From contig NZ_CP084090.1 of NCBI RefSeq assembly GCF_020217425.1, positions 2,170,001 to 2,234,000 of the forward strand: a stretch of DNA of 64,000 nucleotides. The letters are read 5' to 3'. The stretch's first letter is position 1, and every line of letters begins with the position of its first letter. Shown here one piece after another: positions 1 to 64,000 of this stretch. The notes below the pieces were generated by a model. That model searched no databases. It was not told the DNA's origin and saw only the letters and a list, made by a program, of their open reading frames with translations. Made by a program: the position numbers and the translations under genes. The DNA comes from Halomicrobium urmianum (GTDB taxonomy: Archaea > Halobacteriota > Halobacteria > Halobacteriales > Haloarculaceae).

Positions 1-1716
1 CGCCAGCCGGTCGGCCAGCGCCTGCACGCGCTCGGACTCGCCGGCGACGGCGTCGCGCACCTCGCAGAACAGCTCGTACTCCAGGTCGTCGGCGGCCGAC
101 TCCGCCCGGAGGATCTCCTCCTCGCGCTCCTTCAGTTCGGGCGTGTAGAAGCGCTCGGAGTTCTTCAGGGTCTGGCGGCGCTGGTAGTCGTCGGGCACCC
201 GGTCGAGGTTCGGGTCGGTCACCTCGATGTAGTAGCCGTGGACGGAGTTGTGCCCCACCTTCAGCGAGTCGATGCCCGTCCGCTCGCGCTCCTGGGCCTC
301 GAGGTCCTCGATCCAGGACTTGCCCGACCGCTCGGTCTCCCGGAAGCCGTCCAGCGTCTCGTCGTAGCCCTGCCTGATCACGTCGCCCTCGGTCACCTCC
401 TGGGGCGGGTCCTCGCGGATGGCGGCCTCGATCTCCTCGCGCACCGCGGTCAGCGGGTCGATCGACCCGTGGAGGTCGGCCAGCAGGTCGCTCTCCGCGC
501 CGGACAGCGCCTCGCGGACGTCCGGGACGACCGACAGCGACGCCGCCAGCGAGCGGAGGTCGCGGGCGTTGGCCCGCCCCCTGGCGACACGAGAGATCAG
601 CCGCTCGAGGTCGTAGACGTCCGCCAGTCGCTCGTGGAGCCGCTCTCGCGTCCGGACGTCGCGGACCAGTTCTTCGACCGCGCCGTGGCGGCGATCGATG
701 CGCTCCCCGTCCAAGAGCGGCCGGCGGAGCCAGTCGCTCAGCTGTCGCCGGCCCAGCGCGCAGGCGGTCTCGTCGACGGTGTCCACGAGCGTCCGGCCCT
801 CGTGGCCCCGAACCGACCGTCGCTCGAAGACCTCCAGGCCGTCGAGCGCCACCGCGTCCAGCAGCATGTACTCGCGGGGGTCGTACCGCGTCAGGTGGTT
901 CAGGTACTCCAGGCGGCCGTCCTCGCCCCCGGAGATCTCGTCGCTGGTGCCGGCCCCGCCGCCGCGGGTGTACTCGGCGTACTCCAGCAGGGCCCCGCAG
1001 GCCCGCACCTCGACGTCGCCGGCCAGTAGCGTCTCCGGCTCCCCGAAGTACGCCCGCACGCGCTCGCCGGCGACCTCGCGGTCGAACACCCCCTCGTCGT
1101 AGGGCGAGACCTGACACGCCGGGCCGAACACGCCGGCGTCGTCCACGTTCGGGCCGACGATGGCCTCCGCCGGGGCGAACCGGTCGGCCTCGTCGGCCAC
1201 GGTGTCGACGTCACTCGCGCTCGTGGCGTAGAAGTCGCCCGTCGAGACGTCCAGCATCGCCAGCCCGTAGCGGCGGCCGTCCGTGGCCAGCGCCGCCGCG
1301 TAGTTGTTGTCCGGGCTCTTCAGCAGTTCGTCCTCGGTGAGGGTCCCGGGCGTGATGACCCGCGTGACCGCGCGCTCGACGACGCCGCTGACCTCGTCGG
1401 GGTCCTCCACCTGGTCGGCGACGGCGACGCGGTAGCCCGCGTCCAGCAGCGTCTCGACGTAGCTCTCGGCGTTGTCGATCGGGACGCCCGCCATCGCGTA
1501 CTCCCCGGTGGAGTCCTCCCGTTTCGTCAGCGTAATCTCGCAGAGCCGCGCCACCCGCTCCGCCGCCTCGCAGAAGGCCTCGTAGAAATCTCCGACCTGA
1601 AAGAGCACCAGCGAGTCGTCGTAGCGCCGACAGAGCTCGTAGTACTGGCTCATCATCGGCGTCAGATCGTCGGCGTGCTCGGCCATCTGCTCCGGCGGCC
1701 CCAGCACCGCGTCCAT
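1..1716 (-). CDS. mutS: DNA mismatch repair ATPase MutS, 5' part (runs off left edge)
   Basis: Reading from an ATG at 1716 towards the window start gives 572 codons with no stop, so the C-terminal half lies outside the window. The start region [20 protein letters not shown] is followed by the MutS mismatch-recognition domain, with the [10 protein letters not shown] motif (the Phe-x-Glu wedge region) and a YAMAGVP segment. The connector, core and clamp domains follow, reaching the conserved VHGYYIEVT stretch. The Walker ATPase is not reached. MutS binds mispaired DNA and recruits MutL. A second, full-length mutS lies at 10607 and mutL at 22100, so this genome has at least two MutS1-type paralogues. 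A four-copy tandem repeat lies just upstream of the start. Confidence 0.93.
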
Positions 1717-1761
1717 GTGCGACCCCGGGCGTTCGCGGTAGATAACCCCTGGGATCGACCA

Positions 1762-1957
1762 CTGTCGGAGCTTCGCTCCGACAAGGTTCGCCTCGTGTCT
1801 CTCGGCTCACCACCGTCAGAGAGAACTCCGACGAGGTTCGCGATTCGCTGGTCGCTCACCACCGTCAGAGAGAACTCCGACGAGGTTCGCGATTCGCTGG
1901 TCGCTCACCACCGTCAGAGAGAACTCCGACGTGGCTCGCCTCGCGTTGCTCGGCTCA
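1762..1957. repeat. 49-bp tandem repeat, about four copies
   Basis: Two identical 49-base copies (1811-1859 and 1860-1908) are flanked by a diverged copy on each side (about 1762-1810 and 1909-1957). The left outer copy holds a perfect hairpin with 9-base arms TGTCGGAGC and GCTCCGACA around a TTC loop (1763-1783). The array lies between the divergent starts of mutS and a membrane-protein gene. Reading frames cross it, but no protein resemblance is visible. Confidence 0.85.
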
Positions 1958-2086
1958 CCGCCGTCCTCGGGGCCGTCGGGCGAACTGGTTTCCCGACGCC
2001 GCTTCGCACCGCCGGGTTCCACGGAAAACGAAACGACCGCCAGCGAGAGCATCCGAGACGCTATTTTCCCGTCTAAAACGGGAGAA

Positions 2087-2095
2087 GATATTTAC
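2087..2095 (+). promoter_or_regulatory. TATA box for the membrane-protein gene at 2122
   Basis: The AT-rich GATATTTAC stands about 30 bases before the ATG at 2122 in otherwise GC-rich DNA, the usual haloarchaeal spacing for a short-leader or leaderless transcript. Confidence 0.55.
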
Positions 2096-2121
2096 GAGGG
2101 CGCCGTGCAGGTCCGGCCGAC

Positions 2122-2974
2122 ATGTCGATCGATATCAGCGACGCCCTGAAAGGCGGCTTCCGGCGGTTCGCCAGCCGCACCGGCGCGGCCCTCGTCCTCG
2201 GGTACTTTCTCCTGTTCGCCGTCTACCAGATGGCGTACAACAGCCTGTTAGCGAGGCTGTACTCGTTGCTCGACCTGGCGACGCCCGCACCGGGACTGAC
2301 GCTCGACGTTCCGGCCGCCGTCGCCGGCGTCGTCGTCCTCGCCTGTCTCGTGGCGATGACGTACCTGTCGGTGGTCGCGATCAGGACGTTCCTCGCCGGA
2401 TCCAGGTCGTCGTTTCCCGACGCCGCTCTCTCGCGGAACGCGCCCGTCGCAGTCGGTAACATGATTGCCGGCGGAATCTCGCTGATGCTCCTGGGGGGGG
2501 CTGCTGTTCGGGGTCCCTGTGGCCGTCGTCACCCAGGTCCTCGACGGTTTCGCGGCCGTTGGCGCCGCACTCGTCGTCGGTCTCGCGGCCCTCGTCGCGG
2601 TCGTCTACCTGACCGTGAGCCTCGTCTTCATGCCGATGTACGTCGCCGCCGAGGACCGTTCGTTCGTCGCCGGTTTCCGCCGGAGCTGGGCGCTGACCCG
2701 CGGTGAACGGCTCTCGGTGTTCCTGCTGTACCTGGTCCTCTTCGTCCTCGCGGTCGGGGTGAGCATCCCGGTCGCGCTCGTCAGCTTCGTCGCAGTGATC
2801 GGCATCGGCAGCAGCGGGATGGCCGTCTCCCAGTTCCTCAACGTCCTGCTGATCGCGCCGTTCGCGATGTTCCAGCTCGCCGTCTTCGCGGTCGCGTTCC
2901 AGCAGCTCCGCGGCGACGAGGTGCCGGATCAAGGCGGCGCCGCAGCGAACGACGCGCCTCCCTCGCCCGTCTGA
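2122..2974 (+). pseudogene. Multi-pass membrane protein, frameshifted in a run of eight G
   Basis: The frame starting MSIDISDALKGGFRRF encodes hydrophobic segments up to about 2492, where it meets eight consecutive G residues (2493-2500). It then turns into an Arg-rich nonsense tail. Removing one G joins it to a second frame (LLFGVPVAVVTQVLDG onward, ending at 2974) that continues with hydrophobic segments and a soluble Asp/Gly tail. The restored protein would have about 283 residues and roughly five or six membrane spans. It resembles haloarchaeal DUF7847-type membrane proteins, an uncertain assignment. The break could be a real mutation, a phase-variable tract or a homopolymer sequencing error. 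The downstream part has no obvious start of its own. Confidence 0.8.
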
Positions 2975-3044
2975 CATCGCCGGCGCTGCGAGCGCCGCAC
3001 ACAGCCCTGAAAGCCTTACCCGCGCTCGGCGCGTACGCTCCGCT

Positions 3045-3377
3045 ATGTCCACGACAGACTACGACCGGCCCGTCCCGCTCGATTCGAAGGACGACCTCGA
3101 CGCCCTCGTCGCCGACCACGACCGCGTCCTCGTCGAGTTCCACACGGACGGGTGTTCCATCTGCGCCTCCCTGGAACCCGTGCTGGGCAACGTCGCCCGC
3201 GAGAGCGACGCCGTCGTCGCGACGATGAACCCCCGCGACGACCCCGTGCTGGTCGACGAGTACGACGTCCGGTCGGTTCCGAAGCTCCTGCTGTTCGTCG
3301 ACGGCGAACTCCGCGAGACGCTCGAAGACGGGTTCGTCCCGACCGAAGACCTCCTCGAGTTCGTCGGCGACGTCTAG
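3045..3377 (+). CDS. Thioredoxin-family protein
   Basis: This is a 110-residue single thioredoxin fold. The active site DGCSICASLEP carries a Cys-Ser-Ile-Cys pair at about residues 37-40, and a cis-proline lies in the later SVPKLLLF strand. No signal peptide or membrane segment is seen, so it probably acts in the cytoplasm as a disulfide reductase or thiol carrier. The non-classical CxxC centre (not CGPC) sets it apart from the canonical thioredoxin at 44629. Its TAG stop overlaps the TAG stop of the convergent GH3 gene: both use the same CTAG. Confidence 0.85.
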   Translation: MSTTDYDRPVPLDSKDDLDALVADHDRVLVEFHTDGCSICASLEPVLGNVARESDAVVATMNPRDDPVLVDEYDVRSVPKLLLFVDGELRETLEDGFVPTEDLLEFVGDV

Positions 3378-5749
3378 CGCTCGACCTCGCTCTCGCCGGC
3401 GTAGACGCGACCGCTCCGGGGGACCTCGCGGCGGTCACCGACGACTTCGAGGTCCGCCGTCGACTCGACGTCGGCCGCGGAGCGCCCGACCCGTAGCTCG
3501 TACTCGCCGGGCTCGACCACGAGGTCCATGTCGGCGTCGTGGTAGGCGAACTGGCCGGCGGCGACGGTGAAGGTGACCGTCGCGGACTCGCCGGGCTCGA
3601 GGTGGACCCGCTCGAAGCCCAGCAGCTCCTGGACCGGCCGGGCCTGGCGCGGGTAACGGTGGTGACCGTACAGCTGGACGACCTCGCTGCCGACGACGTC
3701 GCCGGCGTTCTCGACGGTGATCGACGCTTCGACGGTCCCCGCGGGACCGACTTCGCCGTCGGCGAGCTCGACGTCGCCGTACTCGAAGTCGGCGTAGCTC
3801 AGCCCGTGGCCGAAGGGATACAGCGGGTCGCTGTCGGCGTAGACGTGGTCTTCCTCGCGGCTGTTGGGCTTGCGCGAGTAGTAGACGGGGAGCTGACCGA
3901 CCGACTTCGCGACGGAGACGGGCAGCCGACCGCTCGGGCTGTGCTCGCCCAGGAGGACGTCGGCGACGCCGTGGCCGCCCTCCTCGCCGGGCAGCCACGC
4001 GTGGAGGACGGCGGGCACGTGCTCGTCGATCCACTCGACGGCGTGGGGCTTGCCGCTGATCTGGACCACGACGACCGGCGTGTCCGTCTCGTGGAGCTCC
4101 TCGACCAGGTCCTGCTGGACGCCCGGTAGTCCGAGGTCGGTGACGTCGGCGCCCTCGCCGCTGGTGGGGACGTCGGGCTGGTCCTCGTGGTCGGCCTCGT
4201 CCTCGTCGGTGAGCGAGATGGCCGACCGCGCGCCGACGAAGGCGACCGCCACGTCGCTGTCCTCGGCGGCGGCGACGGCCTCGTCGAACCCGTCCGTCGC
4301 CGGGCCGGTCGTCGTGCAGCCCTCCGCGTAGGCGACGCGGTCCTCGCCGAGGCGCTCCTCGAAGGCGTCCCGGGGCGTGACGACCCGCCGGTTCGACTCC
4401 TTCTCGGGGTAGTGGGCGGCGTAGGCGTAGTCGCCGAGCTGGCCCTCGGGGGTGTCGGCCTTCGGACCGACGACGGCGACGGACTCGTCGCCGGAGAGGG
4501 GCAGCAGGTCGTCGTTCTTCAGCAGCGTCACGGACTCGCGGGCGAGGTCGCGGGCGTAGTCGCGGTCGGCGTCGGGGCCGAAGGCCTCGTCGGGCGAGGG
4601 TGGATCGACGGCCGCGTCGCCGCTCGCGTCGGGGTGATACTCCTCGAACAGCCCCTTCTCGACCTTCTGGCGGAGGACGCGCCGGGCCGCGGTCTCGACG
4701 GTCTCCCGGGCGAGGTCGCCGTCCTCGACGGCCTCGACGAGCAGCTGGTAGCACTCCCGCTGGGGCAGTTCGACGTCGATGCCGGCCTCGACGGCGCGGA
4801 TTGCCGCCTCCTTCCGGTCGCGGGCGACGCCGTGTTCCTCCTGCAGGAAGCGGACGCTGAAGTAGTCCGAGACGACGGTGCCGTCGAAGTCCCACTCACC
4901 GCGGAGGATCCCGGTCAGCAGCGACTCGTCGGCGGCGCAGGGGATCCCGTCGACGTCGTGGTAGGCGTTCATCACCGACTCGGCGCCGGTCTCGCGGACG
5001 GCGACCTCGAAGGGGAACAGGTGGACCTCGCGCAGTTCGCGCTCGCCGATCTGTACCGAGGAGCGGTTCTTGCCGCCCTCGCCGACGGCGTGGCCGACGA
5101 AGTGCTTGACCGTCGCCGAGACGCCCTCGGCGGGGCTCTCGCCCTGGAGGCCGCGCACGTAGGCGCTGGCCATCTCGGCGACCAGCAGCGGGTCCTCGCC
5201 GAAGGACTCCTCCGTGCGGCCCCACCGCGGGTCGCGGGCCACGTCCAGCACCGGGGAGAGGGCGTGGCGGCAGCCGATGGAAAGTAACTGCTCGCGGATA
5301 CGGGCCGTCATCCCTTCGACGAGGTCGGGGTTCCACGTGCTGGCCAGGCCCATGCCCTGGGGGTACGTGGTCCCGTCCGGGCCCATGTAGCCGCTGAGAC
5401 ACTCCTCGTGGGGGACCGCGGGGATCCCGAGGCGCGTCTCCTCGACGAGCATCTCCTGGAGTTCCTCGGTCACCTCGAGGGCACGCTCGGGTTCGAGGCC
5501 GCCGCCGCCGCCCAGGCGGGTGAAGTGGCCGACGCCGCCGGCCAGGAGGTCCCGGGCGGTCTCGTGGTCGATGTCGCCCTCGTCGTCGAGCAGCTCGTCG
5601 GGGTCGTCGGCCTCGCCGGTCAGCGGGCTGGCGGGGACCGAGGTCAGCTGTGCGACAGTCTCCTCGAGCGTCATTCTGTCGAGTAGGTCGTCGACGCGCT
5701 GCTCGACGGGCAGAGTGGAATCGAGATATGGGGGCGTGTCAGAACTCAC
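3374..5749 (-). CDS. Glycoside hydrolase family 3 beta-glucosidase
   Basis: This 791-residue protein has the full GH3 layout. An N-terminal (beta/alpha)8 domain contains ATVKHFVGH and the nucleophile Asp in TVVSDYFSV at residue 295. An alpha/beta sandwich domain follows (ESVTLLKNDDLLPL, then HAWLPGEEGGHGVADVL), and a C-terminal fibronectin type III-like domain comes after YPFGHGLSY. No signal peptide is visible, so it probably cleaves imported oligosaccharides or glycosides in the cytoplasm, releasing beta-linked glucose or xylose. The exact substrate cannot be read from sequence. It is transcribed away from the DsbA gene region and converges on the thioredoxin-like gene. A second, distinct GH3 gene is at 18563. 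Confidence 0.93.
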   Translation of the reverse strand: MSSDTPPYLDSTLPVEQRVDDLLDRMTLEETVAQLTSVPASPLTGEADDPDELLDDEGDIDHETARDLLAGGVGHFTRLGGGGGLEPERALEVTEELQEMLVEETRLGIPAVPHEECLSGYMGPDGTTYPQGMGLASTWNPDLVEGMTARIREQLLSIGCRHALSPVLDVARDPRWGRTEESFGEDPLLVAEMASAYVRGLQGESPAEGVSATVKHFVGHAVGEGGKNRSSVQIGERELREVHLFPFEVAVRETGAESVMNAYHDVDGIPCAADESLLTGILRGEWDFDGTVVSDYFSVRFLQEEHGVARDRKEAAIRAVEAGIDVELPQRECYQLLVEAVEDGDLARETVETAARRVLRQKVEKGLFEEYHPDASGDAAVDPPSPDEAFGPDADRDYARDLARESVTLLKNDDLLPLSGDESVAVVGPKADTPEGQLGDYAYAAHYPEKESNRRVVTPRDAFEERLGEDRVAYAEGCTTTGPATDGFDEAVAAAEDSDVAVAFVGARSAISLTDEDEADHEDQPDVPTSGEGADVTDLGLPGVQQDLVEELHETDTPVVVVQISGKPHAVEWIDEHVPAVLHAWLPGEEGGHGVADVLLGEHSPSGRLPVSVAKSVGQLPVYYSRKPNSREEDHVYADSDPLYPFGHGLSYADFEYGDVELADGEVGPAGTVEASITVENAGDVVGSEVVQLYGHHRYPRQARPVQELLGFERVHLEPGESATVTFTVAAGQFAYHDADMDLVVEPGEYELRVGRSAADVESTADLEVVGDRREVPRSGRVYAGESEVER

Positions 5750-5839
5750 ACCCTCTCCGATGATGGCCTCCGATTAAATTCTAATGGACGACTGGGAAGG
5801 TCGCTGTAGCCAGTTGACGGGTCGGGTGGCCCGGCGCGG

Positions 5840-6475
5840 TCACTCGCCCTCGACGAGCCGCTCGAGGTGCTCCGGGGGGACGGCGCCGCGCGCCGCGTGG
5901 CCCTCGTAGGCGAAGGTGGGGACGCCGGTGACGCCGCGCTGGCGGGCGTGCTCGAACAGGGCCTCGACGTCCTCGCGGAGGTTCTCGTCGTCGAGGGCGT
6001 CGCGTACTTCGGCCGGGTTGACGTCGGCGTCCTCCGCGAGCTCGGCCAGCACGTCCGGGTCGCCGATGTCCCGGCCGTCCTGCCACAGCGCCTCGTAGAT
6101 CCCGTCGTCGAACGCGCGCCACCGCTCGTAGTCGGAGTGCTCCTTGACGTAGTAGGAGGCGACCTGTGCCTGCAGGGAGTCGACGTCCGTGACGAGCTCT
6201 TGCGCCATCTCGACGCCGTACTCGTCCTGGAGCCGCCGGACGTTCTCGCGGGCCTGCTCGTAGTAGTCCTCGTCCTTCCCGCTGTCGGCCTCGGGGTCGA
6301 TCTCGCCGTCGGGACCCCGCTCGTTGGACCGGAGGTCGAACGGATGCCAGTCGACCCGCAGCTCCTCCTCGCGGCCCTCCTGGTACCAGTCGAGGGACTG
6401 TCGGCCCAGATAACAGAAGGGACAGACGTAGTCGGCGAAGAGCGTGATGCTCTCGTCGGTCTGCTGTTCGCTCAT
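5840..6475 (-). CDS. DsbA/FrnE-family thiol oxidoreductase
   Basis: This 211-residue protein has a thioredoxin fold with an inserted helical domain. The FrnE-type active site FADYVCPFCYLG sits at about residues 12-23, and the cis-proline loop is TGVPTFAY near the C terminus. There is no export signal, which fits the cytoplasmic FrnE branch rather than secreted DsbA. The family carries out dithiol-disulfide exchange and has been linked to oxidative-stress protection. An in-frame ATG eight codons upstream exists, but the chosen start MSEQQTDESI gives the usual FrnE N terminus directly before the first strand. Confidence 0.88.
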   Translation of the reverse strand: MSEQQTDESITLFADYVCPFCYLGRQSLDWYQEGREEELRVDWHPFDLRSNERGPDGEIDPEADSGKDEDYYEQARENVRRLQDEYGVEMAQELVTDVDSLQAQVASYYVKEHSDYERWRAFDDGIYEALWQDGRDIGDPDVLAELAEDADVNPAEVRDALDDENLREDVEALFEHARQRGVTGVPTFAYEGHAARGAVPPEHLERLVEGE

Positions 6476-6614
6476 GGTTCCCGTTCGCGCTCGGGACACA
6501 AGAGGCCGTCGTGGCTGTGGCCGTGCCGTGCACGGGCCGCTGGCACCTCGACGACGGGTTTCTCGGGGCTGCGAACCGGTACCGCCGGGACCGTAGGTGG
6601 ACGCCAGAAAGGCC

Positions 6615-6767
6615 CTAGGCCTCGGCTTCCTCGTCCGGTCCGACGGACACCGAGTAGTCGGACTGGATCCAGGCCTCGGGGTTCCGTCGGTCGTAGACGA
6701 TGGTGTCGCCGCCGCCGGTGGTGAACGCGCCGTACTGGTCGTCGGCAGTCTGGTCCTGGTCGGTCAT
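6615..6767 (-). CDS. Small haloarchaeal protein (50 residues)
   Basis: The 50-residue protein begins [13 protein letters not shown] and contains [19 protein letters not shown], a segment I recall from a family of small haloarchaeal proteins (DUF7331-like, uncertain). It is acidic, with no cysteines or membrane segments, and its function is unknown. A TATA-like GTTATACGG on the same strand lies about 40 bases upstream of the ATG (near 6810). The gene is divergent from thiDN with about 170 bases between the starts. Confidence 0.7.
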
Positions 6768-6939
6768 CGATCGGTCGGTGGACGTTCTAGAGGGCCCGGA
6801 CCGTATAACCCTTTCAGCCAAATGATTTGTGTTGTGGGGAACATACCAGTCGGCTTCCAGTGAGTCCAGTCGCCAGCGACGCTCGCGGGCCGGCTGCGGG
6901 ACCACCACTGCTATTACCACCTGGATGTACAACTCGGAT

Positions 6940-8235
6940 ATGACGCGACAGCCCGCACCGGTCCGACCGCCGGTCGTGCTGACGATCGCCGGCAGCGACG
7001 CCGGCGGGGGCGCCGGGATCCAGGCCGACCTCAAGACGATCGAGGCCGGCGGGGCCTTCGGGACCAGCGCGATAACGAGCGTGACCGCCCAGAACACCCG
7101 CGGCGTCGAGAGCACGCACCTGCTGCCCCGGGAGGAGATCGAGGCGCAGATCGAGGCCGTCCGCGGGGACTTCGACGTCGCCGCGGTCAAGACGGGGATG
7201 CTCGCGACGACCGGGGTCGTCGACCTGGTCGCCGAGCGCGCGCCCGACCTGCCGAACCTCGTGGTCGATCCCGTGATGGTCGCGGCCTCCGGGGACCGAC
7301 TGCTCGAACCTGAGGCGGAGGCGGCCTACGAGGACCTGATCGCCGAGGCGCGCCTCGTGACCCCCAACGCCGACGAGGCCGAGGTGCTGACCGGGATCGA
7401 GGTGACCGAGCCCGAGGCCGCCCGCGAGGCGGGCGAGCGCCTGGTCGAGGCGGGCGCCGAGGCCGCGCTCGTCAAGGGCGGCCACGTGTCCGGCGACGAC
7501 GTCGTCGACGCCCTCGTCAGCGGCGACGCGGTCCGGACGTTCCGCCACGACCGCGTGGACACCGACGCGACCCACGGATCGGGGTGTACCCTCTCCAGCG
7601 CGATCGCCGCTCGCCTGGCCCGCGGCGACGCCCTCGAAGCCGCGGTCGGCGCGGGGATCGACCTGCTCTCGCGGGCGGTCCGGTACAACCTCGACGTTGG
7701 CGAGGGGCCCGGCGCAGTCCACCACGCCGTCGCCCTCCGGAACGACGCCGCGCGCGCCGGGACCGCCGCGGCCGTCGAGTCGGTCGCGACGGCGCTGGCC
7801 GAGGCCGACGCCGGGACGCTGACCCCGTCGAGCGGACCGACCGTCGTCGGCGCGACTCCCCACGCCGAGACGCCCGCGGACGTCGCGGCCGTCGAGGGCG
7901 ACTCCGGGGCGGCGGAACTGCGGGCGGACCGCGGCGTCCGCTTCGGGACCGCCGGCGACCCGGCCGAGCGCCTGCTCGCCGCCCGAGAGGCCGATCCGTC
8001 GCTGCGGTTCGCCGTCGACTGCCGCCGGTCCGATGCCCTCCGCTCGGCCGTCGATGGACCGGTCGCGACCGCCGAGGCGGGGGCGGACGTGGGGGTCCAG
8101 CGGGCCGTGGCCGCCGTCGACGGGACGCCGGCGGCCGTCGAGGTGACCGACGCCGACCTGCTCACGCTCGTCGCGGCGGACGCCGACCGGCTGGCACACC
8201 GGGTGCAGGCCCTCTCGGCGGCACTGTCGGCGTAG
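6940..8235 (+). CDS. thiD: Hydroxymethylpyrimidine (phosphate) kinase ThiD with C-terminal ThiN-like domain
   Basis: The 431-residue protein opens with an HMP/HMP-P kinase domain of about 265 residues: [41 protein letters not shown], and the catalytic region [13 protein letters not shown]. The kinase phosphorylates hydroxymethylpyrimidine twice in thiamine synthesis. The remaining 165 residues match the position and general pattern of ThiN, the archaeal thiamine-phosphate synthase fused to ThiD. However, the domain is short, and the region expected to hold its conserved residues reads [20 protein letters not shown]. The start MTRQPAPV lies 28 bases after a TATTAC element, consistent with leaderless transcription. 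A longer in-frame start at 6829 would add an Arg/Ser-rich stretch unlike the family. Confidence 0.9.
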
Positions 8236-8272
8236 CCCGGACGCCACGGAGCGCCCGAGGAGAATAGACCGC

Positions 8273-10426
8273 TCACAGCCGGCGACCCAGGAGCGCGAGC
8301 GCGACTGCCGCGGCGAGCGCGACGGCACCGAAGCCGGCGCCGCTCCCGTCGGTGGACTCGCCCGGCGTGGTCGTCGCTGACGGATCGGCCGCCGTCGTTT
8401 CCGCGTCCGGCGTCGCCGCCGGCGTCCCGTCGCTGCCGTTCACGCCCTCGTGGACCGGTTCGACCCGTATCTCGGTGGAGCCGGCGTTCTCCGCGCCGAC
8501 GGAGACCGTCCCGGCCTCGGGGAGGGCGATCTCCGCCTGCACCTCCCCGGTCGTGCCCGACGGGAGCTGGACGGTCCGACGCTCGACGACCTCGGAGCCA
8601 CGCGTGAAGTTGACCGTGGCGCGCCCGGGCCGGTCGGCGTCGTTCGCGACGGTCGCCGTGGCGGTGATCCGCCCGCCCTGCCGGATCGTGGTGCGATCCA
8701 CTCGCAGCCCGGTCACCGCGGCGGTCGCCGGCTGTTCGACCACGACTGTCACGGCGTCCTCGTCGACGCCGACCTCGTAGCGGCCGGGATCGTCGAACGT
8801 GTGGTTCAGCTGCGCGGTCGTGGACTCGCCCGCCTCGACGGTGCCGTAGGCCCGTTCGACCACCGTGCCGTCGACGGTCAGCGGCACCGCGTAATCGCCG
8901 GCAGCTCCGCCGGAGTTGTTCACCCGAGCGCGGACGGTGAGCGACTCGCCGGGCACGAGTCGGATCGGCTCGCTCCCCCCGACGGATCCCACCCGGTACG
9001 GTCCGTCGACCCCGAAGCTGTTGAAGTGGGTCGGGTCCGGGAGGGAGTAGTCGATCCGGGCGGGCACCTCGCCGAAGGCCGCGCTGTGGGTCGAGGCGTT
9101 CCACATGGTCGCCGTCGCGGTCCGCTCCGTGTACCGCCGACCGGCGTCCGTCGCCCGGTCGCCGCCGGTCTCGCCGAGCGTCGCGAGCAGGGCCGATTGC
9201 GTCAGCCGGTCGTTGCGGGTGTTGCTCTGCCTGACGGCGTCCTGAAGGCTCCGCTCGCCGCCGGTCGCACGCCTGATCGCGAGGTCCAGGCGGCCGGCGA
9301 TCAGCGCGCCCCGCTCGTAGTTGGCGTGCCCGACCCAGGTCGACGAGTTCGACAGGACGACCTCCTCGTAGGTGGCGTGCTCGCCGTCGGCGAGCATGTC
9401 CGCGAACGCCTCGAAGCCGATCAGGCCCTGCTCCAGGCTCAGCAGCGCGCCGTAGTAGGTCGCCGTTCCCTCGTTGAGCCACACCGTCTCGGAGGTCGAC
9501 CGGAACCGCTGGCGGGTGTGGACGTACTCGTGGAGCCAGACGTTGTCGGCGGTGTCGAGGCGCTGTACGTCTCGGACCCACATGTCTGCGTCGCCGGTCT
9601 GGGCGCCGCGGACGCCCCAGCCGACGCGGCCCGTCGGCGCGGCCACGACGAACACCTCGTCGTCCCGGTCGCCGACGCGGAAGTCGTCCGAGGCTCTCGC
9701 GAGCGAGTCGAGGACCGCCTCGCGGTCGGTCGCCAGGTCCGCCGCCGCGGGGACGATCAGCTGGAACCGCTGGCCGTTGGCCTCCCTGCCGTACTCCTCG
9801 TACTCGCCGAGGTAGACGAGCCACTCGCCGGCGGTTCCGTTCCCGACCGTCCGGGTCCGGCGCTCGAAGCCCAGCGGCTCGGACCCCCTGTAGGTCCAGT
9901 TCGTCGGCATACTCGGGCGGGCGAACAGCGCCCAGTCGCCGACGCCGGCGTAGACGTAGCGCCCGTCGGCGGCTTCCGGTCCGCCCGTCTGGATGGTCTC
10001 GTTGACCTCGTGCCGGTAGGTGATCGACGCGGTGTTGTCGTCGCCGGTCCAGGCGTAGCGCCGCCCCTCGTCGCGCTCGAACGACTCTGTCTCTACGAGC
10101 GTCGCGCCCTCTGGGACGGTCGTGTTCAGGCTCACCACCCGCTCCGGGACGGAGTAGTCGAGCGTGACGGTCACTTCACCCGGCCGCTCGGGCGCCAGCG
10201 CGAAGGCCTGGGTCGCGCCGATCTCCTCGTCCCCGTCGACCTGCTGGGCCGGTGCGCCGCTCCCGCTTCCGGCGCGGACGACGGGGAACCGGTCCTCGGC
10301 GGCCTCCGGGTCGAGGACGCCGGCGACGGCTGGGTCCGGCCCGCTGCCGAGTGCCGGGGTCAGCCCGCCGGACACCAGCAGCATCGCCAGCGCGAGCGTC
10401 AGTAGCCCGCGGCGAAGCACCGCCAT
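8273..10426 (-). CDS. Secreted gluzincin-type metallopeptidase with C-terminal anchor
   Basis: This protein of about 717 residues starts MAVLRRGLLTLALAMLLVSG, a Sec-type signal peptide. A zinc site HEYVH is followed by VWLNEG about 20 residues later, the HExxH...E arrangement of M1/M61-like gluzincins. Ig-like domains with NNSGG-type loops follow, then a Thr/Ser/Asp-rich low-complexity linker and a final hydrophobic helix ending LLGRRL. The last part resembles an archaeosortase (PGF-CTERM-like) sorting and anchoring signal, although the PGF tripeptide reads AGF. It is probably a cell-surface protease. A GAGGGG element lies just before the chosen ATG; an ATG 12 bases further upstream is also possible. 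Substrate unknown. Confidence 0.82.
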   Translation of the reverse strand: MAVLRRGLLTLALAMLLVSGGLTPALGSGPDPAVAGVLDPEAAEDRFPVVRAGSGSGAPAQQVDGDEEIGATQAFALAPERPGEVTVTLDYSVPERVVSLNTTVPEGATLVETESFERDEGRRYAWTGDDNTASITYRHEVNETIQTGGPEAADGRYVYAGVGDWALFARPSMPTNWTYRGSEPLGFERRTRTVGNGTAGEWLVYLGEYEEYGREANGQRFQLIVPAAADLATDREAVLDSLARASDDFRVGDRDDEVFVVAAPTGRVGWGVRGAQTGDADMWVRDVQRLDTADNVWLHEYVHTRQRFRSTSETVWLNEGTATYYGALLSLEQGLIGFEAFADMLADGEHATYEEVVLSNSSTWVGHANYERGALIAGRLDLAIRRATGGERSLQDAVRQSNTRNDRLTQSALLATLGETGGDRATDAGRRYTERTATATMWNASTHSAAFGEVPARIDYSLPDPTHFNSFGVDGPYRVGSVGGSEPIRLVPGESLTVRARVNNSGGAAGDYAVPLTVDGTVVERAYGTVEAGESTTAQLNHTFDDPGRYEVGVDEDAVTVVVEQPATAAVTGLRVDRTTIRQGGRITATATVANDADRPGRATVNFTRGSEVVERRTVQLPSGTTGEVQAEIALPEAGTVSVGAENAGSTEIRVEPVHEGVNGSDGTPAATPDAETTAADPSATTTPGESTDGSGAGFGAVALAAAVALALLGRRL

Positions 10427-10606
10427 GTTACCCCTCATTGTTCGTGATGACTCAAATAGCTGACTCGGGTTCGGGTTCCGGCCGGACGCGCGCGAATCCA
10501 TCGTTGGCAGTCGCCGCCCCGCCCGGACGGCCGGTCATCCCCCGCCGGCCGACACTTTCAATCCGGACCCGTAGCGTTTTACACCGCACCCGACACACCA
10601 CAGGGT

Positions 10607-13306
10607 ATGACAGAGGCGACGGGCATCGTGGGGGAGTTCCTCGCGCTCAAGGAGGAGACGGACGCGGACCTGCTGGCCATGCAGTGCGGGGACTTCTACG
10701 AGTTCTTCGACGAGGACGCGGAGATCGTTGCCGACGAACTGGACCTGAAGGTCTCCCAGAAGTCCTCGCACGGGTCGTCGTACCCGATGGCGGGCGTGCC
10801 CGTCGACGACCTGACGCCGTACGTCTCCGCGCTGGTCGAGCGGGGCTACCGGGTCGCCGTCGCCGACCAGTACGACACCGCGGACGGCCACGCGCGCGAG
10901 ATCACCCGCGTCGTCACGCCGGGGACGCACCTGGAGACCAGCGACGACGCGGCCCAGTACCTCGCGGCGGTCGTCGAGGCCGACGCGGACGACGCCTACG
11001 GGCTGGCCGTCGCCGACGTGACCACGGGCGAGTTCCACGTCACGCAGGTCGACGGCGAGGACGCCCGCGCCCGCGTCGGGACGGAGCTGTACAAGTTCGA
11101 CCCCGCGGAGGTCCTTCCGGGGCCGACCCTCCGATCCGCCGACGAGTTCGTCGACCGCGTGCGCGAGCGGACCGACGCGGCGATGACGCTGCACGACACC
11201 GAGTCGTTCGCGCCGGGGCGCGCCCGCCACCGCGTCCGCGAGCAGTTCGGCCGGGAGACCCTCGAGAGCGTCGGCGTTGCAGGCCAGCAGGCGGCGATCA
11301 GAGCGGCCGGGGCCGTCCTCTCGTACGTCGAGGAGACCGGTGTCGGGACGCTGGCCTCCGTCACGCGCCTGCAGGCCTACGGCGCGACCGACCACGTCGA
11401 ACTGGACGCGACGACCCAGCGCAACCTCGAGCTCACCGAGACGATGCAGGGCGAGAGCGACGGGTCGCTGTTCGAGACGGTCGACCACACCGTCACCTCC
11501 GCCGGCGGGCGCCTGCTGCGCCAGTGGCTCCAGCGCCCGCGCCGGGACCGCGCCGAGCTGACCCGTCGGCAGTCCTGCGTGAGCGCCCTCGCCGAGGCCG
11601 CGCTGGCTCGCGAGGAACTGCGCGAGACGCTCGACGGCGCCTACGACCTGGAGCGCCTGGGCGCGAAGGCCGTCTCGGGCAGCGCCGACGCGCGGGACCT
11701 CCGGGCCGTCGGCGAGACGCTTGCGCTGTTCGAGCGCGTGGCCGATCTGGTCGCCGAGTCGGACCGGCTGGCGGAGTCGCCGCTGGCCGACGCGCTGGAG
11801 GGAGCAGACCGTGCGGCCGCGACCGACCTCGCCGACGAACTCGACGCCGCGCTGGTCGAGGACCCGCCGGGCACCGTCACCCAGGGCGGCCTGTTCCGCC
11901 GGGGCTACGACGAGGACCTCGACGCCGTGATCGAGGACCACGAGGACGCGCTGGAGTGGATCGACACGCTCCCCGAGCGCGAGAAACGGCGGACGGGGAT
12001 CACTCACCTCTCCGTGGATCGCAACAAGACGGACGGTTACTACATCCAGGTGGGCAACAGCGAGACCGACCAGGTGCCCGAGGAGTACGAGCGCATCAAG
12101 TCGCTGAAGAACTCCGAGCGCTACACCGTTCCGGACCTCCGCGAGCGCGAGCGCGAGGTGATGCGCCTGGAGGAGCAGCGCCACGACATGGAGCGGGACC
12201 TGTTCGACGAACTGCGGGAGCGGGTTGGCGAGCGCGCCGCGCTGCTGCAGGACGTCGGCCGCGCGCTGGCGGAACTGGACGCCGTCGCCGCGCTGGCGAC
12301 CCACGCCGTCCGCAACGACTGGACCCGGCCGGAACTCACCGAGGGCCGGGAACTGGACGTCGAGGCCGGCCGCCACCCCGTCGTCGAGCGCACCACGGAG
12401 TTCGTGCCCAACGACCTCCGGATGGACGGGGATCGGCAGTTCCTCGTCGTCACCGGCCCCAACATGTCCGGGAAGTCCACGTACATGCGACAGGCGGCGC
12501 TGATCACGCTGCTCGCGCAGGTCGGGAGCTTCGTCCCGGCGCGGTCCGCTCGAATCGGCCTCGTCGACGGCATCTACACGCGCGTCGGCGCGCTCGACGA
12601 ACTCGCGCAGGGGCGCTCGACGTTCATGGTCGAGATGCAGGAGCTCTCGAACATCCTCCACTCCGCGACGGAGGACTCCCTCGTGATCCTGGACGAGGTC
12701 GGCCGCGGGACGGCCACCTACGACGGCATCTCCATCGCGTGGGCGGCGACCGAGTATCTGGCGAACCAGATCAGGTCGAAGACCCTCTTCGCCACCCACT
12801 ATCACGAGCTCACGACGCTGGGCGAGGAGATCCCGACGGTGCACAACGTCCACGTCGCCGCCGACGAGACCGACGGCGAGGTCACGTTCCTGCGGACGGT
12901 CCGCGACGGGCCGACCAATCGGTCGTACGGGGTGCACGTCGCGGACCTCGCCGGCGTCCCCGAACCGGTCGTCGACCGCTCGCGGGACGTCCTCGAACGG
13001 CTCCGCGAGGACAAGGCGATCGAAGTGCAGGGCAGCGACCGGTCCGGTGGCGACGGCACGGAACAGGTCGTCTTCGACCTCGGCTCGGGCGAGCTCACCG
13101 CTGAGGGGTCGGACAGCAGCCAGCAACAGGTCGCGACCGACGGCAGCCAGATGGAAGCGCCCGCGAGCGACTCGAGCGGTCAGTCGCTCGATCCGGAGAC
13201 GGAAGCCGTCCTCGACGAACTCGGCGATCTCGACGTCAACGAGACGCCGCCCGTCGAGCTGATGGCGAAGGTCCAGGAGTGGCAGTCGGAACTGGACGAC
13301 GCGTAG
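10607..13306 (+). CDS. mutS: DNA mismatch repair ATPase MutS (full length)
   Basis: The 899-residue protein has the mismatch-binding domain (MQCGDFYEFFDEDAE, with Phe-Tyr-Glu), connector, core and clamp domains. The ATPase follows, with Walker A TGPNMSGKST near residue 617, VILDEVGRGTATYDG (Walker B and signature) and ATHYHELT. A Ser/Asp-rich linker of about 60 residues precedes a small C-terminal helical piece that probably mediates dimer-tetramer contacts. It recognises base mismatches and signals to MutL (at 22100). It differs clearly from the partial mutS at the left edge: here the wedge motif reads CGDFYEFF and there VGDFYEAF. The ATG is supported by strong MutS similarity from residue 6 on. 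Confidence 0.96.
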   Translation: MTEATGIVGEFLALKEETDADLLAMQCGDFYEFFDEDAEIVADELDLKVSQKSSHGSSYPMAGVPVDDLTPYVSALVERGYRVAVADQYDTADGHAREITRVVTPGTHLETSDDAAQYLAAVVEADADDAYGLAVADVTTGEFHVTQVDGEDARARVGTELYKFDPAEVLPGPTLRSADEFVDRVRERTDAAMTLHDTESFAPGRARHRVREQFGRETLESVGVAGQQAAIRAAGAVLSYVEETGVGTLASVTRLQAYGATDHVELDATTQRNLELTETMQGESDGSLFETVDHTVTSAGGRLLRQWLQRPRRDRAELTRRQSCVSALAEAALAREELRETLDGAYDLERLGAKAVSGSADARDLRAVGETLALFERVADLVAESDRLAESPLADALEGADRAAATDLADELDAALVEDPPGTVTQGGLFRRGYDEDLDAVIEDHEDALEWIDTLPEREKRRTGITHLSVDRNKTDGYYIQVGNSETDQVPEEYERIKSLKNSERYTVPDLREREREVMRLEEQRHDMERDLFDELRERVGERAALLQDVGRALAELDAVAALATHAVRNDWTRPELTEGRELDVEAGRHPVVERTTEFVPNDLRMDGDRQFLVVTGPNMSGKSTYMRQAALITLLAQVGSFVPARSARIGLVDGIYTRVGALDELAQGRSTFMVEMQELSNILHSATEDSLVILDEVGRGTATYDGISIAWAATEYLANQIRSKTLFATHYHELTTLGEEIPTVHNVHVAADETDGEVTFLRTVRDGPTNRSYGVHVADLAGVPEPVVDRSRDVLERLREDKAIEVQGSDRSGGDGTEQVVFDLGSGELTAEGSDSSQQQVATDGSQMEAPASDSSGQSLDPETEAVLDELGDLDVNETPPVELMAKVQEWQSELDDA

Positions 13307-13374
13307 GCGGTCGCCGACGCAGCGCACGCGCCTCGTGGCTGTCGACGGTCCGCCCTACGGCGCGTCGCGGTCCG

Positions 13375-14160
13375 CTATCGCCCCTCCCGAATCGCCCGCG
13401 GGATCCGTTCGATGACGTCGGTCGCGACGATGCCGGTACCGTACTCGTCCGCGGCGAGCACGCCCGCACGGCCGGCGATCCACGGGCCGAGCCGCGCCGC
13501 TTTCGCTGGCCTCAGTCCCTGTCCGAGCAGCGATCCGACGATCCCGGCGAGGGTGTCGCCGGTCCCGGCGACGGTCATGGCGGGCGACCCGACGTCGTTG
13601 GTCCACCGCTGCTCGCCGTCGATGATCTCGTCCTCCGCGCCCTTCGAGACGACCACGACCTCCGTCTCCCGCGCGAAGTCGTCCAGCGAGCCGTACTCGT
13701 CCTCGATGGCGTCCACCTCGGCGGCGTCGGGCGTCACCACGGCGGTCCCGACGTCGGCGTCGAGCGCCGCCCCGATGGCGGTCGCGTCGATCACGAGGGG
13801 GACGTCGATCCCGTCGACGATCTCCCTGATCGCGTCGGGGTGTGGGTTCTCCAGGCCCGGCCCGATCACCACGGCGTCGGACCACTCGGCCAGCGTCAGC
13901 GCCTTGCTGACCGAGTCCGCCGTCAGGACGTCGCCGGTGAACCGACCGGCGAGCAGGTTCGGCGAGAACCCGGCGACGGTGTCGACGGCGCGCTCGGAGG
14001 TGAGGATCCGCGCGACGTCGGTCCCGGTCCGGAGCGCCGCCAGCCCCGAGAGCGCCGGCGGACCGGGGTACTCGATGCTGCCGCCGACGATGCTCACGCG
14101 CCCGTTGTCGCCCTTCTCGGAGTCCGCTGCCGTCGAGAGCTCGCTCAGGAGGTCGTTCAC
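13375..14160 (-). CDS. nnrD: ADP/ATP-dependent NAD(P)H-hydrate dehydratase
   Basis: The 261-residue protein of the ribokinase-like YjeF C-terminal (CARKD) family has GDNGRVSIVGGSIEYPGPP near the N terminus, VVIGPGLEN, VIDATAIGAA, VVTPDAAEVD and the nucleotide-site motif MTVAGTGDTLAGIVGSLL. It dehydrates hydrated NADH/NADPH back to NAD(P)H. Most archaeal homologues are fused to the NnrE epimerase domain; here only the dehydratase is encoded, so an epimerase must lie elsewhere if the pathway is complete. The GTG start at 14160 was chosen because upstream codons give an Arg/Ser-rich stretch with no family match. Confidence 0.9.
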   Translation of the reverse strand: MNDLLSELSTAADSEKGDNGRVSIVGGSIEYPGPPALSGLAALRTGTDVARILTSERAVDTVAGFSPNLLAGRFTGDVLTADSVSKALTLAEWSDAVVIGPGLENPHPDAIREIVDGIDVPLVIDATAIGAALDADVGTAVVTPDAAEVDAIEDEYGSLDDFARETEVVVVSKGAEDEIIDGEQRWTNDVGSPAMTVAGTGDTLAGIVGSLLGQGLRPAKAARLGPWIAGRAGVLAADEYGTGIVATDVIERIPRAIREGR

Positions 14161-14368
14161 GGACGGGGTTCGGCCCGGACGACCATGTGCCGCCGGGGAT
14201 CCGGGAACCGAGCCGACGCAATCCGCGTCCAAGCGGACGGTTCTGGGAAGCGACGCGCAGCTATCGCGGGGCCGAGACCGGACGCCGGCGGTGAGGTCGG
14301 ACGGCCGCGAGCGGCCGCGACCGCGCGTCGCCGGACGTGTCGCCTGTCCGACCCTCGTCTGACGGACT

Positions 14369-14378
14369 CTTTTATAGG
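14369..14378 (+). promoter_or_regulatory. TATA box of the small gene at 14400
   Basis: CTTTTATAGG is centred about 26 bases before the ATG at 14400, so transcription should start at or next to the ATG (leaderless). Confidence 0.6.
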
Positions 14379-14399
14379 TCACGGTCGTTCGTCGGGCCG

Positions 14400-14558
14400 A
14401 TGAACGACGGCGCGCTGGACATGGAGGTGGTCACGCTCGAGCTCACCGAGGAGGAGCTGGAGGCCATCGACGAGAAGGCCTTCGCTGAGCACCGGGACAA
14501 CCGCGAGGCGGCGATCCGGGACCTGTTCGACGAGTGGCTGAAGGCCCGCGAGGACTGA
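14400..14558 (+). CDS. Small ribbon-helix-helix-like protein
   Basis: The 52-residue acidic protein has an N-terminal beta strand (MEVVTLELTEEELEAIDEKA) and a following helix pair (NREAAIRDLFDEWLKA). This is the size and pattern of a CopG/Arc ribbon-helix-helix DNA-binding protein, which would act as a dimer. It is the same general order as the N terminus of NikR at 62278 but without a ligand domain. Its target is unknown. The nearest downstream gene is htpX, about 100 bases away behind its own AT-rich promoter region. Confidence 0.65.
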   Translation: MNDGALDMEVVTLELTEEELEAIDEKAFAEHRDNREAAIRDLFDEWLKARED

Positions 14559-14659
14559 CGGCGACGGCCCCAGAACGGTCGCACCCTAGTGTAAAATACC
14601 AAACAGCTAGCCGATCCCCAGCCAGAAAGTACTAGTGGCCCGGTAGGTAACCGGCGCAC

Positions 14660-15484
14660 ATGCGACACCCAGGTCTGAAAGCGCGGATGGCGATCGCGGG
14701 ATCGATCCTGTTCGCGTTCTACGCCGTCGCCGCGGTGGTGGCGATGGGGATGTTCGACGCGCCGCTGGCTCTCGTGCTGGCCGGCAGCGTCGTCTTCGTG
14801 GGGTTCCAGTACAAGGTCGGGAAGTGGATGGCGATCCGGTCGGTCGGCGCCGAGGACATGCCCGAGGACCAGTTCCCGGAGATCCACCGCCGCGTCGAGT
14901 ACCTCTCCGAGGACATGGGCATCGAGAAGCCGCGGCTGATGGTCGCCCGGATGGGCGTGCCCAACGCCTTCGCCGTCGGGCGGAAGGGGGCCGGCACGGT
15001 CGTCGTGAGCCAGGAGCTGCTGGCGATGCTCGACGCCGACGAGGTCGAGGGCGTCCTCGCCCACGAACTGGCCCACATCCGCAACCGCGACGTAGTGATG
15101 ATGGTGCTGGGCCAGGGCGTGGCCTCCATCGTCGCCATCGTCGCCCAGTGGATCGTGCTGCTGACGGGCGACAACGAGATCGTCGACTTCTTCCTGGCCA
15201 TCGTGGTCGGCCAGATCGTCCAGATGCTCGTGATGGTCTTCGTGCTGGCCATCTCGCGGTACCGCGAGTACGTGGCCGACGCCGACGCCGCGGCCGAGGT
15301 CGGCGGGGAACCGCTGGCCAGCGCCCTGGAGAAGATCAGCGCCGGCAACGAGCGGGCCCGCGAGTCCGCCGTCGACGAGAACGTCAGCGCGCTGTGCATC
15401 TTCGGCCAGGAGCGGGGCCTGATCGCGACGCTGTTCGCCTCGCACCCGCCCGTCGAGAAGCGCATCGAGCGCCTGCGTAACTGA
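14660..15484 (+). CDS. htpX: Membrane zinc metalloprotease HtpX
   Basis: The 274-residue M48-family protein has two N-terminal membrane spans (residues about 11-50), then VPNAFAVGRKG, the zinc motif HELAHIRNRD with the active face in the cytoplasm, two more spans, and YREYVADADAAA, which supplies the third zinc ligand Glu. It ends with LFASHPPVEKRIERL, as HtpX proteins do. HtpX degrades damaged membrane proteins. The last base of its TGA stop is the first base of the next gene's ATG, indicating cotranscription. Confidence 0.95.
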   Translation: MRHPGLKARMAIAGSILFAFYAVAAVVAMGMFDAPLALVLAGSVVFVGFQYKVGKWMAIRSVGAEDMPEDQFPEIHRRVEYLSEDMGIEKPRLMVARMGVPNAFAVGRKGAGTVVVSQELLAMLDADEVEGVLAHELAHIRNRDVVMMVLGQGVASIVAIVAQWIVLLTGDNEIVDFFLAIVVGQIVQMLVMVFVLAISRYREYVADADAAAEVGGEPLASALEKISAGNERARESAVDENVSALCIFGQERGLIATLFASHPPVEKRIERLRN

Positions 15485-15720
15485 TGCCCGTCGACTTCCG
15501 GACGCTGCTGGCCGGCGTGCTCGGCGTCGGTCTGGGCCTCCTGCTGGTCGCCGCTCCGGAGTCCGTCGTGCGCGCCCACGGGGTCGGCCGCGTCCCGGGT
15601 CCACGGCGGGGCGAGTACGGGGACGACGGCGACTCCAGCGGGCGTGTCCGGCTGGTCGTCCGGGCCGTCGGCGGCCTGCTCGTCCTCGCGGGGCTGTACT
15701 TCGGGTATCAGGCTGTCTGA
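15484..15720 (+). CDS. Small two-span membrane protein downstream of htpX
   Basis: This 78-residue protein has a first hydrophobic segment (about residues 6-24) and a second near the C terminus (about 58-76), separated by a polar Gly/Asp/Arg loop. The start overlaps the htpX stop by one base (TGATG), so translation is probably coupled. I do not recognise the family. The arrangement suggests a membrane partner of HtpX or a simple operon passenger. Confidence 0.7.
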   Translation: MPVDFRTLLAGVLGVGLGLLLVAAPESVVRAHGVGRVPGPRRGEYGDDGDSSGRVRLVVRAVGGLLVLAGLYFGYQAV

Positions 15721-15763
15721 ACGGCCCCGTCACTTTTTCCCGGAGCCGAGCGAGTCGAGAACC

Positions 15764-15949
15764 ATGGGACTGTTTCGCGACCTCGGGGAGCGCGTCGAGA
15801 AACTCAAGCGGCAGGCGACGGACGCCGCGTCGGAGACGTACGTCTGCGCCGAGTGCGGGGCGGAGTTCGCGACCGGCTACGAGACGTGCCCCGAATGCGA
15901 GAGCGAGAGCGTCGAACGGGTGGAATCGAGCGGCCGGGGAGGACAATAG
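15764..15949 (+). CDS. Small zinc-ribbon protein
   Basis: The 61-residue protein has an amphipathic helical N terminus (MGLFRDLGERVEKLKRQATD) followed by a zinc ribbon with two Cys-x2-Cys knuckles (YVCAECGAEF and TCPECESES). Small zinc-ribbon proteins are abundant in haloarchaea and mostly uncharacterised. It follows the htpX pair on the same strand after a 43-base gap and converges with the chemotaxis transducer gene. Confidence 0.75.
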   Translation: MGLFRDLGERVEKLKRQATDAASETYVCAECGAEFATGYETCPECESESVERVESSGRGGQ

Positions 15950-15975
15950 AGCGGTCGGGGAGAACCGACTGACGG

Positions 15976-17679
15976 CTAGTCGTTGCGGAGGTCCCGGGCG
16001 GTGTCGTTGAGGTCCTGCAGCACCTCGTCCTGCTCCTCGGCGACCTCGGTGGCCCTGGTCGCGAGGTCGTTGACCTCCTCGGAGAGGTCCTCGGCGCTCT
16101 CGACAGTCGCGGTCACCTCCTCGACGCGGCTGGCCTGGTCGTCGTTGGCGCGGGCGAGCTCCTCGACGCCGGTCGCGGCCTCGTCGATGGCGTCGGCGGT
16201 CGCGTCCATGGCCTCGAGGGCGGTCTCGATCTGCTCGCCGGCCTCCTCCAGGCGCCGGTTCGAGTCGGCCACGGCCTCGACCGTGGCGTCGGTCTGCTCG
16301 TCGATGACGTCGATCTGGTCGGCGATCTCCGCGGTCCGCTCCTGGGTCTCGTTGGCGAGGCTCTTGACCTCCTCGGCGACGACGGTGAACCCGCTGCCGT
16401 CCTCGCCGGCGCGGGCGGCCTCGATGTTGGCGTTCAGCGCCAGCAGGTTCGTCTGCTCGGCGATGTCCTCGATGACCTCGACGATCTCGACGATCTCGTC
16501 GAGCTGGGTCTCCAGTTCGTCCATCTCCGCCTCGACGCGCTCGCCGGCCTCGACGATCTCCTCGGTGGCCTCGTCGGCGGAGGCGGACGCGTCCTGGCCG
16601 CTCTCGGCGGCCTCGCGGGCCTGCTGGGCGCTGGTCGAGACCTGGTCAGCGGTCGCGGCGATCTCCTCCATCGAGGCGGAGAAGGAGGACATCTCGTCGG
16701 CGACCTCCTGGAGCAGCTCGAGTTGCTCCTCGGTGCGGTCGTCGGCCTCGTCCATGGCCGACGCCGTCTCGTCGGCGAGGTCGCAGACGTACTCGACCTT
16801 CTCCCGGATGTCGTCGGTCAGCGTCTCCAGCGTCCCGGCCATCTCGTTGACGTGGGTGACGACCTCGACGACCTCGTCGTCGAGGACCGCCTCGGCCTCC
16901 GCCGGGGCCTGTGCCCGGACCGAGAGGTCGCCGCTACCGACCGCGTCCAGCGTCGTCGCGACCTCCTCGACGAGCGACCGGATGGCCGCCTCGCGTTCGA
17001 CCTGGTCGCTCTGGTCGTACACCATCTCGACGACGCACTCGAGGTCGCCGTGCTCGTCGAACAGCGGCTGCGCGGTGAACCAGATGGGGATCTCCTCGCC
17101 GCTGGCGTCGAGCATCGTGCTCTCGTCCTCGTAGCGGATCACGCCGACGTCTCCGTTCCGGTTGACGCCGTACTGCTCGTGGGCGGTCCGCGGCGCGTCG
17201 ACGATCTTGTCCGCCAGCGTCTTCGAGCGCCGGTCGTCCTGGTAGAACGCCGTCGCCGACTCCGCGGTGCCGACGACGTCCTCGCGGTCGGTGCCGCACA
17301 GCTCCTCGGCGCCGCTGTTCCAGGCCAGCACCTCGTGGTCGGGCGCCATCACGAAGATACAGAAGGGCAGCGCGTCGAGGACGTCCTCCGGCCGCAGCCC
17401 CGCGGTCACGAGCCGGCTGTCGGGCGCTCGCCGCGAGGCGGTCCCGTCGCCGCGGTCGGCCTCGTCCCCGGCGTTTTCGTCCTCGGCGCCGTCGCCGGAC
17501 ACGTCGGCAGCGTCGTCGGTCGCGGGACCGCCCTCTGACCGCACCCCGCCGTCGGCGACCCGCCGCTCGCCCGAGCCGGTCGCCGTCCGGTCGTCGGGCG
17601 CGGCTCCCGATCCAGCCTCCGCGAACGACGGGTCGCGACCCGGTACTAACCTGTTGAGCAATCCCGTTATCTGGTTCAT
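15976..17679 (-). CDS. Soluble methyl-accepting chemotaxis transducer with PAS domain
   Basis: The 567-residue protein starts with a disordered Gly/Asp-rich region of about 90 residues. A PAS domain follows ([20 protein letters not shown] through a segment ending EMVYDQSDQ), then a HAMP-like helical stretch and the coiled-coil signalling domain with the tip [18 protein letters not shown] and [13 protein letters not shown]. No membrane span is present, so it senses a cytoplasmic cue through PAS (redox, light or a small molecule) and controls CheA and archaellum switching. Glu/Gln-rich pairs typical of methylation sites flank the tip. A 7-base inverted repeat lies about 41 bases upstream of its ATG. 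Confidence 0.93.
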
Positions 17680-17719
17680 AGGTGGGGTAGCCGTGGTAAC
17701 GACCTTAGTCTATTCCACC

Positions 17720-17737
17720 AGTATCAAACGTGATACT
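17720..17737. promoter_or_regulatory. Inverted repeat upstream of the chemotaxis transducer gene
   Basis: AGTATCA-AACG-TGATACT is a perfect inverted repeat with 7-base arms, beginning 41 bases before the transducer ATG at 17679, in the position of a promoter. It may be an operator. No cognate regulator can be named. Confidence 0.4.
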
Positions 17738-17830
17738 CTGGCGGCGAGAGAGCGGCGGACGAGCCGTCGCTCGGCGGGGTGACGCCCGCTCACGGCGGGT
17801 CAGCCGGCTGCGACTCGTCAGGCCCCTCGC

Positions 17831-18256
17831 TCACGGCAGGCCGCCGGGCCCGCTCGCCTCGACCCAGTTGTCCTCGTCGAGCATCAGTTCCGAGAGGGCG
17901 GCGGCCACCTCGCGGGCGGTCGCCTCGCGCTCGAAGAAGGAGAGGTTCACCAGCGCGTCGCCGAGGGTCCGCCCCACCTCCTCGGTCGGGTAGCCGTCGT
18001 CGCCGACGACCGCCTCGACCCGGCGTGTGAGCAGCTCCTTCAGCTCGGAGTGGGCGGACTCGGAGAGGCGATAGCCCGCCGGCATGAGGTCGGCCGTGAC
18101 GGCGTACCCCTCGTCGTAGCGCTCGACGGCGAAGAAGGGTCTTCCCTCGGCCTCCGCGGCCGCGTAGGCGTCGTCGCGGGCTGACTGGGTCTCGTACAGC
18201 GGCACGTCCGACGGATCGTACCCGGGCACGGTCGACGATAGCGCCTCGACCGGCAT
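17831..18256 (-). CDS. Conserved-looking haloarchaeal protein of unknown function
   Basis: The 141-residue acidic protein begins MPVEALSSTVPGYDPSDVPL and has segments YDEGYAVTADLMPAGY and LVNLSFFEREATAREVAA. Base composition and codon use match neighbouring genes, and the predicted protein is well ordered (mixed helix and strand). I do not recognise the family. It has no signal peptide, metal motif or membrane span. It is the first gene left of the second GH3 enzyme, divergently oriented with about 300 bases between the starts. Confidence 0.6.
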   Translation of the reverse strand: MPVEALSSTVPGYDPSDVPLYETQSARDDAYAAAEAEGRPFFAVERYDEGYAVTADLMPAGYRLSESAHSELKELLTRRVEAVVGDDGYPTEEVGRTLGDALVNLSFFEREATAREVAAALSELMLDEDNWVEASGPGGLP

Positions 18257-18524
18257 GTAGTTGTTCCCGGGTAGCGGGGTTCCGACCGCAGGGAGGAACC
18301 CCGATAGCAGCGAGCGGGAGTGAGCGCAGCGAATACACGTGGGCCGCGAAGTCGCGACCGCAGGGAGCGGCCTCGGAGAGAGCGAGCGGGAACGGAGCGA
18401 AGTGAGGCGACACGCGAGCCGCGAGTAGACCGGCTGGCCCTCGTCCGAACCGCCCCTCAACCGGCCAACCGACCGCAAACGGCGGCGTCGGGGCCGCTGG
18501 CGGCGCACTGGCTGTCCCGCGACC
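18257..18524. other. Intergenic stretch between divergent genes, repeat-rich
   Basis: No gene is seen. The stretch contains GAGCG/GAACGGAGCGAAG-type low-complexity words, including GAGCGCAGCGA and GAGCGAAGTGA. These are reverse complements of the 11-base hairpin loops found at 45029 and related sites, but flanking arms are not convincingly complementary here. Confidence 0.4.
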
Positions 18525-18536
18525 CATATATTTATG
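18525..18536 (+). promoter_or_regulatory. TATA box of the second GH3 gene
   Basis: CATATATTTATG is the strongest AT-rich element in the region, centred about 32 bases before the ATG at 18563, predicting a very short 5' leader. Confidence 0.65.
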
Positions 18537-18562
18537 TGGACACTATCGGAATCGAAGGGCGT

Positions 18563-20782
18563 ATGGCATCTAGCGAGTCGGTATCTACGACAGGCGGTGA
18601 CGCCGTCGACGTAGACGAGCTCCTCGAGAATCTCTCGCTCTCGGAGAAGGTCGGGCAGATGGTGGGGACGTTCGTCGGGTCGATGGACTTCGACGTCTCG
18701 CCGGAGGACGCCAAGGAGATGATCCGCGAGCACGACGTGGGCTCCGTCGCGGCCTTCGGGATCGGGGTGTCCTGGCACCACGACCCCGAGGCGGTCGCCG
18801 AGCTCTCGAACGAACTCCAGCGGGTAGCGGTCGAGGAGACCGACCACGGCATCCCGGTGTTGCTGCCGGTCGACGCAATCCACGGCAACGCGTACGTCAA
18901 TGAGGCCGCGGTGTACCCCCACGGCCTGGGGATGGCGGCGACGCGCAACGAGCCGCTGGTCGAGCGCAGCGGCGAGATCACGGGCACGGAGATCCGCGCC
19001 AGCGGCGCCCGGATCAACTACGGCCCGAACTGCGACCTCGTCCGGGATCCCCGGTGGGGGCGCACCTTCGAGACGTTCGGCGAGAGCCCGCTGCTGTGTG
19101 GCGACTTGGGCGCGGCGCTGATCCGCGGCCAGACCGACCCGCCGGAGGGCGAGGGCGTCGCCGCGACGGCCAAGCACTTCCCTGCCTACGGCGACCCTGA
19201 GGGCGGCGAGGACACCGGCGCCGTCGACCGTTCGCCCAGCACTATCCACCACACCTTCCTGCCGCCGTTCGAGAAGGCCATCGACGCGGGCGCGCGCATC
19301 GTCATGCCCTGCTACAACTCCATCGACGGCCTGCCGGTCCACGGCTCCGAGCGGTACCTCACGGAGCTGCTGCGCGAACGCCTGGGCTTCGACGGTCCCG
19401 TCCTCTCGGACTGGGGCGGCGTCGACATGCTCCACGAGAAGCACAAGACGGCCCGCGACCAGCGCGACTCCGCCCGCCAGGCCGTCCAGGCCGGCCTCGA
19501 CCAGGTCTCCATCGGCGGTCCCGAGTACGCCGAGCACATCCAGTCGCTCGTCGAGGACGGCGAGCTCAGCGAGGAGCGCGTCGACGAGGCCGTCCGCCGC
19601 ATCCTCGAACTCAAACGGGACGTCGGCCTGTTCGCCGACCCCTACGTCGACGTCGACCGCGCCAGCGAGGTCATCGGCCGCGAGGAGCACCGCGAGCACG
19701 CCCTCGAGGCCGCCCGTCAGGCCCAGACGCTGCTGAAGAACGAGGACGACCTGCTGCCGCTCGACCCCGACGTCGACTCGGTCCTGCTGACCGGGCCGAA
19801 CGCCGACGACCTCAAGCACCAGATGGGCGGCTGGGGCGTCGACGAGGTCGAGGAGACCTCGGGCACGACCGTGCTGGAGGGCGTCGAGGACGTCGTGGGC
19901 GACGAGACCACTGTCCGCTACGAGCGGGGCGCCACGGTGCGGGAGACGGACGACCTCGACGCGGTCCGCGAGGCTGCCGCGGACAGCGACGTCGCCGTCG
20001 CCGTGCTGGGCGAGAACTGGTACTTCCACGAGTTCGGGCCGCAGGACATCGCCGGCCAGACCGGCACCTGGCCCACGCGGACCGACCTCGAACTGTCCGA
20101 CGCCCAGCAGGAGCTGTTGCGGACCGTCCACGAGACGGGGACGCCGACCGTCCTCGTGACGATCACCGGCCGGCCGCTGGCGATCACCTGGGCCGCCGAC
20201 AACGTCCCGGCCATCCTGCAGTCCTACTACCCGGGCAACGAGGGCGGCCAGGCCGTCGCGGAGACGCTGTTCGGCGAGCACAACCCCGCCGGGAAGCTCC
20301 CCATCTCGGTCCCGAAGTCCGCGGCACACCTGCCGACGCGCTTCAACTACCTGCGCCATCCGACCCCGATCGGCGCGGACGAGCACCCCGACTCCTACGA
20401 CCCGCTGTTCGAGTTCGGACACGGCCTAAGCTACACGGACTTCGCGGTCCGGAACCTGGAGCTGTCCGAGACCGAGATCGGGCCCGGTGAGTCGGTCACT
20501 GCCACCGTCGAGGTCGAGAACGTCGGCGACCGCGCGGGCACACGCGCCGTCGACGCCTTCCTGTCGGACGCCGTCAGCAGTCGCGTCCGGCCCGTGAAGG
20601 AACACGTCGGCTACGACCGCGTCGAACTGGCGTCCGGCGAGTCCGCGACCGTCGAGATCGAGGTCCCGAACCGCGCGCTCGCGGTCACCGACTCCGACGG
20701 CCGCAAGACCATCGAGCCCGGCCGGTTCGACCTCGAAGTCGGGGGTCTGGAGGCCTCCTTCGAGGTCACCTCCGAGTACTGA
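18563..20782 (+). CDS. Glycoside hydrolase family 3 beta-glucosidase (second copy)
   Basis: This 739-residue GH3 enzyme carries PVDAIHGNAYV, AATAKHFPAYGD, and the nucleophile Asp at residue 283 in PVLSDWGGV. The second domain (AQTLLKNEDDLLPLDPD, QSYYPGNEGGQAVAETL) and the C-terminal fibronectin-like domain (after FEFGHGLSYTDF) follow. No signal peptide is seen. It shares architecture with the enzyme at 3374 but is not a recent duplicate; it is closer to the bacterial BglX/ExoP-like branch, judged by the DAIHG and SDWGG motifs. The likely job is cytoplasmic hydrolysis of beta-glucosides. The TrmB-type regulator directly downstream on the same strand may control it. Confidence 0.93.
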   Translation: MASSESVSTTGGDAVDVDELLENLSLSEKVGQMVGTFVGSMDFDVSPEDAKEMIREHDVGSVAAFGIGVSWHHDPEAVAELSNELQRVAVEETDHGIPVLLPVDAIHGNAYVNEAAVYPHGLGMAATRNEPLVERSGEITGTEIRASGARINYGPNCDLVRDPRWGRTFETFGESPLLCGDLGAALIRGQTDPPEGEGVAATAKHFPAYGDPEGGEDTGAVDRSPSTIHHTFLPPFEKAIDAGARIVMPCYNSIDGLPVHGSERYLTELLRERLGFDGPVLSDWGGVDMLHEKHKTARDQRDSARQAVQAGLDQVSIGGPEYAEHIQSLVEDGELSEERVDEAVRRILELKRDVGLFADPYVDVDRASEVIGREEHREHALEAARQAQTLLKNEDDLLPLDPDVDSVLLTGPNADDLKHQMGGWGVDEVEETSGTTVLEGVEDVVGDETTVRYERGATVRETDDLDAVREAAADSDVAVAVLGENWYFHEFGPQDIAGQTGTWPTRTDLELSDAQQELLRTVHETGTPTVLVTITGRPLAITWAADNVPAILQSYYPGNEGGQAVAETLFGEHNPAGKLPISVPKSAAHLPTRFNYLRHPTPIGADEHPDSYDPLFEFGHGLSYTDFAVRNLELSETEIGPGESVTATVEVENVGDRAGTRAVDAFLSDAVSSRVRPVKEHVGYDRVELASGESATVEIEVPNRALAVTDSDGRKTIEPGRFDLEVGGLEASFEVTSEY

Positions 20783-20866
20783 CTGCGCCGTTCGAACCGC
20801 TCACTATTCAATTAAGTGCAACGACTGCGGCGGAACGTTTTACTCCTGAGACGTTTGCTATCCTCC

Positions 20867-22072
20867 ATGGACACCGACCGGCTCCACGACGCGCTGACGC
20901 GCGCCGGGCTGACATCGTACCAGGCGGACGTCTACCTCGCACTGCTGGAACTGGGGTCGGCGCCAGTGGTGGACGTGGCCGACCGAGCCGGCGTCCCGAC
21001 GTCACAGACCTACGACGTGGTGCGGTCGCTGGAGGATCAGGGCTTCGTCGAGACCGTCGAGCGCGACCGGCTGCACGCCCGGGCGACCGAACCGAACACC
21101 GTCCTCGAGGAGCTACGGGGGACGGGGGAGCTGCTGACCGACGCGGCCGACGAGATCGAGGACCGCTGGGAGCGGCCCGCCCCGGAGGACTACCGGGCCA
21201 GCGTCGTCAAGCATCGGGAGACGGTCCTCGACAGGGCTAGGGAGGCCCTCGGGGAGGCCGACGTCTCGGTCGAGATCGCCCTCAGGTCCGACCAGTTCGA
21301 GGCGCTGCGGCCGGCCCTCGTCGAGGCCGCCGAGCGGGGCGTCATCATCCGGGTGGTCCTGTACGGCCCGGCGGACGGTCTTGACCTCGCGGACACGTCC
21401 CTGACGGAGGTCCACCACAGGGCGCTCCCGGGGCCGTTCCTGGCCATCGTCGACCGGCGGCAGTCGTACTTCGCACCGAACGTCCACGGCGACGAACCGT
21501 ACGGCATCCTGCTGGACGACACCATCCTCTCTTTCATCCTGCACTGGTACTTCATGACCTGCGTGAAGGCCCAGTCGGACACGCTGACCGTGGGGGCGGA
21601 CCGCCCTACCTACGTCAGCATCGAGGAGTTCGTCCGCGACGCCGCGCCGCTGTGGCACGACGGGGCCGCAGTCGAGATCACCGCCGAGGGCCACGTGCCC
21701 GGGACCGGCGAGCGCGCGACCGTGGGCGGCGTCGTCGTCGACATGCTCGCCGAGGACGCGCTCTGGCCCTCCCGGTCGCCCACGTTCGAGGAACTGGCCG
21801 GCATCTCGGCGCTGGTCGTCCTGAACGACGAGGGGCAGCTCCGGACGGTCGGCGGCTGGGGGACCCTCTACGAGGACCTCGAGACCGAAGTCATCCGCGT
21901 CGACGGGATCTCTTACCCCGGCTCGTCGCCCGCCGACTCGTCGCCCGCCGACTGGCTCTCGCCCGGGGGCACCGAGTGGCCGGTCGACGAATCGGCGGTC
22001 GAGACGGCGACGGACGGGGAAGCGACGACCGACGGCGACGGTCGAAGGGGCTTTGACGCCGGCGACGAATGA
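20867..22072 (+). CDS. TrmB-family transcriptional regulator
   Basis: The 401-residue protein has an N-terminal winged helix (LTSYQADVYLALLELGSAPV, then GVPTSQTYDVVRSLEDQGFV), a short coiled coil, and a C-terminal domain of the TrmB type. That domain has a PLD-like part (AERGVIIRVVLYGP, SYFAPNVHGDEPYGILL) and a terminal beta-rich sugar-binding-like part. TrmB proteins bind sugars and control sugar uptake and central carbon genes. The adjacent GH3 gene, and the sugar kinase at 24416, are plausible targets, though no TACT...GAGTA-like TrmB site was found. CGTTTTACTC about 26 bases upstream of the ATG serves as TATA box, so the mRNA is probably leaderless. Confidence 0.88.
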   Translation: MDTDRLHDALTRAGLTSYQADVYLALLELGSAPVVDVADRAGVPTSQTYDVVRSLEDQGFVETVERDRLHARATEPNTVLEELRGTGELLTDAADEIEDRWERPAPEDYRASVVKHRETVLDRAREALGEADVSVEIALRSDQFEALRPALVEAAERGVIIRVVLYGPADGLDLADTSLTEVHHRALPGPFLAIVDRRQSYFAPNVHGDEPYGILLDDTILSFILHWYFMTCVKAQSDTLTVGADRPTYVSIEEFVRDAAPLWHDGAAVEITAEGHVPGTGERATVGGVVVDMLAEDALWPSRSPTFEELAGISALVVLNDEGQLRTVGGWGTLYEDLETEVIRVDGISYPGSSPADSSPADWLSPGGTEWPVDESAVETATDGEATTDGDGRRGFDAGDE

Positions 22073-22099
22073 TCAGGGCATGACAGGCGGGTGGCTCCC

Positions 22100-24313
22100 A
22101 TGACGGAGATCCGGGAACTCGATCCGGAGACGGTCGAGCGCATCGCCGCGGGCGAGGTGGTCGAGCGGCCGGCCTCGGCGGTGAAGGAACTCGTCGAGAA
22201 CAGCCTCGACGCCGACGCCGACCGCGTCGAGGTGGCCGTCGCTGACGGCGGCCGCGACGGGATCCGCGTCACCGACGACGGCGTCGGGATGACCCGCGAG
22301 GAGGTCCGCCGCGCCGTCGAGAAGCACACCACCTCGAAGATCACCGACGTCGACGACCTGGAGGGCGGCGTCGCGACGCTGGGCTTCCGCGGCGAGGCCC
22401 TGCACGCCATCGGGGCCGTCTCCCGCGTGACCGTCACCACGCGCCCGCGGGGCGGCGGCGAGGGCACCGAACTCCGCCTGGAGGGCGGCGAGGTCACTGA
22501 CGTCTCCCCCGCGGGCTGTCCCGAGGGGACCACCGTCGAGGTCGAGGACCTCTTCTACAACGTCCCCGCGCGCCGGAAGTACCTCAAGCAGGCCTCGACG
22601 GAGTTCGCCCACGTCAACACCGTCGTCACGAGCTACGCGCTCGCGAACCCTGCCGTCGCGGTCACCCTCTCCCACGACGGCCGCGAGACGTTCGCTACCA
22701 CCGGCCAGGGCGACCTCCGGGAGACGGTGATGAGCGTCTACGGCCGGGAGGTTGCGACGTCGATGACCTCCGTCGAGGCCGACGGCGACGAGTTGCCAGA
22801 CGGGCCACTGGACGCCGTCACGGGGCTGGTCAGCCACCCCGAGACCAACCGCGCCGGCCGCGAGTACCTCTCGACGTACGTCAACGGCCGGTACGTCCGC
22901 GCCGACGCCGTCCGCGAGGCCGTCGTCGAGGCCTACGGGACGCAGCTGGCGCCGGACCGCTATCCCTTCGCCGTCCTCTTCTGCGAGATGGACCCGGCCA
23001 ACGTCGACGTCAACGTCCACCCGCGGAAGATGGAAGTCCGATTCGCCGACGAATCGGGCGCCCGCGAGCAGGTCGAGACGGCCGTCGAGGACGCCCTGCT
23101 CCGGGAGGGGCTGCTCCGCTCGACGGCGCCCCGCGGCCGGTCGGCGCCCGAGCAGACCGAGATCGCGCCGGAGCGCGGAGAAGAATCCGGCGGCGACGCC
23201 GCGAGCGAGTCGGGCGTCGCGGACGGCACCGCGGGCACAGTCGACCCGGACGCGGCCGATTCGGCCGACCCCGGCATGACGGAGGCCGGCGACCGCGGGC
23301 CGGCCGTCGACGGCCAATCTGCCGCCGACCGCGAACCCGCCGTCGACGGCGATTCGGGGTCAGGGGCGTCGGCGGGTATCGACGCCGGGGCGTCGACCGG
23401 CCGAGGCGAGACCGGGGTCGGTAGCGGCGACCGGTCGACCACCGACGCGGCCGCGTCGGCGCGGAGCAACGGCGGGTCCGCGCCGCGATCGTCCCAGGGT
23501 AGTTCGTCGGGCGCGGACCGCAGCCCCCGGCCGTCCGGCGGCGCGTCCGCGGACGCATCCGCCGCCGACGATGACCGTACGGCCCCCGCCTCGGGTCGAG
23601 CGGACGACTCGCCCACCGACGCCCCTGGCCGGAAGTTCGCCGGCGGCGGCGAGCAGTCCCGGCTGGGCGAGGACCCCGACGACCCCGCGGCGTCGTTCGA
23701 CTCGCTGCCCGCGATGCGGATCCTCGGCCAGTATCGGGAGACGTACGTCGTCGCGGAGACCGACGACGGCCTCGTGCTGGTCGACCAGCACGCGGCCGAC
23801 GAGCGGATCAACTACGAGCGGCTGACGGCGACCTTCGAGGGCGAGACGACGACGCAGGCCCTGGCCGAGCCCGTCGAGCTGGAGCTGACGGCCAGGGAGG
23901 CCGCCGCCTTCGCGGACCGAGAGGCCGCGCTGGCCAGCCTGGGCTTCCACGCCGAGCGGACCGGCGAGCGGACCGTCGAGGTGCGGACGCTGCCCGGCGT
24001 CGTGGCCGAGGCGGCCGGCCCGGACCTGGTGCGGGACGTCCTCTCGTCGTTCGTCAGCGAGGACCGCGACGCGGCCGAGACGGTCGAAGCGGCCGCCGAC
24101 GACCTGCTGGCCGACCTGGCCTGCTACCCCTCGATCACCGGCAACACGTCGCTGACGGAGGGGTCGATACGGGACCTCCTGGCCGAACTCGACGACTGCG
24201 AGAACCCCTGGGCCTGCCCGCACGGCCGGCCCGTGGTGGTCCGGCTCGACGAGGCCGAACTGGAGGATCGCTTCGAGCGGGACTACCCCGGGCACACCGG
24301 CCGGCGGGAGTGA
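22100..24313 (+). CDS. mutL: DNA mismatch repair protein MutL
   Basis: The 737-residue protein has the GHKL ATPase motifs TVERIAAGEVVERPASAVKE, ENSLDADA, DDGVGM and TLGFRGEAL, the transducer domain (VNVHPRKMEVRF), and a long Gly/Ser/Asp-rich linker (about residues 355-530). The C-terminal domain contains the endonuclease signature DQHAADERINYE (DQHA-x2-E-x4-E, residues 562-573), and the terminal region CPHGRPVVVRL completes the metal site. It is therefore a nicking MutL, as expected where no MutH exists. An in-frame GTG nine bases upstream is possible, but ATG gives the standard MTEIREL start. The linker is unusually long compared with bacterial MutL, as in other haloarchaea. Confidence 0.96.
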   Translation: MTEIRELDPETVERIAAGEVVERPASAVKELVENSLDADADRVEVAVADGGRDGIRVTDDGVGMTREEVRRAVEKHTTSKITDVDDLEGGVATLGFRGEALHAIGAVSRVTVTTRPRGGGEGTELRLEGGEVTDVSPAGCPEGTTVEVEDLFYNVPARRKYLKQASTEFAHVNTVVTSYALANPAVAVTLSHDGRETFATTGQGDLRETVMSVYGREVATSMTSVEADGDELPDGPLDAVTGLVSHPETNRAGREYLSTYVNGRYVRADAVREAVVEAYGTQLAPDRYPFAVLFCEMDPANVDVNVHPRKMEVRFADESGAREQVETAVEDALLREGLLRSTAPRGRSAPEQTEIAPERGEESGGDAASESGVADGTAGTVDPDAADSADPGMTEAGDRGPAVDGQSAADREPAVDGDSGSGASAGIDAGASTGRGETGVGSGDRSTTDAAASARSNGGSAPRSSQGSSSGADRSPRPSGGASADASAADDDRTAPASGRADDSPTDAPGRKFAGGGEQSRLGEDPDDPAASFDSLPAMRILGQYRETYVVAETDDGLVLVDQHAADERINYERLTATFEGETTTQALAEPVELELTAREAAAFADREAALASLGFHAERTGERTVEVRTLPGVVAEAAGPDLVRDVLSSFVSEDRDAAETVEAAADDLLADLACYPSITGNTSLTEGSIRDLLAELDDCENPWACPHGRPVVVRLDEAELEDRFERDYPGHTGRRE

Positions 24314-24415
24314 CCGGGGCGACCGGGCCCGCTCGGGCGAACTGTCGGCTCGGACCCGGTCCGGTCTGGCGATACTCCCGCATGAGTTAAGCCGCACCGG
24401 ACTGACGGGGTGTCC

Positions 24416-25357
24416 ATGACGCGACTCGTCGCCGTCGGGGAGACGCCGCTGGCACTCGCGCCGTCGGAGAGCGACCGCCTCGAGCACGCCCGCGATCTGG
24501 GACTGCGGGCCGATGGGACCGAGAGCAACGCGGCCGTCGCTGCGTCGCGGCTGGGCGCTGCGGCGACGTGGGTCTCCCGACTCCCCGACACGCCGCTGGG
24601 ACGGCGGGTAGTGGCCGAGCTGCACGAACACGGTCTGGACACGGCGGTCGACTGGATCGAGGACGGCCGCCAGGGGCTGGCCTTCAGTGAGCCGGGCCGA
24701 GAGCCCCGCGAGGGCGCCGTGATCGAGGACCGGACCGGCGCGGCGATGGCCGAGACCGAGGCCAACGCGCTCCCCAGAGCACCTATCGAGCACGCGGAGA
24801 CGCTGTTCGTGGCCGGGTCGACGCCGGCGCTGTCCGAGACGGCGCGGCGCACCGCCCGATCCCTGTTCCGGCACTTCGACGGCACCCGCGTCCTCGACCT
24901 GGACTACCGGCCCGGGCTGTGGTCGGTCGAGGCCGCCCGCGAATACTTCACTGACGTGCTCGACGCGGTCGACGTGCTGATCGCCCGCGAGCGGGACGTC
25001 GAGCGGGTGCTCGGCGAGTCGGGGTCCGCCCGCGAGGTGGTCCACGCGGTCGCGGCGGGCCACGACCTCGACTGCGTCGTGATCACCTGTGCCGACGGCA
25101 GCGCCGCCGCCCGCGTCGACAACGTGGTCCACGAGGTCGCGGCCGTCGAGGCCGACGTGGCGAACTCCGCCGGCGATCACGAGGCCTTCACGGGCGCCTT
25201 CCTCGCGGCGCGGCTCGACGACGAACCGGTCGCGGACGCGCTCGACCGCGGGGCCGCGGCCGCCGCGCTGGCCCGGACCCTCGAGGGACCGATCCCCGAC
25301 GTCTCCGCCCGCGAGGTCCAGCGACTCGTCGACGAGCGGTCGTCGAGCGGGCGGTGA
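24416..25357 (+). CDS. PfkB-family sugar kinase (2-keto-3-deoxygluconate kinase-like)
   Basis: This 313-residue ribokinase-like protein has the N-terminal VAVGETPLAL strand, GLRADGTESNAAVAASRLGA, VFVAGSTPALSE-like and RVLDLDYRPGLW segments, and the C-terminal phosphate-loop region. The usual GAGDAF signature is altered to AGDHEAFTGAF, so the normal catalytic Asp position aligns with Glu, or with a shifted Asp. It most resembles KDG/fructose-type kinases that feed the semi-phosphorylative Entner-Doudoroff route in haloarchaea; the substrate is not certain. A GTG six bases upstream could also start translation. The gene lies between mutL and a YgfZ-like gene on the same strand. Confidence 0.8.
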   Translation: MTRLVAVGETPLALAPSESDRLEHARDLGLRADGTESNAAVAASRLGAAATWVSRLPDTPLGRRVVAELHEHGLDTAVDWIEDGRQGLAFSEPGREPREGAVIEDRTGAAMAETEANALPRAPIEHAETLFVAGSTPALSETARRTARSLFRHFDGTRVLDLDYRPGLWSVEAAREYFTDVLDAVDVLIARERDVERVLGESGSAREVVHAVAAGHDLDCVVITCADGSAAARVDNVVHEVAAVEADVANSAGDHEAFTGAFLAARLDDEPVADALDRGAAAAALARTLEGPIPDVSAREVQRLVDERSSSGR

Positions 25358-25439
25358 CCTGCGCTGAGGTGCCCACCCGGATCGCGGACCGGAAGCAAGT
25401 GCGGGAGCCTTAACCGGGTCACGCTCCCATCCGTGACCA

Positions 25440-26534
25440 ATGACTGTCATCGAGGGCGTCCACGAGGACCACGGCGCGGCCTTCCGCGAGGTCGGGGGCC
25501 GGCGCGTGGTCGACCACTACGGCAAGCCCGAGCGCGTCCACCGCGCGGTGCGCACCGTCGTCGGCGTGATCGAGATGGGCTACGGCGTCGTGACCGTCAC
25601 CGGCGAGGACCGCGTCGACTTCGTCGACGATGCCGTCTCGAACCGCGTGCCGACGACCGACGGCGAGGGCGTCTACGCGCTCCTGCTGGATCCCGACGGC
25701 GCCGTCGAGACGGACATGTACGTCTACAACGCCGGCGAGCGACTGCTCCTGTTCGTGCCGCCGAACCGCGCCGACCCGCTGGTCGAGGACTGGCGCGGCA
25801 AGACCTTCGTCCAGGACGTCGAGATACGCGACGCCACCGACGAGTTCGCCGTCTTCGGCGTCCACGGCCCGCAGGCCACCGAGAAGATCGCGAGCGTCCT
25901 CAACCACGCGGCTTCGCCCGACGGGTCGCTCTCCTTCGTCCGCGGAACGATGGTCGACGCCGGCGTCACCGTGATCCGGGGCGACGGTCTCGCCGGCGAG
26001 GAGGGCTTCGAGGTGGTCTGTGCCGCCGACGTCGCCGAGGAGGTGTTCGACACGCTGGAGAACCGCGGGCTCAACGCCGCTCCCTTCGGGTACCGGACGT
26101 GGGAGGCGCTGACACTGGAGGCGGGGACGCCCCTGTTCGAGCCCGAGATCGAGGGCCGGATACCGAACGGTGTCGGCCTGCGCAACGCGGTGGACTTCGA
26201 GAAGGGCTGTTTCGTCGGCCAGGAGGTCGTCGCCCGGATCGAGAACCGCGGCCGCCCGCCCGAGCGGCTGGTCGGGCTCTCCTGCGAGGCCCTCCCCGCG
26301 GCCGGCGCGGCCGTTCTGGACGGCGACGCCGCCGTCGGCGAGGTCACCCGCGCCGTCGAGAGCCCGACGCTCGGTGAACCGATCGCGCTGGCCGCGGTCG
26401 ATTACGACCCGCCGGCCGACCTGACCGTCGGAGTCGACGGCGACGCCGTGGCCGCCGAGCGGACCGCCCTCCCCTTCGTCGACGGGTCCGACGACTCCGC
26501 TCGCCGGCCGCGCTACCCCGACGACGCGGCGTGA
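25440..26534 (+). CDS. YgfZ/GcvT-family folate-binding protein
   Basis: The 364-residue protein has the T-protein fold: N-terminal GKPERVHRAVRTVVGVIEMG, FVDDAVSNRVP, LDPDGAVETDMYVYN and FAVFGVHGPQATEKI, then the diagnostic EKGCFVGQEVVAR (K-G-C-[FY]-x-G-Q-E) at about residues 255-267. This motif marks the YgfZ/IBA57 branch, which binds folate and helps assemble or repair certain iron-sulfur clusters, rather than the glycine-cleavage aminomethyltransferase. Haloarchaeal genomes often label it aminomethyltransferase. No gcvH or gcvP is nearby. It is cytoplasmic, and the ATG follows a short GC-rich leader. Confidence 0.85.
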   Translation: MTVIEGVHEDHGAAFREVGGRRVVDHYGKPERVHRAVRTVVGVIEMGYGVVTVTGEDRVDFVDDAVSNRVPTTDGEGVYALLLDPDGAVETDMYVYNAGERLLLFVPPNRADPLVEDWRGKTFVQDVEIRDATDEFAVFGVHGPQATEKIASVLNHAASPDGSLSFVRGTMVDAGVTVIRGDGLAGEEGFEVVCAADVAEEVFDTLENRGLNAAPFGYRTWEALTLEAGTPLFEPEIEGRIPNGVGLRNAVDFEKGCFVGQEVVARIENRGRPPERLVGLSCEALPAAGAAVLDGDAAVGEVTRAVESPTLGEPIALAAVDYDPPADLTVGVDGDAVAAERTALPFVDGSDDSARRPRYPDDAA

Positions 26535-26705
26535 CGGTCCGCTGACTGCGGTCGCGACGCCCGCGGCGAATTCGTGACCCCGATCGACTGGATCGATCGG
26601 TGCCGGATAGTCACCGATCCGTGACCGCCAGAATTTAAATACCCAATATCTGGATCTAGTATCAACGCCGCCCTGCGGCACACGAAAAACATCGCTCCTC
26701 TACAC

Positions 26706-27890
26706 ATGGTACGTCGGCACGTCACCACCGAACGTCTCGTTCTCGTGGCTGTCACGCTGGTCGTCGCGAGCGGGCTCGCCGGGACCGCCTGGCTGGTCGC
26801 CGCCGACGGGGACGCGCCGGCCCGCCCCGCCGTCGACGCCGACGTGGCAGCACAGTACGACTCGATCGACGGCGTCGCGGCCAACCGGACGACGGTGATC
26901 GAGCGCAACGGAACGGTCGCCGGCGAGACGACCTATGCGGTGCGCCTGCGACCCGGGACGGGCGAGCGGCGCCTGGTCCTCCGGTCGGGCCCGCACCGGT
27001 ACGACCGCCGCGTCTCGAACGGCTCGGTCCGCTGGCTGTACGACGCCGACGAGGGCACCGCGATCGTGATCCCCGACGGCGGCGTCCCGGAGCAGACGGT
27101 CCGCGGCGAGCGGACCGAGCGGCTGTTCGCCCGACTGAACGCGTCTGCGGGCGACGAGAGCGCACGTCCGCCCGTCGAACCGCTGCCGGTCGTCCCCGAA
27201 TCGGGCGGCGCGGGATCGGTGCCCGCCCGGACCGACCTCGGTGTCAGCTACGCCGGTACGGAGGCCGTCGACGGCCGGCCGGCCCACGTCCTCCGGATCA
27301 CGCCCCGCGAGGGCGTCGACGTCGACTACGAGCAGACGCTGTGGCTCGACGCCGAGCGGTTCTTCCCGCTGCGCCAGCGGACGGCGTGGACCGACGACGG
27401 CGAGCGGACCGTCCTGACGACGACCTACGCGGACGTCCGCTTCGATCCGGGGCTGTCCGACGACGCCTTCGAGCCCGCCGCCCCCGAGAACGCGACCGTC
27501 CGGCACCTGGAGACGCCCGAGACGCGGACCTTCCGGCGGGTCGACGACCTCCGGGCGGCGACGAACGTCTCGGTACCGGCACCGGACCTGCCGCCGTCGT
27601 ACGCCCTTACCTACGCGACGGCGACCGAGGGGCGCGTCAGCGGAGTCAGTCTCCGGTACGCGAACGAGACGTCCTGGATCGGCGTCGCGAAGTACGACTA
27701 CACCTACCGGAACCGGAACGACGGCGAGCGCGTCCGGATCGGCGACCGGAACGGGACGCTCGTCCGCGGGACGACCCACTCGCTGTCCTGGCAGTGCGAC
27801 GCCTACCGCTACACCGTCCGCGGACGGGGCGTTCCACCCTCGCTGCTCGTCGAGGTCGGCCGGTCGGTCGGCTGTCCGGCCGACCGATAA
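26706..27890 (+). CDS. Membrane-anchored LolA/DUF2092-like surface protein
   Basis: The 394-residue protein has one N-terminal hydrophobic helix (about residues 9-32) and an extracellular beta-rich domain with many Asn-x-Ser/Thr sites. Segments such as VDGRPAHVLRITP and YEQTLWLDAERFFPLRQR match the pattern of LolA/outer-membrane-lipoprotein-sorting-like domains that are common in haloarchaeal secreted proteins. A C-terminal repeat of the same fold ends in a Cys pair that may form a disulfide. The function is unknown, perhaps lipid or ligand binding outside the cell. A TTTAAATAC element lies about 65 bases upstream, which would give a leader of some 40 bases. Confidence 0.75.
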   Translation: MVRRHVTTERLVLVAVTLVVASGLAGTAWLVAADGDAPARPAVDADVAAQYDSIDGVAANRTTVIERNGTVAGETTYAVRLRPGTGERRLVLRSGPHRYDRRVSNGSVRWLYDADEGTAIVIPDGGVPEQTVRGERTERLFARLNASAGDESARPPVEPLPVVPESGGAGSVPARTDLGVSYAGTEAVDGRPAHVLRITPREGVDVDYEQTLWLDAERFFPLRQRTAWTDDGERTVLTTTYADVRFDPGLSDDAFEPAAPENATVRHLETPETRTFRRVDDLRAATNVSVPAPDLPPSYALTYATATEGRVSGVSLRYANETSWIGVAKYDYTYRNRNDGERVRIGDRNGTLVRGTTHSLSWQCDAYRYTVRGRGVPPSLLVEVGRSVGCPADR

Positions 27891-28193
27891 GGCGGCGTCG
27901 ACGGTCGGTGTCGCCGGTGTCGCTCTGCCACCCCCGACTTCTGGGTCAGAAGCCCGCCGCCACGGTTTATGATCGCCCCGCGCGCAGGACGAAGTGCAGC
28001 GGTCGTGATGCCACACCCCTCGCGACCCACTCCATCACGGTCCCCGCTGCCATCCCTGCCCGAGCCCCGCTGTCGCTTCGGGGTGTCTCCGTCTCCCCGG
28101 CCGACCGGGCGGTCCGCCCGTCGCGGGCGTCGTTCCTGGCCGACCGCCGGTCGGCCGGGGGACCCGGACTTCTCACCCGGAAGCCGACGGAAC
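27891..28193. other. Intergenic stretch, no gene supported
   Basis: About 300 bases of Pro/Arg-coding low-complexity sequence with no convincing protein. A perfect hairpin CTTCTG-GGT-CAGAAG lies about 50 bases after the stop of the preceding gene and may help end transcription. A GGTTTATGATCG element near 27966 looks like a TATA box, but no gene follows it at the usual distance. Confidence 0.4.
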
Positions 28194-28214
28194 CATTTAT
28201 TTCGTGACCCGCCG

Positions 28215-28598
28215 ATGACTCGAACCGTGAGTGGGGACTCGGAGCTGGCCGCGCTCCTCGACGTGCTCAGCGACGACTACGCGCGGTCCATCCTCGCGGC
28301 GACGAGCGTGCGACCCATGTCGGCGAAGCAGATCGCCGAGGAGTGCGACATGTCCGGGCCGACTGTGTACCGCCGCGTCGAGCGGCTCCGGGAGCACGAC
28401 CTCGTCGAGGAACAGACCCGCGTGCGAGTCGGCGGCAACGACTACAACACCTACGCGGCGACCCTCTCGGAGTTCTCGTTGCAGCTCGACGAGGGCTCCT
28501 TCGAGGCGACGCTCGAGGCGGCGCCCCCGCCGGAGTTCCCCGGACAGCACGAAGACGACGCGGCGGACCGATTCACAAAGATGTGGGAGCACCTCTGA
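28215..28598 (+). CDS. Winged-helix transcriptional regulator (paired with a membrane protein)
   Basis: The 127-residue ArsR-like winged helix has SELAALLDVLSDDYARSILA, SAKQIAEECDMSGPTVYRRV (recognition helix) and a wing at RVRVGGNDYNTYA. It stops one base before the next gene's ATG. This regulator plus small membrane protein (DUF7521-type) pair is recurrent in haloarchaea. The TATA box CATTTATTT (28194-28202) is only about 17 bases from the ATG at 28215. If the mRNA is leaderless, the in-frame GTG at 28227 fits the spacing better, so the true start is open. Confidence 0.85.
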   Translation: MTRTVSGDSELAALLDVLSDDYARSILAATSVRPMSAKQIAEECDMSGPTVYRRVERLREHDLVEEQTRVRVGGNDYNTYAATLSEFSLQLDEGSFEATLEAAPPPEFPGQHEDDAADRFTKMWEHL

Positions 28599-28599
28599 C

Positions 28600-28908
28600 A
28601 TGGCCGCCTGGACGCTCGTACAGTGGCTGATCGCGGCGCTCGCCTTCGGCTCGACAGTCGTGGGCGGGTACGTCGGCTACCAGGCCTACCGCGGCTTCCG
28701 CCGCCACCACAGCCGCACGATGCAGTACCTCTCGCTCGGCCTCATCTCGCTGACCGCCGTCTCCTTCGGCGTCGCCTTCGCCGGCTCCGTCCTGCTGCGG
28801 CGGGGCTACCTCCCGGCGTCGTACCAGCAGCCGCTGACGCTCGCGACGCGGACGTTCCAGTTCGTGGGCGTGTCGCTGATCGCCTACTCCCTGCACAGGC
28901 GCGGCTGA
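28600..28908 (+). CDS. Small three-span membrane protein (DUF7521-like)
   Basis: The 102-residue protein has hydrophobic segments at about residues 7-27, 43-65 and 78-97, with a basic RGFRRHHSRT loop after the first. It starts immediately after the winged-helix gene, so the two form a transcriptional unit. In the haloarchaeal pairs I recall, this protein carries a DUF7521 label. A membrane sensor or effector controlled by its partner is a reasonable guess, but nothing in the sequence names a ligand. Confidence 0.75.
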   Translation: MAAWTLVQWLIAALAFGSTVVGGYVGYQAYRGFRRHHSRTMQYLSLGLISLTAVSFGVAFAGSVLLRRGYLPASYQQPLTLATRTFQFVGVSLIAYSLHRRG

Positions 28909-28937
28909 TCGGTGCGTCGGTCGTCGAAACGAGAAAT

Positions 28938-29014
28938 GAGGCGGCGGTAGAAACGCGCCGCCTCGTCGCCCTGAATGATCCCCGCTGACGCTCCGGCCCT
29001 CCAAGACGGAGCGT
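28938..29014. terminator. Two hairpins between convergent genes
   Basis: The first hairpin is GAGGCGGCG/CGCCGCCTC (28938-28946 and 28956-28964, 9-base loop). The second is ACGCTCCG/CGGAGCGT (28988-28995 and 29007-29014, 11-base loop). They sit between the ends of the DUF7521-like gene and the convergent reductase gene, so a role in ending both transcripts is plausible. There is no T-run directly behind either. Confidence 0.45.
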
Positions 29015-29068
29015 CGCCGACAACTCGGGCGAGGATCGATAAAACAGTTACGCCATGGGACGCCGCTG

Positions 29069-30157
29069 TCAGCGGAGCGACGGGACGAGCGCGCGCAGCT
29101 GTTCCCGGGAGAACAGCGTCGTCGGACGGTCCATGTGGACGCCAATCTCGCCCTCGAAGGCGCGCATACCGGCCCGCTGGAGCGGTTCGGGCGCCGAGTA
29201 GCCCGCCCGCACGAGGCGGCCCAGCCGGATCTCGTCGCGGAGGTCGTCGCGCCAGGCGCGCTCGTAGTCGCCCAGCGTTCCCGGGTCGGTCGGATCGATC
29301 TCGCGGGCGGCGTGGTCGGCCGCGGTCATGCCGTAGAGGATGCCGCCGCCCGTGAACGGCTTGGTCTGGGCGGCCGCGTCGCCGATCAGGAACGACCTGC
29401 GGCCCGTCACGCGCTTCGGCGGGCCGATGGGGATCAGCCCGGAGCAGCGGCGGTCGGTCTCGACGCCGTAGCCGCCGGTGAAGGCCTCGAAGCGGTCGCG
29501 GACGTCGTGGCCGGGCGGCATGGCCAGGCCGTACTCGACGCCGGTCTCGCCGCGGGGGATGCGCCAGGCGAAGAAGCGCGGGACGGTGAGGTGGACGTCG
29601 ACGAAGTCGCCGTCGTCCCGCTCGTCGGTGAATCCCAGCACGCCGTGGAGCAACTCGTCCGGTTCGGGGAGAGAAAGCGCGCGGCGCACGCGGGACTTCG
29701 GGCCGTCGCAACCGGCCACCATGCGCGCCCGATGAGTCTCCGTGCCGTCCGGCCCGCGCACTTCGACGGCGACGTGGTCCCGGTGCTCTGCCACGTCCAG
29801 GACGGTGTGGTCCTCGCGGAGGTCCGCGCCGGCGTCGCGGGCCGCCTCGGCGAGCGTCCGGTCGAGGCCGACGCGGTCGATGACGTTCGAGATCACCTCG
29901 TCCTTGTGGAAGCGGTGGGCGCGGCTGTCGGCGTCGCCGAGGTGGAACCGGGCGCCGTACACCTCGTTCTGGAGGAGGTCGGCGCGGGCGCCGTCGGGCG
30001 CGTACTCCCAGACATCGGTGCTGACGTGGCCGGAGCAGGCCAGCGGCTCGCCGACCGCGCCCTGCTCGAACGCGAGGACGTCGTAGCCGGCCTCGCTGGC
30101 CCGGCGGGCGAAGCGCGAGCCGGCGGGCCCACACCCCACCACGACGAAGTCGTGCAT
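29069..30157 (-). CDS. Geranylgeranyl reductase-family flavoprotein
   Basis: The 362-residue FAD protein opens with the dinucleotide fold MHDFVVVGCGPAGSRFA. It has LACSGHVS near residue 45, MVAGCDGPKSRVRRAL, a RFFAWRIPRGE segment at the place of the family's YxWxFP motif, and FLIGDAAAQTKPFTGGGI. Enzymes of this family saturate the geranylgeranyl chains of archaeal lipids or reduce related isoprenoids such as menaquinone side chains. Genomes usually hold several paralogues, so the exact substrate is open. The start at MHDF was preferred over an ATG 20 codons upstream because the nucleotide-binding strand must begin at once. Confidence 0.88.
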   Translation of the reverse strand: MHDFVVVGCGPAGSRFARRASEAGYDVLAFEQGAVGEPLACSGHVSTDVWEYAPDGARADLLQNEVYGARFHLGDADSRAHRFHKDEVISNVIDRVGLDRTLAEAARDAGADLREDHTVLDVAEHRDHVAVEVRGPDGTETHRARMVAGCDGPKSRVRRALSLPEPDELLHGVLGFTDERDDGDFVDVHLTVPRFFAWRIPRGETGVEYGLAMPPGHDVRDRFEAFTGGYGVETDRRCSGLIPIGPPKRVTGRRSFLIGDAAAQTKPFTGGGILYGMTAADHAAREIDPTDPGTLGDYERAWRDDLRDEIRLGRLVRAGYSAPEPLQRAGMRAFEGEIGVHMDRPTTLFSREQLRALVPSLR

Positions 30158-30306
30158 ACGCGGCGAGTCCGTCGCCGATTCCCTTGTTAGTTGGCTTTTT
30201 CCGTCTGAACGCGGCACCGAATCCGGTGGCCGTCGGCCGCGCCCGGGCCACCGTCGCGTCCGGAGTCCGCGCCAGTCCTTTTGTGCCCCCCGCTCCTCTC
30301 CCGGAT

Positions 30307-31038
30307 ATGGACGCGATCCAGCTGTACACGCTGCGGGAGATCGACGCGCCGGTGACCGAACTCCTCGAACGGGTCTCCGAGGCCGGCTTCGACGGGGTGG
30401 AGTACGCCTACCGCGTGCCCGAGGCCGACCCCGAGGCGGTCCGCGACGCGCTCGCCGAGACGGGTCTCCGGGTTCCGGCCGCCCACGTCCCCATCGAGGA
30501 CCTGGAGGGAGACCTCGAGGCGACCGTCGACCGCTATCGCGACCTCCGCTGCGAGCGGCTCGTGGTGCCCTACCTGGACGACGAGCACTTCGCCGACGAG
30601 GAGTCCGTCACGGAGACCGCCGAGCGCCTGGAGGCGCTCGCGGACCGCCTGGACGAGCACGACGTCCCGCTGCTCTATCACAACCACGACGCGGAGTTCA
30701 CCGAACTGGCCGGCGGGACCGCGTTCGACACGCTCGTCGCCGAGACCCAGACGCTGGACTTCGAACTCGACGTCGGTCTCGCGGCCAGCGCCGGGACGGA
30801 TCCGGCCGAACTGATCGAGAGCTACGGCGGCCGGATCGAACTGCTGCACTGCACTGACGCCGACTTCGACGACCCGGACCCGGCGCACGTCTCCTTCGGC
30901 GAGGGCGACGTCGACTACGGCGCGGTGTTCGACGCCGCCGCCGACGCCGGCATCGAGTGGTACGTCTACGAGAACGGATCGACCGACGAGCCCGCGGCGG
31001 AGCTCGCTCACGCCGGCGAGCGGTTCGTGCGGCGGTAG
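30307..31038 (+). CDS. Sugar phosphate isomerase/epimerase (TIM barrel)
   Basis: The 243-residue xylose isomerase-like barrel has IQLYTLREIDAPVTELLERV, AGFDGVEYAY, LLYHNHDAEF (metal-site His and Glu region), DFELDVGLAASAG and LLHCTDADFDD. The usual Trp/His pair is partly changed, but the metal ligands Glu, Asp and His are visible. These proteins act on ketoses or inosose-type sugars and are often next to Gfo/Idh/MocA dehydrogenases, as here (two copies converge on it). Together they suggest a pathway that oxidises and isomerises an inositol-like or amino sugar. CCTTTTGTG about 30 bases upstream may be the TATA box. Confidence 0.85.
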   Translation: MDAIQLYTLREIDAPVTELLERVSEAGFDGVEYAYRVPEADPEAVRDALAETGLRVPAAHVPIEDLEGDLEATVDRYRDLRCERLVVPYLDDEHFADEESVTETAERLEALADRLDEHDVPLLYHNHDAEFTELAGGTAFDTLVAETQTLDFELDVGLAASAGTDPAELIESYGGRIELLHCTDADFDDPDPAHVSFGEGDVDYGAVFDAAADAGIEWYVYENGSTDEPAAELAHAGERFVRR

Positions 31039-31060
31039 CCGCCCCCTCCCGCGAGCGGGA

Positions 31061-32038
31061 TCACTCGACGGAGACGGGCTCGCCGCGCTCGACGGACTCG
31101 TAGGCGGCCTCGATCACGGCGACGATCCGCACCGCCTCCTCGCCGGAGATCTCGGGATCGCGCCCCTCCCGCAGGCTCGCGACGAAGTCCTCGATCAGGC
31201 CGGCGTTCGGATCCCGGCCCCAGAACGCCGTCTCGGTGTCGGTCTCGCCCTGGCTGCCGACGTACTCCAGAGTCTGACCGAAGCAGTCGACGGCCATCGT
31301 CCCGTCGCGGCCCTGTAGCTCCAGCGTCGCGCCGCCCCACGTGGGCCACTCGTCGGGCCGCGACCAGGACCCGTCCAGCAGGAACTGCGTGCCGTCCTCC
31401 AGCGTCATCGAGAGCACGTTGACGTCCTCGACGGGAACGTCGTGAAAGCGGGAGCCGCTCTCGGCGTACACCTCGGCGACCTCCCGCTCCGTCAGGTCGT
31501 GGACGACGTCGACGACGTGTGCGGTGTGGTCCATGATCGCGCCACCCCCGGACTCCTCGGGGTCGGTGAACCAGCCGCCGGGCATCTCGCCGCGGTTGGT
31601 CCCCGAAATCGCGTAGAGGTCGCCCAGTTCGCCCGCGGCCAGCGCGTCCTCGGCGCGCCGGATCGGCTCGCTGAACCGGAGCGGCATGGCCACGCCCAGA
31701 CGGATCCCGGCGTCCTCGGCCGCCTCGACGGCGGCCCGGGCCTCGTCGACGGTCGGCGCCAGCGGCTTCTCCGAGAGGACGTGCGTCCCGCGCTCGCCCG
31801 CCCGCTCGATCCACTCGCGGTGGGCGGCGTTGGTCGAGCAGACGACCACGCCGTCCGCCGCGTCGAGCAGCTCGTCGGGCTCCCGGTAATCACAGCCGAG
31901 CGCCTCGGCCGCCGACCGGCCGCGCTCCTCGTCCCCGTCGGCGACGCCCAGGAACTCGACGCCGTCCATCCCCTGCAGGATCGGGGCGTAGGCCGCGTGG
32001 TGGAGGTGGGCCGTCGAGCAGATGCCGACGCGGGTCAT
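31061..32038 (-). CDS. Gfo/Idh/MocA-family NAD(P)-dependent sugar dehydrogenase (downstream copy)
   Basis: The 325-residue protein has an N-terminal Rossmann fold (MTRVGICSTAHLHHAAYAP; the usual GxGxxG is weak, reading GICSTAHL). HVLSEKPLAPTVDEA holds the family's EKP motif, and a C-terminal alpha/beta domain carries GGGAIMDHTAHVVDVVHD with the catalytic Asp/His pair. Its ATG overlaps the stop of the upstream paralogue by four bases (ATGA), so the two are translated together. Oxidation of a cyclic sugar or sugar alcohol is likely; the substrate is unknown. Confidence 0.88.
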   Translation of the reverse strand: MTRVGICSTAHLHHAAYAPILQGMDGVEFLGVADGDEERGRSAAEALGCDYREPDELLDAADGVVVCSTNAAHREWIERAGERGTHVLSEKPLAPTVDEARAAVEAAEDAGIRLGVAMPLRFSEPIRRAEDALAAGELGDLYAISGTNRGEMPGGWFTDPEESGGGAIMDHTAHVVDVVHDLTEREVAEVYAESGSRFHDVPVEDVNVLSMTLEDGTQFLLDGSWSRPDEWPTWGGATLELQGRDGTMAVDCFGQTLEYVGSQGETDTETAFWGRDPNAGLIEDFVASLREGRDPEISGEEAVRIVAVIEAAYESVERGEPVSVE

Positions 32039-33051
32039 GCGTCCACCTCCCCGTCCGCGGCCGTATCGTCGCCGTCGGCGGTCACCTCGGCGACCGCGAC
32101 CGGTTCGCCGCGCTCGGCGGACCGCTCGGCCGCCTTCGAGATCCGCATCGCCTCGATGGCCGCGTCGACGTCCACGTCGGGCGTCGCGCCCGACCGAACG
32201 CAGTCGACGAAGTGCCGCAGTTCCCGCACGTAGCCGTCGGCCGGCCCGGCCGGACTCTCGTCGCTCGCCGCCTCCCCAGTCCACAGTCGCACGGGCGCGT
32301 CGTCGCCGGAGTCGTAGCTCACGACGCCCTCGTCGCCTGCGAGTTCGAGCTCGAACTCTAGCTCCCGGCTCCCGGGCTGGGCCCACGACGCCTCGACGTA
32401 GCCCGTCGACCCGTCTTCGAAGGACAGCGTCGCCGTCCCGTGCTCCAGGCCGTCCTCGCGGGTCCGGCGGGCGAAGACGCGCTCGACCTCGCCGACGGTC
32501 CACCGGAGGAAGTCGAAGTCGTGGATCGCCAGATCGAGGAAGACGCCGCCGCTCGACTCCCGGTCGGCGTACCACTCGGCCCAGTCGGGGAACGGCGAGA
32601 GCCGACGGGCGCGGGCGACGCCGGCCGCCCCGATGCGGCCGTCGGCGACCTGGTCGCGCGCGGCGGCGTACTGCGGGAAGTACCGCAGGACGTGCGCGAC
32701 CATCACGGGCACGTCGGCCCCTGCGACCGTCTCGCGGACCGCGGCGGCGTCGGCGAGCGTCGGCGCCAGCGGCTTCTCGCAGACGACGGGCAGTCCAGCC
32801 TCGACCGCCCGCTCGACGTGCTCGCGGTGGGTGTGCGTCGGCGTGCAGACGTCCACCGCGTCCACGTCGGCCTCGGACAGCGCCGTCTCGACGTCGGAGA
32901 ACGCCGTCGCGTCCAGCCCCTGCTCCTCGACGAACGCGTCGGCGCTGTTCGGCGAGACGACGGCCGTCACGTCGACGTCCTCGACGTAGTCGTACGCTCC
33001 GCAGTGCATCTCCGCCATGAACCCTGCGCCGAGCAGACAGACCGATACCAT
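32035..33051 (-). CDS. Gfo/Idh/MocA-family NAD(P)-dependent sugar dehydrogenase (upstream copy)
   Basis: The 338-residue protein has the nucleotide motif VCLLGAGFMAEMHCGAY, then CTPTHTHREHV, VVCEKPLAPTLADA (EKP) and GGVFLDLAIHDFDFLRW, where Asp and His are placed for catalysis, plus a C-terminal Asp/Glu-rich tail. It is the first gene of the two-gene overlapping pair. The copies share family features but are clearly diverged, so they may catalyse successive steps or form hetero-oligomers. A sugar isomerase gene converges from the other side. Confidence 0.9.
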   Translation of the reverse strand: MVSVCLLGAGFMAEMHCGAYDYVEDVDVTAVVSPNSADAFVEEQGLDATAFSDVETALSEADVDAVDVCTPTHTHREHVERAVEAGLPVVCEKPLAPTLADAAAVRETVAGADVPVMVAHVLRYFPQYAAARDQVADGRIGAAGVARARRLSPFPDWAEWYADRESSGGVFLDLAIHDFDFLRWTVGEVERVFARRTREDGLEHGTATLSFEDGSTGYVEASWAQPGSRELEFELELAGDEGVVSYDSGDDAPVRLWTGEAASDESPAGPADGYVRELRHFVDCVRSGATPDVDVDAAIEAMRISKAAERSAERGEPVAVAEVTADGDDTAADGEVDA

Positions 33052-33106
33052 ACCGGTCCGTGGGACCGGGTCACTAATTAGCTTATGTCGGTGAAAGCGA
33101 CGGAAC

Positions 33107-34060
33107 TCAGACGACCGCCAGGCCGCGGGGCACCTGCTCGCGGTACGCGCTCGACCAGGACAGGTCCAGCGGCTCCCAGGCGTACCCTTCCTCGCTTGCG
33201 TAGACGCCGTCGTTGCTCAGCGCGTAGAAGCGATCACGGTGGGCGAGGACCGGACGGGCGGCGCCCTCCGGTCCCGGCAGGCCGTCCATCGCGACCGCCC
33301 AGTCGTCCCCCGACCGCCGGTATACGTACGCGGTCCCGTCCGGGTCGTGAGCGGACCGCGCCCCGCTGGCCGAGGAGACGACGACGTCGTCCGGGTCGTC
33401 GCCGACGGCCAGCCCCCAGACGTAGCGGTGGTCGAGGCCGTCCTGCGGGTGGGTCCACGTGTCGCCGCCGTCGGTCGACTCGGCGTACCCGTCGCCGGCG
33501 GCCGAGTACACGCGACCCGGGGCGTCGGGATGGGTCGCGATCGTGTGGTTGTCCCGGCGCGCGCCGGCGGGGTGGTCGATCCACGTCTCCCCGGCGTCGT
33601 CCGTCCGGACGAGCGCGCCCGCCTCGATGGCGACGTAGAGGCGGTCCGGGTCGCGGGGGTCGACCTCGATCCAGCGGACGTGGTGGGTGTGGGGCCGCGG
33701 CGGGAACGACCAGCGCTCCTCGCTGTCGAGGTCGGTCAGGCCGGGCCGCGCGGCCCAGGTCTCGCCGCCGTCCGTCGAGCGGTAGACGGCGGAGGGTTCG
33801 GTGCCCGCCCAGACGACGTCCGGGTCGTGTGGGCTCACCGTCGCGGCGGTGACGCGAGCGTCGACGTCCAGCGAGCGGTCCCACGTCTCCCCGCCGTCGG
33901 TCGTCCGCCGGAGGCCCGCGTCGACGGTGCCGGCGAAAGCCCGGCGGGGTGCGTCGGGGTGGGCCGCGACGCACTCGAGGTCGTAACCGACGAGGGCGTC
34001 GCTGACGGCTTCCTCGACCGCGAGGACGCGGTCGTCGAGCGCTGCGTAGAGGGTCGGCAT
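33107..34060 (-). CDS. BNR/sortilin-type beta-propeller protein
   Basis: The 317-residue protein is built of repeats containing the Asp-box TTDGGETWDRSL, STDGGETWAARPG, TDDAGETWIDHP and STDGGDTWTHP. This is the signature of sialidase-like or YCF48/VPS10-like propellers, and six to seven blades fit the length. There is no signal peptide or Tat motif, so it should stay in the cytoplasm, which is unusual for Asp-box propellers. It lies upstream of the Gfo/Idh pair on the same strand and may be a sugar-binding or hydrolytic part of that locus. Confidence 0.8.
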   Translation of the reverse strand: MPTLYAALDDRVLAVEEAVSDALVGYDLECVAAHPDAPRRAFAGTVDAGLRRTTDGGETWDRSLDVDARVTAATVSPHDPDVVWAGTEPSAVYRSTDGGETWAARPGLTDLDSEERWSFPPRPHTHHVRWIEVDPRDPDRLYVAIEAGALVRTDDAGETWIDHPAGARRDNHTIATHPDAPGRVYSAAGDGYAESTDGGDTWTHPQDGLDHRYVWGLAVGDDPDDVVVSSASGARSAHDPDGTAYVYRRSGDDWAVAMDGLPGPEGAARPVLAHRDRFYALSNDGVYASEEGYAWEPLDLSWSSAYREQVPRGLAVV

Positions 34061-34512
34061 ACCGCACGCTACGGTTTCGGGGGATAAACAATCTCGCCGG
34101 CGTCCGGGCCTGCACCACGACGCCGGGATGGCCCACGCTCGACGTCGGTGAGCGGTCCACGTCAGGGCACCGTCGTGGCGGTGGTCTGCTCGCGTCGACT
34201 GGCTGCCGCGGTCGGTAATCTACCGCCCCGGTCCCGCCCTAGGCCGACGGTACGCGCCGCGTGAGGTCGGTAAGGGGGCGCTGCTGGCCGACGTGCGTCG
34301 GCAACTCGCAGGTGATGACACCGAGTATGAAAGTCGGGCGGCCGCGACCGGCCAACGACCGCTAGCAAGTCACGGGCAACTCCGACTCGACGTCGCCACT
34401 ATTCAGTTCCAGCCGGCCGCAGTAAGGCAGTCTTAGCCGATACCGCGCCGCTCCGGAACTGCAAACGGTCGCCCTGTTTACGTGTGTCAGAACGTCAACT
34501 AGAGCTGCGGAT
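34061..34512. other. Intergenic stretch of about 450 bases
   Basis: No gene, RNA or clear repeat was recognised. It holds the promoter of the propeller gene on one side and the leader of the Tat-exported protein on the other, and the overall GC content is slightly below the surroundings near 34370-34500. Confidence 0.4.
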
Positions 34513-34517
34513 GGAGG
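34513..34517 (+). promoter_or_regulatory. Shine-Dalgarno site GGAGG
   Basis: GGAGG is placed seven bases before the ATG at 34525. Many genes in this window lack such a site, so here it supports a leadered transcript and fixes the start. Confidence 0.65.
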
Positions 34518-34524
34518 ATCACTC

Positions 34525-35169
34525 ATGACTGACGACCACGACTTACTCGACAAGTTCACGGACCCGACGCGTCGATCGGTACTGAAAAAGGGAGCGGCGG
34601 CGACGGCCGGACTCGGACTGACTGCTGCGGGCTCCGGCAGCGCGGCCGCACAGGACGACGGGGACGACGATATCATCGACGACCGGGAGTGGGACAAGGC
34701 GATCATTCCGGCCGGGCAGTTCCAGCCCCGCAGTCGGTTCATCATCACGTCGCCGGTGCTCCAGTGGAACCCGCGGGTCGAGGAGATCCGCGACAACGTC
34801 TGGTCGGAGTACAACACCCGGGCCATCCGGTACCTGAACAGCAACGAGCACGTCCTGTTCTGGCAGGCCCAGGACGCCGAGGTCCCCGAGTTCGATCAGG
34901 AGGCGGGCTACGTCGTCGACGCTGAGGGCGACACCTTCCAGGACGACACGCCCCAGCCGGAAGTGTTCCGGATGCACTCGGAGGGTGCCCTGTTCGGCGA
35001 CTCGGGGTACGTCACGATCAACTTCACCCCCGTCGGCGAGGACGAGGAGGACCAGTTGTTCAACGACGAGGGCGACGTCTTCTTCGAGGACGAACCGCGG
35101 GAAGCCGAGCCGGTAGGCCTCGACGACGTCCCCGGCAACTTCACCGACACCGACGGCAACAACTCGTAA
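34525..35169 (+). CDS. Tat-exported acidic protein of unknown function
   Basis: The 214-residue protein has the twin-arginine signal TRRSVLKKGAAATAGLGL at residues about 15-32 and a likely cleavage after AAAQ. The mature part is very acidic, with aromatic-rich segments (SEYNTRAIRYLNSNEHVLFW) and paired Asp/Glu tracts (GEDEEDQLFNDEGDVFFEDE) that might bind calcium or simply reflect halophilic adaptation. No family is recognised. There is no lipobox and no C-terminal anchor, so the protein is predicted to be released. Confidence 0.75.
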   Translation: MTDDHDLLDKFTDPTRRSVLKKGAAATAGLGLTAAGSGSAAAQDDGDDDIIDDREWDKAIIPAGQFQPRSRFIITSPVLQWNPRVEEIRDNVWSEYNTRAIRYLNSNEHVLFWQAQDAEVPEFDQEAGYVVDAEGDTFQDDTPQPEVFRMHSEGALFGDSGYVTINFTPVGEDEEDQLFNDEGDVFFEDEPREAEPVGLDDVPGNFTDTDGNNS

Positions 35170-35301
35170 CTGACGCCCCGCCGGACCGCAGCGCGGGCGT
35201 CGAACCGCTGATCGATCGCGGCCGCCTCTCTTTTGGCTCCAGCGCGACCGACATCCTCGACGAACTCGCCGCCTGCCAAGCGACGAGTGGGCCCGGCGAG
35301 C

Positions 35302-35310
35302 GTATTTATG
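35302..35310 (+). promoter_or_regulatory. TATA box of the PRC-barrel gene
   Basis: GTATTTATG is centred 28 bases before the ATG at 35334, the spacing of a leaderless transcript. Confidence 0.6.
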
Positions 35311-35333
35311 GTTAGGGAACCAACAAGAACGCG

Positions 35334-35579
35334 ATGGCAGTACTCTCCGACGACGACGAAGGGAAGTACCTCGTGGACGACACCGGCGAACAGCTCGGCA
35401 TCGTGTCAGAAGTCGACGAGGCGGCGGGCGTCGCCTACGTCGACCCCGACCCGGGCGTCATCGAGTCGCTCGTGGAGACGTTCGGCGGCGGCGACGCCGA
35501 CGAGGACGACATCCGGGTCCCCGAGAACAGCGTCTCGAACGTGACCGACGACGAACTGCGAGTCGACGCGGACCTGTAG
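35334..35579 (+). CDS. Small PRC-barrel-like protein
   Basis: The 81-residue acidic protein shows the PRC-barrel pattern: short strands KYLVDDTGEQLGIVSEVDEA and GVAYVDPDPG, then a turn and IRVPENSVSNVTDDELRVD. PRC-barrels are found alone in many archaea, where they have been connected to RNA binding and, for CdpB-type proteins, cell division. This copy is single-domain. A leaderless promoter stands just upstream, and it faces uvrA across a hairpin-rich gap. Confidence 0.8.
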   Translation: MAVLSDDDEGKYLVDDTGEQLGIVSEVDEAAGVAYVDPDPGVIESLVETFGGGDADEDDIRVPENSVSNVTDDELRVDADL

Positions 35580-36048
35580 GTCCCTCTTCTCGACTTCTCG
35601 CATCGGTCGTCCGCCGACTCAGTACTATCGACCCCGGAGTTACGCGAAGGAGTGCAACCTGAAGGGCGTCACCACCTGCGTGAGCGACGAGGAGCCGGAC
35701 TCCGTCGATCGACTGACCGGGGCGAAGGCCGAGAGCAGGAGCGACGCCGTTCGGTAGGCGCTTCGGCGCGGTGTACGGGCGAAACGCCGGTCTGATCGGG
35801 CGGGAGGAAGAAGCGGTAGCCGTCGGAACCGGACGTGAACGGAGTGAGCGTCCGGATTTGTCCGCCCACGTTTTTTGGCAGCGAGGGATCTTCGATCCCT
35901 CGGGCCGTGCGAACGGGCGCTGCGCGCTCGTGAGCAGACGGGGTCGAGCGCTCGTCCGGCGACCGCGAGGTCGTTCGAAAGATGCCTCCGGCGTCTTTCG
36001 TGATCACGAGAGCTTCGCTCTCTCGGACGACCCCGTGAAAAAGGGCAG
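35580..36048. other. Convergent intergenic stretch with hairpins
   Basis: It lies between the ends of the PRC-barrel gene and uvrA. Open frames here give Arg/Ser-rich sequences without family features, so no gene is called. The right half holds three closely spaced hairpins with 3-base loops, listed separately. Confidence 0.5.
35882..36022. repeat. Three tandem hairpins with 3-base loops
   Basis: Hairpin 1 is CGAGGGATC-TTC-GATCCCTCG (35882-35902, perfect). Hairpin 2 has 11-base arms with one T-G pair around TCC (35976-36000). Hairpin 3 is GAGAGC-TTC-GCTCTC (36008-36022, perfect). They are at the 3' ends of two convergent genes. Confidence 0.75.
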
Positions 36049-39090
<3,042 letters not shown>

Positions 39091-39214
39091 CTATCCAATC
39101 ACAGGCGTCGGCAGTTGAAACCCTGTCGGTTGCGCGCGCCCGCGCGTTTTGACCGACATCCGGTCCCGAAAACCTTTACCACAAGGTGCGGCCATCCCTC
39201 AGCAGAGATTGACA

Positions 39215-39796
39215 ATGAGCGTGACCAGTGAGTACGACATTCAGGGAGTCGACCTCTCCGAGGACAGGTATGTCGTCGAGCAGTCGCTGATCAGGAACAA
39301 GTACAGGGCGATGGACTCGGCGGGGGACGTCGTCCTGCGGGGCAAGCAGAAGCTGTTCAAGATGAAAGAGGAGTTCCCCTTCACCGACGCCGACGGCGAG
39401 GACGTCTTCACGGTGAAGGCCGGCGGGATCATCGACGTCGCCGGCAACTACGTCCTCAGCGACGCCCGGACGGGGGAGGACCTGGTCATCCTGGACAACG
39501 ACTACTCGCTGCTACAGGACACGTGGAAGATCCGCGACGCCGACGACGAGCGGAAGATCGCCGAGATCAACTCGCGGGGGGCGCTGGTCACCGTCGCGCG
39601 GAACGTCCTGCCGTTCGGCGAGCTCATCCCGCACAGCTACGAGATCACTGACGCCGACGGCGACCACGTCGGCTCGATCGGCGGCCAGCTGTCGCTGCGG
39701 GACCGCTACGAGATCGCGATCGACGACGCCGGCGACGTCCCGCGGGAGCCGGTGGTCGCGGCCGCGATGGTCATCGACGCGATCCAGGACAACTAG
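39215..39796 (+). CDS. LURP-one/scramblase-like protein
   Basis: The 193-residue protein matches the LURP-one-related (LOR) pattern: a 12-strand barrel with a central helix, starting DRYVVEQSLIRNKYRAMDSA, then GDVVLRGKQKLFKMKEEFPF, YVLSDARTGEDLVIL and SYEITDADGDHVGSIGGQLS. It ends in the helical EPVVAAAMVIDAIQD. Related folds bind phosphoinositides or membranes in eukaryotes; the archaeal role is unknown. The start MSVTSEYDIQG was preferred over an ATG 22 codons upstream because that stretch is Arg/Pro-rich and lies in the promoter (CCTTTACC near 39175). Confidence 0.75.
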   Translation: MSVTSEYDIQGVDLSEDRYVVEQSLIRNKYRAMDSAGDVVLRGKQKLFKMKEEFPFTDADGEDVFTVKAGGIIDVAGNYVLSDARTGEDLVILDNDYSLLQDTWKIRDADDERKIAEINSRGALVTVARNVLPFGELIPHSYEITDADGDHVGSIGGQLSLRDRYEIAIDDAGDVPREPVVAAAMVIDAIQDN

Positions 39797-39848
39797 CGGC
39801 TACCGTTCCGACGGACACGTACTTACGTGATCGTCGGGTAGCCCGAGC

Positions 39849-40049
39849 GTGGCATCCGACAACCGATCGCCGCTCACCAAACTGCTCGTTCCTGCCGGGA
39901 CGCTCTACCTCGTCTGGCTCGCGCTCCGGCCGCCGCCGGCCCGCTGGGTGGGGCTGGCCTGCCTGGCCGTCGTCGTGCCGCTCGTGATCGGCTGGCTCCT
40001 CGGAAACCTGGCCGGCGTCGGACCCTGGGCGGATCCGGAGACGCGGTAG
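39849..40049 (+). CDS. Small two-span membrane protein
   Basis: The 66-residue protein, starting with GTG, has two hydrophobic segments (about residues 10-27 and 33-56). A CGTACTTACGTGA element is centred 26 bases upstream, matching a leaderless start. No family is recognised. It converges on the SDR gene with 25 bases between the stops. Confidence 0.55.
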   Translation: MASDNRSPLTKLLVPAGTLYLVWLALRPPPARWVGLACLAVVVPLVIGWLLGNLAGVGPWADPETR

Positions 40050-40074
40050 GGCCGGCCCCGGTCTTCCCGTCGCG

Positions 40075-40812
40075 CTACACCGTCTCGGGTAGCCAGCCGC
40101 CGTCGACCTCGACGTTCTCGCCGGAGACGTAGTCGGAACCGGGATCGAGGAAGAACATCGCGGCCTGGATCAGGTCCTCGAAGGCGGCCGGCCGGTCCCG
40201 CGGCAGGTCGTCGGGGAACTCGTCGGAGTTCTCGACGACGTACGGCGAGACGGCGTTGACCGTGATCCCGCCGTCCTGCGTGTCCGCGGCGAGCATCCGC
40301 GTGAACATCAGGACGGCCTTCTTGGCGGCGAAGTACGGGAAGTTCTTCGGGTTCACCATGCCCTGCTCGGCCGACGCGTAGCCGACGTTGACGATCCGGC
40401 CGTACTCGCCGTCGCGCATCCCCGGTAGCGCCCGCTTCGAGCAGAGGTAGGTCCCGTTGAGGTTCGTCTCCCACACCGCGTTCCACGTCTCGAAGTCCAT
40501 CTCCTCCCAGTGGCTGGGCGCGAACGCGCCGACGTTGTTGACCAGCACGTCGACGTTCCCCAGGTCGGACTCGACGGCGTCGAACAGGTCGTCGACCGCG
40601 TCGGGATCGGTCACGTCGCCCTGCGTCGCCGTCGCCGTCGCGCCGGCCTCGCGCGCCCGCTCGGCCACTTCCTCGGCCGCCCCCTCGCTGGAGCGGTAGT
40701 GGACGGCCACGTCCGCGCCCCGGTCGGCGATGGCCAGCAGGAGCTCCCGGCCGATGCCTTTCGCGCTGCCCGTCACGAGCGCCGTCCGACCGCTGAGGTC
40801 CGGCGTGAGCAT
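40075..40812 (-). CDS. Short-chain dehydrogenase/reductase
   Basis: The 245-residue classical SDR has TALVTGSAKGIGRELLLAIA (TGxxxGxG), VDVLVNNVGAF (NNxG), and the active site Tyr and Lys in FPYFAAKKAV, with Ser replaced in a VNVGYASAEQG segment (Ala/Ser near the usual position). The C-terminal DYVSGENVEVDGGW is typical. It is FabG-like in length. NADP preference is suggested by the HYRSS stretch after the second strand. The substrate is unknown, and neighbouring genes give no hint. Confidence 0.9.
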   Translation of the reverse strand: MLTPDLSGRTALVTGSAKGIGRELLLAIADRGADVAVHYRSSEGAAEEVAERAREAGATATATQGDVTDPDAVDDLFDAVESDLGNVDVLVNNVGAFAPSHWEEMDFETWNAVWETNLNGTYLCSKRALPGMRDGEYGRIVNVGYASAEQGMVNPKNFPYFAAKKAVLMFTRMLAADTQDGGITVNAVSPYVVENSDEFPDDLPRDRPAAFEDLIQAAMFFLDPGSDYVSGENVEVDGGWLPETV

Positions 40813-40908
40813 ACGCTCCCTTGTGCCGGCCGCGCCTTCACTCCGGTGCTCTCGGCCGGCGCGGCCCCGAGCGCAACGCTTCTACCGGCGGAGGCCGAAG
40901 CCGGGTCC

Positions 40909-42306
40909 GTGCATCGCCGGTCCTTCCTCCGTACCATCGCTGGCGCCGCGGTCCTGACCGGCGCCGGCGTCGCTGGCGCCCACCCCACCGTCACCGACCC
41001 CGCGACGCCGCCCGAGGAGAGCGCGCCCGAGCCGCTGGGCGCGCTCGAAGTCGAGACCGCCCGCGAGGCCGTGGTGGGCGGCGACGGCCCGGTCTACGTG
41101 GCCGCAGACGACGGCTTCCTCGTCGTCGACGCCGCCGACCCCGCCGAGCCGACGGTCGTCTCCGAGACGCGCGGACTGGCCGGGGACGGCGACGCCGACC
41201 CGATGGAGGACGTCTACGACCTGAGCGTCGAGGGCGACCGCCTGCTGGTCGTCGGCCCGGCCAATCCCGGCCACGACGGGTTCCACGGCGCGCTTCTGTT
41301 CGACGTCTCGGACCCGGCCGCCCCCGAGCGCGTCGCGGTCCACGAGACCGACTATCCGATCCACAACGCCTGTCTGGTCGACGGACTGGCGTACCTGGCC
41401 GGCACCGCGACCGAAGGCAACCCGCTGGTGGTCGTCGACGTCGGCGACGGCGAGGTGGGCCGATGGTCGCTGTTCGACCGGGACGACGCCTGGCGCGAGG
41501 TCGCAGCGCCGCTGCGCGTGCTCCACGACGTCACCGTTCGCGGCGACCTGGCCTACCTCGCCCACTGGGACGCCGGGACCCGGATCCTCGACGTCTCCGA
41601 CCCCGAAACCCCCGAGTTCGTCTCCCGCGTCAGAGGCCGTGACCCGGAGACGCTGGCCGACCTCGACTTCGACGAGGCGACGCGCCCGCCGGGCAACGAC
41701 CACCGCGCCGCCGTCGGTCCGGAGGGGGACCTGCTGGGGATCAACGCCGAGGCCTGGGCGGTCGAGGCGGACGCCGACCGCGGTCCCGGCGGGATCGAGT
41801 TCTACGACGTGAGCGATCCGTCCGAGCCCGTGCGGCTGTCGCGCATCGACCCGCCGCCGACGCCGGACCCGACGCGCGACGGCGTTTGGACGACGGCGCA
41901 CAACTTCCAGATCACCGGCGGGCGCTGCTACACCTCGTGGTACCAGGGCGGCGTGAAGGTCCACGACGTCTCGGACCCCCTCGCCCCGCGGGAGCTGTAC
42001 CACTGGCGCGACGCGGGTCAGGCGCGGTTCTGGACCGCCCAGCGCCTGTCCGACGGCGACGCCTTCGTCGCGTCGAGCATGGGCGTCCCCGGCGAGGACG
42101 GCGCCCCCGGCGGCCTGTTCGCCTTTCCCGATCCCGACGCGCCGGACGACTCCCGGGGGAGCGAGTCCGCGCCGTCGGCTGACGGAGGGCCGCCGGGCGG
42201 AACGTCGACCGGCGGGGAGCCGTCCGACGCGACGGGGGACGCCCGGGCGCTCGGCCTGCTCGGCCTCGGGGCCGCCGCAGTCGGCGCCTGGGCGCGGCTC
42301 AGATAA
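40909..42306 (+). CDS. Secreted LVIVD-repeat beta-propeller protein
   Basis: The 465-residue protein starting at GTG has a Tat signal HRRSFLRTIAGAAVLTGAGV. Repeats of the LVIVD type (FLVVDAADPAEPTVVSE, ALLFDVSDPAAPERVAV, TRILDVSDPETPEFVSR, IEFYDVSDPSEPVRLS, VKVHDVSDPLAPREL) form a propeller. A Gly/Ser/Asp-rich linker and a C-terminal hydrophobic helix ending in Arg follow. The protein is expected on the outer cell face, anchored at the C terminus. LVIVD proteins are widespread cell-surface proteins with uncertain function. No ATG with a sensible N terminus exists, so GTG was chosen because it puts the Tat motif at residue 3. Confidence 0.82.
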   Translation: MHRRSFLRTIAGAAVLTGAGVAGAHPTVTDPATPPEESAPEPLGALEVETAREAVVGGDGPVYVAADDGFLVVDAADPAEPTVVSETRGLAGDGDADPMEDVYDLSVEGDRLLVVGPANPGHDGFHGALLFDVSDPAAPERVAVHETDYPIHNACLVDGLAYLAGTATEGNPLVVVDVGDGEVGRWSLFDRDDAWREVAAPLRVLHDVTVRGDLAYLAHWDAGTRILDVSDPETPEFVSRVRGRDPETLADLDFDEATRPPGNDHRAAVGPEGDLLGINAEAWAVEADADRGPGGIEFYDVSDPSEPVRLSRIDPPPTPDPTRDGVWTTAHNFQITGGRCYTSWYQGGVKVHDVSDPLAPRELYHWRDAGQARFWTAQRLSDGDAFVASSMGVPGEDGAPGGLFAFPDPDAPDDSRGSESAPSADGGPPGGTSTGGEPSDATGDARALGLLGLGAAAVGAWARLR

Positions 42307-42356
42307 CGCGACGACGGCAGCGCTTCGAGTCGGCCCGTGCCGTCGCCGCTTCCGCG

Positions 42357-43787
42357 TTACTCCAGCGCGTGCTCGACGCTCGCGGCGACGCTGCGGGCCT
42401 TCTCCGCGAGTTCCTCGCTGACGTGGCCGGCATCGACGGCAGCGTCCAGTTCGTCGTCGTCTACCCGCTCGACCGTGCCGTCGGCGTGTTTCACCACGTC
42501 GACGTGGAGGTCGACGTACCGGACGCCGTCGGGGAACACCTCGACGGGTGTGCAGACGTTGACGTAAGTGCCGCGGCGCTGCCCGTCGCTGCCGCGGTAC
42601 ACCGTCGGGTACCACCACCGGCCCTCGCGGACCTTCGTGGTGGCGACGTCGCCCGCCTGCCGCCGGACGCCGAGGCCGTCGTAGGTCCCGCCGGGGGACA
42701 TCTCCCGCTCCAGCGTGACCGTCCCGTCGGGGTCGACGGCCTCGACGCTGGCCTCGCCGAGCGTGATCAGCCGGCCGTCGGGCTTGCCGTGCTCGATGGC
42801 CACGGAGTCGCCCTCGCGCGGGCCGTACTGGCCGGTCACCGCCTCGAAGGGGAAGTCCGACTCCCCCGTACGGAACCCGTCGGCGACGGCCTCGGCGAGG
42901 TCCACCCCGCCCGACGCGCTCGCTGAGCCGGCCTTCACGCGGTGGTGGCCGGGCATCGTGGTCGTCACGTCGCGGCGGACCCCGTCGAGTTCGAAGCGGG
43001 CCTCGCGGCCGAACCAGACCCACGCCGTCGCCTCGGGAGCGACGTAGCAGTGGGGCGCGGCGTCGGCGGGCGACGGGGCGTCCTCGACGGCGGCGTCGAC
43101 GGTCTCGGCGCGCTCGTTCGCGGCGTCCAGCGCCCCGCCGAGCGCGTCCAGGCCGGCGTCGTCGCTGGCGCGGTCCCAGGTGATCCCCCAGCCCTCGCGG
43201 GGGTCCGCCGGGAGCACGTCGGCCAGCTCCGGCCCGTTCGCGCTGCTCGTCCCGCCGCGGACCAGCGTGGCGAGCGCGCCGTGGGCCCGGACGGTCGTGT
43301 CAAGCACCGGCCGACCGCCGGTCCAGGGCACCGTCGGCTCGTCGACCTGAACGCGGAGCCGGTCGCCCTCCTCGATCCGTCGCTCTGTCTTCGAGTACGG
43401 CAGGAACCCCTCCGGATCGACGCCGGCCGTCGACGCCGGCACCGCGTCGGCCGGGTCGACCGCAGTCAACTGGACGACGGCGCCCCCGCCCAGCGTCTCC
43501 GTCACCTCGCCGGCGTAGACGGCCCCTCGGGGCGTCGGGTCCGCCCAGGCCATCGCGTCCCGGCCGACCGCGCGCAACCGCTCGACGGCGGCGGCGACCG
43601 TCTCCGGGTCGCCCGTGACGCCGACGCCCTGGCGGTCGTCGGTCGTGGTGACTGTCGCCCGCGGCCGCTCGTCGGAGAACTCGCGGTCGAATCGCTCGGC
43701 GATGGTCGGCGACGGCAGGGCGACGCCAACGTCAGCCAGCAGCTCGGTCAGCGCCGTCGCGTAGATGCCCCGCACCCGGACCGTCAT
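42357..43787 (-). CDS. Probable ribonuclease FAU-1 family protein
   Basis: The 476-residue protein has an N-terminal RNase E/G-like region (MTVRVRGIYATALTELLADV; S1-like strand PRGAVYAGEVTETLGGGAVV). A middle domain has FLPYSKTERRIEEGDRLRV and HHRVKAGSASASGGVDLAEAV, and the C-terminal DUF402 domain has WWYPTVYRGSDGQRRGTYVN and VRYVDLHVDVVKHADG. FAU-1 binds A/U-rich RNA and related proteins process rRNA. It overlaps the downstream end of the next gene (43784) by four bases, and Sec61-beta follows, giving a probable three-gene transcript. Confidence 0.88.
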   Translation of the reverse strand: MTVRVRGIYATALTELLADVGVALPSPTIAERFDREFSDERPRATVTTTDDRQGVGVTGDPETVAAAVERLRAVGRDAMAWADPTPRGAVYAGEVTETLGGGAVVQLTAVDPADAVPASTAGVDPEGFLPYSKTERRIEEGDRLRVQVDEPTVPWTGGRPVLDTTVRAHGALATLVRGGTSSANGPELADVLPADPREGWGITWDRASDDAGLDALGGALDAANERAETVDAAVEDAPSPADAAPHCYVAPEATAWVWFGREARFELDGVRRDVTTTMPGHHRVKAGSASASGGVDLAEAVADGFRTGESDFPFEAVTGQYGPREGDSVAIEHGKPDGRLITLGEASVEAVDPDGTVTLEREMSPGGTYDGLGVRRQAGDVATTKVREGRWWYPTVYRGSDGQRRGTYVNVCTPVEVFPDGVRYVDLHVDVVKHADGTVERVDDDELDAAVDAGHVSEELAEKARSVAASVEHALE

Positions 43788-44158
43788 AGGTCGGCGCGGT
43801 CGGCGGCGAAGCGGACCCGGTCGTGGACGGTCGGCCCCAGCGTCAGTTCGACGACCCCCTCCGAGAGGACGCGCCCGCCCTCGACGTAGACGCCCCACGC
43901 GTCGAACCGGAGGTACCCGCGGACGTCGTCGGCGTGGGTGAACAGGTCGAGGTACTCGACGGCGTGCTCCTGTACGTCGCTGCTGCTGTGGGCGCGGTCC
44001 ATGTCCGAGTAGACGACGTCGCGGCCGTCGAAGAAGTCCTCGAGTTCCTCGGCCGCCGCCTCCGTCGCGTCGGCGACGGCGTCGGACGCAGCCCTGATCT
44101 CGTCGGTCGAGAGACCGGCCTCGCGCAGCGCCGCCTGTTCGCGGGAGCTGAAGTGCAT
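43784..44158 (-). CDS. Conserved small haloarchaeal protein next to FAU-1
   Basis: The 124-residue protein starts MHFSSREQAALREAGLSTDE, followed by a helical part (AVADATEAAAEELEDFFDG) and a beta-rich C-terminal half (GYLRFDAWGVYVEGGRVLSE and ELTLGPTVHDRVRF). It probably corresponds to DUF7532-type proteins, an assignment from memory. Its stop overlaps the FAU-1 ATG by four bases, which implies translational coupling and perhaps a shared role in RNA handling. Confidence 0.75.
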   Translation of the reverse strand: MHFSSREQAALREAGLSTDEIRAASDAVADATEAAAEELEDFFDGRDVVYSDMDRAHSSSDVQEHAVEYLDLFTHADDVRGYLRFDAWGVYVEGGRVLSEGVVELTLGPTVHDRVRFAADRADL

Positions 44159-44205
44159 GGCCGCGCTTCGCGGGCCCGGTAGGAAAACGTCGCGGTCCCG
44201 GAGCG

Positions 44206-44361
44206 CTACAGCGCGTTCAGCAGGAGGATCATGAAGCCGAAGGCGGCCCCGACCGCGACGACGGTTCGCGGGTCGAAGCGGATCGTGTTCTGGTCTTCCG
44301 CGTCGAAGTACCGCACCAGTCCGGCGCTGGACATCAGGCCACCGCCGTCGTTGCTGCTCAT
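44206..44361 (-). CDS. secG: Preprotein translocase subunit Sec61-beta (SecG)
   Basis: The 51-residue protein starting [20 protein letters not shown] has the Sec61-beta cytoplasmic N terminus (Gly-rich, then [17 protein letters not shown]). A single C-terminal membrane span [18 protein letters not shown] follows. It is the small tail-anchored subunit of the archaeal SecYEG translocon. It is the upstream neighbour of the FAU-1 pair on the same strand. Confidence 0.93.
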
Positions 44362-44473
44362 ACTGAACTCTGGTCACCGGGCCGGAGTAAGCCTTTCCCT
44401 TCGGACGCCCGGCGGCGGTCGGCGTCCTCGCGGCTCGCGTGTCGCTCACTTCGTTCGCTCTTGCTCGCTCTGC

Positions 44474-44557
44474 CGAGACCTCTCACTGCGTTCGAGGTCT
44501 CGCGGCTCGCATGTCGCCTCGCTGGTTCCGAGGTTCTTCCCTTCGGTCAGAACCTCG
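44474..44557. repeat. Two hairpins with 11-base loops
   Basis: The first is CGAGACCTC/GAGGTCTCG around TCACTGCGTTC (44474-44502). The second is CGAGGTTCT/AGAACCTCG around TCCCTTCGGTC (44529-44557). Both are perfect 9-base stems between divergently oriented secG and trx. Confidence 0.75.
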
Positions 44558-44590
44558 CCGTGGGTAGGCACACCCGGCGAACGCGGTGAC

Positions 44591-44600
44591 AATCCTTATC
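44591..44600 (+). promoter_or_regulatory. TATA-like element before trx
   Basis: AATCCTTATC lies about 32 bases before the ATG at 44629, suggesting a leader of a few bases. Confidence 0.45.
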
Positions 44601-44628
44601 CCGCCTGCCGGGTAAGTACGTGGCGAGT

Positions 44629-44895
44629 ATGTCTGTCACGCTCAAGGACTTCTACGCCGACTGGTGCGGTCCGTGCAAGACTCAGGACCCCATCCTGGAG
44701 GAACTCGAGGAAGACTGGCCGGACGTCGACTTCGAGAAGGTCGACGTCGACGAGGAGCAGGACGTGGCCAACGAGTATCAGGTCCGCTCGCTCCCGACGC
44801 TGGTCGTCGAGAACGACGACGGCGTCGTCGAGCGCTTCGTCGGCGTCACCCAGCGCGACGACCTCGAAGAGGCCCTGCAGACGGCCGAAGCGTAA
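44629..44895 (+). CDS. trxA: Thioredoxin
   Basis: This 88-residue, minimal-length thioredoxin has the classical active site FYADWCGPCKTQDP (CGPC at residues 16-19), a KVDVDEEQ strand, the cis-proline in SLPTLVVE and a terminal helix. It is cytoplasmic and reduces protein disulfides with electrons from a thioredoxin reductase that is not in the window. An ATG nine bases upstream is less likely because the TATA spacing and family N terminus favour MSVTLKDFY. Confidence 0.92.
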   Translation: MSVTLKDFYADWCGPCKTQDPILEELEEDWPDVDFEKVDVDEEQDVANEYQVRSLPTLVVENDDGVVERFVGVTQRDDLEEALQTAEA

Positions 44896-45010
44896 CTGTC
44901 GGCTTCTCGGCGGCCGATCGGCCGCCTCGCGTCGCTACCGTCCAGTAGCGGCGTCTCTGATCACGACGGATTTCGCCGTCGACGCTGCTCACGGGTCGCT
45001 CCGCTCCCCG

Positions 45011-45045
45011 CTCGCTGGTTCCGAGGGCTCGCTGCGCTCGCCCTC
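45011..45045. repeat. Hairpin with 11-base loop at the end of npdG
   Basis: GAGGGC/GCCCTC surround TCGCTGCGCTC (45023-45045). The hairpin is preceded by CTCGCTGGTTCCGAGG, a 16-base stretch also found just before the second hairpin at 44517-44532. It overlaps the npdG stop codon. Confidence 0.65.
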
Positions 45046-45712
45046 AACGGAACTCCAGCCCGAGATCGTGCATCCCGTCGTTGTGCCGCGCGACGTTGAT
45101 CAAAAGCGGCGTCACCGCCTCGACCTCGGCGGCGTTCTCCAGGGGGCCGCCGTCAAGCGGCCGGAGCCCCTCGATGGACTCGGCCAGTTCCATCACGGTC
45201 GCCTTGGCGTCGCCGTCGTCGCCGACGACGACGGTGTCCCACTCGAGGGTGACGTCGAGGTTGGCCAGCCGGCCGGCCGCGAGGTTGTGGAACGCGCCGA
45301 CGACGGAGACGTCCTCCGGCGCGGCGCTGGCCGCCAGTTGCGTCACGCTGCCGGCGCCGGGGCGGTTGTAGTGAAAGCCCGCCTCGTCGCGCTTCATGCC
45401 GACGGCGGGGGAGACGAGCACGTCGGTCGGTTCCAGTTCGTCGGCCACGGCCTCGACGGTGTCCGTCAGGTGGTAGGCCGGGACGGCGGCGACGACGACG
45501 TCCGCCCGCGCGGCCGCCTCCTCGTTGGCCAGGCCGTCGATGTAGGCCTCGACGCCGCGACTGTCCAGTTCCGTCTCGTACTCCTCGGCCTTGTGCGCGG
45601 CGCGGTCGGCGTCGCGCGAGCCGATGATCACGTCGTGGGGCGAGTCGTAGGCCCACCGCAGCGCCAGTCCCTCGCCGATGTCGCCCGTGCCGCCGAGCAA
45701 CGCGATGTCCAT
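45044..45712 (-). CDS. npdG: NADPH-dependent F420 reductase
   Basis: The 222-residue protein starts MDIALLGGTGDIGEGLALRW, the GxGxxG nucleotide fold typical of F420H2:NADP oxidoreductases. DVIIGSRDADRA (NADP phosphate contact), ADVVVAAVPAYHL, LVSPAVGMKRDEAGFHY and VVGAFHNLAAGRL follow. It transfers hydride between F420 and NADP. The start was chosen at the ATG that begins directly with the first strand; 32 upstream codons include a His/Asn-rich stretch without match. Confidence 0.92.
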   Translation of the reverse strand: MDIALLGGTGDIGEGLALRWAYDSPHDVIIGSRDADRAAHKAEEYETELDSRGVEAYIDGLANEEAAARADVVVAAVPAYHLTDTVEAVADELEPTDVLVSPAVGMKRDEAGFHYNRPGAGSVTQLAASAAPEDVSVVGAFHNLAAGRLANLDVTLEWDTVVVGDDGDAKATVMELAESIEGLRPLDGGPLENAAEVEAVTPLLINVARHNDGMHDLGLEFR

Positions 45713-45823
45713 GTCGAGGAATTGGACGAACGGCGAATAAGCGTTGTGCGACCGGCCGAGGTTGCCTCGGTCCCGGACGCGGTCGGACGTGTGCGTCCCG
45801 CCCGGCAAATTCGGTCGAGACGG

Positions 45824-46687
45824 CTACTCCAGCAGGTCCGGCAGGTCGTTGACGCTCTCGACGACGGCCGCCGCTCCCTCGCGGCTGTACTTCCGTCGTC
45901 CCTCGTCGCCGGTGAGGCCGCCGGTCAGCACGCCGACGCCGTAGTAGACCCGCTCGTCGGCCGCGTCGGCGTTGACCGCCGTCCGAACGTCGTCGAGCGT
46001 GTCGCCGACGAAGGCCACCCGATCGGCGCCGAACCGCTCGGCCAGCGTCACTAACGCGGCCGGGTCGGGCTTGCCCTCGTCCCAGTCGTCCATCGTGAAG
46101 CGGTGCTCGTCGGACACGTCCAGCCCCGCCCGCACCAGCGCGATGTCGGCCTCCGCGGCCGGCCGGCCCGTCAGGACGCCCACGTCGTAGCGCTCCCGGA
46201 GTTCGGCGACCGTCCCCTCGTCGACGATGACCGGCTCGTCGTGGATGAACCCCGCCGTCTCGAGATCGGGTTCGCCCCCCTCCAGGTCGCGGTAGAGGTC
46301 GCTCCCGAGGTACAGCCGCTGGAAGACGTCGCGGAGCCGTTCGGGGTCCCACTCCTCGAAGACGTCCTCGGCGTCCGTCTCGGGGAGCGCGTCCCGGACC
46401 ACGGCCTCCGCCGCGTCCAGGCCGCCGCCGCGCTCGGCGATGCGGTCGGTGAACTCATCGACGCCGAGGTCGAACCCCGACTGCGAGCCCAGCACGTACA
46501 GGGCCGCCGCGTACGTCAGCTCCCAGTCGTTGTTGAACCCGCCAGCGTCCTTGAACGGCTGAATCTCGGCCCGGTCGATCGTCTCGCCGTACACCCGCTC
46601 GACGGACTCGACGATCGCGCGCCGGTAGGAGTCGGCCACGTCCACCAGCACGCCGTCGACGTCGAGCACGACAGCGTCCACGTTCAT
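45824..46687 (-). CDS. HAD-superfamily hydrolase (TIGR01548-like)
   Basis: The 287-residue protein has motif [21 protein letters not shown], motif [12 protein letters not shown], and motif [25 protein letters not shown] and [15 protein letters not shown]. The cap domain is helical. This subgroup of HAD phosphatases sits close to histidinol-phosphate metabolism in some genomes. The substrate here is unknown, but phosphoglycolate-type or histidinol phosphates are possible. The start MNVDAVVLD was preferred over longer Arg/Pro-rich extensions. Confidence 0.88.
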
Positions 46688-46766
46688 GTCCGCTCCCTGG
46701 CGGCCGGGCCACATTTCGCTTCCCATTCGCGGCGTCGGCGGACCGGCCGGTAGCCGCGCCGCTCCG

Positions 46767-47177
46767 CTACTCCGGCACGCCCGGCCCTTCCTCACGGGCC
46801 CAGTAGAGCGTCTCGCCGTCCGGCAGCGACGCCCGTTCGACGGGAATCGCCGGCCCGTCGCCGCCCAGCGTGGTGAACAGGAAGGCGGCGTCCGCCGCGC
46901 GGGCGGCTTCCCACGTCGGTCGATGCAGTTCCGGCGGGAGGCTCAGCGCGTAGACGGCGTCGACGCTGGCGTAGACGGACGGGTCCGGATCGGTCACGTC
47001 GTCGCGGACGAAGCGGACGCCGTCCGGCGTCGACCGCTCGACGACGTCGGTGGCGGTCACGCCGGTGCCGCGATCTGCCAGCGCCGCGGCGACGGCCGGC
47101 CGCCGGCCGATCCCGACCTCGACGAGCCGGTCGAAGGCGGACAACCGCTCGACGAGGGCGTCGCGGGCGTCGGTCAT
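46767..47177 (-). CDS. UPF0146 family protein
   Basis: This 136-residue archaeal protein has a methyltransferase-like Rossmann core: [63 protein letters not shown], then [16 protein letters not shown]0146 proteins are conserved across Euryarchaeota without a proven function. The S-adenosylmethionine loop is shortened. The ATG is only 39 bases from the ATG of the divergent archaemetzincin gene, so both promoters overlap. Confidence 0.87.
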
Positions 47178-47183
47178 GGCGGG

Positions 47184-47211
47184 ATGTTTATGGTATCCCC
47201 ACCCATATCGC
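47184..47211. promoter_or_regulatory. Overlapping divergent promoters of UPF0146 gene and archaemetzincin
   Basis: ATGTTTATGG (47184-47193) is centred 29 bases before the archaemetzincin ATG at 47217. On the other strand, a TATGGG-type element near 47206-47211 is about 30 bases before the ATG at 47177. Both transcripts would be leaderless and the polymerases would compete for the same few bases. Confidence 0.55.
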
Positions 47212-47216
47212 TTGGC

Positions 47217-47738
47217 ATGCACGTCGACGTCGTGCCGGTGGGTGACATCTCGGCCCGGGTCAAGCGGGAGGCCTCGGACGGCCTGCGCTCGGTGTACGAC
47301 TGCGAGGTCACCATGCACGATCCGGAGTCGGTGCCGACCGGCGCGTACGACGCCAACCGCGACCAGTACCGCGCGGAGGAGTTCATCGACCTGGCCCAGC
47401 GGGTGGGGGACGGCACCAAGAACATCGCGATCACGTCGCACGACCTCTACTACCGGCGGCGCAACTACGTCTTCGGGCTGGCGTACCTCTCCGGTAGCGG
47501 GAGCGTCATCTCGACCAACCGCCTCCAGACGTCCTCCGACGGCGGCTTCTCGAACCGATCGGCCGGCGACATCTTCGCCGACCGCGTCCGCAAAGAAGTC
47601 GTCCACGAGATCGGTCACACGCTCGGCCTCGAGCACTGCGACAACAAGCGCTGCGTCATGAACTTCTCGCCGACCGTCCGCGAGGTCGACGTCAAGGAGC
47701 AGTCGCTGTGCGGCTCCTGCCAGCGCCAGCTCGACTGA
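47217..47738 (+). CDS. amzA: Archaemetzincin metalloprotease
   Basis: The 173-residue protein has the metzincin site KEVVHEIGHTLGLEHCDNKRC (extended HExxHxxGxxH with a following Cys pair) and the Met-turn VMNFS. C-terminal CGSCQ completes the second zinc centre that defines archaemetzincins. It is cytoplasmic, with no signal peptide, and is a single-domain aminopeptidase-like protease of unknown substrate. Leaderless transcription from ATGTTTATGG is expected. Confidence 0.95.
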   Translation: MHVDVVPVGDISARVKREASDGLRSVYDCEVTMHDPESVPTGAYDANRDQYRAEEFIDLAQRVGDGTKNIAITSHDLYYRRRNYVFGLAYLSGSGSVISTNRLQTSSDGGFSNRSAGDIFADRVRKEVVHEIGHTLGLEHCDNKRCVMNFSPTVREVDVKEQSLCGSCQRQLD

Positions 47739-47832
47739 TACGGACCGTCGTGGCGACGTTGCACTCCGACAGTCCGTCCGACGACCCCGCAGCCCCGCGG
47801 TTCTCGCGCTCCCAAATCAGTTAGGCAATATC

Positions 47833-47867
47833 GCTATTTACTGTGTGCTGTTATGACACGTTGTCAT
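47833..47867 (+). promoter_or_regulatory. TATA box and palindrome at the start of the gene at 47866
   Basis: GCTATTTACTG (47833-47843) is 28 bases before the ATG at 47866. ATGACACGTTGTCAT (47853-47867), a 15-base perfect palindrome with a 3-base centre, ends with the start codon itself, so a protein bound there would block transcription start or translation. Confidence 0.5.
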
Positions 47868-48072
47868 GAGCGAGAGTCAATCCAACTCCAGCACCGAGGA
47901 CCTGAGCGACCTCTTCGTCTCCGTCACGGGCGACGACTCCGTCACGGAGCGCCAGGAAGAGGACCAGACCAACCGTGAGGTCGCCGAAGAGGAGGTGATC
48001 GACGTCGACGACGGCCTCGACGACGCCGTCGAGGGTGCCGAGATCGGGACCGTCGGCGACCCGTCGGCCTGA
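47866..48072 (+). CDS. Small highly acidic protein of unknown function
   Basis: The 68-residue protein starts MSESQSNSSTEDLSDLFVSV and consists largely of Asp, Glu, Ser and Thr, with TGDDSVTERQEEDQTNREVA and a final acidic stretch. It has no cysteine, membrane or signal features and is probably disordered. Function unknown. A good TATA box and the palindrome above support transcription. Confidence 0.6.
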   Translation: MSESQSNSSTEDLSDLFVSVTGDDSVTERQEEDQTNREVAEEEVIDVDDGLDDAVEGAEIGTVGDPSA

Positions 48073-48320
48073 CGGCGACGGATGTGAACCGACGGCGAAT
48101 CGACCGCACGCCGTCGTGCGGCCGCGTCGGCCCGCCCGTCACCTGACGGGACGCGTCGCGGACACCCGTCGCTTCTGCCCGCGCATCGACACCGGGACGT
48201 CGGCCACCCCTGACTGGTCACGACGTCCTGATCAGGCGACTGACCGCGAAGCCCCAGTTACGGCGGTCGTACCCGCCGATGCGACCGGGAACACTTGGGG
48301 CTGGCGCTCGATGTGTCAGT

Positions 48321-49370
48321 ATGGTATCGGATCCCTCCGACCGGTGTGGGTTCCGTCTGAACGTCGGCGTCGACGGCGCCGGCCCGGACGAGCCCTGCGA
48401 CCGACCGACGTGGGAGGACCACGACCACTGCATCTGGCACGCCGAGGTCGACGGCAAGACGCGCGATCAACTCGAGGACGCCCGGTCCGATGGTGAAGAC
48501 GGCCTGAACGGCGCGTACCTCCGGGAGGCGTCGCTCGTCGGCGTCGACTGGTTCGCCGACGCGTCGCTGATCGGTGCGGACTTTTCGGGCGCCACGCTCA
48601 TCGACACAGACTTCTCCGGTTCGGATCTCACGCTGGCGACGCTGACGGACGCGAACGGGATCAACGCGGACTTCTCCGGTGCGAACCTGGAAGGCGCGAT
48701 CTTCACGAACGCCGACCTCCGGCGCGCGAACCTGCTGGACGCCTACCTCAACGACGCGGTGCTCACCGACGTCCACATCGGCGAGGAGACCGAGTTCGGC
48801 GATCTGTCCATCTACGAGCGCGAGACCGCCGAACCCGGGTTCGGGAACAACCACCCGCTGGAGGCCGCGTCGTGGACCTACCGCGAACTCCAGCAGCTCT
48901 ACCGCGACAACGCGCTCCCGAAACTGGCCCGCCGGAGCTACAACCTCGAGAAGGACGCCCGACGCCGGCTCGCCTGGACGCAACGCGACTACGGGAACGC
49001 GATCAAGTGGGAGGTCTCGCGGTGGGTGATGCACTACGGCTCCAGCCCATACCGCGTCCTCGGCGTCTCGCTGTCCGTGATCGTGATCTGCGCGCTCCTC
49101 TTCCCGCTCACCGGCGGGATTCAGGAGACGCAGGGCGGACAGGCCATCACCTACACGATCGAAGACCCCGAGGCGACGCCGCTCTGGTGGACGGCCGAGA
49201 TCCTCTACAAGAGCCTCTACTTCAGCATGATCACGTTCGCCACGCTCGGGTACGGCGACATCCAGCCCGTCGGCCCCTACGCCCGCATGCTCGCCGCCGT
49301 CGAGACCATCATCGGCTCCCTGCTGTCGGCGATCCTCGTGTTCGTGCTCACACGAATCGTCACCTGGTGA
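48321..49370 (+). CDS. Pentapeptide-repeat protein fused to an ion-channel pore
   Basis: The 349-residue protein opens with a Cys/His cluster (RCGFRLNVGV, PCDRPTWEDHDHCIWHAE) that could bind zinc. About 18 pentapeptide repeats (residues about 62-155: YLREASLVGVDWFADASLIG, ADFSGATLIDTDFSGSDLTL) form a right-handed beta helix. A linker precedes a first membrane span near residues 243-265 (VLGVSLSVIVICALLFPLTG), a pore loop with selectivity filter TFATLGYGD (residues 305-313), and a last span ending in VTW. Such a 2TM pore should conduct K+ and assemble as a tetramer, with the cytoplasmic helix part as its regulator. Confidence 0.88.
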   Translation: MVSDPSDRCGFRLNVGVDGAGPDEPCDRPTWEDHDHCIWHAEVDGKTRDQLEDARSDGEDGLNGAYLREASLVGVDWFADASLIGADFSGATLIDTDFSGSDLTLATLTDANGINADFSGANLEGAIFTNADLRRANLLDAYLNDAVLTDVHIGEETEFGDLSIYERETAEPGFGNNHPLEAASWTYRELQQLYRDNALPKLARRSYNLEKDARRRLAWTQRDYGNAIKWEVSRWVMHYGSSPYRVLGVSLSVIVICALLFPLTGGIQETQGGQAITYTIEDPEATPLWWTAEILYKSLYFSMITFATLGYGDIQPVGPYARMLAAVETIIGSLLSAILVFVLTRIVTW

Positions 49371-49589
49371 ACGTTCCACGTTGTCGCCACTTTGCCCCAG
49401 GTTTCGAGTGGAGAACCACGACGAGCGGTGGCCGAAAGCGGCCGCCTCCCTGCGATTCACCGATCATTGCGTCTCCCGATCGCCAGTGAGGTACGCCACG
49501 GTTCGCTCCCCGTTTGCCAGTTCAGAGAACCGTCGCTTCACTCAGGAGATCCCTCTCTCACGGTTCCCTGCGGTCACCGCTCGCATATA
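49371..49589. other. Intergenic stretch without a recognisable gene
   Basis: About 220 bases lie between the channel gene and a nested hairpin. Open frames are present but give no recognisable family. It may contain decayed mobile-element sequence continuous with the IS end further right. Confidence 0.35.
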
Positions 49590-49634
49590 GGAGGTTCTCA
49601 CGCCGCTCACTGCGTTCGCGGCGGTCAAACCTCC
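49590..49634. repeat. Nested hairpin with the 11-base loop TCACTGCGTTC
   Basis: An outer stem GGAGGTT/AACCTCC (49590-49596 and 49628-49634) encloses an inner stem CGCCGC/GCGGCG around TCACTGCGTTC (49601-49623). The loop is identical to that at 44483-44493. Confidence 0.7.
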
Positions 49635-49639
49635 CTACA

Positions 49640-49887
49640 GCGTCAGAGACGTTCCTGCAGCGGCACGCAGACCAGACAGCCAGGCCGATGGCTCGGCCCC
49701 GTGCGGTTCGAGTGGAATGACCACCGATGGTCGGAGTCACCACACTCTCCCGTGAGGGTCAGTCCCAAAGAACAGCGCACAGACATCAGTACCGTCCACA
49801 GTGACGGGAATGTTGCCTCCGAGGATTCGTAGACTAACTAAGACTCCCACGGAGGAAACCCCGTCGTGAACGACGGGGAGGATGTCA
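49640..49887 (+). mobile_element. Remnant of an IS200/IS605 (TnpB-type) element: right end with guide-RNA-like hairpin
   Basis: The sequence CCTCC-rich leader plus CCCCGTCG-TGAA-CGACGGGG (49859-49878) followed by AGGATGTCA is the characteristic right end of haloarchaeal IS1341/TnpB elements, as I recall it. A short open frame ending at 49832 about 20 bases before the hairpin (last residues STVHSDGNVASEDS) may be the decayed C terminus of a TnpB-like protein. No intact tnpA or tnpB is present. The right end overlaps the stop codon of the ABCE1 gene. Confidence 0.5.
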
Positions 49888-51714
49888 TGGCGCGTAGTAG
49901 TACTCCCCGTCCCGCTTCTGTTGCTTGTCCAGCTGCGAGCCGGGCTTGTTGATCCGGGGCCGGCCGGTTCGCTCGTCGCGGCGGAAGGTGACGTCGAGGT
50001 TCGCGAGGAACTCGTTCATGCCCTCGCGCATGCCGACGGGCGGGCTGGCCTGCCCGCGCTTCGCGGGTTCGCCGTCGAAGACCAGCAGGCGATCGGACAG
50101 CAGGTCGATCATGTAGATGTCGTGGTCGATGACCATCGCCGTGGCGTCGTTGTTCTCGGCGTAGCGGCGGATGGCGTCGGTGGCGAGCACGCGCTGCTCG
50201 ACGTCAAGGTGCGCGGAGGGCTCGTCCAGCAGGTAGAGGTCGGCGTCCTTCGAGAGGCAGGCCGCGATGGCGACCCGCTGGCGCTCCCCGCCGGAGAGGT
50301 CGGTGAGATCCTGCTCCATCACCCGCTCCAGCTGGAGGGGCTTGGCGATCTCCGTGTTCCAGTAGGAGCTCCCGAAGTCGTCGGTGATCGACGAGAGGAA
50401 CGCGTCGACCCGCATCGGCTGGTCGATCTCGATGTACTGGGGCTTGTAGGCGATGTCGAGGTCGGCGTCGACCTCGCCCTCGTCGGGTTCGAGGCGGCCG
50501 GCCAGCAGCTTCGCGAACGTGGACTTGCCGATCCCGTTCGGGCCGACCACGCCCAGCACTTCGCTCTCGCGGATGTTGCCGCCCTCCACCTCCAGCGAGA
50601 ACTCGCCCTCGCCGTAGGACTTCGACAGGTCCGGGTACTCGATGACCACGTCGCCGGCAGACACCTGCCGTGGGGCGTGCTCCTCGAACTCGATCTCCTG
50701 CTGGCGAAAGCGCATGTTCTCGTTCTCGAGGTAGCCCGAGAGGTACTCGTTGATCCCGTTCTTCGTGGACTTCGGGCTCGTGATGATACCGTACGCGCCC
50801 GGCTCACCGTAGGCGACGTGTAGCGCGTCGGCCAGCAGGTCGAGGATGGCGAGGTCGTGCTCGACGACGAGCATCGAGCGGTCCTCCTCCTCGGCCAGCT
50901 CCTGAATCAGCCGCGCGGCGGTCATCCGCTGGCCGATGTCCAGGTAGGGCGTGATCTCGTCGAGGAAGTAGAAGTCGGCGTCCCGCGCCAGCGTGGCGAC
51001 CAGCGCGACCCGCTGGAGTTCGCCCCCGGAGAGGTTGTCGACGTCGTTGTCGACGACGGGGGCGATGCCGACCCGCTCGATCAGGTCGTCGAGCGCCCCG
51101 CGCTCGTCCGTGGACTCCAGCAGCTGGCGGGTGGTCCCGTCGAACTGGTCGGGGATCTGGTCGACGTACTGGGGCTTGCGAGCGACGGTGACGTCGCCGT
51201 CCCGGAGCTCCTCGAGGTAGCCCTGCAGTTCGGTGCCGCGGTACTCCTCGAGCACGGCCTCCCAGGACGGCTCGTCGTCGAACCGACCGAGGTTGGGGGT
51301 CAGCTCGTCGGCCAGGATGTGGACGGCCGTCGTCTTCCCGATGCCGTTCGGCCCGAGGATGCCCGTCACGCGGCCCTCCTGGGGCGCGGGGAGGCCGTAC
51401 AGCGCGAAGGTGTTCTCCCCGTAGCGGTGGACGGGCTCGTCCTGCAGTTCCTGGGGCAGGTTGATGATCTCAATGGCGTCGAACGGGCACTTCTCGACGC
51501 AGATTCCGCAGGACTCGCCCAGACAGATCTCCTCGGAGATGCTTATCTGCTCGGGCGTGCCGTCGAACTCCTCGCCCTCCTCGAAGCGCTCGTCGCGCGT
51601 GACGATGCACTCCTTGCCCGTCCGGTTGGGCGGGCAGAAGTTCGCGCACTCGTAGTTACACCGGTCGGGCTGGCACCGATCGAGGTCGACGACGGCGATG
51701 CTATCCTCTGCCAT
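49885..51714 (-). CDS. abce1: Ribosome recycling ATPase ABCE1/Rli1
   Basis: The 609-residue protein has two N-terminal [4Fe-4S] motifs (CQPDRCNYECANFC with a following Cys; CLGESCGICVEKCP). A first ABC domain carries GILGPNGIGKTTAVHIL and LSGGELQRVALVATLA, and a second has GVVGPNGIGKSTFAKLL and LSGGERQRVAIAACL, both with a hinge. ABCE1 splits ribosomes after termination. It is the second gene of an operon, three bases after the stop of the EMC6-like gene read in transcript order. Its TGA stop coincides with the last bases of the mobile-element right end (49885-49887), so the insertion replaced or preserved the natural stop exactly. Confidence 0.97.
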   Translation of the reverse strand: MAEDSIAVVDLDRCQPDRCNYECANFCPPNRTGKECIVTRDERFEEGEEFDGTPEQISISEEICLGESCGICVEKCPFDAIEIINLPQELQDEPVHRYGENTFALYGLPAPQEGRVTGILGPNGIGKTTAVHILADELTPNLGRFDDEPSWEAVLEEYRGTELQGYLEELRDGDVTVARKPQYVDQIPDQFDGTTRQLLESTDERGALDDLIERVGIAPVVDNDVDNLSGGELQRVALVATLARDADFYFLDEITPYLDIGQRMTAARLIQELAEEEDRSMLVVEHDLAILDLLADALHVAYGEPGAYGIITSPKSTKNGINEYLSGYLENENMRFRQQEIEFEEHAPRQVSAGDVVIEYPDLSKSYGEGEFSLEVEGGNIRESEVLGVVGPNGIGKSTFAKLLAGRLEPDEGEVDADLDIAYKPQYIEIDQPMRVDAFLSSITDDFGSSYWNTEIAKPLQLERVMEQDLTDLSGGERQRVAIAACLSKDADLYLLDEPSAHLDVEQRVLATDAIRRYAENNDATAMVIDHDIYMIDLLSDRLLVFDGEPAKRGQASPPVGMREGMNEFLANLDVTFRRDERTGRPRINKPGSQLDKQQKRDGEYYYAP

Positions 51715-51716
51715 CG

Positions 51717-52016
51717 TTAGATCTGGGTGGTCGTCAGCAGGATTCCCCAGGAGACGAACCAGAGCGCGAACGTCATGAACGCGACGTAGAGGTAGTCCTT
51801 CGTGGAGAAGTCCTCGACGTCGACGCCGATCAGCCGCAGGATCGGGAACTGCGCGATGATCGCTGCCGCCAGAACCACGAGCCCGAGGTTGTCACCCGGG
51901 CCGGCGGCGACCATGCTGGCGGCGACACCGGCGGACAGCCCGCCGATGGCCGCCACCGTCGTCACCGTGAGCCCGCGCAAGTGGGGGCTCATTCCCTCGA
52001 CCGTGTCCGTAGCCAT
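51717..52016 (-). CDS. EMC6-like membrane protein
   Basis: The 99-residue protein has three hydrophobic segments (about residues 19-37, 43-61 and 78-96), with GLSAGVAASMVAAGPGDNLG between the first two and FSTKDYLYVAFMTFALWFVS in the third. It matches the archaeal EMC6-like family by size and motif. EMC6 acts with EMC3/YidC-type insertases in membrane-protein insertion. It precedes ABCE1 directly, linking ribosome recycling with membrane-protein biogenesis. Confidence 0.8.
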   Translation of the reverse strand: MATDTVEGMSPHLRGLTVTTVAAIGGLSAGVAASMVAAGPGDNLGLVVLAAAIIAQFPILRLIGVDVEDFSTKDYLYVAFMTFALWFVSWGILLTTTQI

Positions 52017-52128
52017 GGTCCAAGGTCGGCCACCCGGGACCAAAAGCCGCCCGGTTCTGTCGCCGCGCGAGCGCGCCCGCCGCCGCTCCATCCCCGGACG
52101 CGACGGCCGCCTCGCCGCCTCACTCCTC

Positions 52129-52140
52129 AATCTTTATTGC
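52129..52140 (+). promoter_or_regulatory. TATA box of the winged-helix gene at 52164
   Basis: AATCTTTATTGC is centred 29 bases before the ATG, a leaderless arrangement. Confidence 0.6.
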
Positions 52141-52163
52141 GAACGCGCAACTCGTACCACGTG

Positions 52164-52430
52164 ATGACCGAATCCGACGGGGAGGCCCTCGCAGACCTTC
52201 CGCCGAGCGCGAAGCTCGTGTACAAGGTTCTGGAGTACGACGGCCCACTCACCCAGAAGGGGATCGTCGAGGAGTCGATGCTCTCTGCGCGGACTGTCCG
52301 CTACGCGCTCGAACGGCTGGACGAGGTAGGCGTCATCGAGGAGGACGTCTACTTCGCCGACGCCCGACAGAACCTCTACGAGATCAGCGAGCCCCCTGCC
52401 GAGCAGGCCGACGCCGCCGTCTCCGACTAA
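52164..52430 (+). CDS. MarR-like winged-helix regulator
   Basis: The 88-residue protein is almost only a winged helix: PPSAKLVYKVLEYDGPLTQK, then SMLSARTVRYALERLDEVGV as recognition helix and VYFADARQNLYEI as wing. It has no ligand domain, so it may be a basal regulator or a helper of another factor. It stands alone, divergent from the EMC6/ABCE1 operon with about 150 bases between the starts. Confidence 0.8.
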   Translation: MTESDGEALADLPPSAKLVYKVLEYDGPLTQKGIVEESMLSARTVRYALERLDEVGVIEEDVYFADARQNLYEISEPPAEQADAAVSD

Positions 52431-52600
52431 CAGGACTGTCGTAGCCGCGCTCCCCCGCTCTTTCTGCCCTCCCGCTCCGGGCGTCTCCTCCGTCCGATCC
52501 CGGACCGACTCCGATCACTCGACCCACTGCTCGTCGCCGCCACTTGCCCGATACCTGCCACCCCCGGCCACGGTAAGGGCGTCCGGCGCGTAGCGGGCAC

Positions 52601-53560
52601 ATGGTCACGCTCGACGACCGGGACACCGCGACGCTCTGGCGGCTCCGCCGGGGCGACGCCGACGTGGGAACGCTGGCCGAGACGGTCCGGTGCGACCCCT
52701 CGCCCCTCCAGGACCGGCTGGCCGAACTCGCGGACAACGGGCTGGTCGCCGCCGTCGACGGCGGGTATCGCATCACCAGCGACGGCGAGCGCGTCCTCGC
52801 GGCCAGCGGGACGGGAGCCGACGACGACCGGATCGACACGTCGCCGGACGTCGAGCAACGGATCGAGTCGTTCGCCCTCCGGGCCGACAGGGAGGCTGCT
52901 GTCCGGTCGGCCTTCGCCGTCCTCCACTACTGGGGCGACGCTACCCGGGGGGAGATCATCGACGCCGTCTACAGCGAGGACCCCGCCGGCTACGAGACGC
53001 GCGACGAATGGTGGGGCGAGGGCGTCCGCGCGAACGAAGCGAGTGCGGGCTCAGAAGACGACCAGCGGGAGTCTTCTGGCGTTCGAGAGTACCTGGCCGA
53101 CCTCCCCACCGTCGATCCGCCGGACTCGCCCGACGCGCCCGGTGCCACGTGGCGCTACGAGGGGACGCCGACCGTCGCGGAACTGACCGACGATGGCCGC
53201 GTCCTCCTCGAACGAGCGGTGACGCCCTTCAGCGCCCGGTTCGCCGTCGAGCGGCTGGACCTGTCCGACGACGAGCGAGCGGCGGTCCGGGCCGCCGTCG
53301 ACTGGCTCGTCCGCGAGGGCGAGAGCGACGCCGAGGGGATCGCGGACGCGGTGTTCGGCAACTATCCCGCAGGTCACGACTCGCCGGAGAAGTGGTGGGC
53401 CAGTTGCGTCGAGCCCGCGTTCGAGGCGATACCGGGCGTCCAACGTGCGGACAGCGAAGAGGAGCGGTGGCGCTATCGGCAGCGGTCGATCGGCCGGACG
53501 TCGACCGATCCCGGCGCGGGCCTGCCCGACGAGTCGCTGGCGTCGGACGAGGACCCGTGA
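52601..53560 (+). CDS. Winged-helix protein with an internal duplication
   Basis: The 319-residue protein begins with a DNA-binding winged helix (LDDRDTATLWRLRRGDADVG, CDPSPLQDRLAELADNGLVA). Two copies of a domain follow: residues about 96-186 and 224-296, each starting REAAVRS/RAAVRA, holding PAGYETRDEWW or PAGHDSPEKWW and ending in WRY. I do not recognise the duplicated domain; its helices and WW pair suggest a protein-protein or DNA contact module. No membrane or signal features are seen. Confidence 0.7.
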   Translation: MVTLDDRDTATLWRLRRGDADVGTLAETVRCDPSPLQDRLAELADNGLVAAVDGGYRITSDGERVLAASGTGADDDRIDTSPDVEQRIESFALRADREAAVRSAFAVLHYWGDATRGEIIDAVYSEDPAGYETRDEWWGEGVRANEASAGSEDDQRESSGVREYLADLPTVDPPDSPDAPGATWRYEGTPTVAELTDDGRVLLERAVTPFSARFAVERLDLSDDERAAVRAAVDWLVREGESDAEGIADAVFGNYPAGHDSPEKWWASCVEPAFEAIPGVQRADSEEERWRYRQRSIGRTSTDPGAGLPDESLASDEDP

Positions 53561-53625
53561 CGGGATCTGTGTCCGCGTTTACAGGCTGTCGAGGTGAATG
53601 CCCCGAGGCTTGACCCCGAGGCGGT

Positions 53626-54357
53626 TCACGACGACTTCGCCACGACTTCTCCGTCGTGCTCGACGACGACGGTCTCCGGTTCCGAAGACACCGATCCGGA
53701 CATCTCGTATTCGAGCTGGTTCTCGAGGGTACACACGGTCCCCTCTGGTGGGGCGGCCGTGGCCACCGACAGCGTCAGCCGTCCATTGTGATACGTGACG
53801 TCGTCCAGCAACGCGTCGTAACACGTCCCAATCTGAATTGTCCCGTCGACGGAGACGTCGGTTCCGTCGACGCGAACGGTGGCGTCGTTCTCTGTACCGA
53901 CACTCGAATCGGTGATACGGAAGCCGAAGCCCGATACCTGGAGTTCGTGGACTACCTCGACCTCTGCGGGCTCGCTCGTCGTGGCTACCGTCACCTCGTA
54001 GTCGACTGCGGAGGCCGTCGTCCCCCTCCGACTGCGAGTCCGCCGACTGACGCCCGACTCGTCTTCGTTGAATCCGGCCACCACGGTCAGTACGCCGTCG
54101 TCGAGCGACGCCGCGAAGTCGGTCAGCTCGACCGGATCGTTCGTCGGTCCGGTGACGGTCCCGGTCACGGTAATCGTCCGTCCGTCGTCCGACCTGGAGA
54201 CGTCGTAGCCGTCGTACTGTGCCACACTGGGTCCCCACGTGGCAAACTCGACGGAGGCCTCGGACTTTGTGGCGGTCCGGCGCGCCGACGCAGCACTGGT
54301 CGCACCGAGGAGGGCTGTACTGGCGAGGGTCCGCTTCAGGAAGTTACGGCGTTGCAT
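53626..54357 (-). CDS. Tat-exported beta-rich protein of unknown function
   Basis: The 243-residue protein starts MQRRNFLKRTLASTALLGAT, a Tat signal, with cleavage probably near SAASA. The mature part has Thr/Ser-rich beta strands and a possible disulfide (GTCYDALL and GTVCTLENQ), so it is predicted to be folded and exported. No family or anchor is recognised. An AT-rich promoter (54385-54395) lies upstream, in a stretch that is strikingly A/T-rich for this genome. Confidence 0.7.
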   Translation of the reverse strand: MQRRNFLKRTLASTALLGATSAASARRTATKSEASVEFATWGPSVAQYDGYDVSRSDDGRTITVTGTVTGPTNDPVELTDFAASLDDGVLTVVAGFNEDESGVSRRTRSRRGTTASAVDYEVTVATTSEPAEVEVVHELQVSGFGFRITDSSVGTENDATVRVDGTDVSVDGTIQIGTCYDALLDDVTYHNGRLTLSVATAAPPEGTVCTLENQLEYEMSGSVSSEPETVVVEHDGEVVAKSS

Positions 54358-54384
54358 CAGATTAATCAATATACGAGTTGTAAC

Positions 54385-54395
54385 AAATATATTTA
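54385..54395 (-). promoter_or_regulatory. TATA box of the Tat-exported protein gene
   Basis: On the minus strand, AAATATATTTG is centred 33 bases before the ATG at 54357. It lies in a 45-base AT-rich patch. Confidence 0.55.
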
Positions 54396-54483
54396 CATTA
54401 CGCCCGCGCATCACGAATTGCGAATCGGAAGCGGTGGATCTGCTACCCGACGGCGAGACGAGCCGTCCCGCGTCGCGCGGCCG

Positions 54484-56355
54484 TCACGACGGGACGACGC
54501 TGATCGTCTTCCCGCGGTCGATGGCCTGTTCGAGTTCCTCGGCGATGGCGCTCCCGCGTGAGACCTGGATCTCGCCGCCGCGGGAGACGGTGGCGGTGAA
54601 CAGGTAGTCGCCGTCGGCCTGCACCTCGACGGTGTCGCCCTCGTGGCCGTCCATCGGGACGACGACGTGGCGGGAGGTGACCTCCGGCGTGACGGTCTGG
54701 CTGGCCTGACCGCCGCTGGGACCGCCGCCGCTGGGACCGCCGCCGCCGGCACCGCCGCCACCGGTCGAGGGTTTCTCCGAGAGCGTGCGGACGTCGATGT
54801 CGATGCCGAGGCGGTTCTCGACGTCAGAGATGCGGCCGCCGCCCTTGCCGATCACGCGGGAGATGTCGTCGTCCTCGACCCACACGACGGCGGTGTCGGA
54901 GCCCTTCAGCTCGACCTCGACGTGGCCGTGGGCGATCGACCGGATCTCCCGCTCGATCTCCTGCTTGGCGATGCGGTCGACGCCGGTGTCGCGGCCGTTG
55001 CCCTCGCCCTCGTCCAGCGGGACGGTGACGACTTGGCGGTTGAACGTGTAGATCTCGTAGGCGGGCTTGCCGGTCTCGAAGTCGCTGACGAGGATGACCG
55101 GCCGGGCCAGGTCCTCCTCCATGAGCCCCTGCGGGACCTTGACCTCCGTCGTCACGTCGTAGACGGTGTCGACCTCGCCGGCCTCGATGTAGACGACGGT
55201 GTCGACGACCTGCGGGATGAGGCCGAGTTCGACCCGGCCGATCAGCCGCTGGAGCGCGTCGATGCCGCGGGTGGCGTGGACGACGCCGACCATGCCGACG
55301 CCGGCCAGGCGCATGTCGGCGAACACCTCGAAGTCGTCGGTCTTGCGGACCTCGTCGTAGATGGTGTAGTCCGGCCGGACCATCAGCAGCGAGTCGGCGG
55401 TCTTTGCCATCGAGCCGCCCAGTTCCGTGTACTGGGTGATCTCGTCGCCGACCTGCAGGTCGCGGGGCTTCTCCATGGTCTTGACGGCGAAGCCCTCGTC
55501 GGCGAGGAACTCGCCGACCGCCTGCGCGAAGGTGGACTTGCCGGCCCCGGGCGACCCCGAGATCAGGACGCCGCGCTGGCGCTCCAGCAGGCGCTCCTGC
55601 AGTTCGTCGGCGTGCTCGTAGTCCTCCATCGTGGTCTTGACGATGGGGCGGACCGCGGTGATCTCCAGCGCGTCGGCGAAGGGCGGGCGGGCGATGGCGA
55701 TCCGCATGTCGCGGAACTGGACGATGGTCATGCCCGGTTCGTCTAGTTCGACGAAGCCGTCGGGGCTGGCGCGGGCGCCCTCCTCGATGTTTGCGGCGTA
55801 CTCGCGGATCTCCGCCTCGTCAGCGGGATCGTCGCGGATGGGCTGGTACTCCATGTCGCCGATCGAACCCCGCTTGGCGTGGGGTCGCATGCCGGCCCTG
55901 AGGTGGACGCTCATCGTCCCCTCGTCGAAGAAGTTCTCGATGGTCAGCCGCTCGAAGTCCCGCACTCGCGGCTCGATGTACTCGACGTCGAGGCCCTTCG
56001 ACTGGGCCACCTCCGCCTGGACGTCGTCGCTGGTGACCAGCGCCGCGCCGCGGTCGGCGGCGACGTCCCGGATCAGCGCGTCGATCTCGCCCTCGCCGGC
56101 CTCGCGCTTCTCGACTGCGTCCGGGCGGCGGCCGACGTACTCGACCTCGATCTCGTCCTCGTCGGACAGGTCGACCAGGCGCTGGAGCTCCTCCAGCCCC
56201 TCCCAGCCGGTCTCCCGGCCGTCGTTGGCCTGGGACTCCAGTTCGCCCACGACGGCTTCGGGAACGACCACGGTGGCGCCCGCGAACTCGCCGGACTCCA
56301 CGCGCTCGGACACGCGACCGTCGATGATCACGCTCGTGTCCGGTACGATTTCCAT
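54484..56355 (-). CDS. PIN-domain, secretion-type ATPase and KH-domain protein (PINc/VapC-family ATPase)
   Basis: The 623-residue protein has an N-terminal PIN nuclease-like domain (MEIVPDTSVIIDGRVSE; conserved Asp/Glu clusters). A PilT/GspE-type ATPase with Walker A LISGSPGAGKSTFAQAV near residue 275 and Walker B YTIYDEVRKTDDFE follows, then a KH-like domain with the GKGGGRISDVENRLG loop and a Gly/Pro linker. This architecture is conserved in most Euryarchaeota. It probably acts on RNA, perhaps in tRNA or rRNA quality control, but the role is not established. Confidence 0.9.
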   Translation of the reverse strand: MEIVPDTSVIIDGRVSERVESGEFAGATVVVPEAVVGELESQANDGRETGWEGLEELQRLVDLSDEDEIEVEYVGRRPDAVEKREAGEGEIDALIRDVAADRGAALVTSDDVQAEVAQSKGLDVEYIEPRVRDFERLTIENFFDEGTMSVHLRAGMRPHAKRGSIGDMEYQPIRDDPADEAEIREYAANIEEGARASPDGFVELDEPGMTIVQFRDMRIAIARPPFADALEITAVRPIVKTTMEDYEHADELQERLLERQRGVLISGSPGAGKSTFAQAVGEFLADEGFAVKTMEKPRDLQVGDEITQYTELGGSMAKTADSLLMVRPDYTIYDEVRKTDDFEVFADMRLAGVGMVGVVHATRGIDALQRLIGRVELGLIPQVVDTVVYIEAGEVDTVYDVTTEVKVPQGLMEEDLARPVILVSDFETGKPAYEIYTFNRQVVTVPLDEGEGNGRDTGVDRIAKQEIEREIRSIAHGHVEVELKGSDTAVVWVEDDDISRVIGKGGGRISDVENRLGIDIDVRTLSEKPSTGGGGAGGGGPSGGGPSGGQASQTVTPEVTSRHVVVPMDGHEGDTVEVQADGDYLFTATVSRGGEIQVSRGSAIAEELEQAIDRGKTISVVPS

Positions 56356-56650
56356 ACCCGAACTTGGCCGTCGCCCCTCAAAAGGGTGTGGAGTGCCGGC
56401 GGAGCCGTCGGCTCCTCTGTCCCGGAATCGGCGCGAATCGCGGGGGAAGAGTGGTGGGAGTGAACAGCGATGGAAGTGAAGGTGGGGGGTGAAACTGGTG
56501 GGGGATCGCTGTCGTCCGATCACCGGGACCGGACGCAGATATGCTTTGACGAGTGATACACAAAAAATTACGTGCAGTTTTGACTGTCGTTACGGGGCCC
56601 GGCGTCGGTGGTGGTCTCCCGAGACCGAACCGAGTTGCTGGCGGCCGCCC

Positions 56651-57354
56651 TCAGACCGCCAGATACCGCTTGAGGGCGTCGTCGCCGGTCAGTTCGTCGG
56701 GGCCGAGTTCGTCGACGACGGTGCCTCGCTCCACGGCGTAACACCGGTCGGCCATCTGGCGGATCACGCCGAGGTTTTGCTCGACGAAGAGGACGGTCGT
56801 TCCGAGTTCGTCGTTGATCGCGCGGACGTCCTCGCCGATCCGATCGACGATCGACGGCTGGACGCCCTCGCTGGGTTCGTCGAGCAGCAGGAGGTCGGGG
56901 TCGCCCACTAGCGCGCGGGCGATGGCGAGCATCTGCTGCTGGCCGCCGGACAGGGTCCCGCCGTCCTGCGTGGCCCGCTCCTCGAGGACGGGGAAGAGGT
57001 CGTAGACCTCGTCGTAGAGGGTCTCGGGGAGCCCGCGTTGACGTGTTCGCCCATCCTGAGGTTCTGCTCGACGGTGAGGTCCGGGAAGACGCCGCGTCCC
57101 TGTGGAATGTAGCCGATGCCCGCACGGGCGCGGGCGTCGGCGGGCGCGTCGGTGACGTCCTCGCCCCGGTACTCGACGCTCCCGCTCTCGGGTTCGAGCA
57201 GTCCGATCACGGTCTTCAGCAGCGTCGTCTTCCCGACGCCGTTCTTGCCGACGACGCCGACGATCTCGCCCGCCTCCGCAGCGAGGTCGACGTCGCGGAG
57301 GACGGGCGTCGCGCCGTAGCCGGCGGTCACGTCGCTCAGTTCGAGCAGCGCCAT
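56651..57354 (-). pseudogene. urtE: Urea-type ABC transporter ATPase UrtE, frameshifted
   Basis: The frame starting MALLELSDVTAGYGATPVLR has Walker A GVVGKNGVGKTTLLKT and continues correctly to GEHVNAG. It then loses the reading frame near 57030-57034 (GGGGAGCCC). One base added there restores LPETLYDEVYDLFPVLEERA, the signature LSGGQQQMLAIARAL, Walker B LLLLDEPSEGV, and the usual end at 56651. The restored protein would have about 234 residues, the family length. Without repair the transporter would have only one ATPase, UrtD. A sequencing error in the homopolymer-like stretch is possible. Its ATG overlaps the UrtD stop by one base (TGATG). Confidence 0.85.
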
Positions 57355-58154
57355 CACTCCTCACCTCCGAGGTAGATGCGACGGACCTCCGGATCCGACT
57401 CGATCTCCTCGATCGACCCCTCCCGGAAGACGTCTCCCCGGTGGAGGACCGTCACCGTGTCGGCGATCTCGGCGACGAAGTCGGTGTCGTGCTCGATGAC
57501 AACGAAGGCGATGCCCGCCGCCTCGTTGAGCTGGGTGACCCGCTCGGCGATCCCCTCGCGCTCCTCGACGGAGAGGCCGGCGACGGGCTCGTCCAGCAGG
57601 AGGAGGTCCGGCTCCAGCGACGCCGCCATTCCGATCTCCAGTTGCTGTTGCTGGCCGTGCGAGAGGGCGCTGGCGGGGACCTTCTCGTAGCCGTCCAGGC
57701 CGGCGGCGGCGACGGCCTCGTCGACGCGCCGCCGCCGCTCCTCGCCGGCGGCGAACTGCTGGACGGGCAGGCGGGCGTTCTCCCGCACCGTGAGGTCGCC
57801 GTACACCGACGGCACCTGGAACTTCATGCTGATCCCGCGCTGGACTCGCTCGTGGGGCTCCAGGTCGGTGACGTCGTGGCCGTCGTAGTAGATCCGCCCG
57901 GCCGTCGGCTCGTAGGCACCGGTGATCAGCTTCAGCAGCGTCGACTTGCCGGCGCCGTTCGGGCCAATCAGACACCGGAGCTCGCCCTCGTCGACGGCGA
58001 AGCCGGGCTCGTCGGTGGCCGTGAAGCCGCCGAACCGCTTGACCAGCCCGTCGGTCTGCAACAGCGTGTCGGTCTGCTCGCCGGTCGCCTTCGCGGCGGG
58101 CGTCCGGCGGACGTTCGGTCCGAGGTTCCGTGCGCTCTCGTCGGTCTCGCTCAT
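57354..58154 (-). CDS. urtD: Urea-type ABC transporter ATPase UrtD
   Basis: The 266-residue protein has an extra N-terminal segment of about 30 residues before LLQTDGLVKRFGGFTATDEP. Walker A CLIGPNGAGKSTLLKLI, the signature LSHGQQQQLEIGMAASL (Gly-Gly reads His-Gly, as is common in UrtD/LivG) and Walker B DLLLLDEPVAGLS follow. With UrtE it should power urea import. The start overlaps the UrtC stop by four bases. Confidence 0.93.
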   Translation of the reverse strand: MSETDESARNLGPNVRRTPAAKATGEQTDTLLQTDGLVKRFGGFTATDEPGFAVDEGELRCLIGPNGAGKSTLLKLITGAYEPTAGRIYYDGHDVTDLEPHERVQRGISMKFQVPSVYGDLTVRENARLPVQQFAAGEERRRRVDEAVAAAGLDGYEKVPASALSHGQQQQLEIGMAASLEPDLLLLDEPVAGLSVEEREGIAERVTQLNEAAGIAFVVIEHDTDFVAEIADTVTVLHRGDVFREGSIEEIESDPEVRRIYLGGEE

Positions 58155-59299
58155 TGATCGCTCACCTCGGTGTGTGCGTCGGGGGTCCCCGGACCCTCGA
58201 CGTCTGCCGGATCGGGGCGGTTCCGGACGATCGTCCCGTGGAGCCACGGGACGAGGCCGCCCGGCAGCGCCAGGATCGTCACGAGCAGCAGGGTACCGAG
58301 GACGACGAGGCCCCACTCGCCCGACGTGGAGACGCGGATCCACTCGACGGCGACCGTCGCGACGACGGCGCCGAGCAGGCTCTTGCGCCCGCCGACGCTC
58401 ACCCAGATGACCGGCAGCGTCGCGAACGTCAGCGAGAACACCGTCGGGTCGATGAACACGTTCCGCGCGGCGTACAGCACGCCGGAGAGCCCGGCGAGCG
58501 CGCCGCCGATCACGAACGCGGTCAGCTTGACGCGCCTGACGTCGTAGCCGAACATCTCGGTCCGGTCCTCGTCCTCGCGGACCGCGACCATCACGCGGCC
58601 GAAGTCGGAGTTGACCAGCGCACGTAGTCCGAGGTAGGCGATCACCAGGAGCGCGAGCGCGAGGTAGTAGAACGGGTCGAACTCGGCCGTTCCGAGCAGC
58701 GGCAGCCAGAGGACGAACTCGTTGTAGACGAACTGGAACGACGCCCCCTCGACCCCGAGCGCCAGCAGCGGGATCTGCGGCATGCCGTTGAACCCGCCCA
58801 GCGGGGCCTCTCCGATAGTCCACGCCGAGCCCGCGGTCTGGGCCATGAACGTGTGCAGCACCATCGTCGTGACCAGCGTGATGATGGTCACGTACACGTC
58901 GCGGACGCCGCCGTAGAACATGAAGTAGCCGAGCAGGGCCGCGCTCAGTCCGCCGCCCACCACGCCGGCCAGGACCGCGGCGGTGATCCCGCCCGGCGTG
59001 GCGACGTTGATCGAGACGACGCCGAACGCGTACCCGCCGACCCCGAAGAACACGACCTGGCCGAAGCTCAGCACGCCGGAGTAGCCCCACACGAGCGACA
59101 GCGAGAGCCCCAGCAGCGCCAGTACCAGGAACAGCGAGAACTGCCCGCTGCGCCCGTACCAGGGGAAGAGGAACAGCGCGAGGACCGCAACGGCGAAGGC
59201 CGCCCAGAAGCCCCGCGAGCTCCCGATGGTGTGGGGCCCCTCGAGACGGGCGCGGAGGCGGGCGAGCGCGCCGCCGGCCGCGGCCGGATCGGCGGCCAT
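58151..59299 (-). CDS. urtC: Urea-type ABC transporter permease UrtC
   Basis: The 382-residue LivM-type permease has about ten membrane spans, with GYSGVLSFGQVVFFGVGGYA in the second/third span region. The coupling region reads NSDFGRVMVAVREDEDRTEM, and a final acidic cytoplasmic tail follows. Its stop overlaps UrtD by four bases; the ATG directly follows the UrtB stop. Length and position match UrtC of the urtABCDE arrangement. Confidence 0.93.
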   Translation of the reverse strand: MAADPAAAGGALARLRARLEGPHTIGSSRGFWAAFAVAVLALFLFPWYGRSGQFSLFLVLALLGLSLSLVWGYSGVLSFGQVVFFGVGGYAFGVVSINVATPGGITAAVLAGVVGGGLSAALLGYFMFYGGVRDVYVTIITLVTTMVLHTFMAQTAGSAWTIGEAPLGGFNGMPQIPLLALGVEGASFQFVYNEFVLWLPLLGTAEFDPFYYLALALLVIAYLGLRALVNSDFGRVMVAVREDEDRTEMFGYDVRRVKLTAFVIGGALAGLSGVLYAARNVFIDPTVFSLTFATLPVIWVSVGGRKSLLGAVVATVAVEWIRVSTSGEWGLVVLGTLLLVTILALPGGLVPWLHGTIVRNRPDPADVEGPGTPDAHTEVSDQ

Positions 59300-60238
59300 C
59301 TACGCTCCCTCCCGCCTGCGGGTGCGGACCCGCTCGACGAAGCCGGTGACTCCCTCCGGCAGGAACCGGAGCGCGATCACGGCCGCGATCAGCAGCGCGA
59401 TGCGGCCGACGAACGTGCCGTAGAGGTTCGAGAACGCGGCGTCGATGGCGCCCAGGACGACGCCGGACAGGGCCGTCCCGAGGACGACGCTCGGGCCGCC
59501 GACGACGACCGCGACGAACGCCTCCACGAGGAACTGGTCGCCCAGCGTCGGCTGCATCGAGACGATCGGTGCGAACAGGGCGCCGGTCAGACCGGCCAGC
59601 CCCGAGCCGACGGCGAAGGTCGTCACGTACGTCCGCTCGGTGTCGACGCCCAGCGCCTTCGCGGTCTCCTCGTCCTGGATCGTCGCGCGGGCGCGCATCC
59701 CGTAGTCGGTCCGGGTGAACACGTAGTACGTCACCAGCAGGACGGCGACGCTGACCCCGGAGAGGACGACGCGGTACGTCGAGTACGAGAACGCCCCGTA
59801 GGCGATCTCGCCGAGGGGCGTCGCGATCTGGTCGATCGAGTTCCCGAAGACGATCCGGGCGCCCTGGACCATGACGAGGCTCAGCCCGAACGTCGCGACC
59901 ATGGAGTCGGCCAGGCGGTCGTACAGCGGTTCCATCACGTCGCGGCCGGCGACCCGCTGGCCGACGGCGTTCGGGACGGCTCCCGAGACGATGGTCCGTT
60001 CGACGACCAGGCCGAAGAGGGCCGTCACGAGCGTCCCCACCGCCATCGCGACCACCAGCGGGAGTCCCAGCTGGGTCGCGGCCAGCGTCGTGGCGTACGC
60101 CCCCACGAGGATGAACTCCCCGTGGGCCAGGTTGATCACGCCCATGATCCCGAAGACGATGGCCAACCCCGCCGCCGCCAGCACGATGAAGGCGAAGCTA
60201 TCGAGGAACTGCAACGCGAGACTGAGCCCGTTGACCAT
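59300..60238 (-). CDS. urtB: Urea-type ABC transporter permease UrtB
   Basis: The 312-residue LivH-type permease with about eight spans has GLAIVFGIMGVINLAHGEFI (the canonical NLAHGE motif), the coupling region TRTDYGMRARATIQDEETAK, and QFLVEAFVAVVVGGPSVVLG. It lies between UrtA and UrtC with almost no spacer, indicating a single operon transcript. Confidence 0.94.
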   Translation of the reverse strand: MVNGLSLALQFLDSFAFIVLAAAGLAIVFGIMGVINLAHGEFILVGAYATTLAATQLGLPLVVAMAVGTLVTALFGLVVERTIVSGAVPNAVGQRVAGRDVMEPLYDRLADSMVATFGLSLVMVQGARIVFGNSIDQIATPLGEIAYGAFSYSTYRVVLSGVSVAVLLVTYYVFTRTDYGMRARATIQDEETAKALGVDTERTYVTTFAVGSGLAGLTGALFAPIVSMQPTLGDQFLVEAFVAVVVGGPSVVLGTALSGVVLGAIDAAFSNLYGTFVGRIALLIAAVIALRFLPEGVTGFVERVRTRRREGA

Positions 60239-60240
60239 CC

Positions 60241-61551
60241 CTACTCGGCCTCCTCGAAGTAGTCTCTGGGCGTGTACTGCGTCTGTTCGGCCTCCTCGCG
60301 CAGGTCACAGCCGACCGTCTCCGAGAGGAACTGCTCGGGGACCGTCCGGTCCTCGACGGCCTCGATGGTGTGCTCCTCGTCGGCCCGGAGGACCCACATG
60401 TGGTGGTCGACGTGGTGGGTCGCGCCGTCGAGTTCGACGGTCTCTCCCTCGGGCGCCTCGGGGGCCCGTTCGGTGCCGAGGCTGATGCCCGATTCGAGGG
60501 CCTCGATGACCTCCGGCTGTTCGAGCGTCCCGGCCTGCTCGACGGCCTCCTTGTACATGTACGTCGAGAAGTAGTTCGTCTCGGCCTCCTCGTTGAGGTA
60601 GGGGGCGTCGGGGTACTTCTCGAAGTAGCGGTCGACGAAGCCGCCGTCGCTGGTGTTGCTCTCCGTGGGCACCTCTTCCATGTAGTTGACGCCCGCGTAG
60701 ATGTTGGCCATCGCGGGCGGTTCGAGCCGGCGGTGCTCGTAGCCCTGGGCCATCGCCGTCGAGGTGCCGATCGGGATCTCCAGGCCCGCCGAGGCCTTCT
60801 GCTCGTAGAAGGACGTGTGGTTCGCGCCCACGAGCATGGACATGACGAAGTCGGGGTCCGCCTCCTGGATGCGGTTGATCGTCGAGCCGAACGAGGACTC
60901 GCTGAGCGGGACGAACTCCTCTCCGACCACCTCGGCGTCGTGCTCGTCGGCCAGGACCTTCACCCAGTCGGCCGACAGCTGACCGAAGTTGTAGTCGGCC
61001 GCGACGGTGTAGATCTCCGGGCCGTACTCCTCGCGCAGGTACGGCAGGACCGTCCCGAGCTGCTGGCGCGCCGTCGGGCCCGGTGCGAACGTGGTCTCGT
61101 CGCAGACGCCGCCCTCGTACTGGGTCGTGTAGAAGTACAGCTGCTCGTTGCGGTTGATGATCGGCCGGATGGCCTCCCGGGTCGCCGAGGAGTAGCCCGC
61201 CCAGAGGACGTCGACGTCGTTCTCGTCGATCATCTCCCGCGTCAGTTCCTGGTAGCGCTGGTTGTCCGACTGCGGGTCGCGGGAGTAGACCTCGATCTCC
61301 TTGCCGTCGATCCCGCCGCTGGCGTTGATCTCCTCGATGGCGAGCATCGAGGCCTTGTGCTTGGGGTCGCCGACCAGCGCGAAGTTCCCCGACTGGTCCT
61401 CGAGGACGCCGATCTCGACGACGTCGGCGCTGCTGGCCGTGTCCGTCGACGCGCCGCTGCCGCCGCCGCTCGAACAGCCCGCGAACCCGGACACCAGAGC
61501 GGCGCCTCCGGCCGTGACGAACCCTCGGCGACTGACGGTCGAACGGCTCAC
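60241..61551 (-). CDS. urtA: Urea-type ABC transporter substrate-binding lipoprotein UrtA
   Basis: The 436-residue protein starts at a GTG and carries a Tat signal ending in a lipobox: SRRGFVTAGGAALVSGFAGC, followed by a Ser/Gly linker. The mature type-I periplasmic-binding fold contains IGVLEDQSGNFALVGDPKHK, VLWAGYSSATREAIRPIINR, EGGVCDETTFAPGPTARQQL and QKASAGLEIPIGTST. These are features of UrtA rather than amino-acid binders. A GGGGGGAG stretch four bases before the GTG serves as ribosome binding site. A possible leader ORF overlaps its start. Confidence 0.93.
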   Translation of the reverse strand: MSRSTVSRRGFVTAGGAALVSGFAGCSSGGGSGASTDTASSADVVEIGVLEDQSGNFALVGDPKHKASMLAIEEINASGGIDGKEIEVYSRDPQSDNQRYQELTREMIDENDVDVLWAGYSSATREAIRPIINRNEQLYFYTTQYEGGVCDETTFAPGPTARQQLGTVLPYLREEYGPEIYTVAADYNFGQLSADWVKVLADEHDAEVVGEEFVPLSESSFGSTINRIQEADPDFVMSMLVGANHTSFYEQKASAGLEIPIGTSTAMAQGYEHRRLEPPAMANIYAGVNYMEEVPTESNTSDGGFVDRYFEKYPDAPYLNEEAETNYFSTYMYKEAVEQAGTLEQPEVIEALESGISLGTERAPEAPEGETVELDGATHHVDHHMWVLRADEEHTIEAVEDRTVPEQFLSETVGCDLREEAEQTQYTPRDYFEEAE

Positions 61552-61658
61552 GCGGCTCCCCCCGTCGGACCGCGTTCGTCTACCTTAAGGACGGATTCTG
61601 TGCTCGTACCGGATGTACTTCCGACTGAACTCGGACGTTCGTCCATCATTTCGCTCAC
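61548..61658 (-). CDS. Possible leaderless short ORF overlapping the urtA start
   Basis: A GTG at 61658 opens 36 codons (start VSEMMDERPSSVGSTSGTST) ending in TGA at 61548-61550. Its final TGA overlaps the urtA GTG (GTGA), so translation could be coupled. A TATA box (61677-61688) is centred 25 bases before the GTG, exactly the leaderless spacing. Against it, the third codon positions are not GC-rich as in real genes here, and no homologue is known. It may be a leader peptide or only an untranslated leader. Confidence 0.35.
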   Translation of the reverse strand: MSEMMDERPSSVGSTSGTSTESVLKVDERGPTGGAA

Positions 61659-61676
61659 GGACTGGAATTTTGCAGT

Positions 61677-61688
61677 GCATAAATAAGG
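61677..61688 (-). promoter_or_regulatory. TATA box of the urt operon
   Basis: On the minus strand, CCTTATTTATG is a strong TATA box. It predicts a transcription start near 61658 and a leader of about 107 bases before urtA. A weaker CCTTAAGG at 61583-61590 could be an alternative promoter. Confidence 0.55.
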
Positions 61689-61867
61689 TTTCCCACTTCA
61701 TTCTTATATTCGCCTTGGTATGGGTGATTGTGTATAAGGATATTCTAAGATGCTGCGATAAATCGAGAAGTTCGAATAGAGAACTGGAGAATTAGTTGAA
61801 ACAAGTGATTTTCGGCGGGGGTCGGCCGGGGCCGCGGCAGGCGTTGCCGTGAATGACGGTCGATCCC
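61689..61867. other. AT-rich intergenic region between nikR and the urt promoter
   Basis: The region between the nikR stop and the urt TATA box is clearly AT-rich (for example TATTCTAAGATGC and TTGTGTATAAGGATA) in a GC-rich genome. It holds a small inverted repeat AGTTC-N7-GAACT (61769-61785). It is probably the upstream regulatory region of the urt operon. Confidence 0.45.
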
Positions 61868-62278
61868 TCAGTCGCCGACCACGACCACTTTGACCTGCTG
61901 GACGCCGGAGACGGCACGCAGTCGGTTGGCGAGTTCGGTGATCTCCGTCCCGGGTCCCTCGACGATCAGCGTCTCCATGCAGGTGTCGTGCGAGAGATGG
62001 ATGTGCTGGACGGACGTGACGATGTCGGCCATCTCGTGTTGCACGCTCTGGAGTTCGTCGGCGATGCCCGAGACGTGGTGGTCGTGGACGACGACGATGG
62101 TCCCGTGGTGAACGGCGTCGCCACCGGACTCCCACTCGTAGGCGGCGAAGAAGTCCCGGAGCGCGTCCCGGAACGCCTCCGACCGGCTGGCGTACTCCCA
62201 GTCGTCGACGATGTCGTCGAGCCGGTCGACCATCGCCGGCGGTAAGGTCAGGCTGATGCGGTCGAGGTCGTCGCTCAT
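61868..62278 (-). CDS. nikR: Nickel-responsive regulator NikR
   Basis: The 136-residue protein has an N-terminal ribbon-helix-helix DNA-binding part (RISLTLPPAMVDRLDDIVDD). A C-terminal ACT-like metal domain carries the nickel ligands: VVHDHHVSGIADELQSVQHE, then VQHIHLSHDTCMETLIVEG, holding the His and Cys positions of NikR (His-x-His-...-Cys). It represses or adjusts nickel transport genes when nickel binds. A TATA box, CCTTTTAC, lies 26 bases before the ATG. Confidence 0.95.
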   Translation of the reverse strand: MSDDLDRISLTLPPAMVDRLDDIVDDWEYASRSEAFRDALRDFFAAYEWESGGDAVHHGTIVVVHDHHVSGIADELQSVQHEMADIVTSVQHIHLSHDTCMETLIVEGPGTEITELANRLRAVSGVQQVKVVVVGD

Positions 62279-62356
62279 GGCCGCCGTACGGAAGCGGACG
62301 GTAAAAGGAGTGGCTACCGACGCTCGGGGGACGCGCCCGGCGCTGCGAAGCCCGAG

Positions 62357-62382
62357 TAATACTGCACTATCGAAAAGTATTA
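62357..62382. promoter_or_regulatory. Candidate NikR operator over the cbiM promoter
   Basis: TAATACT-N12-AGTATTA is a perfect inverted repeat with 7-base arms. Its right arm merges with the AAAGTATTATT TATA box centred 29 bases before the cbiM ATG at 62409. A dimeric or tetrameric regulator bound here would block the promoter. Known NikR sites have a similar layout of two arms with a wide spacer. Confidence 0.6.
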
Positions 62383-62408
62383 TTGGCGGGCGCGGGGACG
62401 GGACGGAC

Positions 62409-63047
62409 ATGCACATTCCGGACGGCTACCTGGACCTCTCGATCGCGCTGCTGGTCGGCGCGCTCTCGGTCGCGGTCCTGAGCTACGCTGCCAGGCGCAT
62501 CAACGGCGAGATTACCGATGCGCGCGCCCCGATGCTCGGCGTCGTCGCGGCGGGGATCTTCGCGGCACAGATGCTGGACTGGCCGATCCCGGGCGGGACC
62601 AGCGCCCACTTCGTCGGCGGCGCGTTCGCCGGCATCCTGCTGGGCCCGCACCTCGGGGCGCTCTGTGTGGCGACGGTCGTCACCATCCAGGCGCTAGTCT
62701 TCGGCGACGGCGGCCTCGTCGCGCTGGGGGCCAACGTGTTCAACATGGCCGTCGTCGAGGTGTACCTCGGCTACGCCGTCTACCGGCTGCTGGCCCCCTA
62801 CGGCGAGTTTCGGGCGGCCTTCGCCGCCGGCTGGCTCGGCATCACGGCCGGTGCCGTGGCCGCGGCGCTGCAACTCGGGCTCTCCTCTGCCTTCCAGTAC
62901 GAGGTGGTGACGACGCTGTCGATCATGGGCGTCGGCCACCTCGTCCTGGGCCTGATCGAGGGCGGGATCACCGCCGTCGTCTACCGCTACCTCGCGGAGG
63001 CTCGGCCGGACCTGCGGCCCGACGCCGCGCCCGAGGTGAGCGCCTGA
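62409..63047 (+). CDS. cbiM: ECF nickel/cobalt transporter substrate-binding component CbiM/NikM
   Basis: The 212-residue protein begins with the diagnostic MHIPDGYLDLSIALLVGALS. The first residues (Met, His, Ile, Pro, Asp) form the metal site after the N-terminal Met is processed. About six membrane spans follow, with WPIPGGTSAHFVGGAFAGIL and ALVFGDGGLVALGANVFNMA. Adjacent nikR and the operator make nickel the likely cargo. It is leaderless, and its stop overlaps the next start by one base. Confidence 0.95.
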   Translation: MHIPDGYLDLSIALLVGALSVAVLSYAARRINGEITDARAPMLGVVAAGIFAAQMLDWPIPGGTSAHFVGGAFAGILLGPHLGALCVATVVTIQALVFGDGGLVALGANVFNMAVVEVYLGYAVYRLLAPYGEFRAAFAAGWLGITAGAVAAALQLGLSSAFQYEVVTTLSIMGVGHLVLGLIEGGITAVVYRYLAEARPDLRPDAAPEVSA

Positions 63048-63346
63048 TGGCGCCCGACTGGCTCCCCCGCGCGCTGGCGGTCCTGCTCGTGCTGGCACTG
63101 CTCGCGCCGGTCTTCGCCTGGGCGGCCGGGCAGGTCGGCTACGCCGAGCCCCTGGAGAACGCCGCCGAGGCGACCGGCGCGACCGAACACGCAGAGAGCC
63201 TCCACGAGGGCCTGTTCCCCGACTACGGCGTCCCCGGCATGGACGCCTCCTCCGGCACGTTCGTCTCGGCCGTCGTCGGGACGGCGCTGACGCTCGCGGC
63301 CGCCGCCGGGATCGGCCGCCTGCTGGCCGACGACGACCCGAGCTAA
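63047..63346 (+). CDS. cbiN: ECF nickel transporter small component CbiN/NikN-like (PDGLE domain)
   Basis: The 99-residue protein has two membrane spans (about residues 8-27 and 75-93). Its external loop is GQVGYAEPLENAAEATGATE, then EGLFPDYGVPG, at the place where PDGLE proteins carry their eponymous motif. It substitutes for CbiN in NikMN-type transporters and stimulates metal loading. It is translationally coupled to cbiM (TGATG) and two bases away from cbiQ. Confidence 0.85.
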   Translation: MAPDWLPRALAVLLVLALLAPVFAWAAGQVGYAEPLENAAEATGATEHAESLHEGLFPDYGVPGMDASSGTFVSAVVGTALTLAAAAGIGRLLADDDPS

Positions 63347-63347
63347 C

Positions 63348-64000
63348 ATGTCGCGTGACCTGCTGGATCGCACCGTCGCGACGGTGGCCGACCGCGCCCG
63401 GTGGTTCCTGCTCGTCGAGGACGTCCCCGACCGCGACGGCTTCCTGCAGGCCGTCTCGCCGGGCGTCAAGCTCGCCGGGACGGTCGCGCTGGTCGCCGTC
63501 GCCGCCACCCGCCGGACGCTGCCGCCCGCCATCGCTCTGGCGGCGCTGTCGGCCGCGCTGGCGCTGGCCTCCCGGGTGCCCGCCCGGACCTTCCTCGGCC
63601 GCCTGTCCGGCCCGCCGGCGTTCGCGCTGGTCGTCGTCGCCCCCCAGGCCGTCCTGATGGGCGGCCCGCCGCTGTCCGGGACGCCCCTGTCGGCCGCCGG
63701 CGTCGAGTACGTCGCCGTCTTCGCCGTCCGGGTCGCCGCCTGCGTCGGGCTCCTCTCGGCGCTGCTGTTGACGACCCGCTTCGCCGATCTGCTGGCCGCG
63801 CTGCGCCGCCTGCGGGCCCCGCCCATCTCGGTCGCGCTGCTGTCGATCACCCACCGGTACCTGCTGGTGACCTTCGGCGAACTCGGCCGGATGGTCCGGG
63901 CGCGCCGCGGGCGGACGCTCGCCGAGCCCGACGCCCGGCGCACGTGGCGGGACTCGGGCAACTTCGTCGGCACCTTCCTGCTGCGGACGCTCGAGCGCGG
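63348..64000 (+). CDS. cbiQ: ECF transporter transmembrane component CbiQ, 5' part
   Basis: The 217 codons present start MSRDLLDRTVATVADRARWF. Hydrophobic spans follow, then a coupling-helix region with ALRRLRAPPISVALLSITHR (Pro-rich Ala-Arg-Gly-type coupling site). MVRARRGRTLAEPDARRTWR is the second conserved Arg-rich coupling motif. The gene runs off the window. The ATPase CbiO/NikO and perhaps urease genes are expected next. Confidence 0.9.
   Translation, partial: MSRDLLDRTVATVADRARWFLLVEDVPDRDGFLQAVSPGVKLAGTVALVAVAATRRTLPPAIALAALSAALALASRVPARTFLGRLSGPPAFALVVVAPQAVLMGGPPLSGTPLSAAGVEYVAVFAVRVAACVGLLSALLLTTRFADLLAALRRLRAPPISVALLSITHRYLLVTFGELGRMVRARRGRTLAEPDARRTWRDSGNFVGTFLLRTLER

Follow-up and report, generated by a model that had tools for sequence, protein, structure and literature searches.

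A probable family of short, mobile DNA palindromes across the haloarchaea, with a conserved folded tip and free stems

Introduction

Repeats are usually recognised by their sequence. One question raised by the haloarchaeal locus described here is what has been kept in a set of hairpins which, according to a first-pass annotation, carry the same 11-base loop on stems that are perfect and unrelated. The five loops on which this claim was based are correctly placed and their stems are indeed perfect, namely those at 44483-44493 and 44538-44548 (9 bp each), 45029-45039 and 49607-49617 (6 bp each) and 37713-37723 in uvrA (7 bp). Further sites in the window, by which we mean the whole 64-kb stretch of DNA analysed, had been missed, at 18284 (9 bp), 53060 (8 bp), 44996 and 49565 (4 bp each). 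What this haloarchaeal family keeps is its tip, some unpaired bases and its geometry. Nearly every copy has a different stem, so that standard repeat finders are likely to overlook the family. A description of the tip-hairpin family was not found in the open literature searched.

The folded tip

Read on the opposite strand, the "loop" is a folded tip, GA-N-C-GNA-G-N'-GA, in which N and N' covary. In its core, (G/A/C)CGNAG(C/T/G), a C-G pair closes a GNA triloop, and the facing GA/GA below could form tandem sheared G·A pairs. The notion of one and the same loop thus survives as a near-constant tip and not as strict identity, since 5 of its 11 positions are variable, including the two that make up the covarying pair. 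In nearest-neighbour folding the tip contributes modestly, its inner pairs being predicted for RNA and in some cases not for DNA, and the GA strand folds better than the complementary strand, by a larger margin when folded as RNA.

The pattern TC-N-C-N3-G-N-TC with a stem of at least 6 bp occurs at 8 sites in the window, against 0.03-0.07 expected from Markov-shuffled windows; one of these sites, at 16485, is a simple CTCGACGA repeat whose match is probably due to chance. At least eight hairpins in the window are of the tip type. Across 464 kb of the genome, which is Halomicrobium-like, loops with a GNA triloop and stems of at least 5 bp number 38, with N:N' forming a Watson-Crick pair in 35, whereas altered control loops in the same 464 kb gave mostly 0 sites and the GNC-triloop control gave 2. 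Among 87 stem-bearing sites in 1.264 Mb the N:N' pair is GC in 51, AT in 22 and CG in 9, while C or T precedes the tip in 78 of 82 hairpins from the same 1.264 Mb. The strong base-level covariation counts on A1 were left out of the evidence, because the A1 rows had been selected for perfect stems. The first-pass annotation had named counts no higher than chance as grounds for abandoning the pattern; the counts in the sampled genome far exceed the controls, and its picture of free, compensating stems around a conserved loop is borne out. The conserved tip with its free compensating stems is confirmed as a genuine structure, far above chance. Hairpins matched by their tip occur order-wide in haloarchaea, where they number in the hundreds, and the rest of the phylum is nearly without them.

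Hairpins in the window

On the plus strand, the hairpin CGGGGTTCC-GACCGCAGGGA-GGAACCCCG at 18275..18303 (9-bp stem; DNA fold -11.3 kcal/mol, z -4.0) starts an array that extends to ~18435. The minus strand carries two further hairpins with 9-bp stems, CGAGACCTC-GAACGCAGTGA-GAGGTCTCG (44474..44502) and CGAGGTTCT-GACCGAAGGGA-AGAACCTCG (44529..44557), the former included in an array at ~44420-44557 that lies upstream of a thioredoxin-like gene. Also on the minus strand, the 6-bp stems of GAGGGC-GAGCGCAGCGA-GCCCTC (45023..45045) and CGCCGC-GAACGCAGTGA-GCGGCG (49601..49623) are each found between convergent genes, and 4-bp stems close the hairpins CGGG-GAGCGGAGCGA-CCCG (44992..45010), which a second GA/GA step may lengthen, and CGGT-GACCGCAGGGA-ACCG (49561..49579).

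A mobile unit of two hairpins

In their commonest mobile form, two of these hairpins make up a unit 48-57 bp long, of which the genome contains ~100 copies. It consists of a T, a first hairpin with a 6-bp stem starting mostly with CC and an 11-nt tip, the spacer GCT, a second hairpin of 8-9 bp and a final GYG. The spacer is GCT in 41 of 63 units and T precedes the first hairpin in 49 of 63; the lengths recorded among 41 units are 57 bp (23 units), 51 bp (9), 50 bp (6) and 48 bp (2). With the frame set blind to the stems, 24 of 27 distinct units form 5 or 6 of 6 pairs. The ends of the unit are the T and the GYG, and no terminal inverted repeat spans it.

Empty sites, AAAAACGTGGGCGAAAAA, and filled sites, AAAAACGTGGT-unit-GGTGGCGAAAAA, are each found repeatedly, and two sister species differ in a 54-bp unit that only one of them carries. 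Filled and empty sites together show that the unit inserts. No clean target-site duplication was seen at the units, only an excess of matching unit ends (16 against 9.9 expected, p 0.0006), for which tandem units may be partly responsible; a strict duplication is unsupported at the AAAAACGTGG/GCGAAAAA site, and the matching of ends gives it partial support. The unit pattern had no match in IMG/VR, which rules against viral carriage. The proposal of an element copying only its loop comes near to the data without fitting them exactly, since many hairpins are part of the two-hairpin insertion unit, in which the unpaired T, GCT and GYG are conserved along with the tip.

Units also occur within proteins. 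A 51-bp in-frame insertion in uvrA (37687..37737, minus strand; 17 aa) has two hairpins on that strand, GTTCCGC-GAGCGATGCGA-GCGGAAC (37706..37730; 7 bp, triloop GAT) and CGTCGGAGG-TTC-CCTCCGACG (37683..37703; 9 bp), with direct repeats GACGGAA (plus strand TTCCGTC) at 37680-37686 and 37731-37737. The first-pass annotation had grouped this hairpin with the others, rightly as to its architecture, although its triloop is GAT and not GNA. The insertion is carried by this genome, by members of the genus and by a Halorientalis MAG, and the other aligned haloarchaeal UvrA proteins are without it. Likewise, the ORF at 52601-53560 contains in frame a 57-bp unit (53025..53081, plus strand; 19 extra aa; R1 match, E 1.6e-6) with the layout T, CCGCGC GAACGAAGCGA GTGCGG, GCT, CAGAAGAC GACCAGCGGGA GTCTTCTG, GCG, and three homologues show a 19-aa gap where it lies. 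These units account for small, hitherto unexplained insertions in proteins of haloarchaea, UvrA included.

Over 500 kb, two sister species ~91-94% alike have 25 and 24 hairpins, and 0 of these 49 were found identical at the orthologous site; for 8 of them both flanks align and the sequence between differs. Whole hairpins are swapped within conserved flanks.

Genomic context and orientation

Hairpins number 24 in 31.4 kb between convergent genes, 29 in 111 kb between tandem genes and 14 in 55.7 kb between divergent genes, densities that are approximate because the genome was sampled in stretches, some of them picked by motif matches. Intragenic hairpins lie on the coding strand (13:0). Those between tandem genes lean to the coding strand without reaching significance (15:8 clusters), and orientation is even in divergent and convergent regions. 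Replication-strand bias was rejected, the signs being mixed along the chromosome. A role as terminator or 3'-UTR element was likewise set aside when the same-strand bias of the first 35 hairpins shrank, with 82, to 15:8 intergenic clusters. A T run adjoins few arrays and orientation outside genes is not significantly biased, so that ordinary terminators, as had been supposed, are not the explanation.

Stem mismatches comprise 9 G.T, 13 A.C and 12 others, and therefore reveal no wobble preference, G.U not being tolerated above A.C as in a structured RNA; in the blind-frame units G.T mismatches number 7 against 4 A.C, both small numbers. A DNA shape is favoured over an RNA one because there is neither a G·U preference nor a significant intergenic orientation bias. 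For the same reasons, the "selected structure" of the first-pass annotation stands as structure, and selection at the RNA level is not favoured. The family is a natural experiment separating DNA-level from RNA-level structure.

Proposed explanation and alternatives

On balance we think it likely that these hairpins belong to one REP-like family of short palindromes, mobile at the DNA level, spread across the haloarchaea and conserved in single-stranded shape. An enzyme would recognise the folded single strand through the tip and the unpaired bases, and stem sequence would be free for that reason. Weighing against this reading are the Y1 comparisons, which yielded no mobilising enzyme, the absence of a clean target-site duplication, the modest weight of the tip in nearest-neighbour folding and the coding-strand placement of hairpins inside genes, with the same lean between tandem genes. 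It is unlikely that we are dealing instead with structured RNA elements (3' UTR stabilisers, terminators or protein-binding hairpins) selected in the transcript, their stems drifting by compensatory mutation. The folding advantage of the GA strand, the density, which is highest in the convergent-gene gaps, and the arrays that directly precede T-tracts are what such elements would lead one to expect, but the mismatches and the orientation counts given above speak against them, as do the lack of any unchanged hairpin found in common between the sister species, the insertion of units inside coding regions and an Rfam scan of 7 hairpin-rich loci, in which no hairpin was matched and a single tRNA was the sole match. 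Equally, an origin from IS200/IS605-type (Y1/HUH) transposons, as their remnants or passengers and comparable to PATEs or REP/RAYT systems, seems improbable. Single-stranded DNA hairpins close to either end, the lack of a clear target duplication, a unit length similar to the 52 bp of terminal-only PATEs in Haloquadratum (PMC3119063) and the in-frame presence of bacterial REPs in uvrA (PMC3733652) all agree with it. Against this, PF01797 has no match in genomes that carry 62, 39 and 26 units, and one PF01797-positive genome has 0 units; none of the four Y1 loci examined contains a tip hairpin whose stem reaches 4 bp; and stem sequence in the units is free, in contrast to PATE palindromes, which are similar to the ends of IS605. 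A Y1 transposase was accordingly rejected as the driver, and comparing Y1 presence with unit number across genomes and inspecting the four Y1 loci did not yield a mobilising enzyme.

Quasipalindrome correction is well known as a source of mutation, and palindromes might in principle arise de novo by intrastrand template switching at a self-folding tip (snap-back synthesis), with no dedicated enzyme, each stem being a fresh inverted copy of the sequence flanking the tip. This would account for free but perfect stems, a constant tip and wholesale stem replacement; it does not explain why unit lengths are fixed and a GCT spacer is present, nor the clean 51/57-bp insertions, and templating cannot produce GA/GA, so that the tip must pre-exist. 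We regard it as very unlikely. Within the preferred reading of a mobile DNA family, the hairpins would be renewed as whole cassettes, by gene conversion or template switching and not by slow compensatory mutation, and the stems would stay perfect on this account. That a haloarchaeal process, enzymatic or replicative, reads the folded tip in single-stranded DNA and installs or renews hairpin cassettes with fresh stems at fixed places is a more doubtful proposition; if true, the shape of the mobile element persists although its sequence is replaced far more quickly than that of the surrounding genes. The family gives a clear starting point in the search for an archaeal enzyme that reads DNA shape, or for an archaeal process that renews hairpins.

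Relation to known repeats

Bacterial REPs of the GTAG and CGTC superfamilies were treated by Di Nocera et al. 2013 (PMC3733652), whose text does not name haloarchaea. Like the haloarchaeal hairpins, they are short multicopy palindromes, often in dimers or clusters and mostly between genes, with families that have alternative complementary stems and with occasional in-frame intragenic copies, uvrA included (PMC3733652). Broadly REP-like features are also evident here in the ~100 units, the intergenic excess and the filled and empty sites. The haloarchaeal hairpins differ in having no GTAG tag, an 11-nt structured tip in place of short loops, a direct-repeat dimer with a GCT spacer, no G.T preference and far wider stem variation. 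Their foot is mostly GGCG-T or GTGG-T (left four bases GGCG in 23, GTGG in 6, and others; then T in 49 of 63), and several unit-rich genomes are without a PF01797 match, that is, without the RAYT (Y1) gene associated with GTAG REPs. CGTC REPs have a CGTC tag, an 8-9-bp stem beginning AT, a 4-5-nt loop and a CCA tail (PMC3733652), a combination that the units do not show, although CGT+C occurs at many of their feet. The family is not an intrinsic terminator, nor a GTAG or CGTC REP. Nor does it have the form of a MITE, there being no unit-wide terminal inverted repeat and the ends matching only in part.

PATEs and IS605-type ends were described in Haloquadratum by Dyall-Smith et al. 2011 (PMC3119063). 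PATEs resemble our units in being haloarchaeal and transposase-free; they have palindromes close to their ends and terminal-only forms of ~52 bp, and lack a clear target duplication. The copy number of our units, by contrast, does not follow Y1 genes, in a comparison that covered Y1 genes and four Y1 loci, part of the IS605 ends in these genomes. The best reading is that the tip-hairpin family is new, with no IS605 or PATE derivation evident. The Rickettsia elements RPE-4 and RPE-6 are CGTC REPs (PMC3733652). Rickettsia palindromic elements likewise lie inside protein genes, including uvrB, but their stem sequence is family-specific, whereas in the haloarchaeal hairpins only the tip and the unpaired bases are specific.

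DNA minihairpins such as d(GCGAAGC) have GNA loops, and the haloarchaeal tip presents the same triloop sequence on a C-G pair, but occurs naturally in genomes, in high copy number and with GA/GA beneath. GNA-loop DNA minihairpins have been used in aptamers (PMC4686876).

Loop, tip and two-hairpin unit

The first-pass annotation described five hairpins of unrelated stem sharing an 11-base loop, and all five (loops at 44483-44493, 44538-44548, 45029-45039, 49607-49617 and, within uvrA, 37713-37723) are present, with perfect stems of 6-9 bp. The pattern TC-N-C-N3-G-N-TC with a stem of at least 6 bp occurs at eight window sites, where Markov models (orders 1 to 5) predict 0.03-0.07. The site at 16485 is a simple repeat and probably a chance match. 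Three or four further window hairpins escaped the first-pass annotation, among them those at 18284 and 53060 and a pair whose stems are 4 bp long.

The loop is itself structured. Read on the other strand it is GA-N-C-GNA-G-N'-GA (the tip), and in 1.264 Mb of the own genome N and N' at tips with stems of at least 5 bp pair as G:C (51), A:T (22) or C:G (9), and five sites depart from this. The triloop is GAA in 41, GCA in 19, GGA in 15 and GTA in 7. A pyrimidine precedes the first GA in 78 of 82, and around altered tips, taken as controls, there are zero to two stems of at least 5 bp. The inner CGNAG is the core of known DNA minihairpins of very high stability, and the facing GA steps could form tandem sheared G.A pairs; on direct inspection some hairpins carry a second GA/GA step lower in the stem. 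All that nearest-neighbour folding shows is a better fold for the GA strand than for the complementary one, by a larger difference as RNA.

Alignment of neighbouring hairpins reveals a larger unit, composed of T, a 6-bp tip hairpin, GCT, an 8- or 9-bp hairpin closing on a tip or on a 3-4-base loop, and GYG. Among 41 units with GCT, lengths are 57 bp (23), 51 bp (9), 50 bp (6) and 48 bp (2). The frame GNGT-N6-tip-N6-GCTC, picked blind to the stems, gave 27 distinct cases, and 24 of these had 5 or 6 of 6 Watson-Crick pairs.

Distribution and genomic placement

A covariance model built on the first hairpin and its flanks matches 99 times in the own genome (E 0.01) and 119 and 86 times in two sister species; matches are scarcer in most other haloarchaeal genera. 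Among named genomes, Halosimplex salinum has 54 matches, Halococcus thailandensis 24, Halorussus aquaticus 21 and Halomicrobium katesii 15, and scans of the Natrialba aegyptia and Halarchaeum rubridurum genomes gave zero. A 23-nt model for the general hairpin yields 127 matches in the own genome (133 candidates scored) and 10-58 in six others from the order. The 53 phylum genomes outside the order have 0-7 each, most of them 0, and a plain pattern count against a reversed control agrees. Five of the outside genomes (G044, G045, G070, G025 and G046) have four to seven weak matches each, which might come from a remotely related family or be due to chance.

With gene calls from a purpose-written codon-usage gene finder, 82 hairpins were placed, at densities per kb of 0.76 in convergent, 0.26 in tandem and 0.25 in divergent intergenic regions and 0.012 within genes; these absolute values are too high because some stretches were picked for motif content, which should hardly affect the ratio between classes. 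Relative to genes, clusters are oriented 15:8 in tandem regions and evenly in other intergenic classes. Intragenic hairpins all have the coding-strand orientation (13:0), perhaps simply because proteins tolerate the tip in that reading.

Selection on a transcript would be expected to make G.U the favoured mismatch. One-mismatch hairpins show G.T 9 times, A.C 13 and other mismatches 12, and the blind frame G.T 7, A.C 4 and other 9; small as these numbers are, together with the weak orientation bias they favour DNA over RNA.

Insertion and turnover

The units insert. The uvrA hairpin lies in an in-frame insertion of 51 bp (17 aa), whose two ends carry the repeat GACGGAA and which is found in the own genome, three genus members and one Halorientalis MAG, other aligned haloarchaeal UvrA being without it. 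The MAG insertion (locus L004) is of equal length and in the same place, with diverged sequence DGSSASETGGASSEGPAGG; it may be inherited, transferred or independent. At 53025-53081 a 57-bp unit adds exactly 19 aa, missing from three homologues. Between the sister species, 91-94% identical across most larger aligned blocks, a 54-bp unit in one is missing from the other, and a 60-bp stretch holding two hairpins stands opposite 3 bp. In sampled genomes the AAAAACGTGGGCGAAAAA site occurs empty and filled, with the unit after AAAAACGTGG, some filled copies being counted twice through overlapping loci. Unit ends match in 16 cases against 9.9 by chance (p 0.0006), and this end-matching comparison found no strict target duplication.

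The 18-mer AAAAACGTGGGCGAAAAA (reverse TTTTTCGCCCACGTTTTT) is intergenic, with 11 matches in sampled loci of the own genome and sister species (L084, L088, L092, L100, L106, L126, L129 and L142). Hairpin units at times interrupt this 18-mer, which may be a recurrent terminator of transcription and a favoured insertion site.

The hairpins also turn over. Among 25 and 24 hairpins in 500 kb of each sister species, no identical hairpin was found at an orthologous place; most of the 49 cannot be assigned, their flanks being rearranged or unalignable, and all eight with both flanks aligned differ in sequence between them. For example, GGAGGTCT-GAACGCAGTGA-AGACCTCC lies, in outline, opposite GGGGGCGC-GCGAAGC-GCGCCCCC, GAAGGTTCC-GACCGCAGGGA-GGAACCTTC opposite GAGGGCGCGC-GAA-GCGCGCCCTC, and a tip hairpin GAAGAC..GTCTTC opposite TCAGAG-CTTG-CTCTGA. 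Some replacing hairpins are identical to neighbours within their own array, which makes gene conversion inside arrays a likely route. The uvrA hairpin, by contrast, keeps its stems across the genus and is under protein constraint.

Mechanism and relation to known repeats

The data establish the structure, the unit, its insertion and the turnover. On the inferred mechanism, something reading the tip and unpaired bases would recognise a folded single strand, and stems would be renewed as whole cassettes. The number of units does not track Y1 transposases, genomes with 62, 39 and 26 units having none, and no mobilising enzyme for the units was found. In a broad sense the family is REP-like: as with bacterial REPs, its members are short, numerous, extragenic and sometimes in frame in repair genes, and the GTAG and CGTC REPs at times lie in frame in such genes, uvrA included (PMC3733652). 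Specific tests of membership in the GTAG or CGTC superfamily, and of MITE identity, were negative; nor was a link found to the PATEs of Haloquadratum, which are related to IS605 (PMC3119063). A search limited to openly available papers found no description of the family.

Other repeats occur in the sampled loci. A 103-bp insertion at 12061-12163 of sampled locus L161, with ends TAGTGGTGGTTGTAA..TTACAACCACCA, is missing from the sister species and is a probable MITE. An intergenic repeat whose two ends are marked by GAAAGCCCTCGGCGCGCTCGA and CCTCGCCCTTTCAGTCC respectively (15958-16675 of locus L103 and other loci of G005 and G006, the two sister species) recurs in both, often with tip hairpins. 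The 23-mer CCCCTCGATGTGTGAATAGTTTC, with four copies at several loci in 464 kb of own-genome sample, possibly represents CRISPR repeats.

What the first reader, a model, noticed from the sequence alone, without database searches (positions are those of the whole stretch)
48321..49370. Pentapeptide-repeat helix fused to a K+ channel pore with a Cys/His cluster
The protein joins a possible zinc cluster, a long right-handed beta helix and a two-span pore with a TLGYGD filter. The beta-helix part should be cytoplasmic and could gate the pore in response to metal, DNA-like or protein partners. I do not know of a described channel with this sensor.
Basis: partly seen in the sequence, partly recalled or inferred. 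Interest (0 to 1): 0.55.

Follow-up and report, generated by a model that had tools for sequence, protein, structure and literature searches.

The report
Finger–pentapeptide-repeat-gated potassium channel
A salt-loving archaeon carries a single, probably horizontally gained gene for a potassium-type membrane channel whose inside-facing sensor is a Cys/His finger plus a pentapeptide-repeat coil; the basic design is already known (its closest solved structure is the anti-phage channel HalA), but this finger-bearing branch and its exchangeable pore ends look undescribed.

Summary
Window 48321-49370 (+) encodes 349 aa: a CCCH cluster (C9, C26, C37, H40), a pentapeptide beta-helix (about 61-157), a basic helical linker (179-240) and a two-span pore with TLGYGD and a TM2 hinge glycine; TM2 ends the protein. 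That no such channel is described is only partly right: relatives are annotated 'pentapeptide repeat-containing' or 'potassium channel family' protein, and the top structural match of the AlphaFold2 model is HalA, the ion channel of Hailong anti-phage defence (VIA Z 15.6, 280 residues, 14% identity, same domain order). Unlike Hailong, no nucleotidyltransferase was recognised next door, and listed sequence hits did not include HalA. Finger + repeat + pore proteins also occur in Aeromonas and Romboutsia. The channel is absent between the same neighbours in five of five tested congeners, and two congeners' copies fall in another clade, so horizontal gain is likely. Of 35 haloarchaeal finger proteins fetched, 8 keep the pore scaffold without a K+ filter and 3 end in a PRTase-like domain. 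Best reading: stand-alone, HalA-like, sensor-gated K+ channel coupled through TM1; stimulus unknown; accessory stress or defence role somewhat likelier than housekeeping. New variant of a known kind.

The parts
48321..49370 (+). Channel gene, 349 aa (an upstream ATG at 48279 would give 363 aa; ortholog starts favour 48321)
48345..48440 (+). Cys/His finger, C9-x16-C26-x10-C37-x2-H40; R28, W31, W39 usually kept
   Evidence: no Pfam match for the window's own first 57 residues
48501..48791 (+). Pentapeptide-repeat right-handed beta-helix, residues 61-157
   Evidence: Pfam; model; PDB matches
48855..49040 (+). Helical linker, residues 179-240, net charge +5, with the EKDxRRRxAW and YGxSP stretches; candidate ligand or coupling site (inference)
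49047..49109 (+). TM1 (residues 243-263)
   Evidence: model helix 243-263
49242..49259 (+). Selectivity filter TLGYGD (308-313)
49275..49364 (+). TM2 (319-348), hinge-region glycine G332 at 49314-49316; the protein ends here, so no domain follows TM2
48073..49884 (.). Stretch carrying the channel gene; in five of five tested congeners the same flanking genes lie about 0.15-0.86 kb apart without a channel between them
   Evidence: ORFs of one congener

Best explanation
It is a stand-alone subunit of a tetrameric two-span K+ channel. Four N-terminal modules (Cys/His finger + pentapeptide beta-helix) hang in the cytoplasm and, through the basic helical linker, pull on or clamp TM1; because TM2 ends at the C-terminus, coupling can run only through the TM1 side, unlike KcsA, MthK or KirBac, whose main cytoplasmic domains follow TM2 (recalled). 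Binding or loss of a cytoplasmic partner (nucleic acid, nucleotide or protein; contacts perhaps on the finger, the beta-helix face and the E210/R214-R216 patch) opens or shuts the pore, and the K+ flux changes membrane potential and ion content. The gene is an accessory unit that spreads horizontally, somewhat more likely for stress or antiviral response than for housekeeping. Shown by computation: domains, conservation, fold match, absence at the site in congeners. Inferred: tetramer, topology, metal, gating route, role. Unknown: stimulus and direction of gating.
For: Domains. Pore gapless on KirBac3.1, weaker hits to MthK and KcsA. HalA first in Foldseek (E 1.5e-08, 336 columns) and in VIA (Z 15.6, 280 aligned, model 9-349 on chain 14-356). 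Same three-part plan in Aeromonas and Romboutsia: CCCH, Y187, E210, Y239-G240-P243, E328, G332, A337 shared by all 10 rows of A3, whose 8 haloarchaeal rows come from the pattern-selected set. Likely horizontal gain: no channel between the same flanking genes in 5 of 5 tested congeners; congeners' copies (L006, L007) in another clade, nearest kin in other genera. Plasmid copies: 21 of 95 matching records cover at least 80% of the query. Neighbour genes: apart from frames overlapping the channel, no family in more than 3 of 18 regions compared among the 25 largest clusters printed, so it acts alone or with an unlinked partner.
Against: No conduction, metal or ligand data. TM-scores to HalA are 0.36/0.38 and identity 14%; HalA was not in the listed sequence hits (60 of 338 shown, 60 of 118, all 14), so common descent is not shown. 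The ten neighbouring proteins scanned look like ordinary chromosomal genes (thioredoxin, F420 oxidoreductase, HAD hydrolase, peptidase M54, UPF0146, ABCE1/RLI, EMC6-like and others); PADLOC matches among them are ATPase cross-matches of ABCE1 and weak Csa3/CARF-type matches, and the channel itself has none: no visible defence island. The Romboutsia model was poor (pLDDT 57.8). The own clade mostly keeps a K+ filter (29 of 33 loci), which suits K+ homeostasis. Absence in congeners could also be loss.
Confidence: 0.6

Rival explanations
1. A K+ homeostasis or osmotic-response channel: the finger-repeat module reads cytoplasmic ionic strength, metal or redox state and adjusts K+ flux in a cell that keeps very high K+. 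No role in defence.
For: TLGYGD in 29 of 33 ortholog loci; halophile setting; one well supported set of 33 rows (pattern-selected) in the tree; ordinary gene neighbourhood.
Against: Patchy: 82 of 391 class genomes at E<=1e-20, 2 of 6 congeners; absent between the same neighbours in five congeners; plasmid copies; sister proteins with the same module lack a K+ filter.
Confidence: 0.3
2. The repeat part is a scaffold or DNA mimic (as in Qnr/MfpA proteins) that tethers a partner to the membrane; the pore is a constitutive leak or an anchor.
For: The repeats match QnrB1 and MfpA structures; some finger-repeat relatives have no recognised pore.
Against: Filter, pore helix and hinge are kept in most orthologs; the linker between module and TM1 is as conserved as the repeats (means 0.67 and 0.66 on the pattern-selected alignment).
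Confidence: 0.07
3. A recently acquired gene without function, drifting to loss.
For: Broken copies exist elsewhere (L028, L031; single in-frame stops in some other matches).
Against: The window copy is intact over its full length and keeps finger, filter and hinge.
Confidence: 0.03

Closest known systems
HalA, ion channel of the Hailong anti-phage system (PDB 9nyi; Tan et al., Nature 2025, seen only as a citation, the paper is not held)
   Same: Cytoplasmic module first, two-span pore last; structural alignment of 280 residues, model 9-349, Z 15.6.
Prokaryotic two-span K+ channels (KirBac3.1, KcsA, MthK; Pfam Ion_trans_2)
   Same: Filter, pore helix and TM2 glycine; gapless on KirBac3.1.
   Different: Their main regulatory domains follow TM2 (recalled); here the sensor precedes TM1 and nothing follows TM2.
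Pentapeptide-repeat proteins (QnrB1, MfpA, HetL, Rfr)
   Same: Right-handed beta-helix fold.
   Different: Here fused to a finger, a linker and a pore.
Annotated 'pentapeptide repeat-containing protein' / 'potassium channel family protein' of haloarchaeal plasmids
   Same: Same protein family.
   Different: Named by domain only; no function given.
Repeat-type channels on viral contigs (L135-L138, L140, L151)
   Same: Repeat-like N-part and a TLGFGD, TLGYGD or TVGYGD pore.
   Different: No finger by my pattern; 19-25% identity in the matched segments.

Membership tests
Two-span K+ channel (Ion_trans_2) | Two TM spans with re-entrant pore helix and TxGYGD filter | tested here: met
Two-span K+ channel (Ion_trans_2) | Hinge-region glycine of TM2 in register with a solved channel | tested here: met
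   G332 on a KirBac3.1 glycine, no gaps; KcsA G99 and MthK G83 numbering is recalled
Two-span K+ channel (Ion_trans_2) | Tetramer that conducts K+ | not testable with these tools
   only single-chain prediction on hand
Pentapeptide-repeat proteins | Tandem A(D/N)LXX-type repeats forming a right-handed beta-helix | tested here: met
   PF00805 1.1e-19; model and PDB matches
Hailong HalA | Fold: cytoplasmic module followed by pore, nearly full-length structural match | tested here: met
   E 1.5e-08; Z 15.6; but TM-scores 0.36/0.38
Hailong HalA | Sequence homology to HalA above noise | tested here: inconclusive
   not among 60 shown of 338, 60 of 118, nor the 14; HalA's own sequence not at hand
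Hailong HalA | Adjacent HalB nucleotidyltransferase gene | tested here: inconclusive
   none of ten neighbouring proteins matches an NTase family in Pfam; six NTP_transf_2 matches in the genome, nearest on this contig about 98 kb off; no HalB model was at hand. I do not file the locus as a Hailong system.
Hailong HalA | Control by oligodeoxyadenylate | not testable with these tools
   needs binding and bilayer assays
Zinc finger | CCCH quartet conserved | tested here: met
   31 of 31 intact ortholog loci of 33 inspected
Zinc finger | Binds a metal | not testable with these tools
   only a weak DUF5763 match (best 0.0011) in 2 of 11 N-termini

The most novel reading that the evidence does not exclude
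Haloarchaea own a horizontally spreading single-gene sensor-effector (immune guard) family: one Cys/His-finger + pentapeptide sensor of widely varying length is joined to exchangeable outputs (K+ pores, pores that lost the K+ filter at least twice, PRTase-ended proteins, other membrane ends), with bacterial finger-bearing kin, and it works like HalA without a linked HalB, reading viral nucleic acid or an unlinked nucleotide signal and collapsing the membrane potential.
Probability: 0.28. Interest if true: 0.75.

Novelty: new variant of a known kind. Interest (0 to 1): 0.5.

Why it matters
As far as I found, K+-type channels with a beta-helix sensor before TM1 have been studied only in Hailong. 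This family would add finger-bearing, partner-free relatives in archaea and bacteria, and natural variants with and without the K+ filter, so one could test directly whether such channels act by K+ selectivity or by breaking the membrane potential, and what the sensor reads.

Tried and rejected
Defence annotation: PADLOC gave nothing for the channel; among ten neighbours it matched only ABCE1 (ATPase models) and two proteins with weak Csa3/CARF-type matches. Viral origin: phrog_15350 matched at 3.8e-70 over residues 155-349, but tblastn of the whole protein in phage records gave 130 records, none covering 80% of it and the 30 listed matching only the front part; the pore part gave four Pseudomonas phage records at E 1e-3; viral-contig scans with P0001 and A1 found no relative; A3 found 21 loci, 15 of them matching from residue 228 on only. 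I do not claim a viral origin. HalA by sequence: linker profile A2 gave 14 weak hits, ribosomal S21 first, no HalA; proteins L135 and L151 as possible HalA: HalA not among the 60 listed hits each. Recurrent neighbours of the 35 finger loci: at most 3 loci share a neighbour family (nine clusters in all). Romboutsia fold: too poor to search. First finger pattern was one base short and missed the window itself, repeated correctly; its reversed control also rings in many genomes, so I kept only hits that encode the finger in an open frame. Literature: the rows listed (lists capped, up to 20 rows) held no paper on a pentapeptide-repeat K+ channel of archaea, judged by title and start of abstract; passages were read in PMC11237479, PMC13275509, PMC12657230, PMC12265719, PMC10853773. 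My first statements that finger and filter are invariant, and that the nearest kin lie in other families, were dropped after rechecking.

Full report
What is there. The frame at 48321-49370 (+) encodes 349 residues. Pfam finds pentapeptide repeats (PF00805, 1.1e-19) and an ion-channel pore (PF07885, 2.2e-11), both above cut-off. The N-terminus carries C9, C26, C37 and H40. The AlphaFold2 model from 27 aligned orthologs has mean pLDDT 85.5 and pTM 0.75; the repeat region is a regular beta-helix, followed by helices, TM1, a pore helix and TM2, which ends the chain.

Conservation, told with its bias. Alignment A1 (27 rows) was gathered with patterns that required both TxGYGD and the finger, so it cannot show that these are invariant. 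Checking 33 ortholog loci (L002-L008, L016-L041): the CCCH quartet is in 31 of 31 intact ones; L028 and L031 are broken. The filter is TLGYGD in 29 of 33, TLGLGD in two (L016, a 63% identical match, and broken L028), TLSYGD in one and TLGFGD in one. L009-L012, more distant partial matches, were not counted.

Pore. Residues 298-340 align without gaps to KirBac3.1 from the pore helix through filter and TM2 glycine; KcsA and MthK are weaker hits. In such channels both ends of the two spans face the cytoplasm (established knowledge), so finger and beta-helix should be cytoplasmic; the linker is basic (+5) and the outer loop acidic (-4). Tetramer formation itself was not tested.

Closest known thing. 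Foldseek against the PDB puts HalA of the Hailong system first (E 1.5e-08, 336 columns); VIA-align gives Z 15.6, 280 residues, rmsd 5.6, 14% identity, model 9-349 against chain 14-356. The other 49 rows listed by VIA cover either the front part (to residue 247 at most) or the linker/pore part (from 189 on). The TM-scores to HalA are low (0.36/0.38), and HalA is not in the listed sequence hits (two of these lists are capped), so the plan is shared but descent is not proven. [quoted passage not shown] Hailong makes ssDNA oligomers that suppress its effector until phage exonuclease relieves this (PMC12657230). The primary paper was not held.

Neighbours. Ten neighbouring proteins between 44.6 and 54.4 kb were scanned: thioredoxin, F420-dependent oxidoreductase, HAD hydrolase, peptidase M54, UPF0146, ABCE1/RLI, an EMC6-like protein, a weak HVO_A0261-type match and two without a match; no NTase. 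PADLOC matches are ATPase models on ABCE1 and weak Csa3/CARF-type matches on two proteins. The nearest NTP_transf_2 match on the contig is about 98 kb off. Across 18 regions, leaving out frames that overlap the channel, no neighbour family occurs in more than three (25 largest clusters). So there is neither a recognised linked HalB nor a visible defence island.

Breadth. 82 of 391 class genomes match at E<=1e-20, not all over full length; 95 plasmid records match, 21 over at least 80%. Aeromonas caviae (320 aa, on a 4.9 Mb record) and Romboutsia weinsteinii (359 aa from the first start) encode a CCCH cluster, repeats and a T[LV]GYGD pore; the final C-x2-H is the same, the other spacings differ. 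In a 10-row alignment the four ligands, Y187, E210, Y239-G240-P243, E328, G332 and A337 are shared. The Aeromonas neighbours, read by eye, include no evident NTase. How common the bacterial branch is was not measured: the plasmid search with the Aeromonas protein found only itself and 13 haloarchaeal records, with the Romboutsia protein nothing.

Horizontal gain. In five of five tested congeners (G001, G002, G003, G005, G006; G004 not tested) the left neighbours (peptidase M54 gene and a small gene ending at 48072) and the ABCE1 gene lie about 0.15 to 0.86 kb apart, too close for a channel gene. G005 and G006 hold a channel elsewhere, in a different clade. The window gene sits in a well supported set of nine rows that, besides itself, mixes four rows of its own family code (other genera), two of f6, one of f8 and Halosimplex. 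Loss in the congeners is the alternative. GC of the gene is 0.668 against 0.704 for the window, but the 5 kb downstream is also low, 0.672.

A modular family. Taking the finger as bait I fetched 35 loci, mostly outside the ortholog set. Of the 35 finger proteins, 13 end in a two-span pore with GYGD (10) or GFGD (3, one of them, L125, a 96-residue remnant); 8 end in the same pore scaffold without the filter; 3 end in a PRTase-like domain (over Pfam's cut-off in L114 and L123, just under in L111; HHH over the cut-off in L114 and L123, weak in L111); 11 have other or no recognised ends, two of them cut by the fetched stretch. On a tree of linker and pore (52 rows) the filter-less state needs at least 3 changes, 2 forced by well supported branches; long branches make places uncertain. 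Such loss suggests that K+ selectivity is not the essential output in part of the family; this is an inference.

Mechanism. The likely reading is a HalA-like channel whose cytoplasmic module acts on TM1 through the basic linker, since nothing follows TM2. The stimulus is unknown. Patchy, single-gene carriage and the variable sensor and output fit an accessory stress or antiviral role somewhat better than housekeeping; the mostly kept filter in its own clade and the ordinary neighbourhood argue the other way.

Noticed in passing
L096, L097, L112, L113, L118, L119, L122, L124 (C-terminal 95 residues): Finger + pentapeptide proteins whose two-span pore keeps the scaffold but has no K+ filter; at least two independent losses on the tree.
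   Followed up: partly
L111:1264-4629 (+), L114:629-3178 (+), L123:500-4027 (-): Finger + pentapeptide + helix-hairpin-helix + phosphoribosyltransferase-like fusion proteins of roughly 850-1180 aa in haloarchaea (starts of two not fixed).
   Followed up: partly
L116 and L117 (G363:C207): Two very long finger-pentapeptide reading frames (1280 residues or more each, running off the fetched stretch) about 11 kb apart.
   Followed up: no
L135:7122-8444 (near-identical gene in L136 and L138): A viral contig carries a 440 aa TLGFGD channel with a repeat-like N-part between genes that look (by eye) like P2-type tail-completion and baseplate genes, a place known (recalled) for anti-phage cargo. Neighbours of L136 and L138 were not read.
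   Followed up: partly
L128:2237-4906: In Aeromonas caviae the finger-pentapeptide channel starts 60 bases after a receiver-plus-repeat protein (by eye), possibly one operon.
   Followed up: no
L125:608-895: 96-residue remnant joining the finger straight to pore helix and TM2 (TLGFGD), lacking repeats and TM1.
   Followed up: no
window 46686-48072: Peptidase M54 gene and a small acidic gene form the conserved left flank of the site in five congeners.
   Followed up: partly
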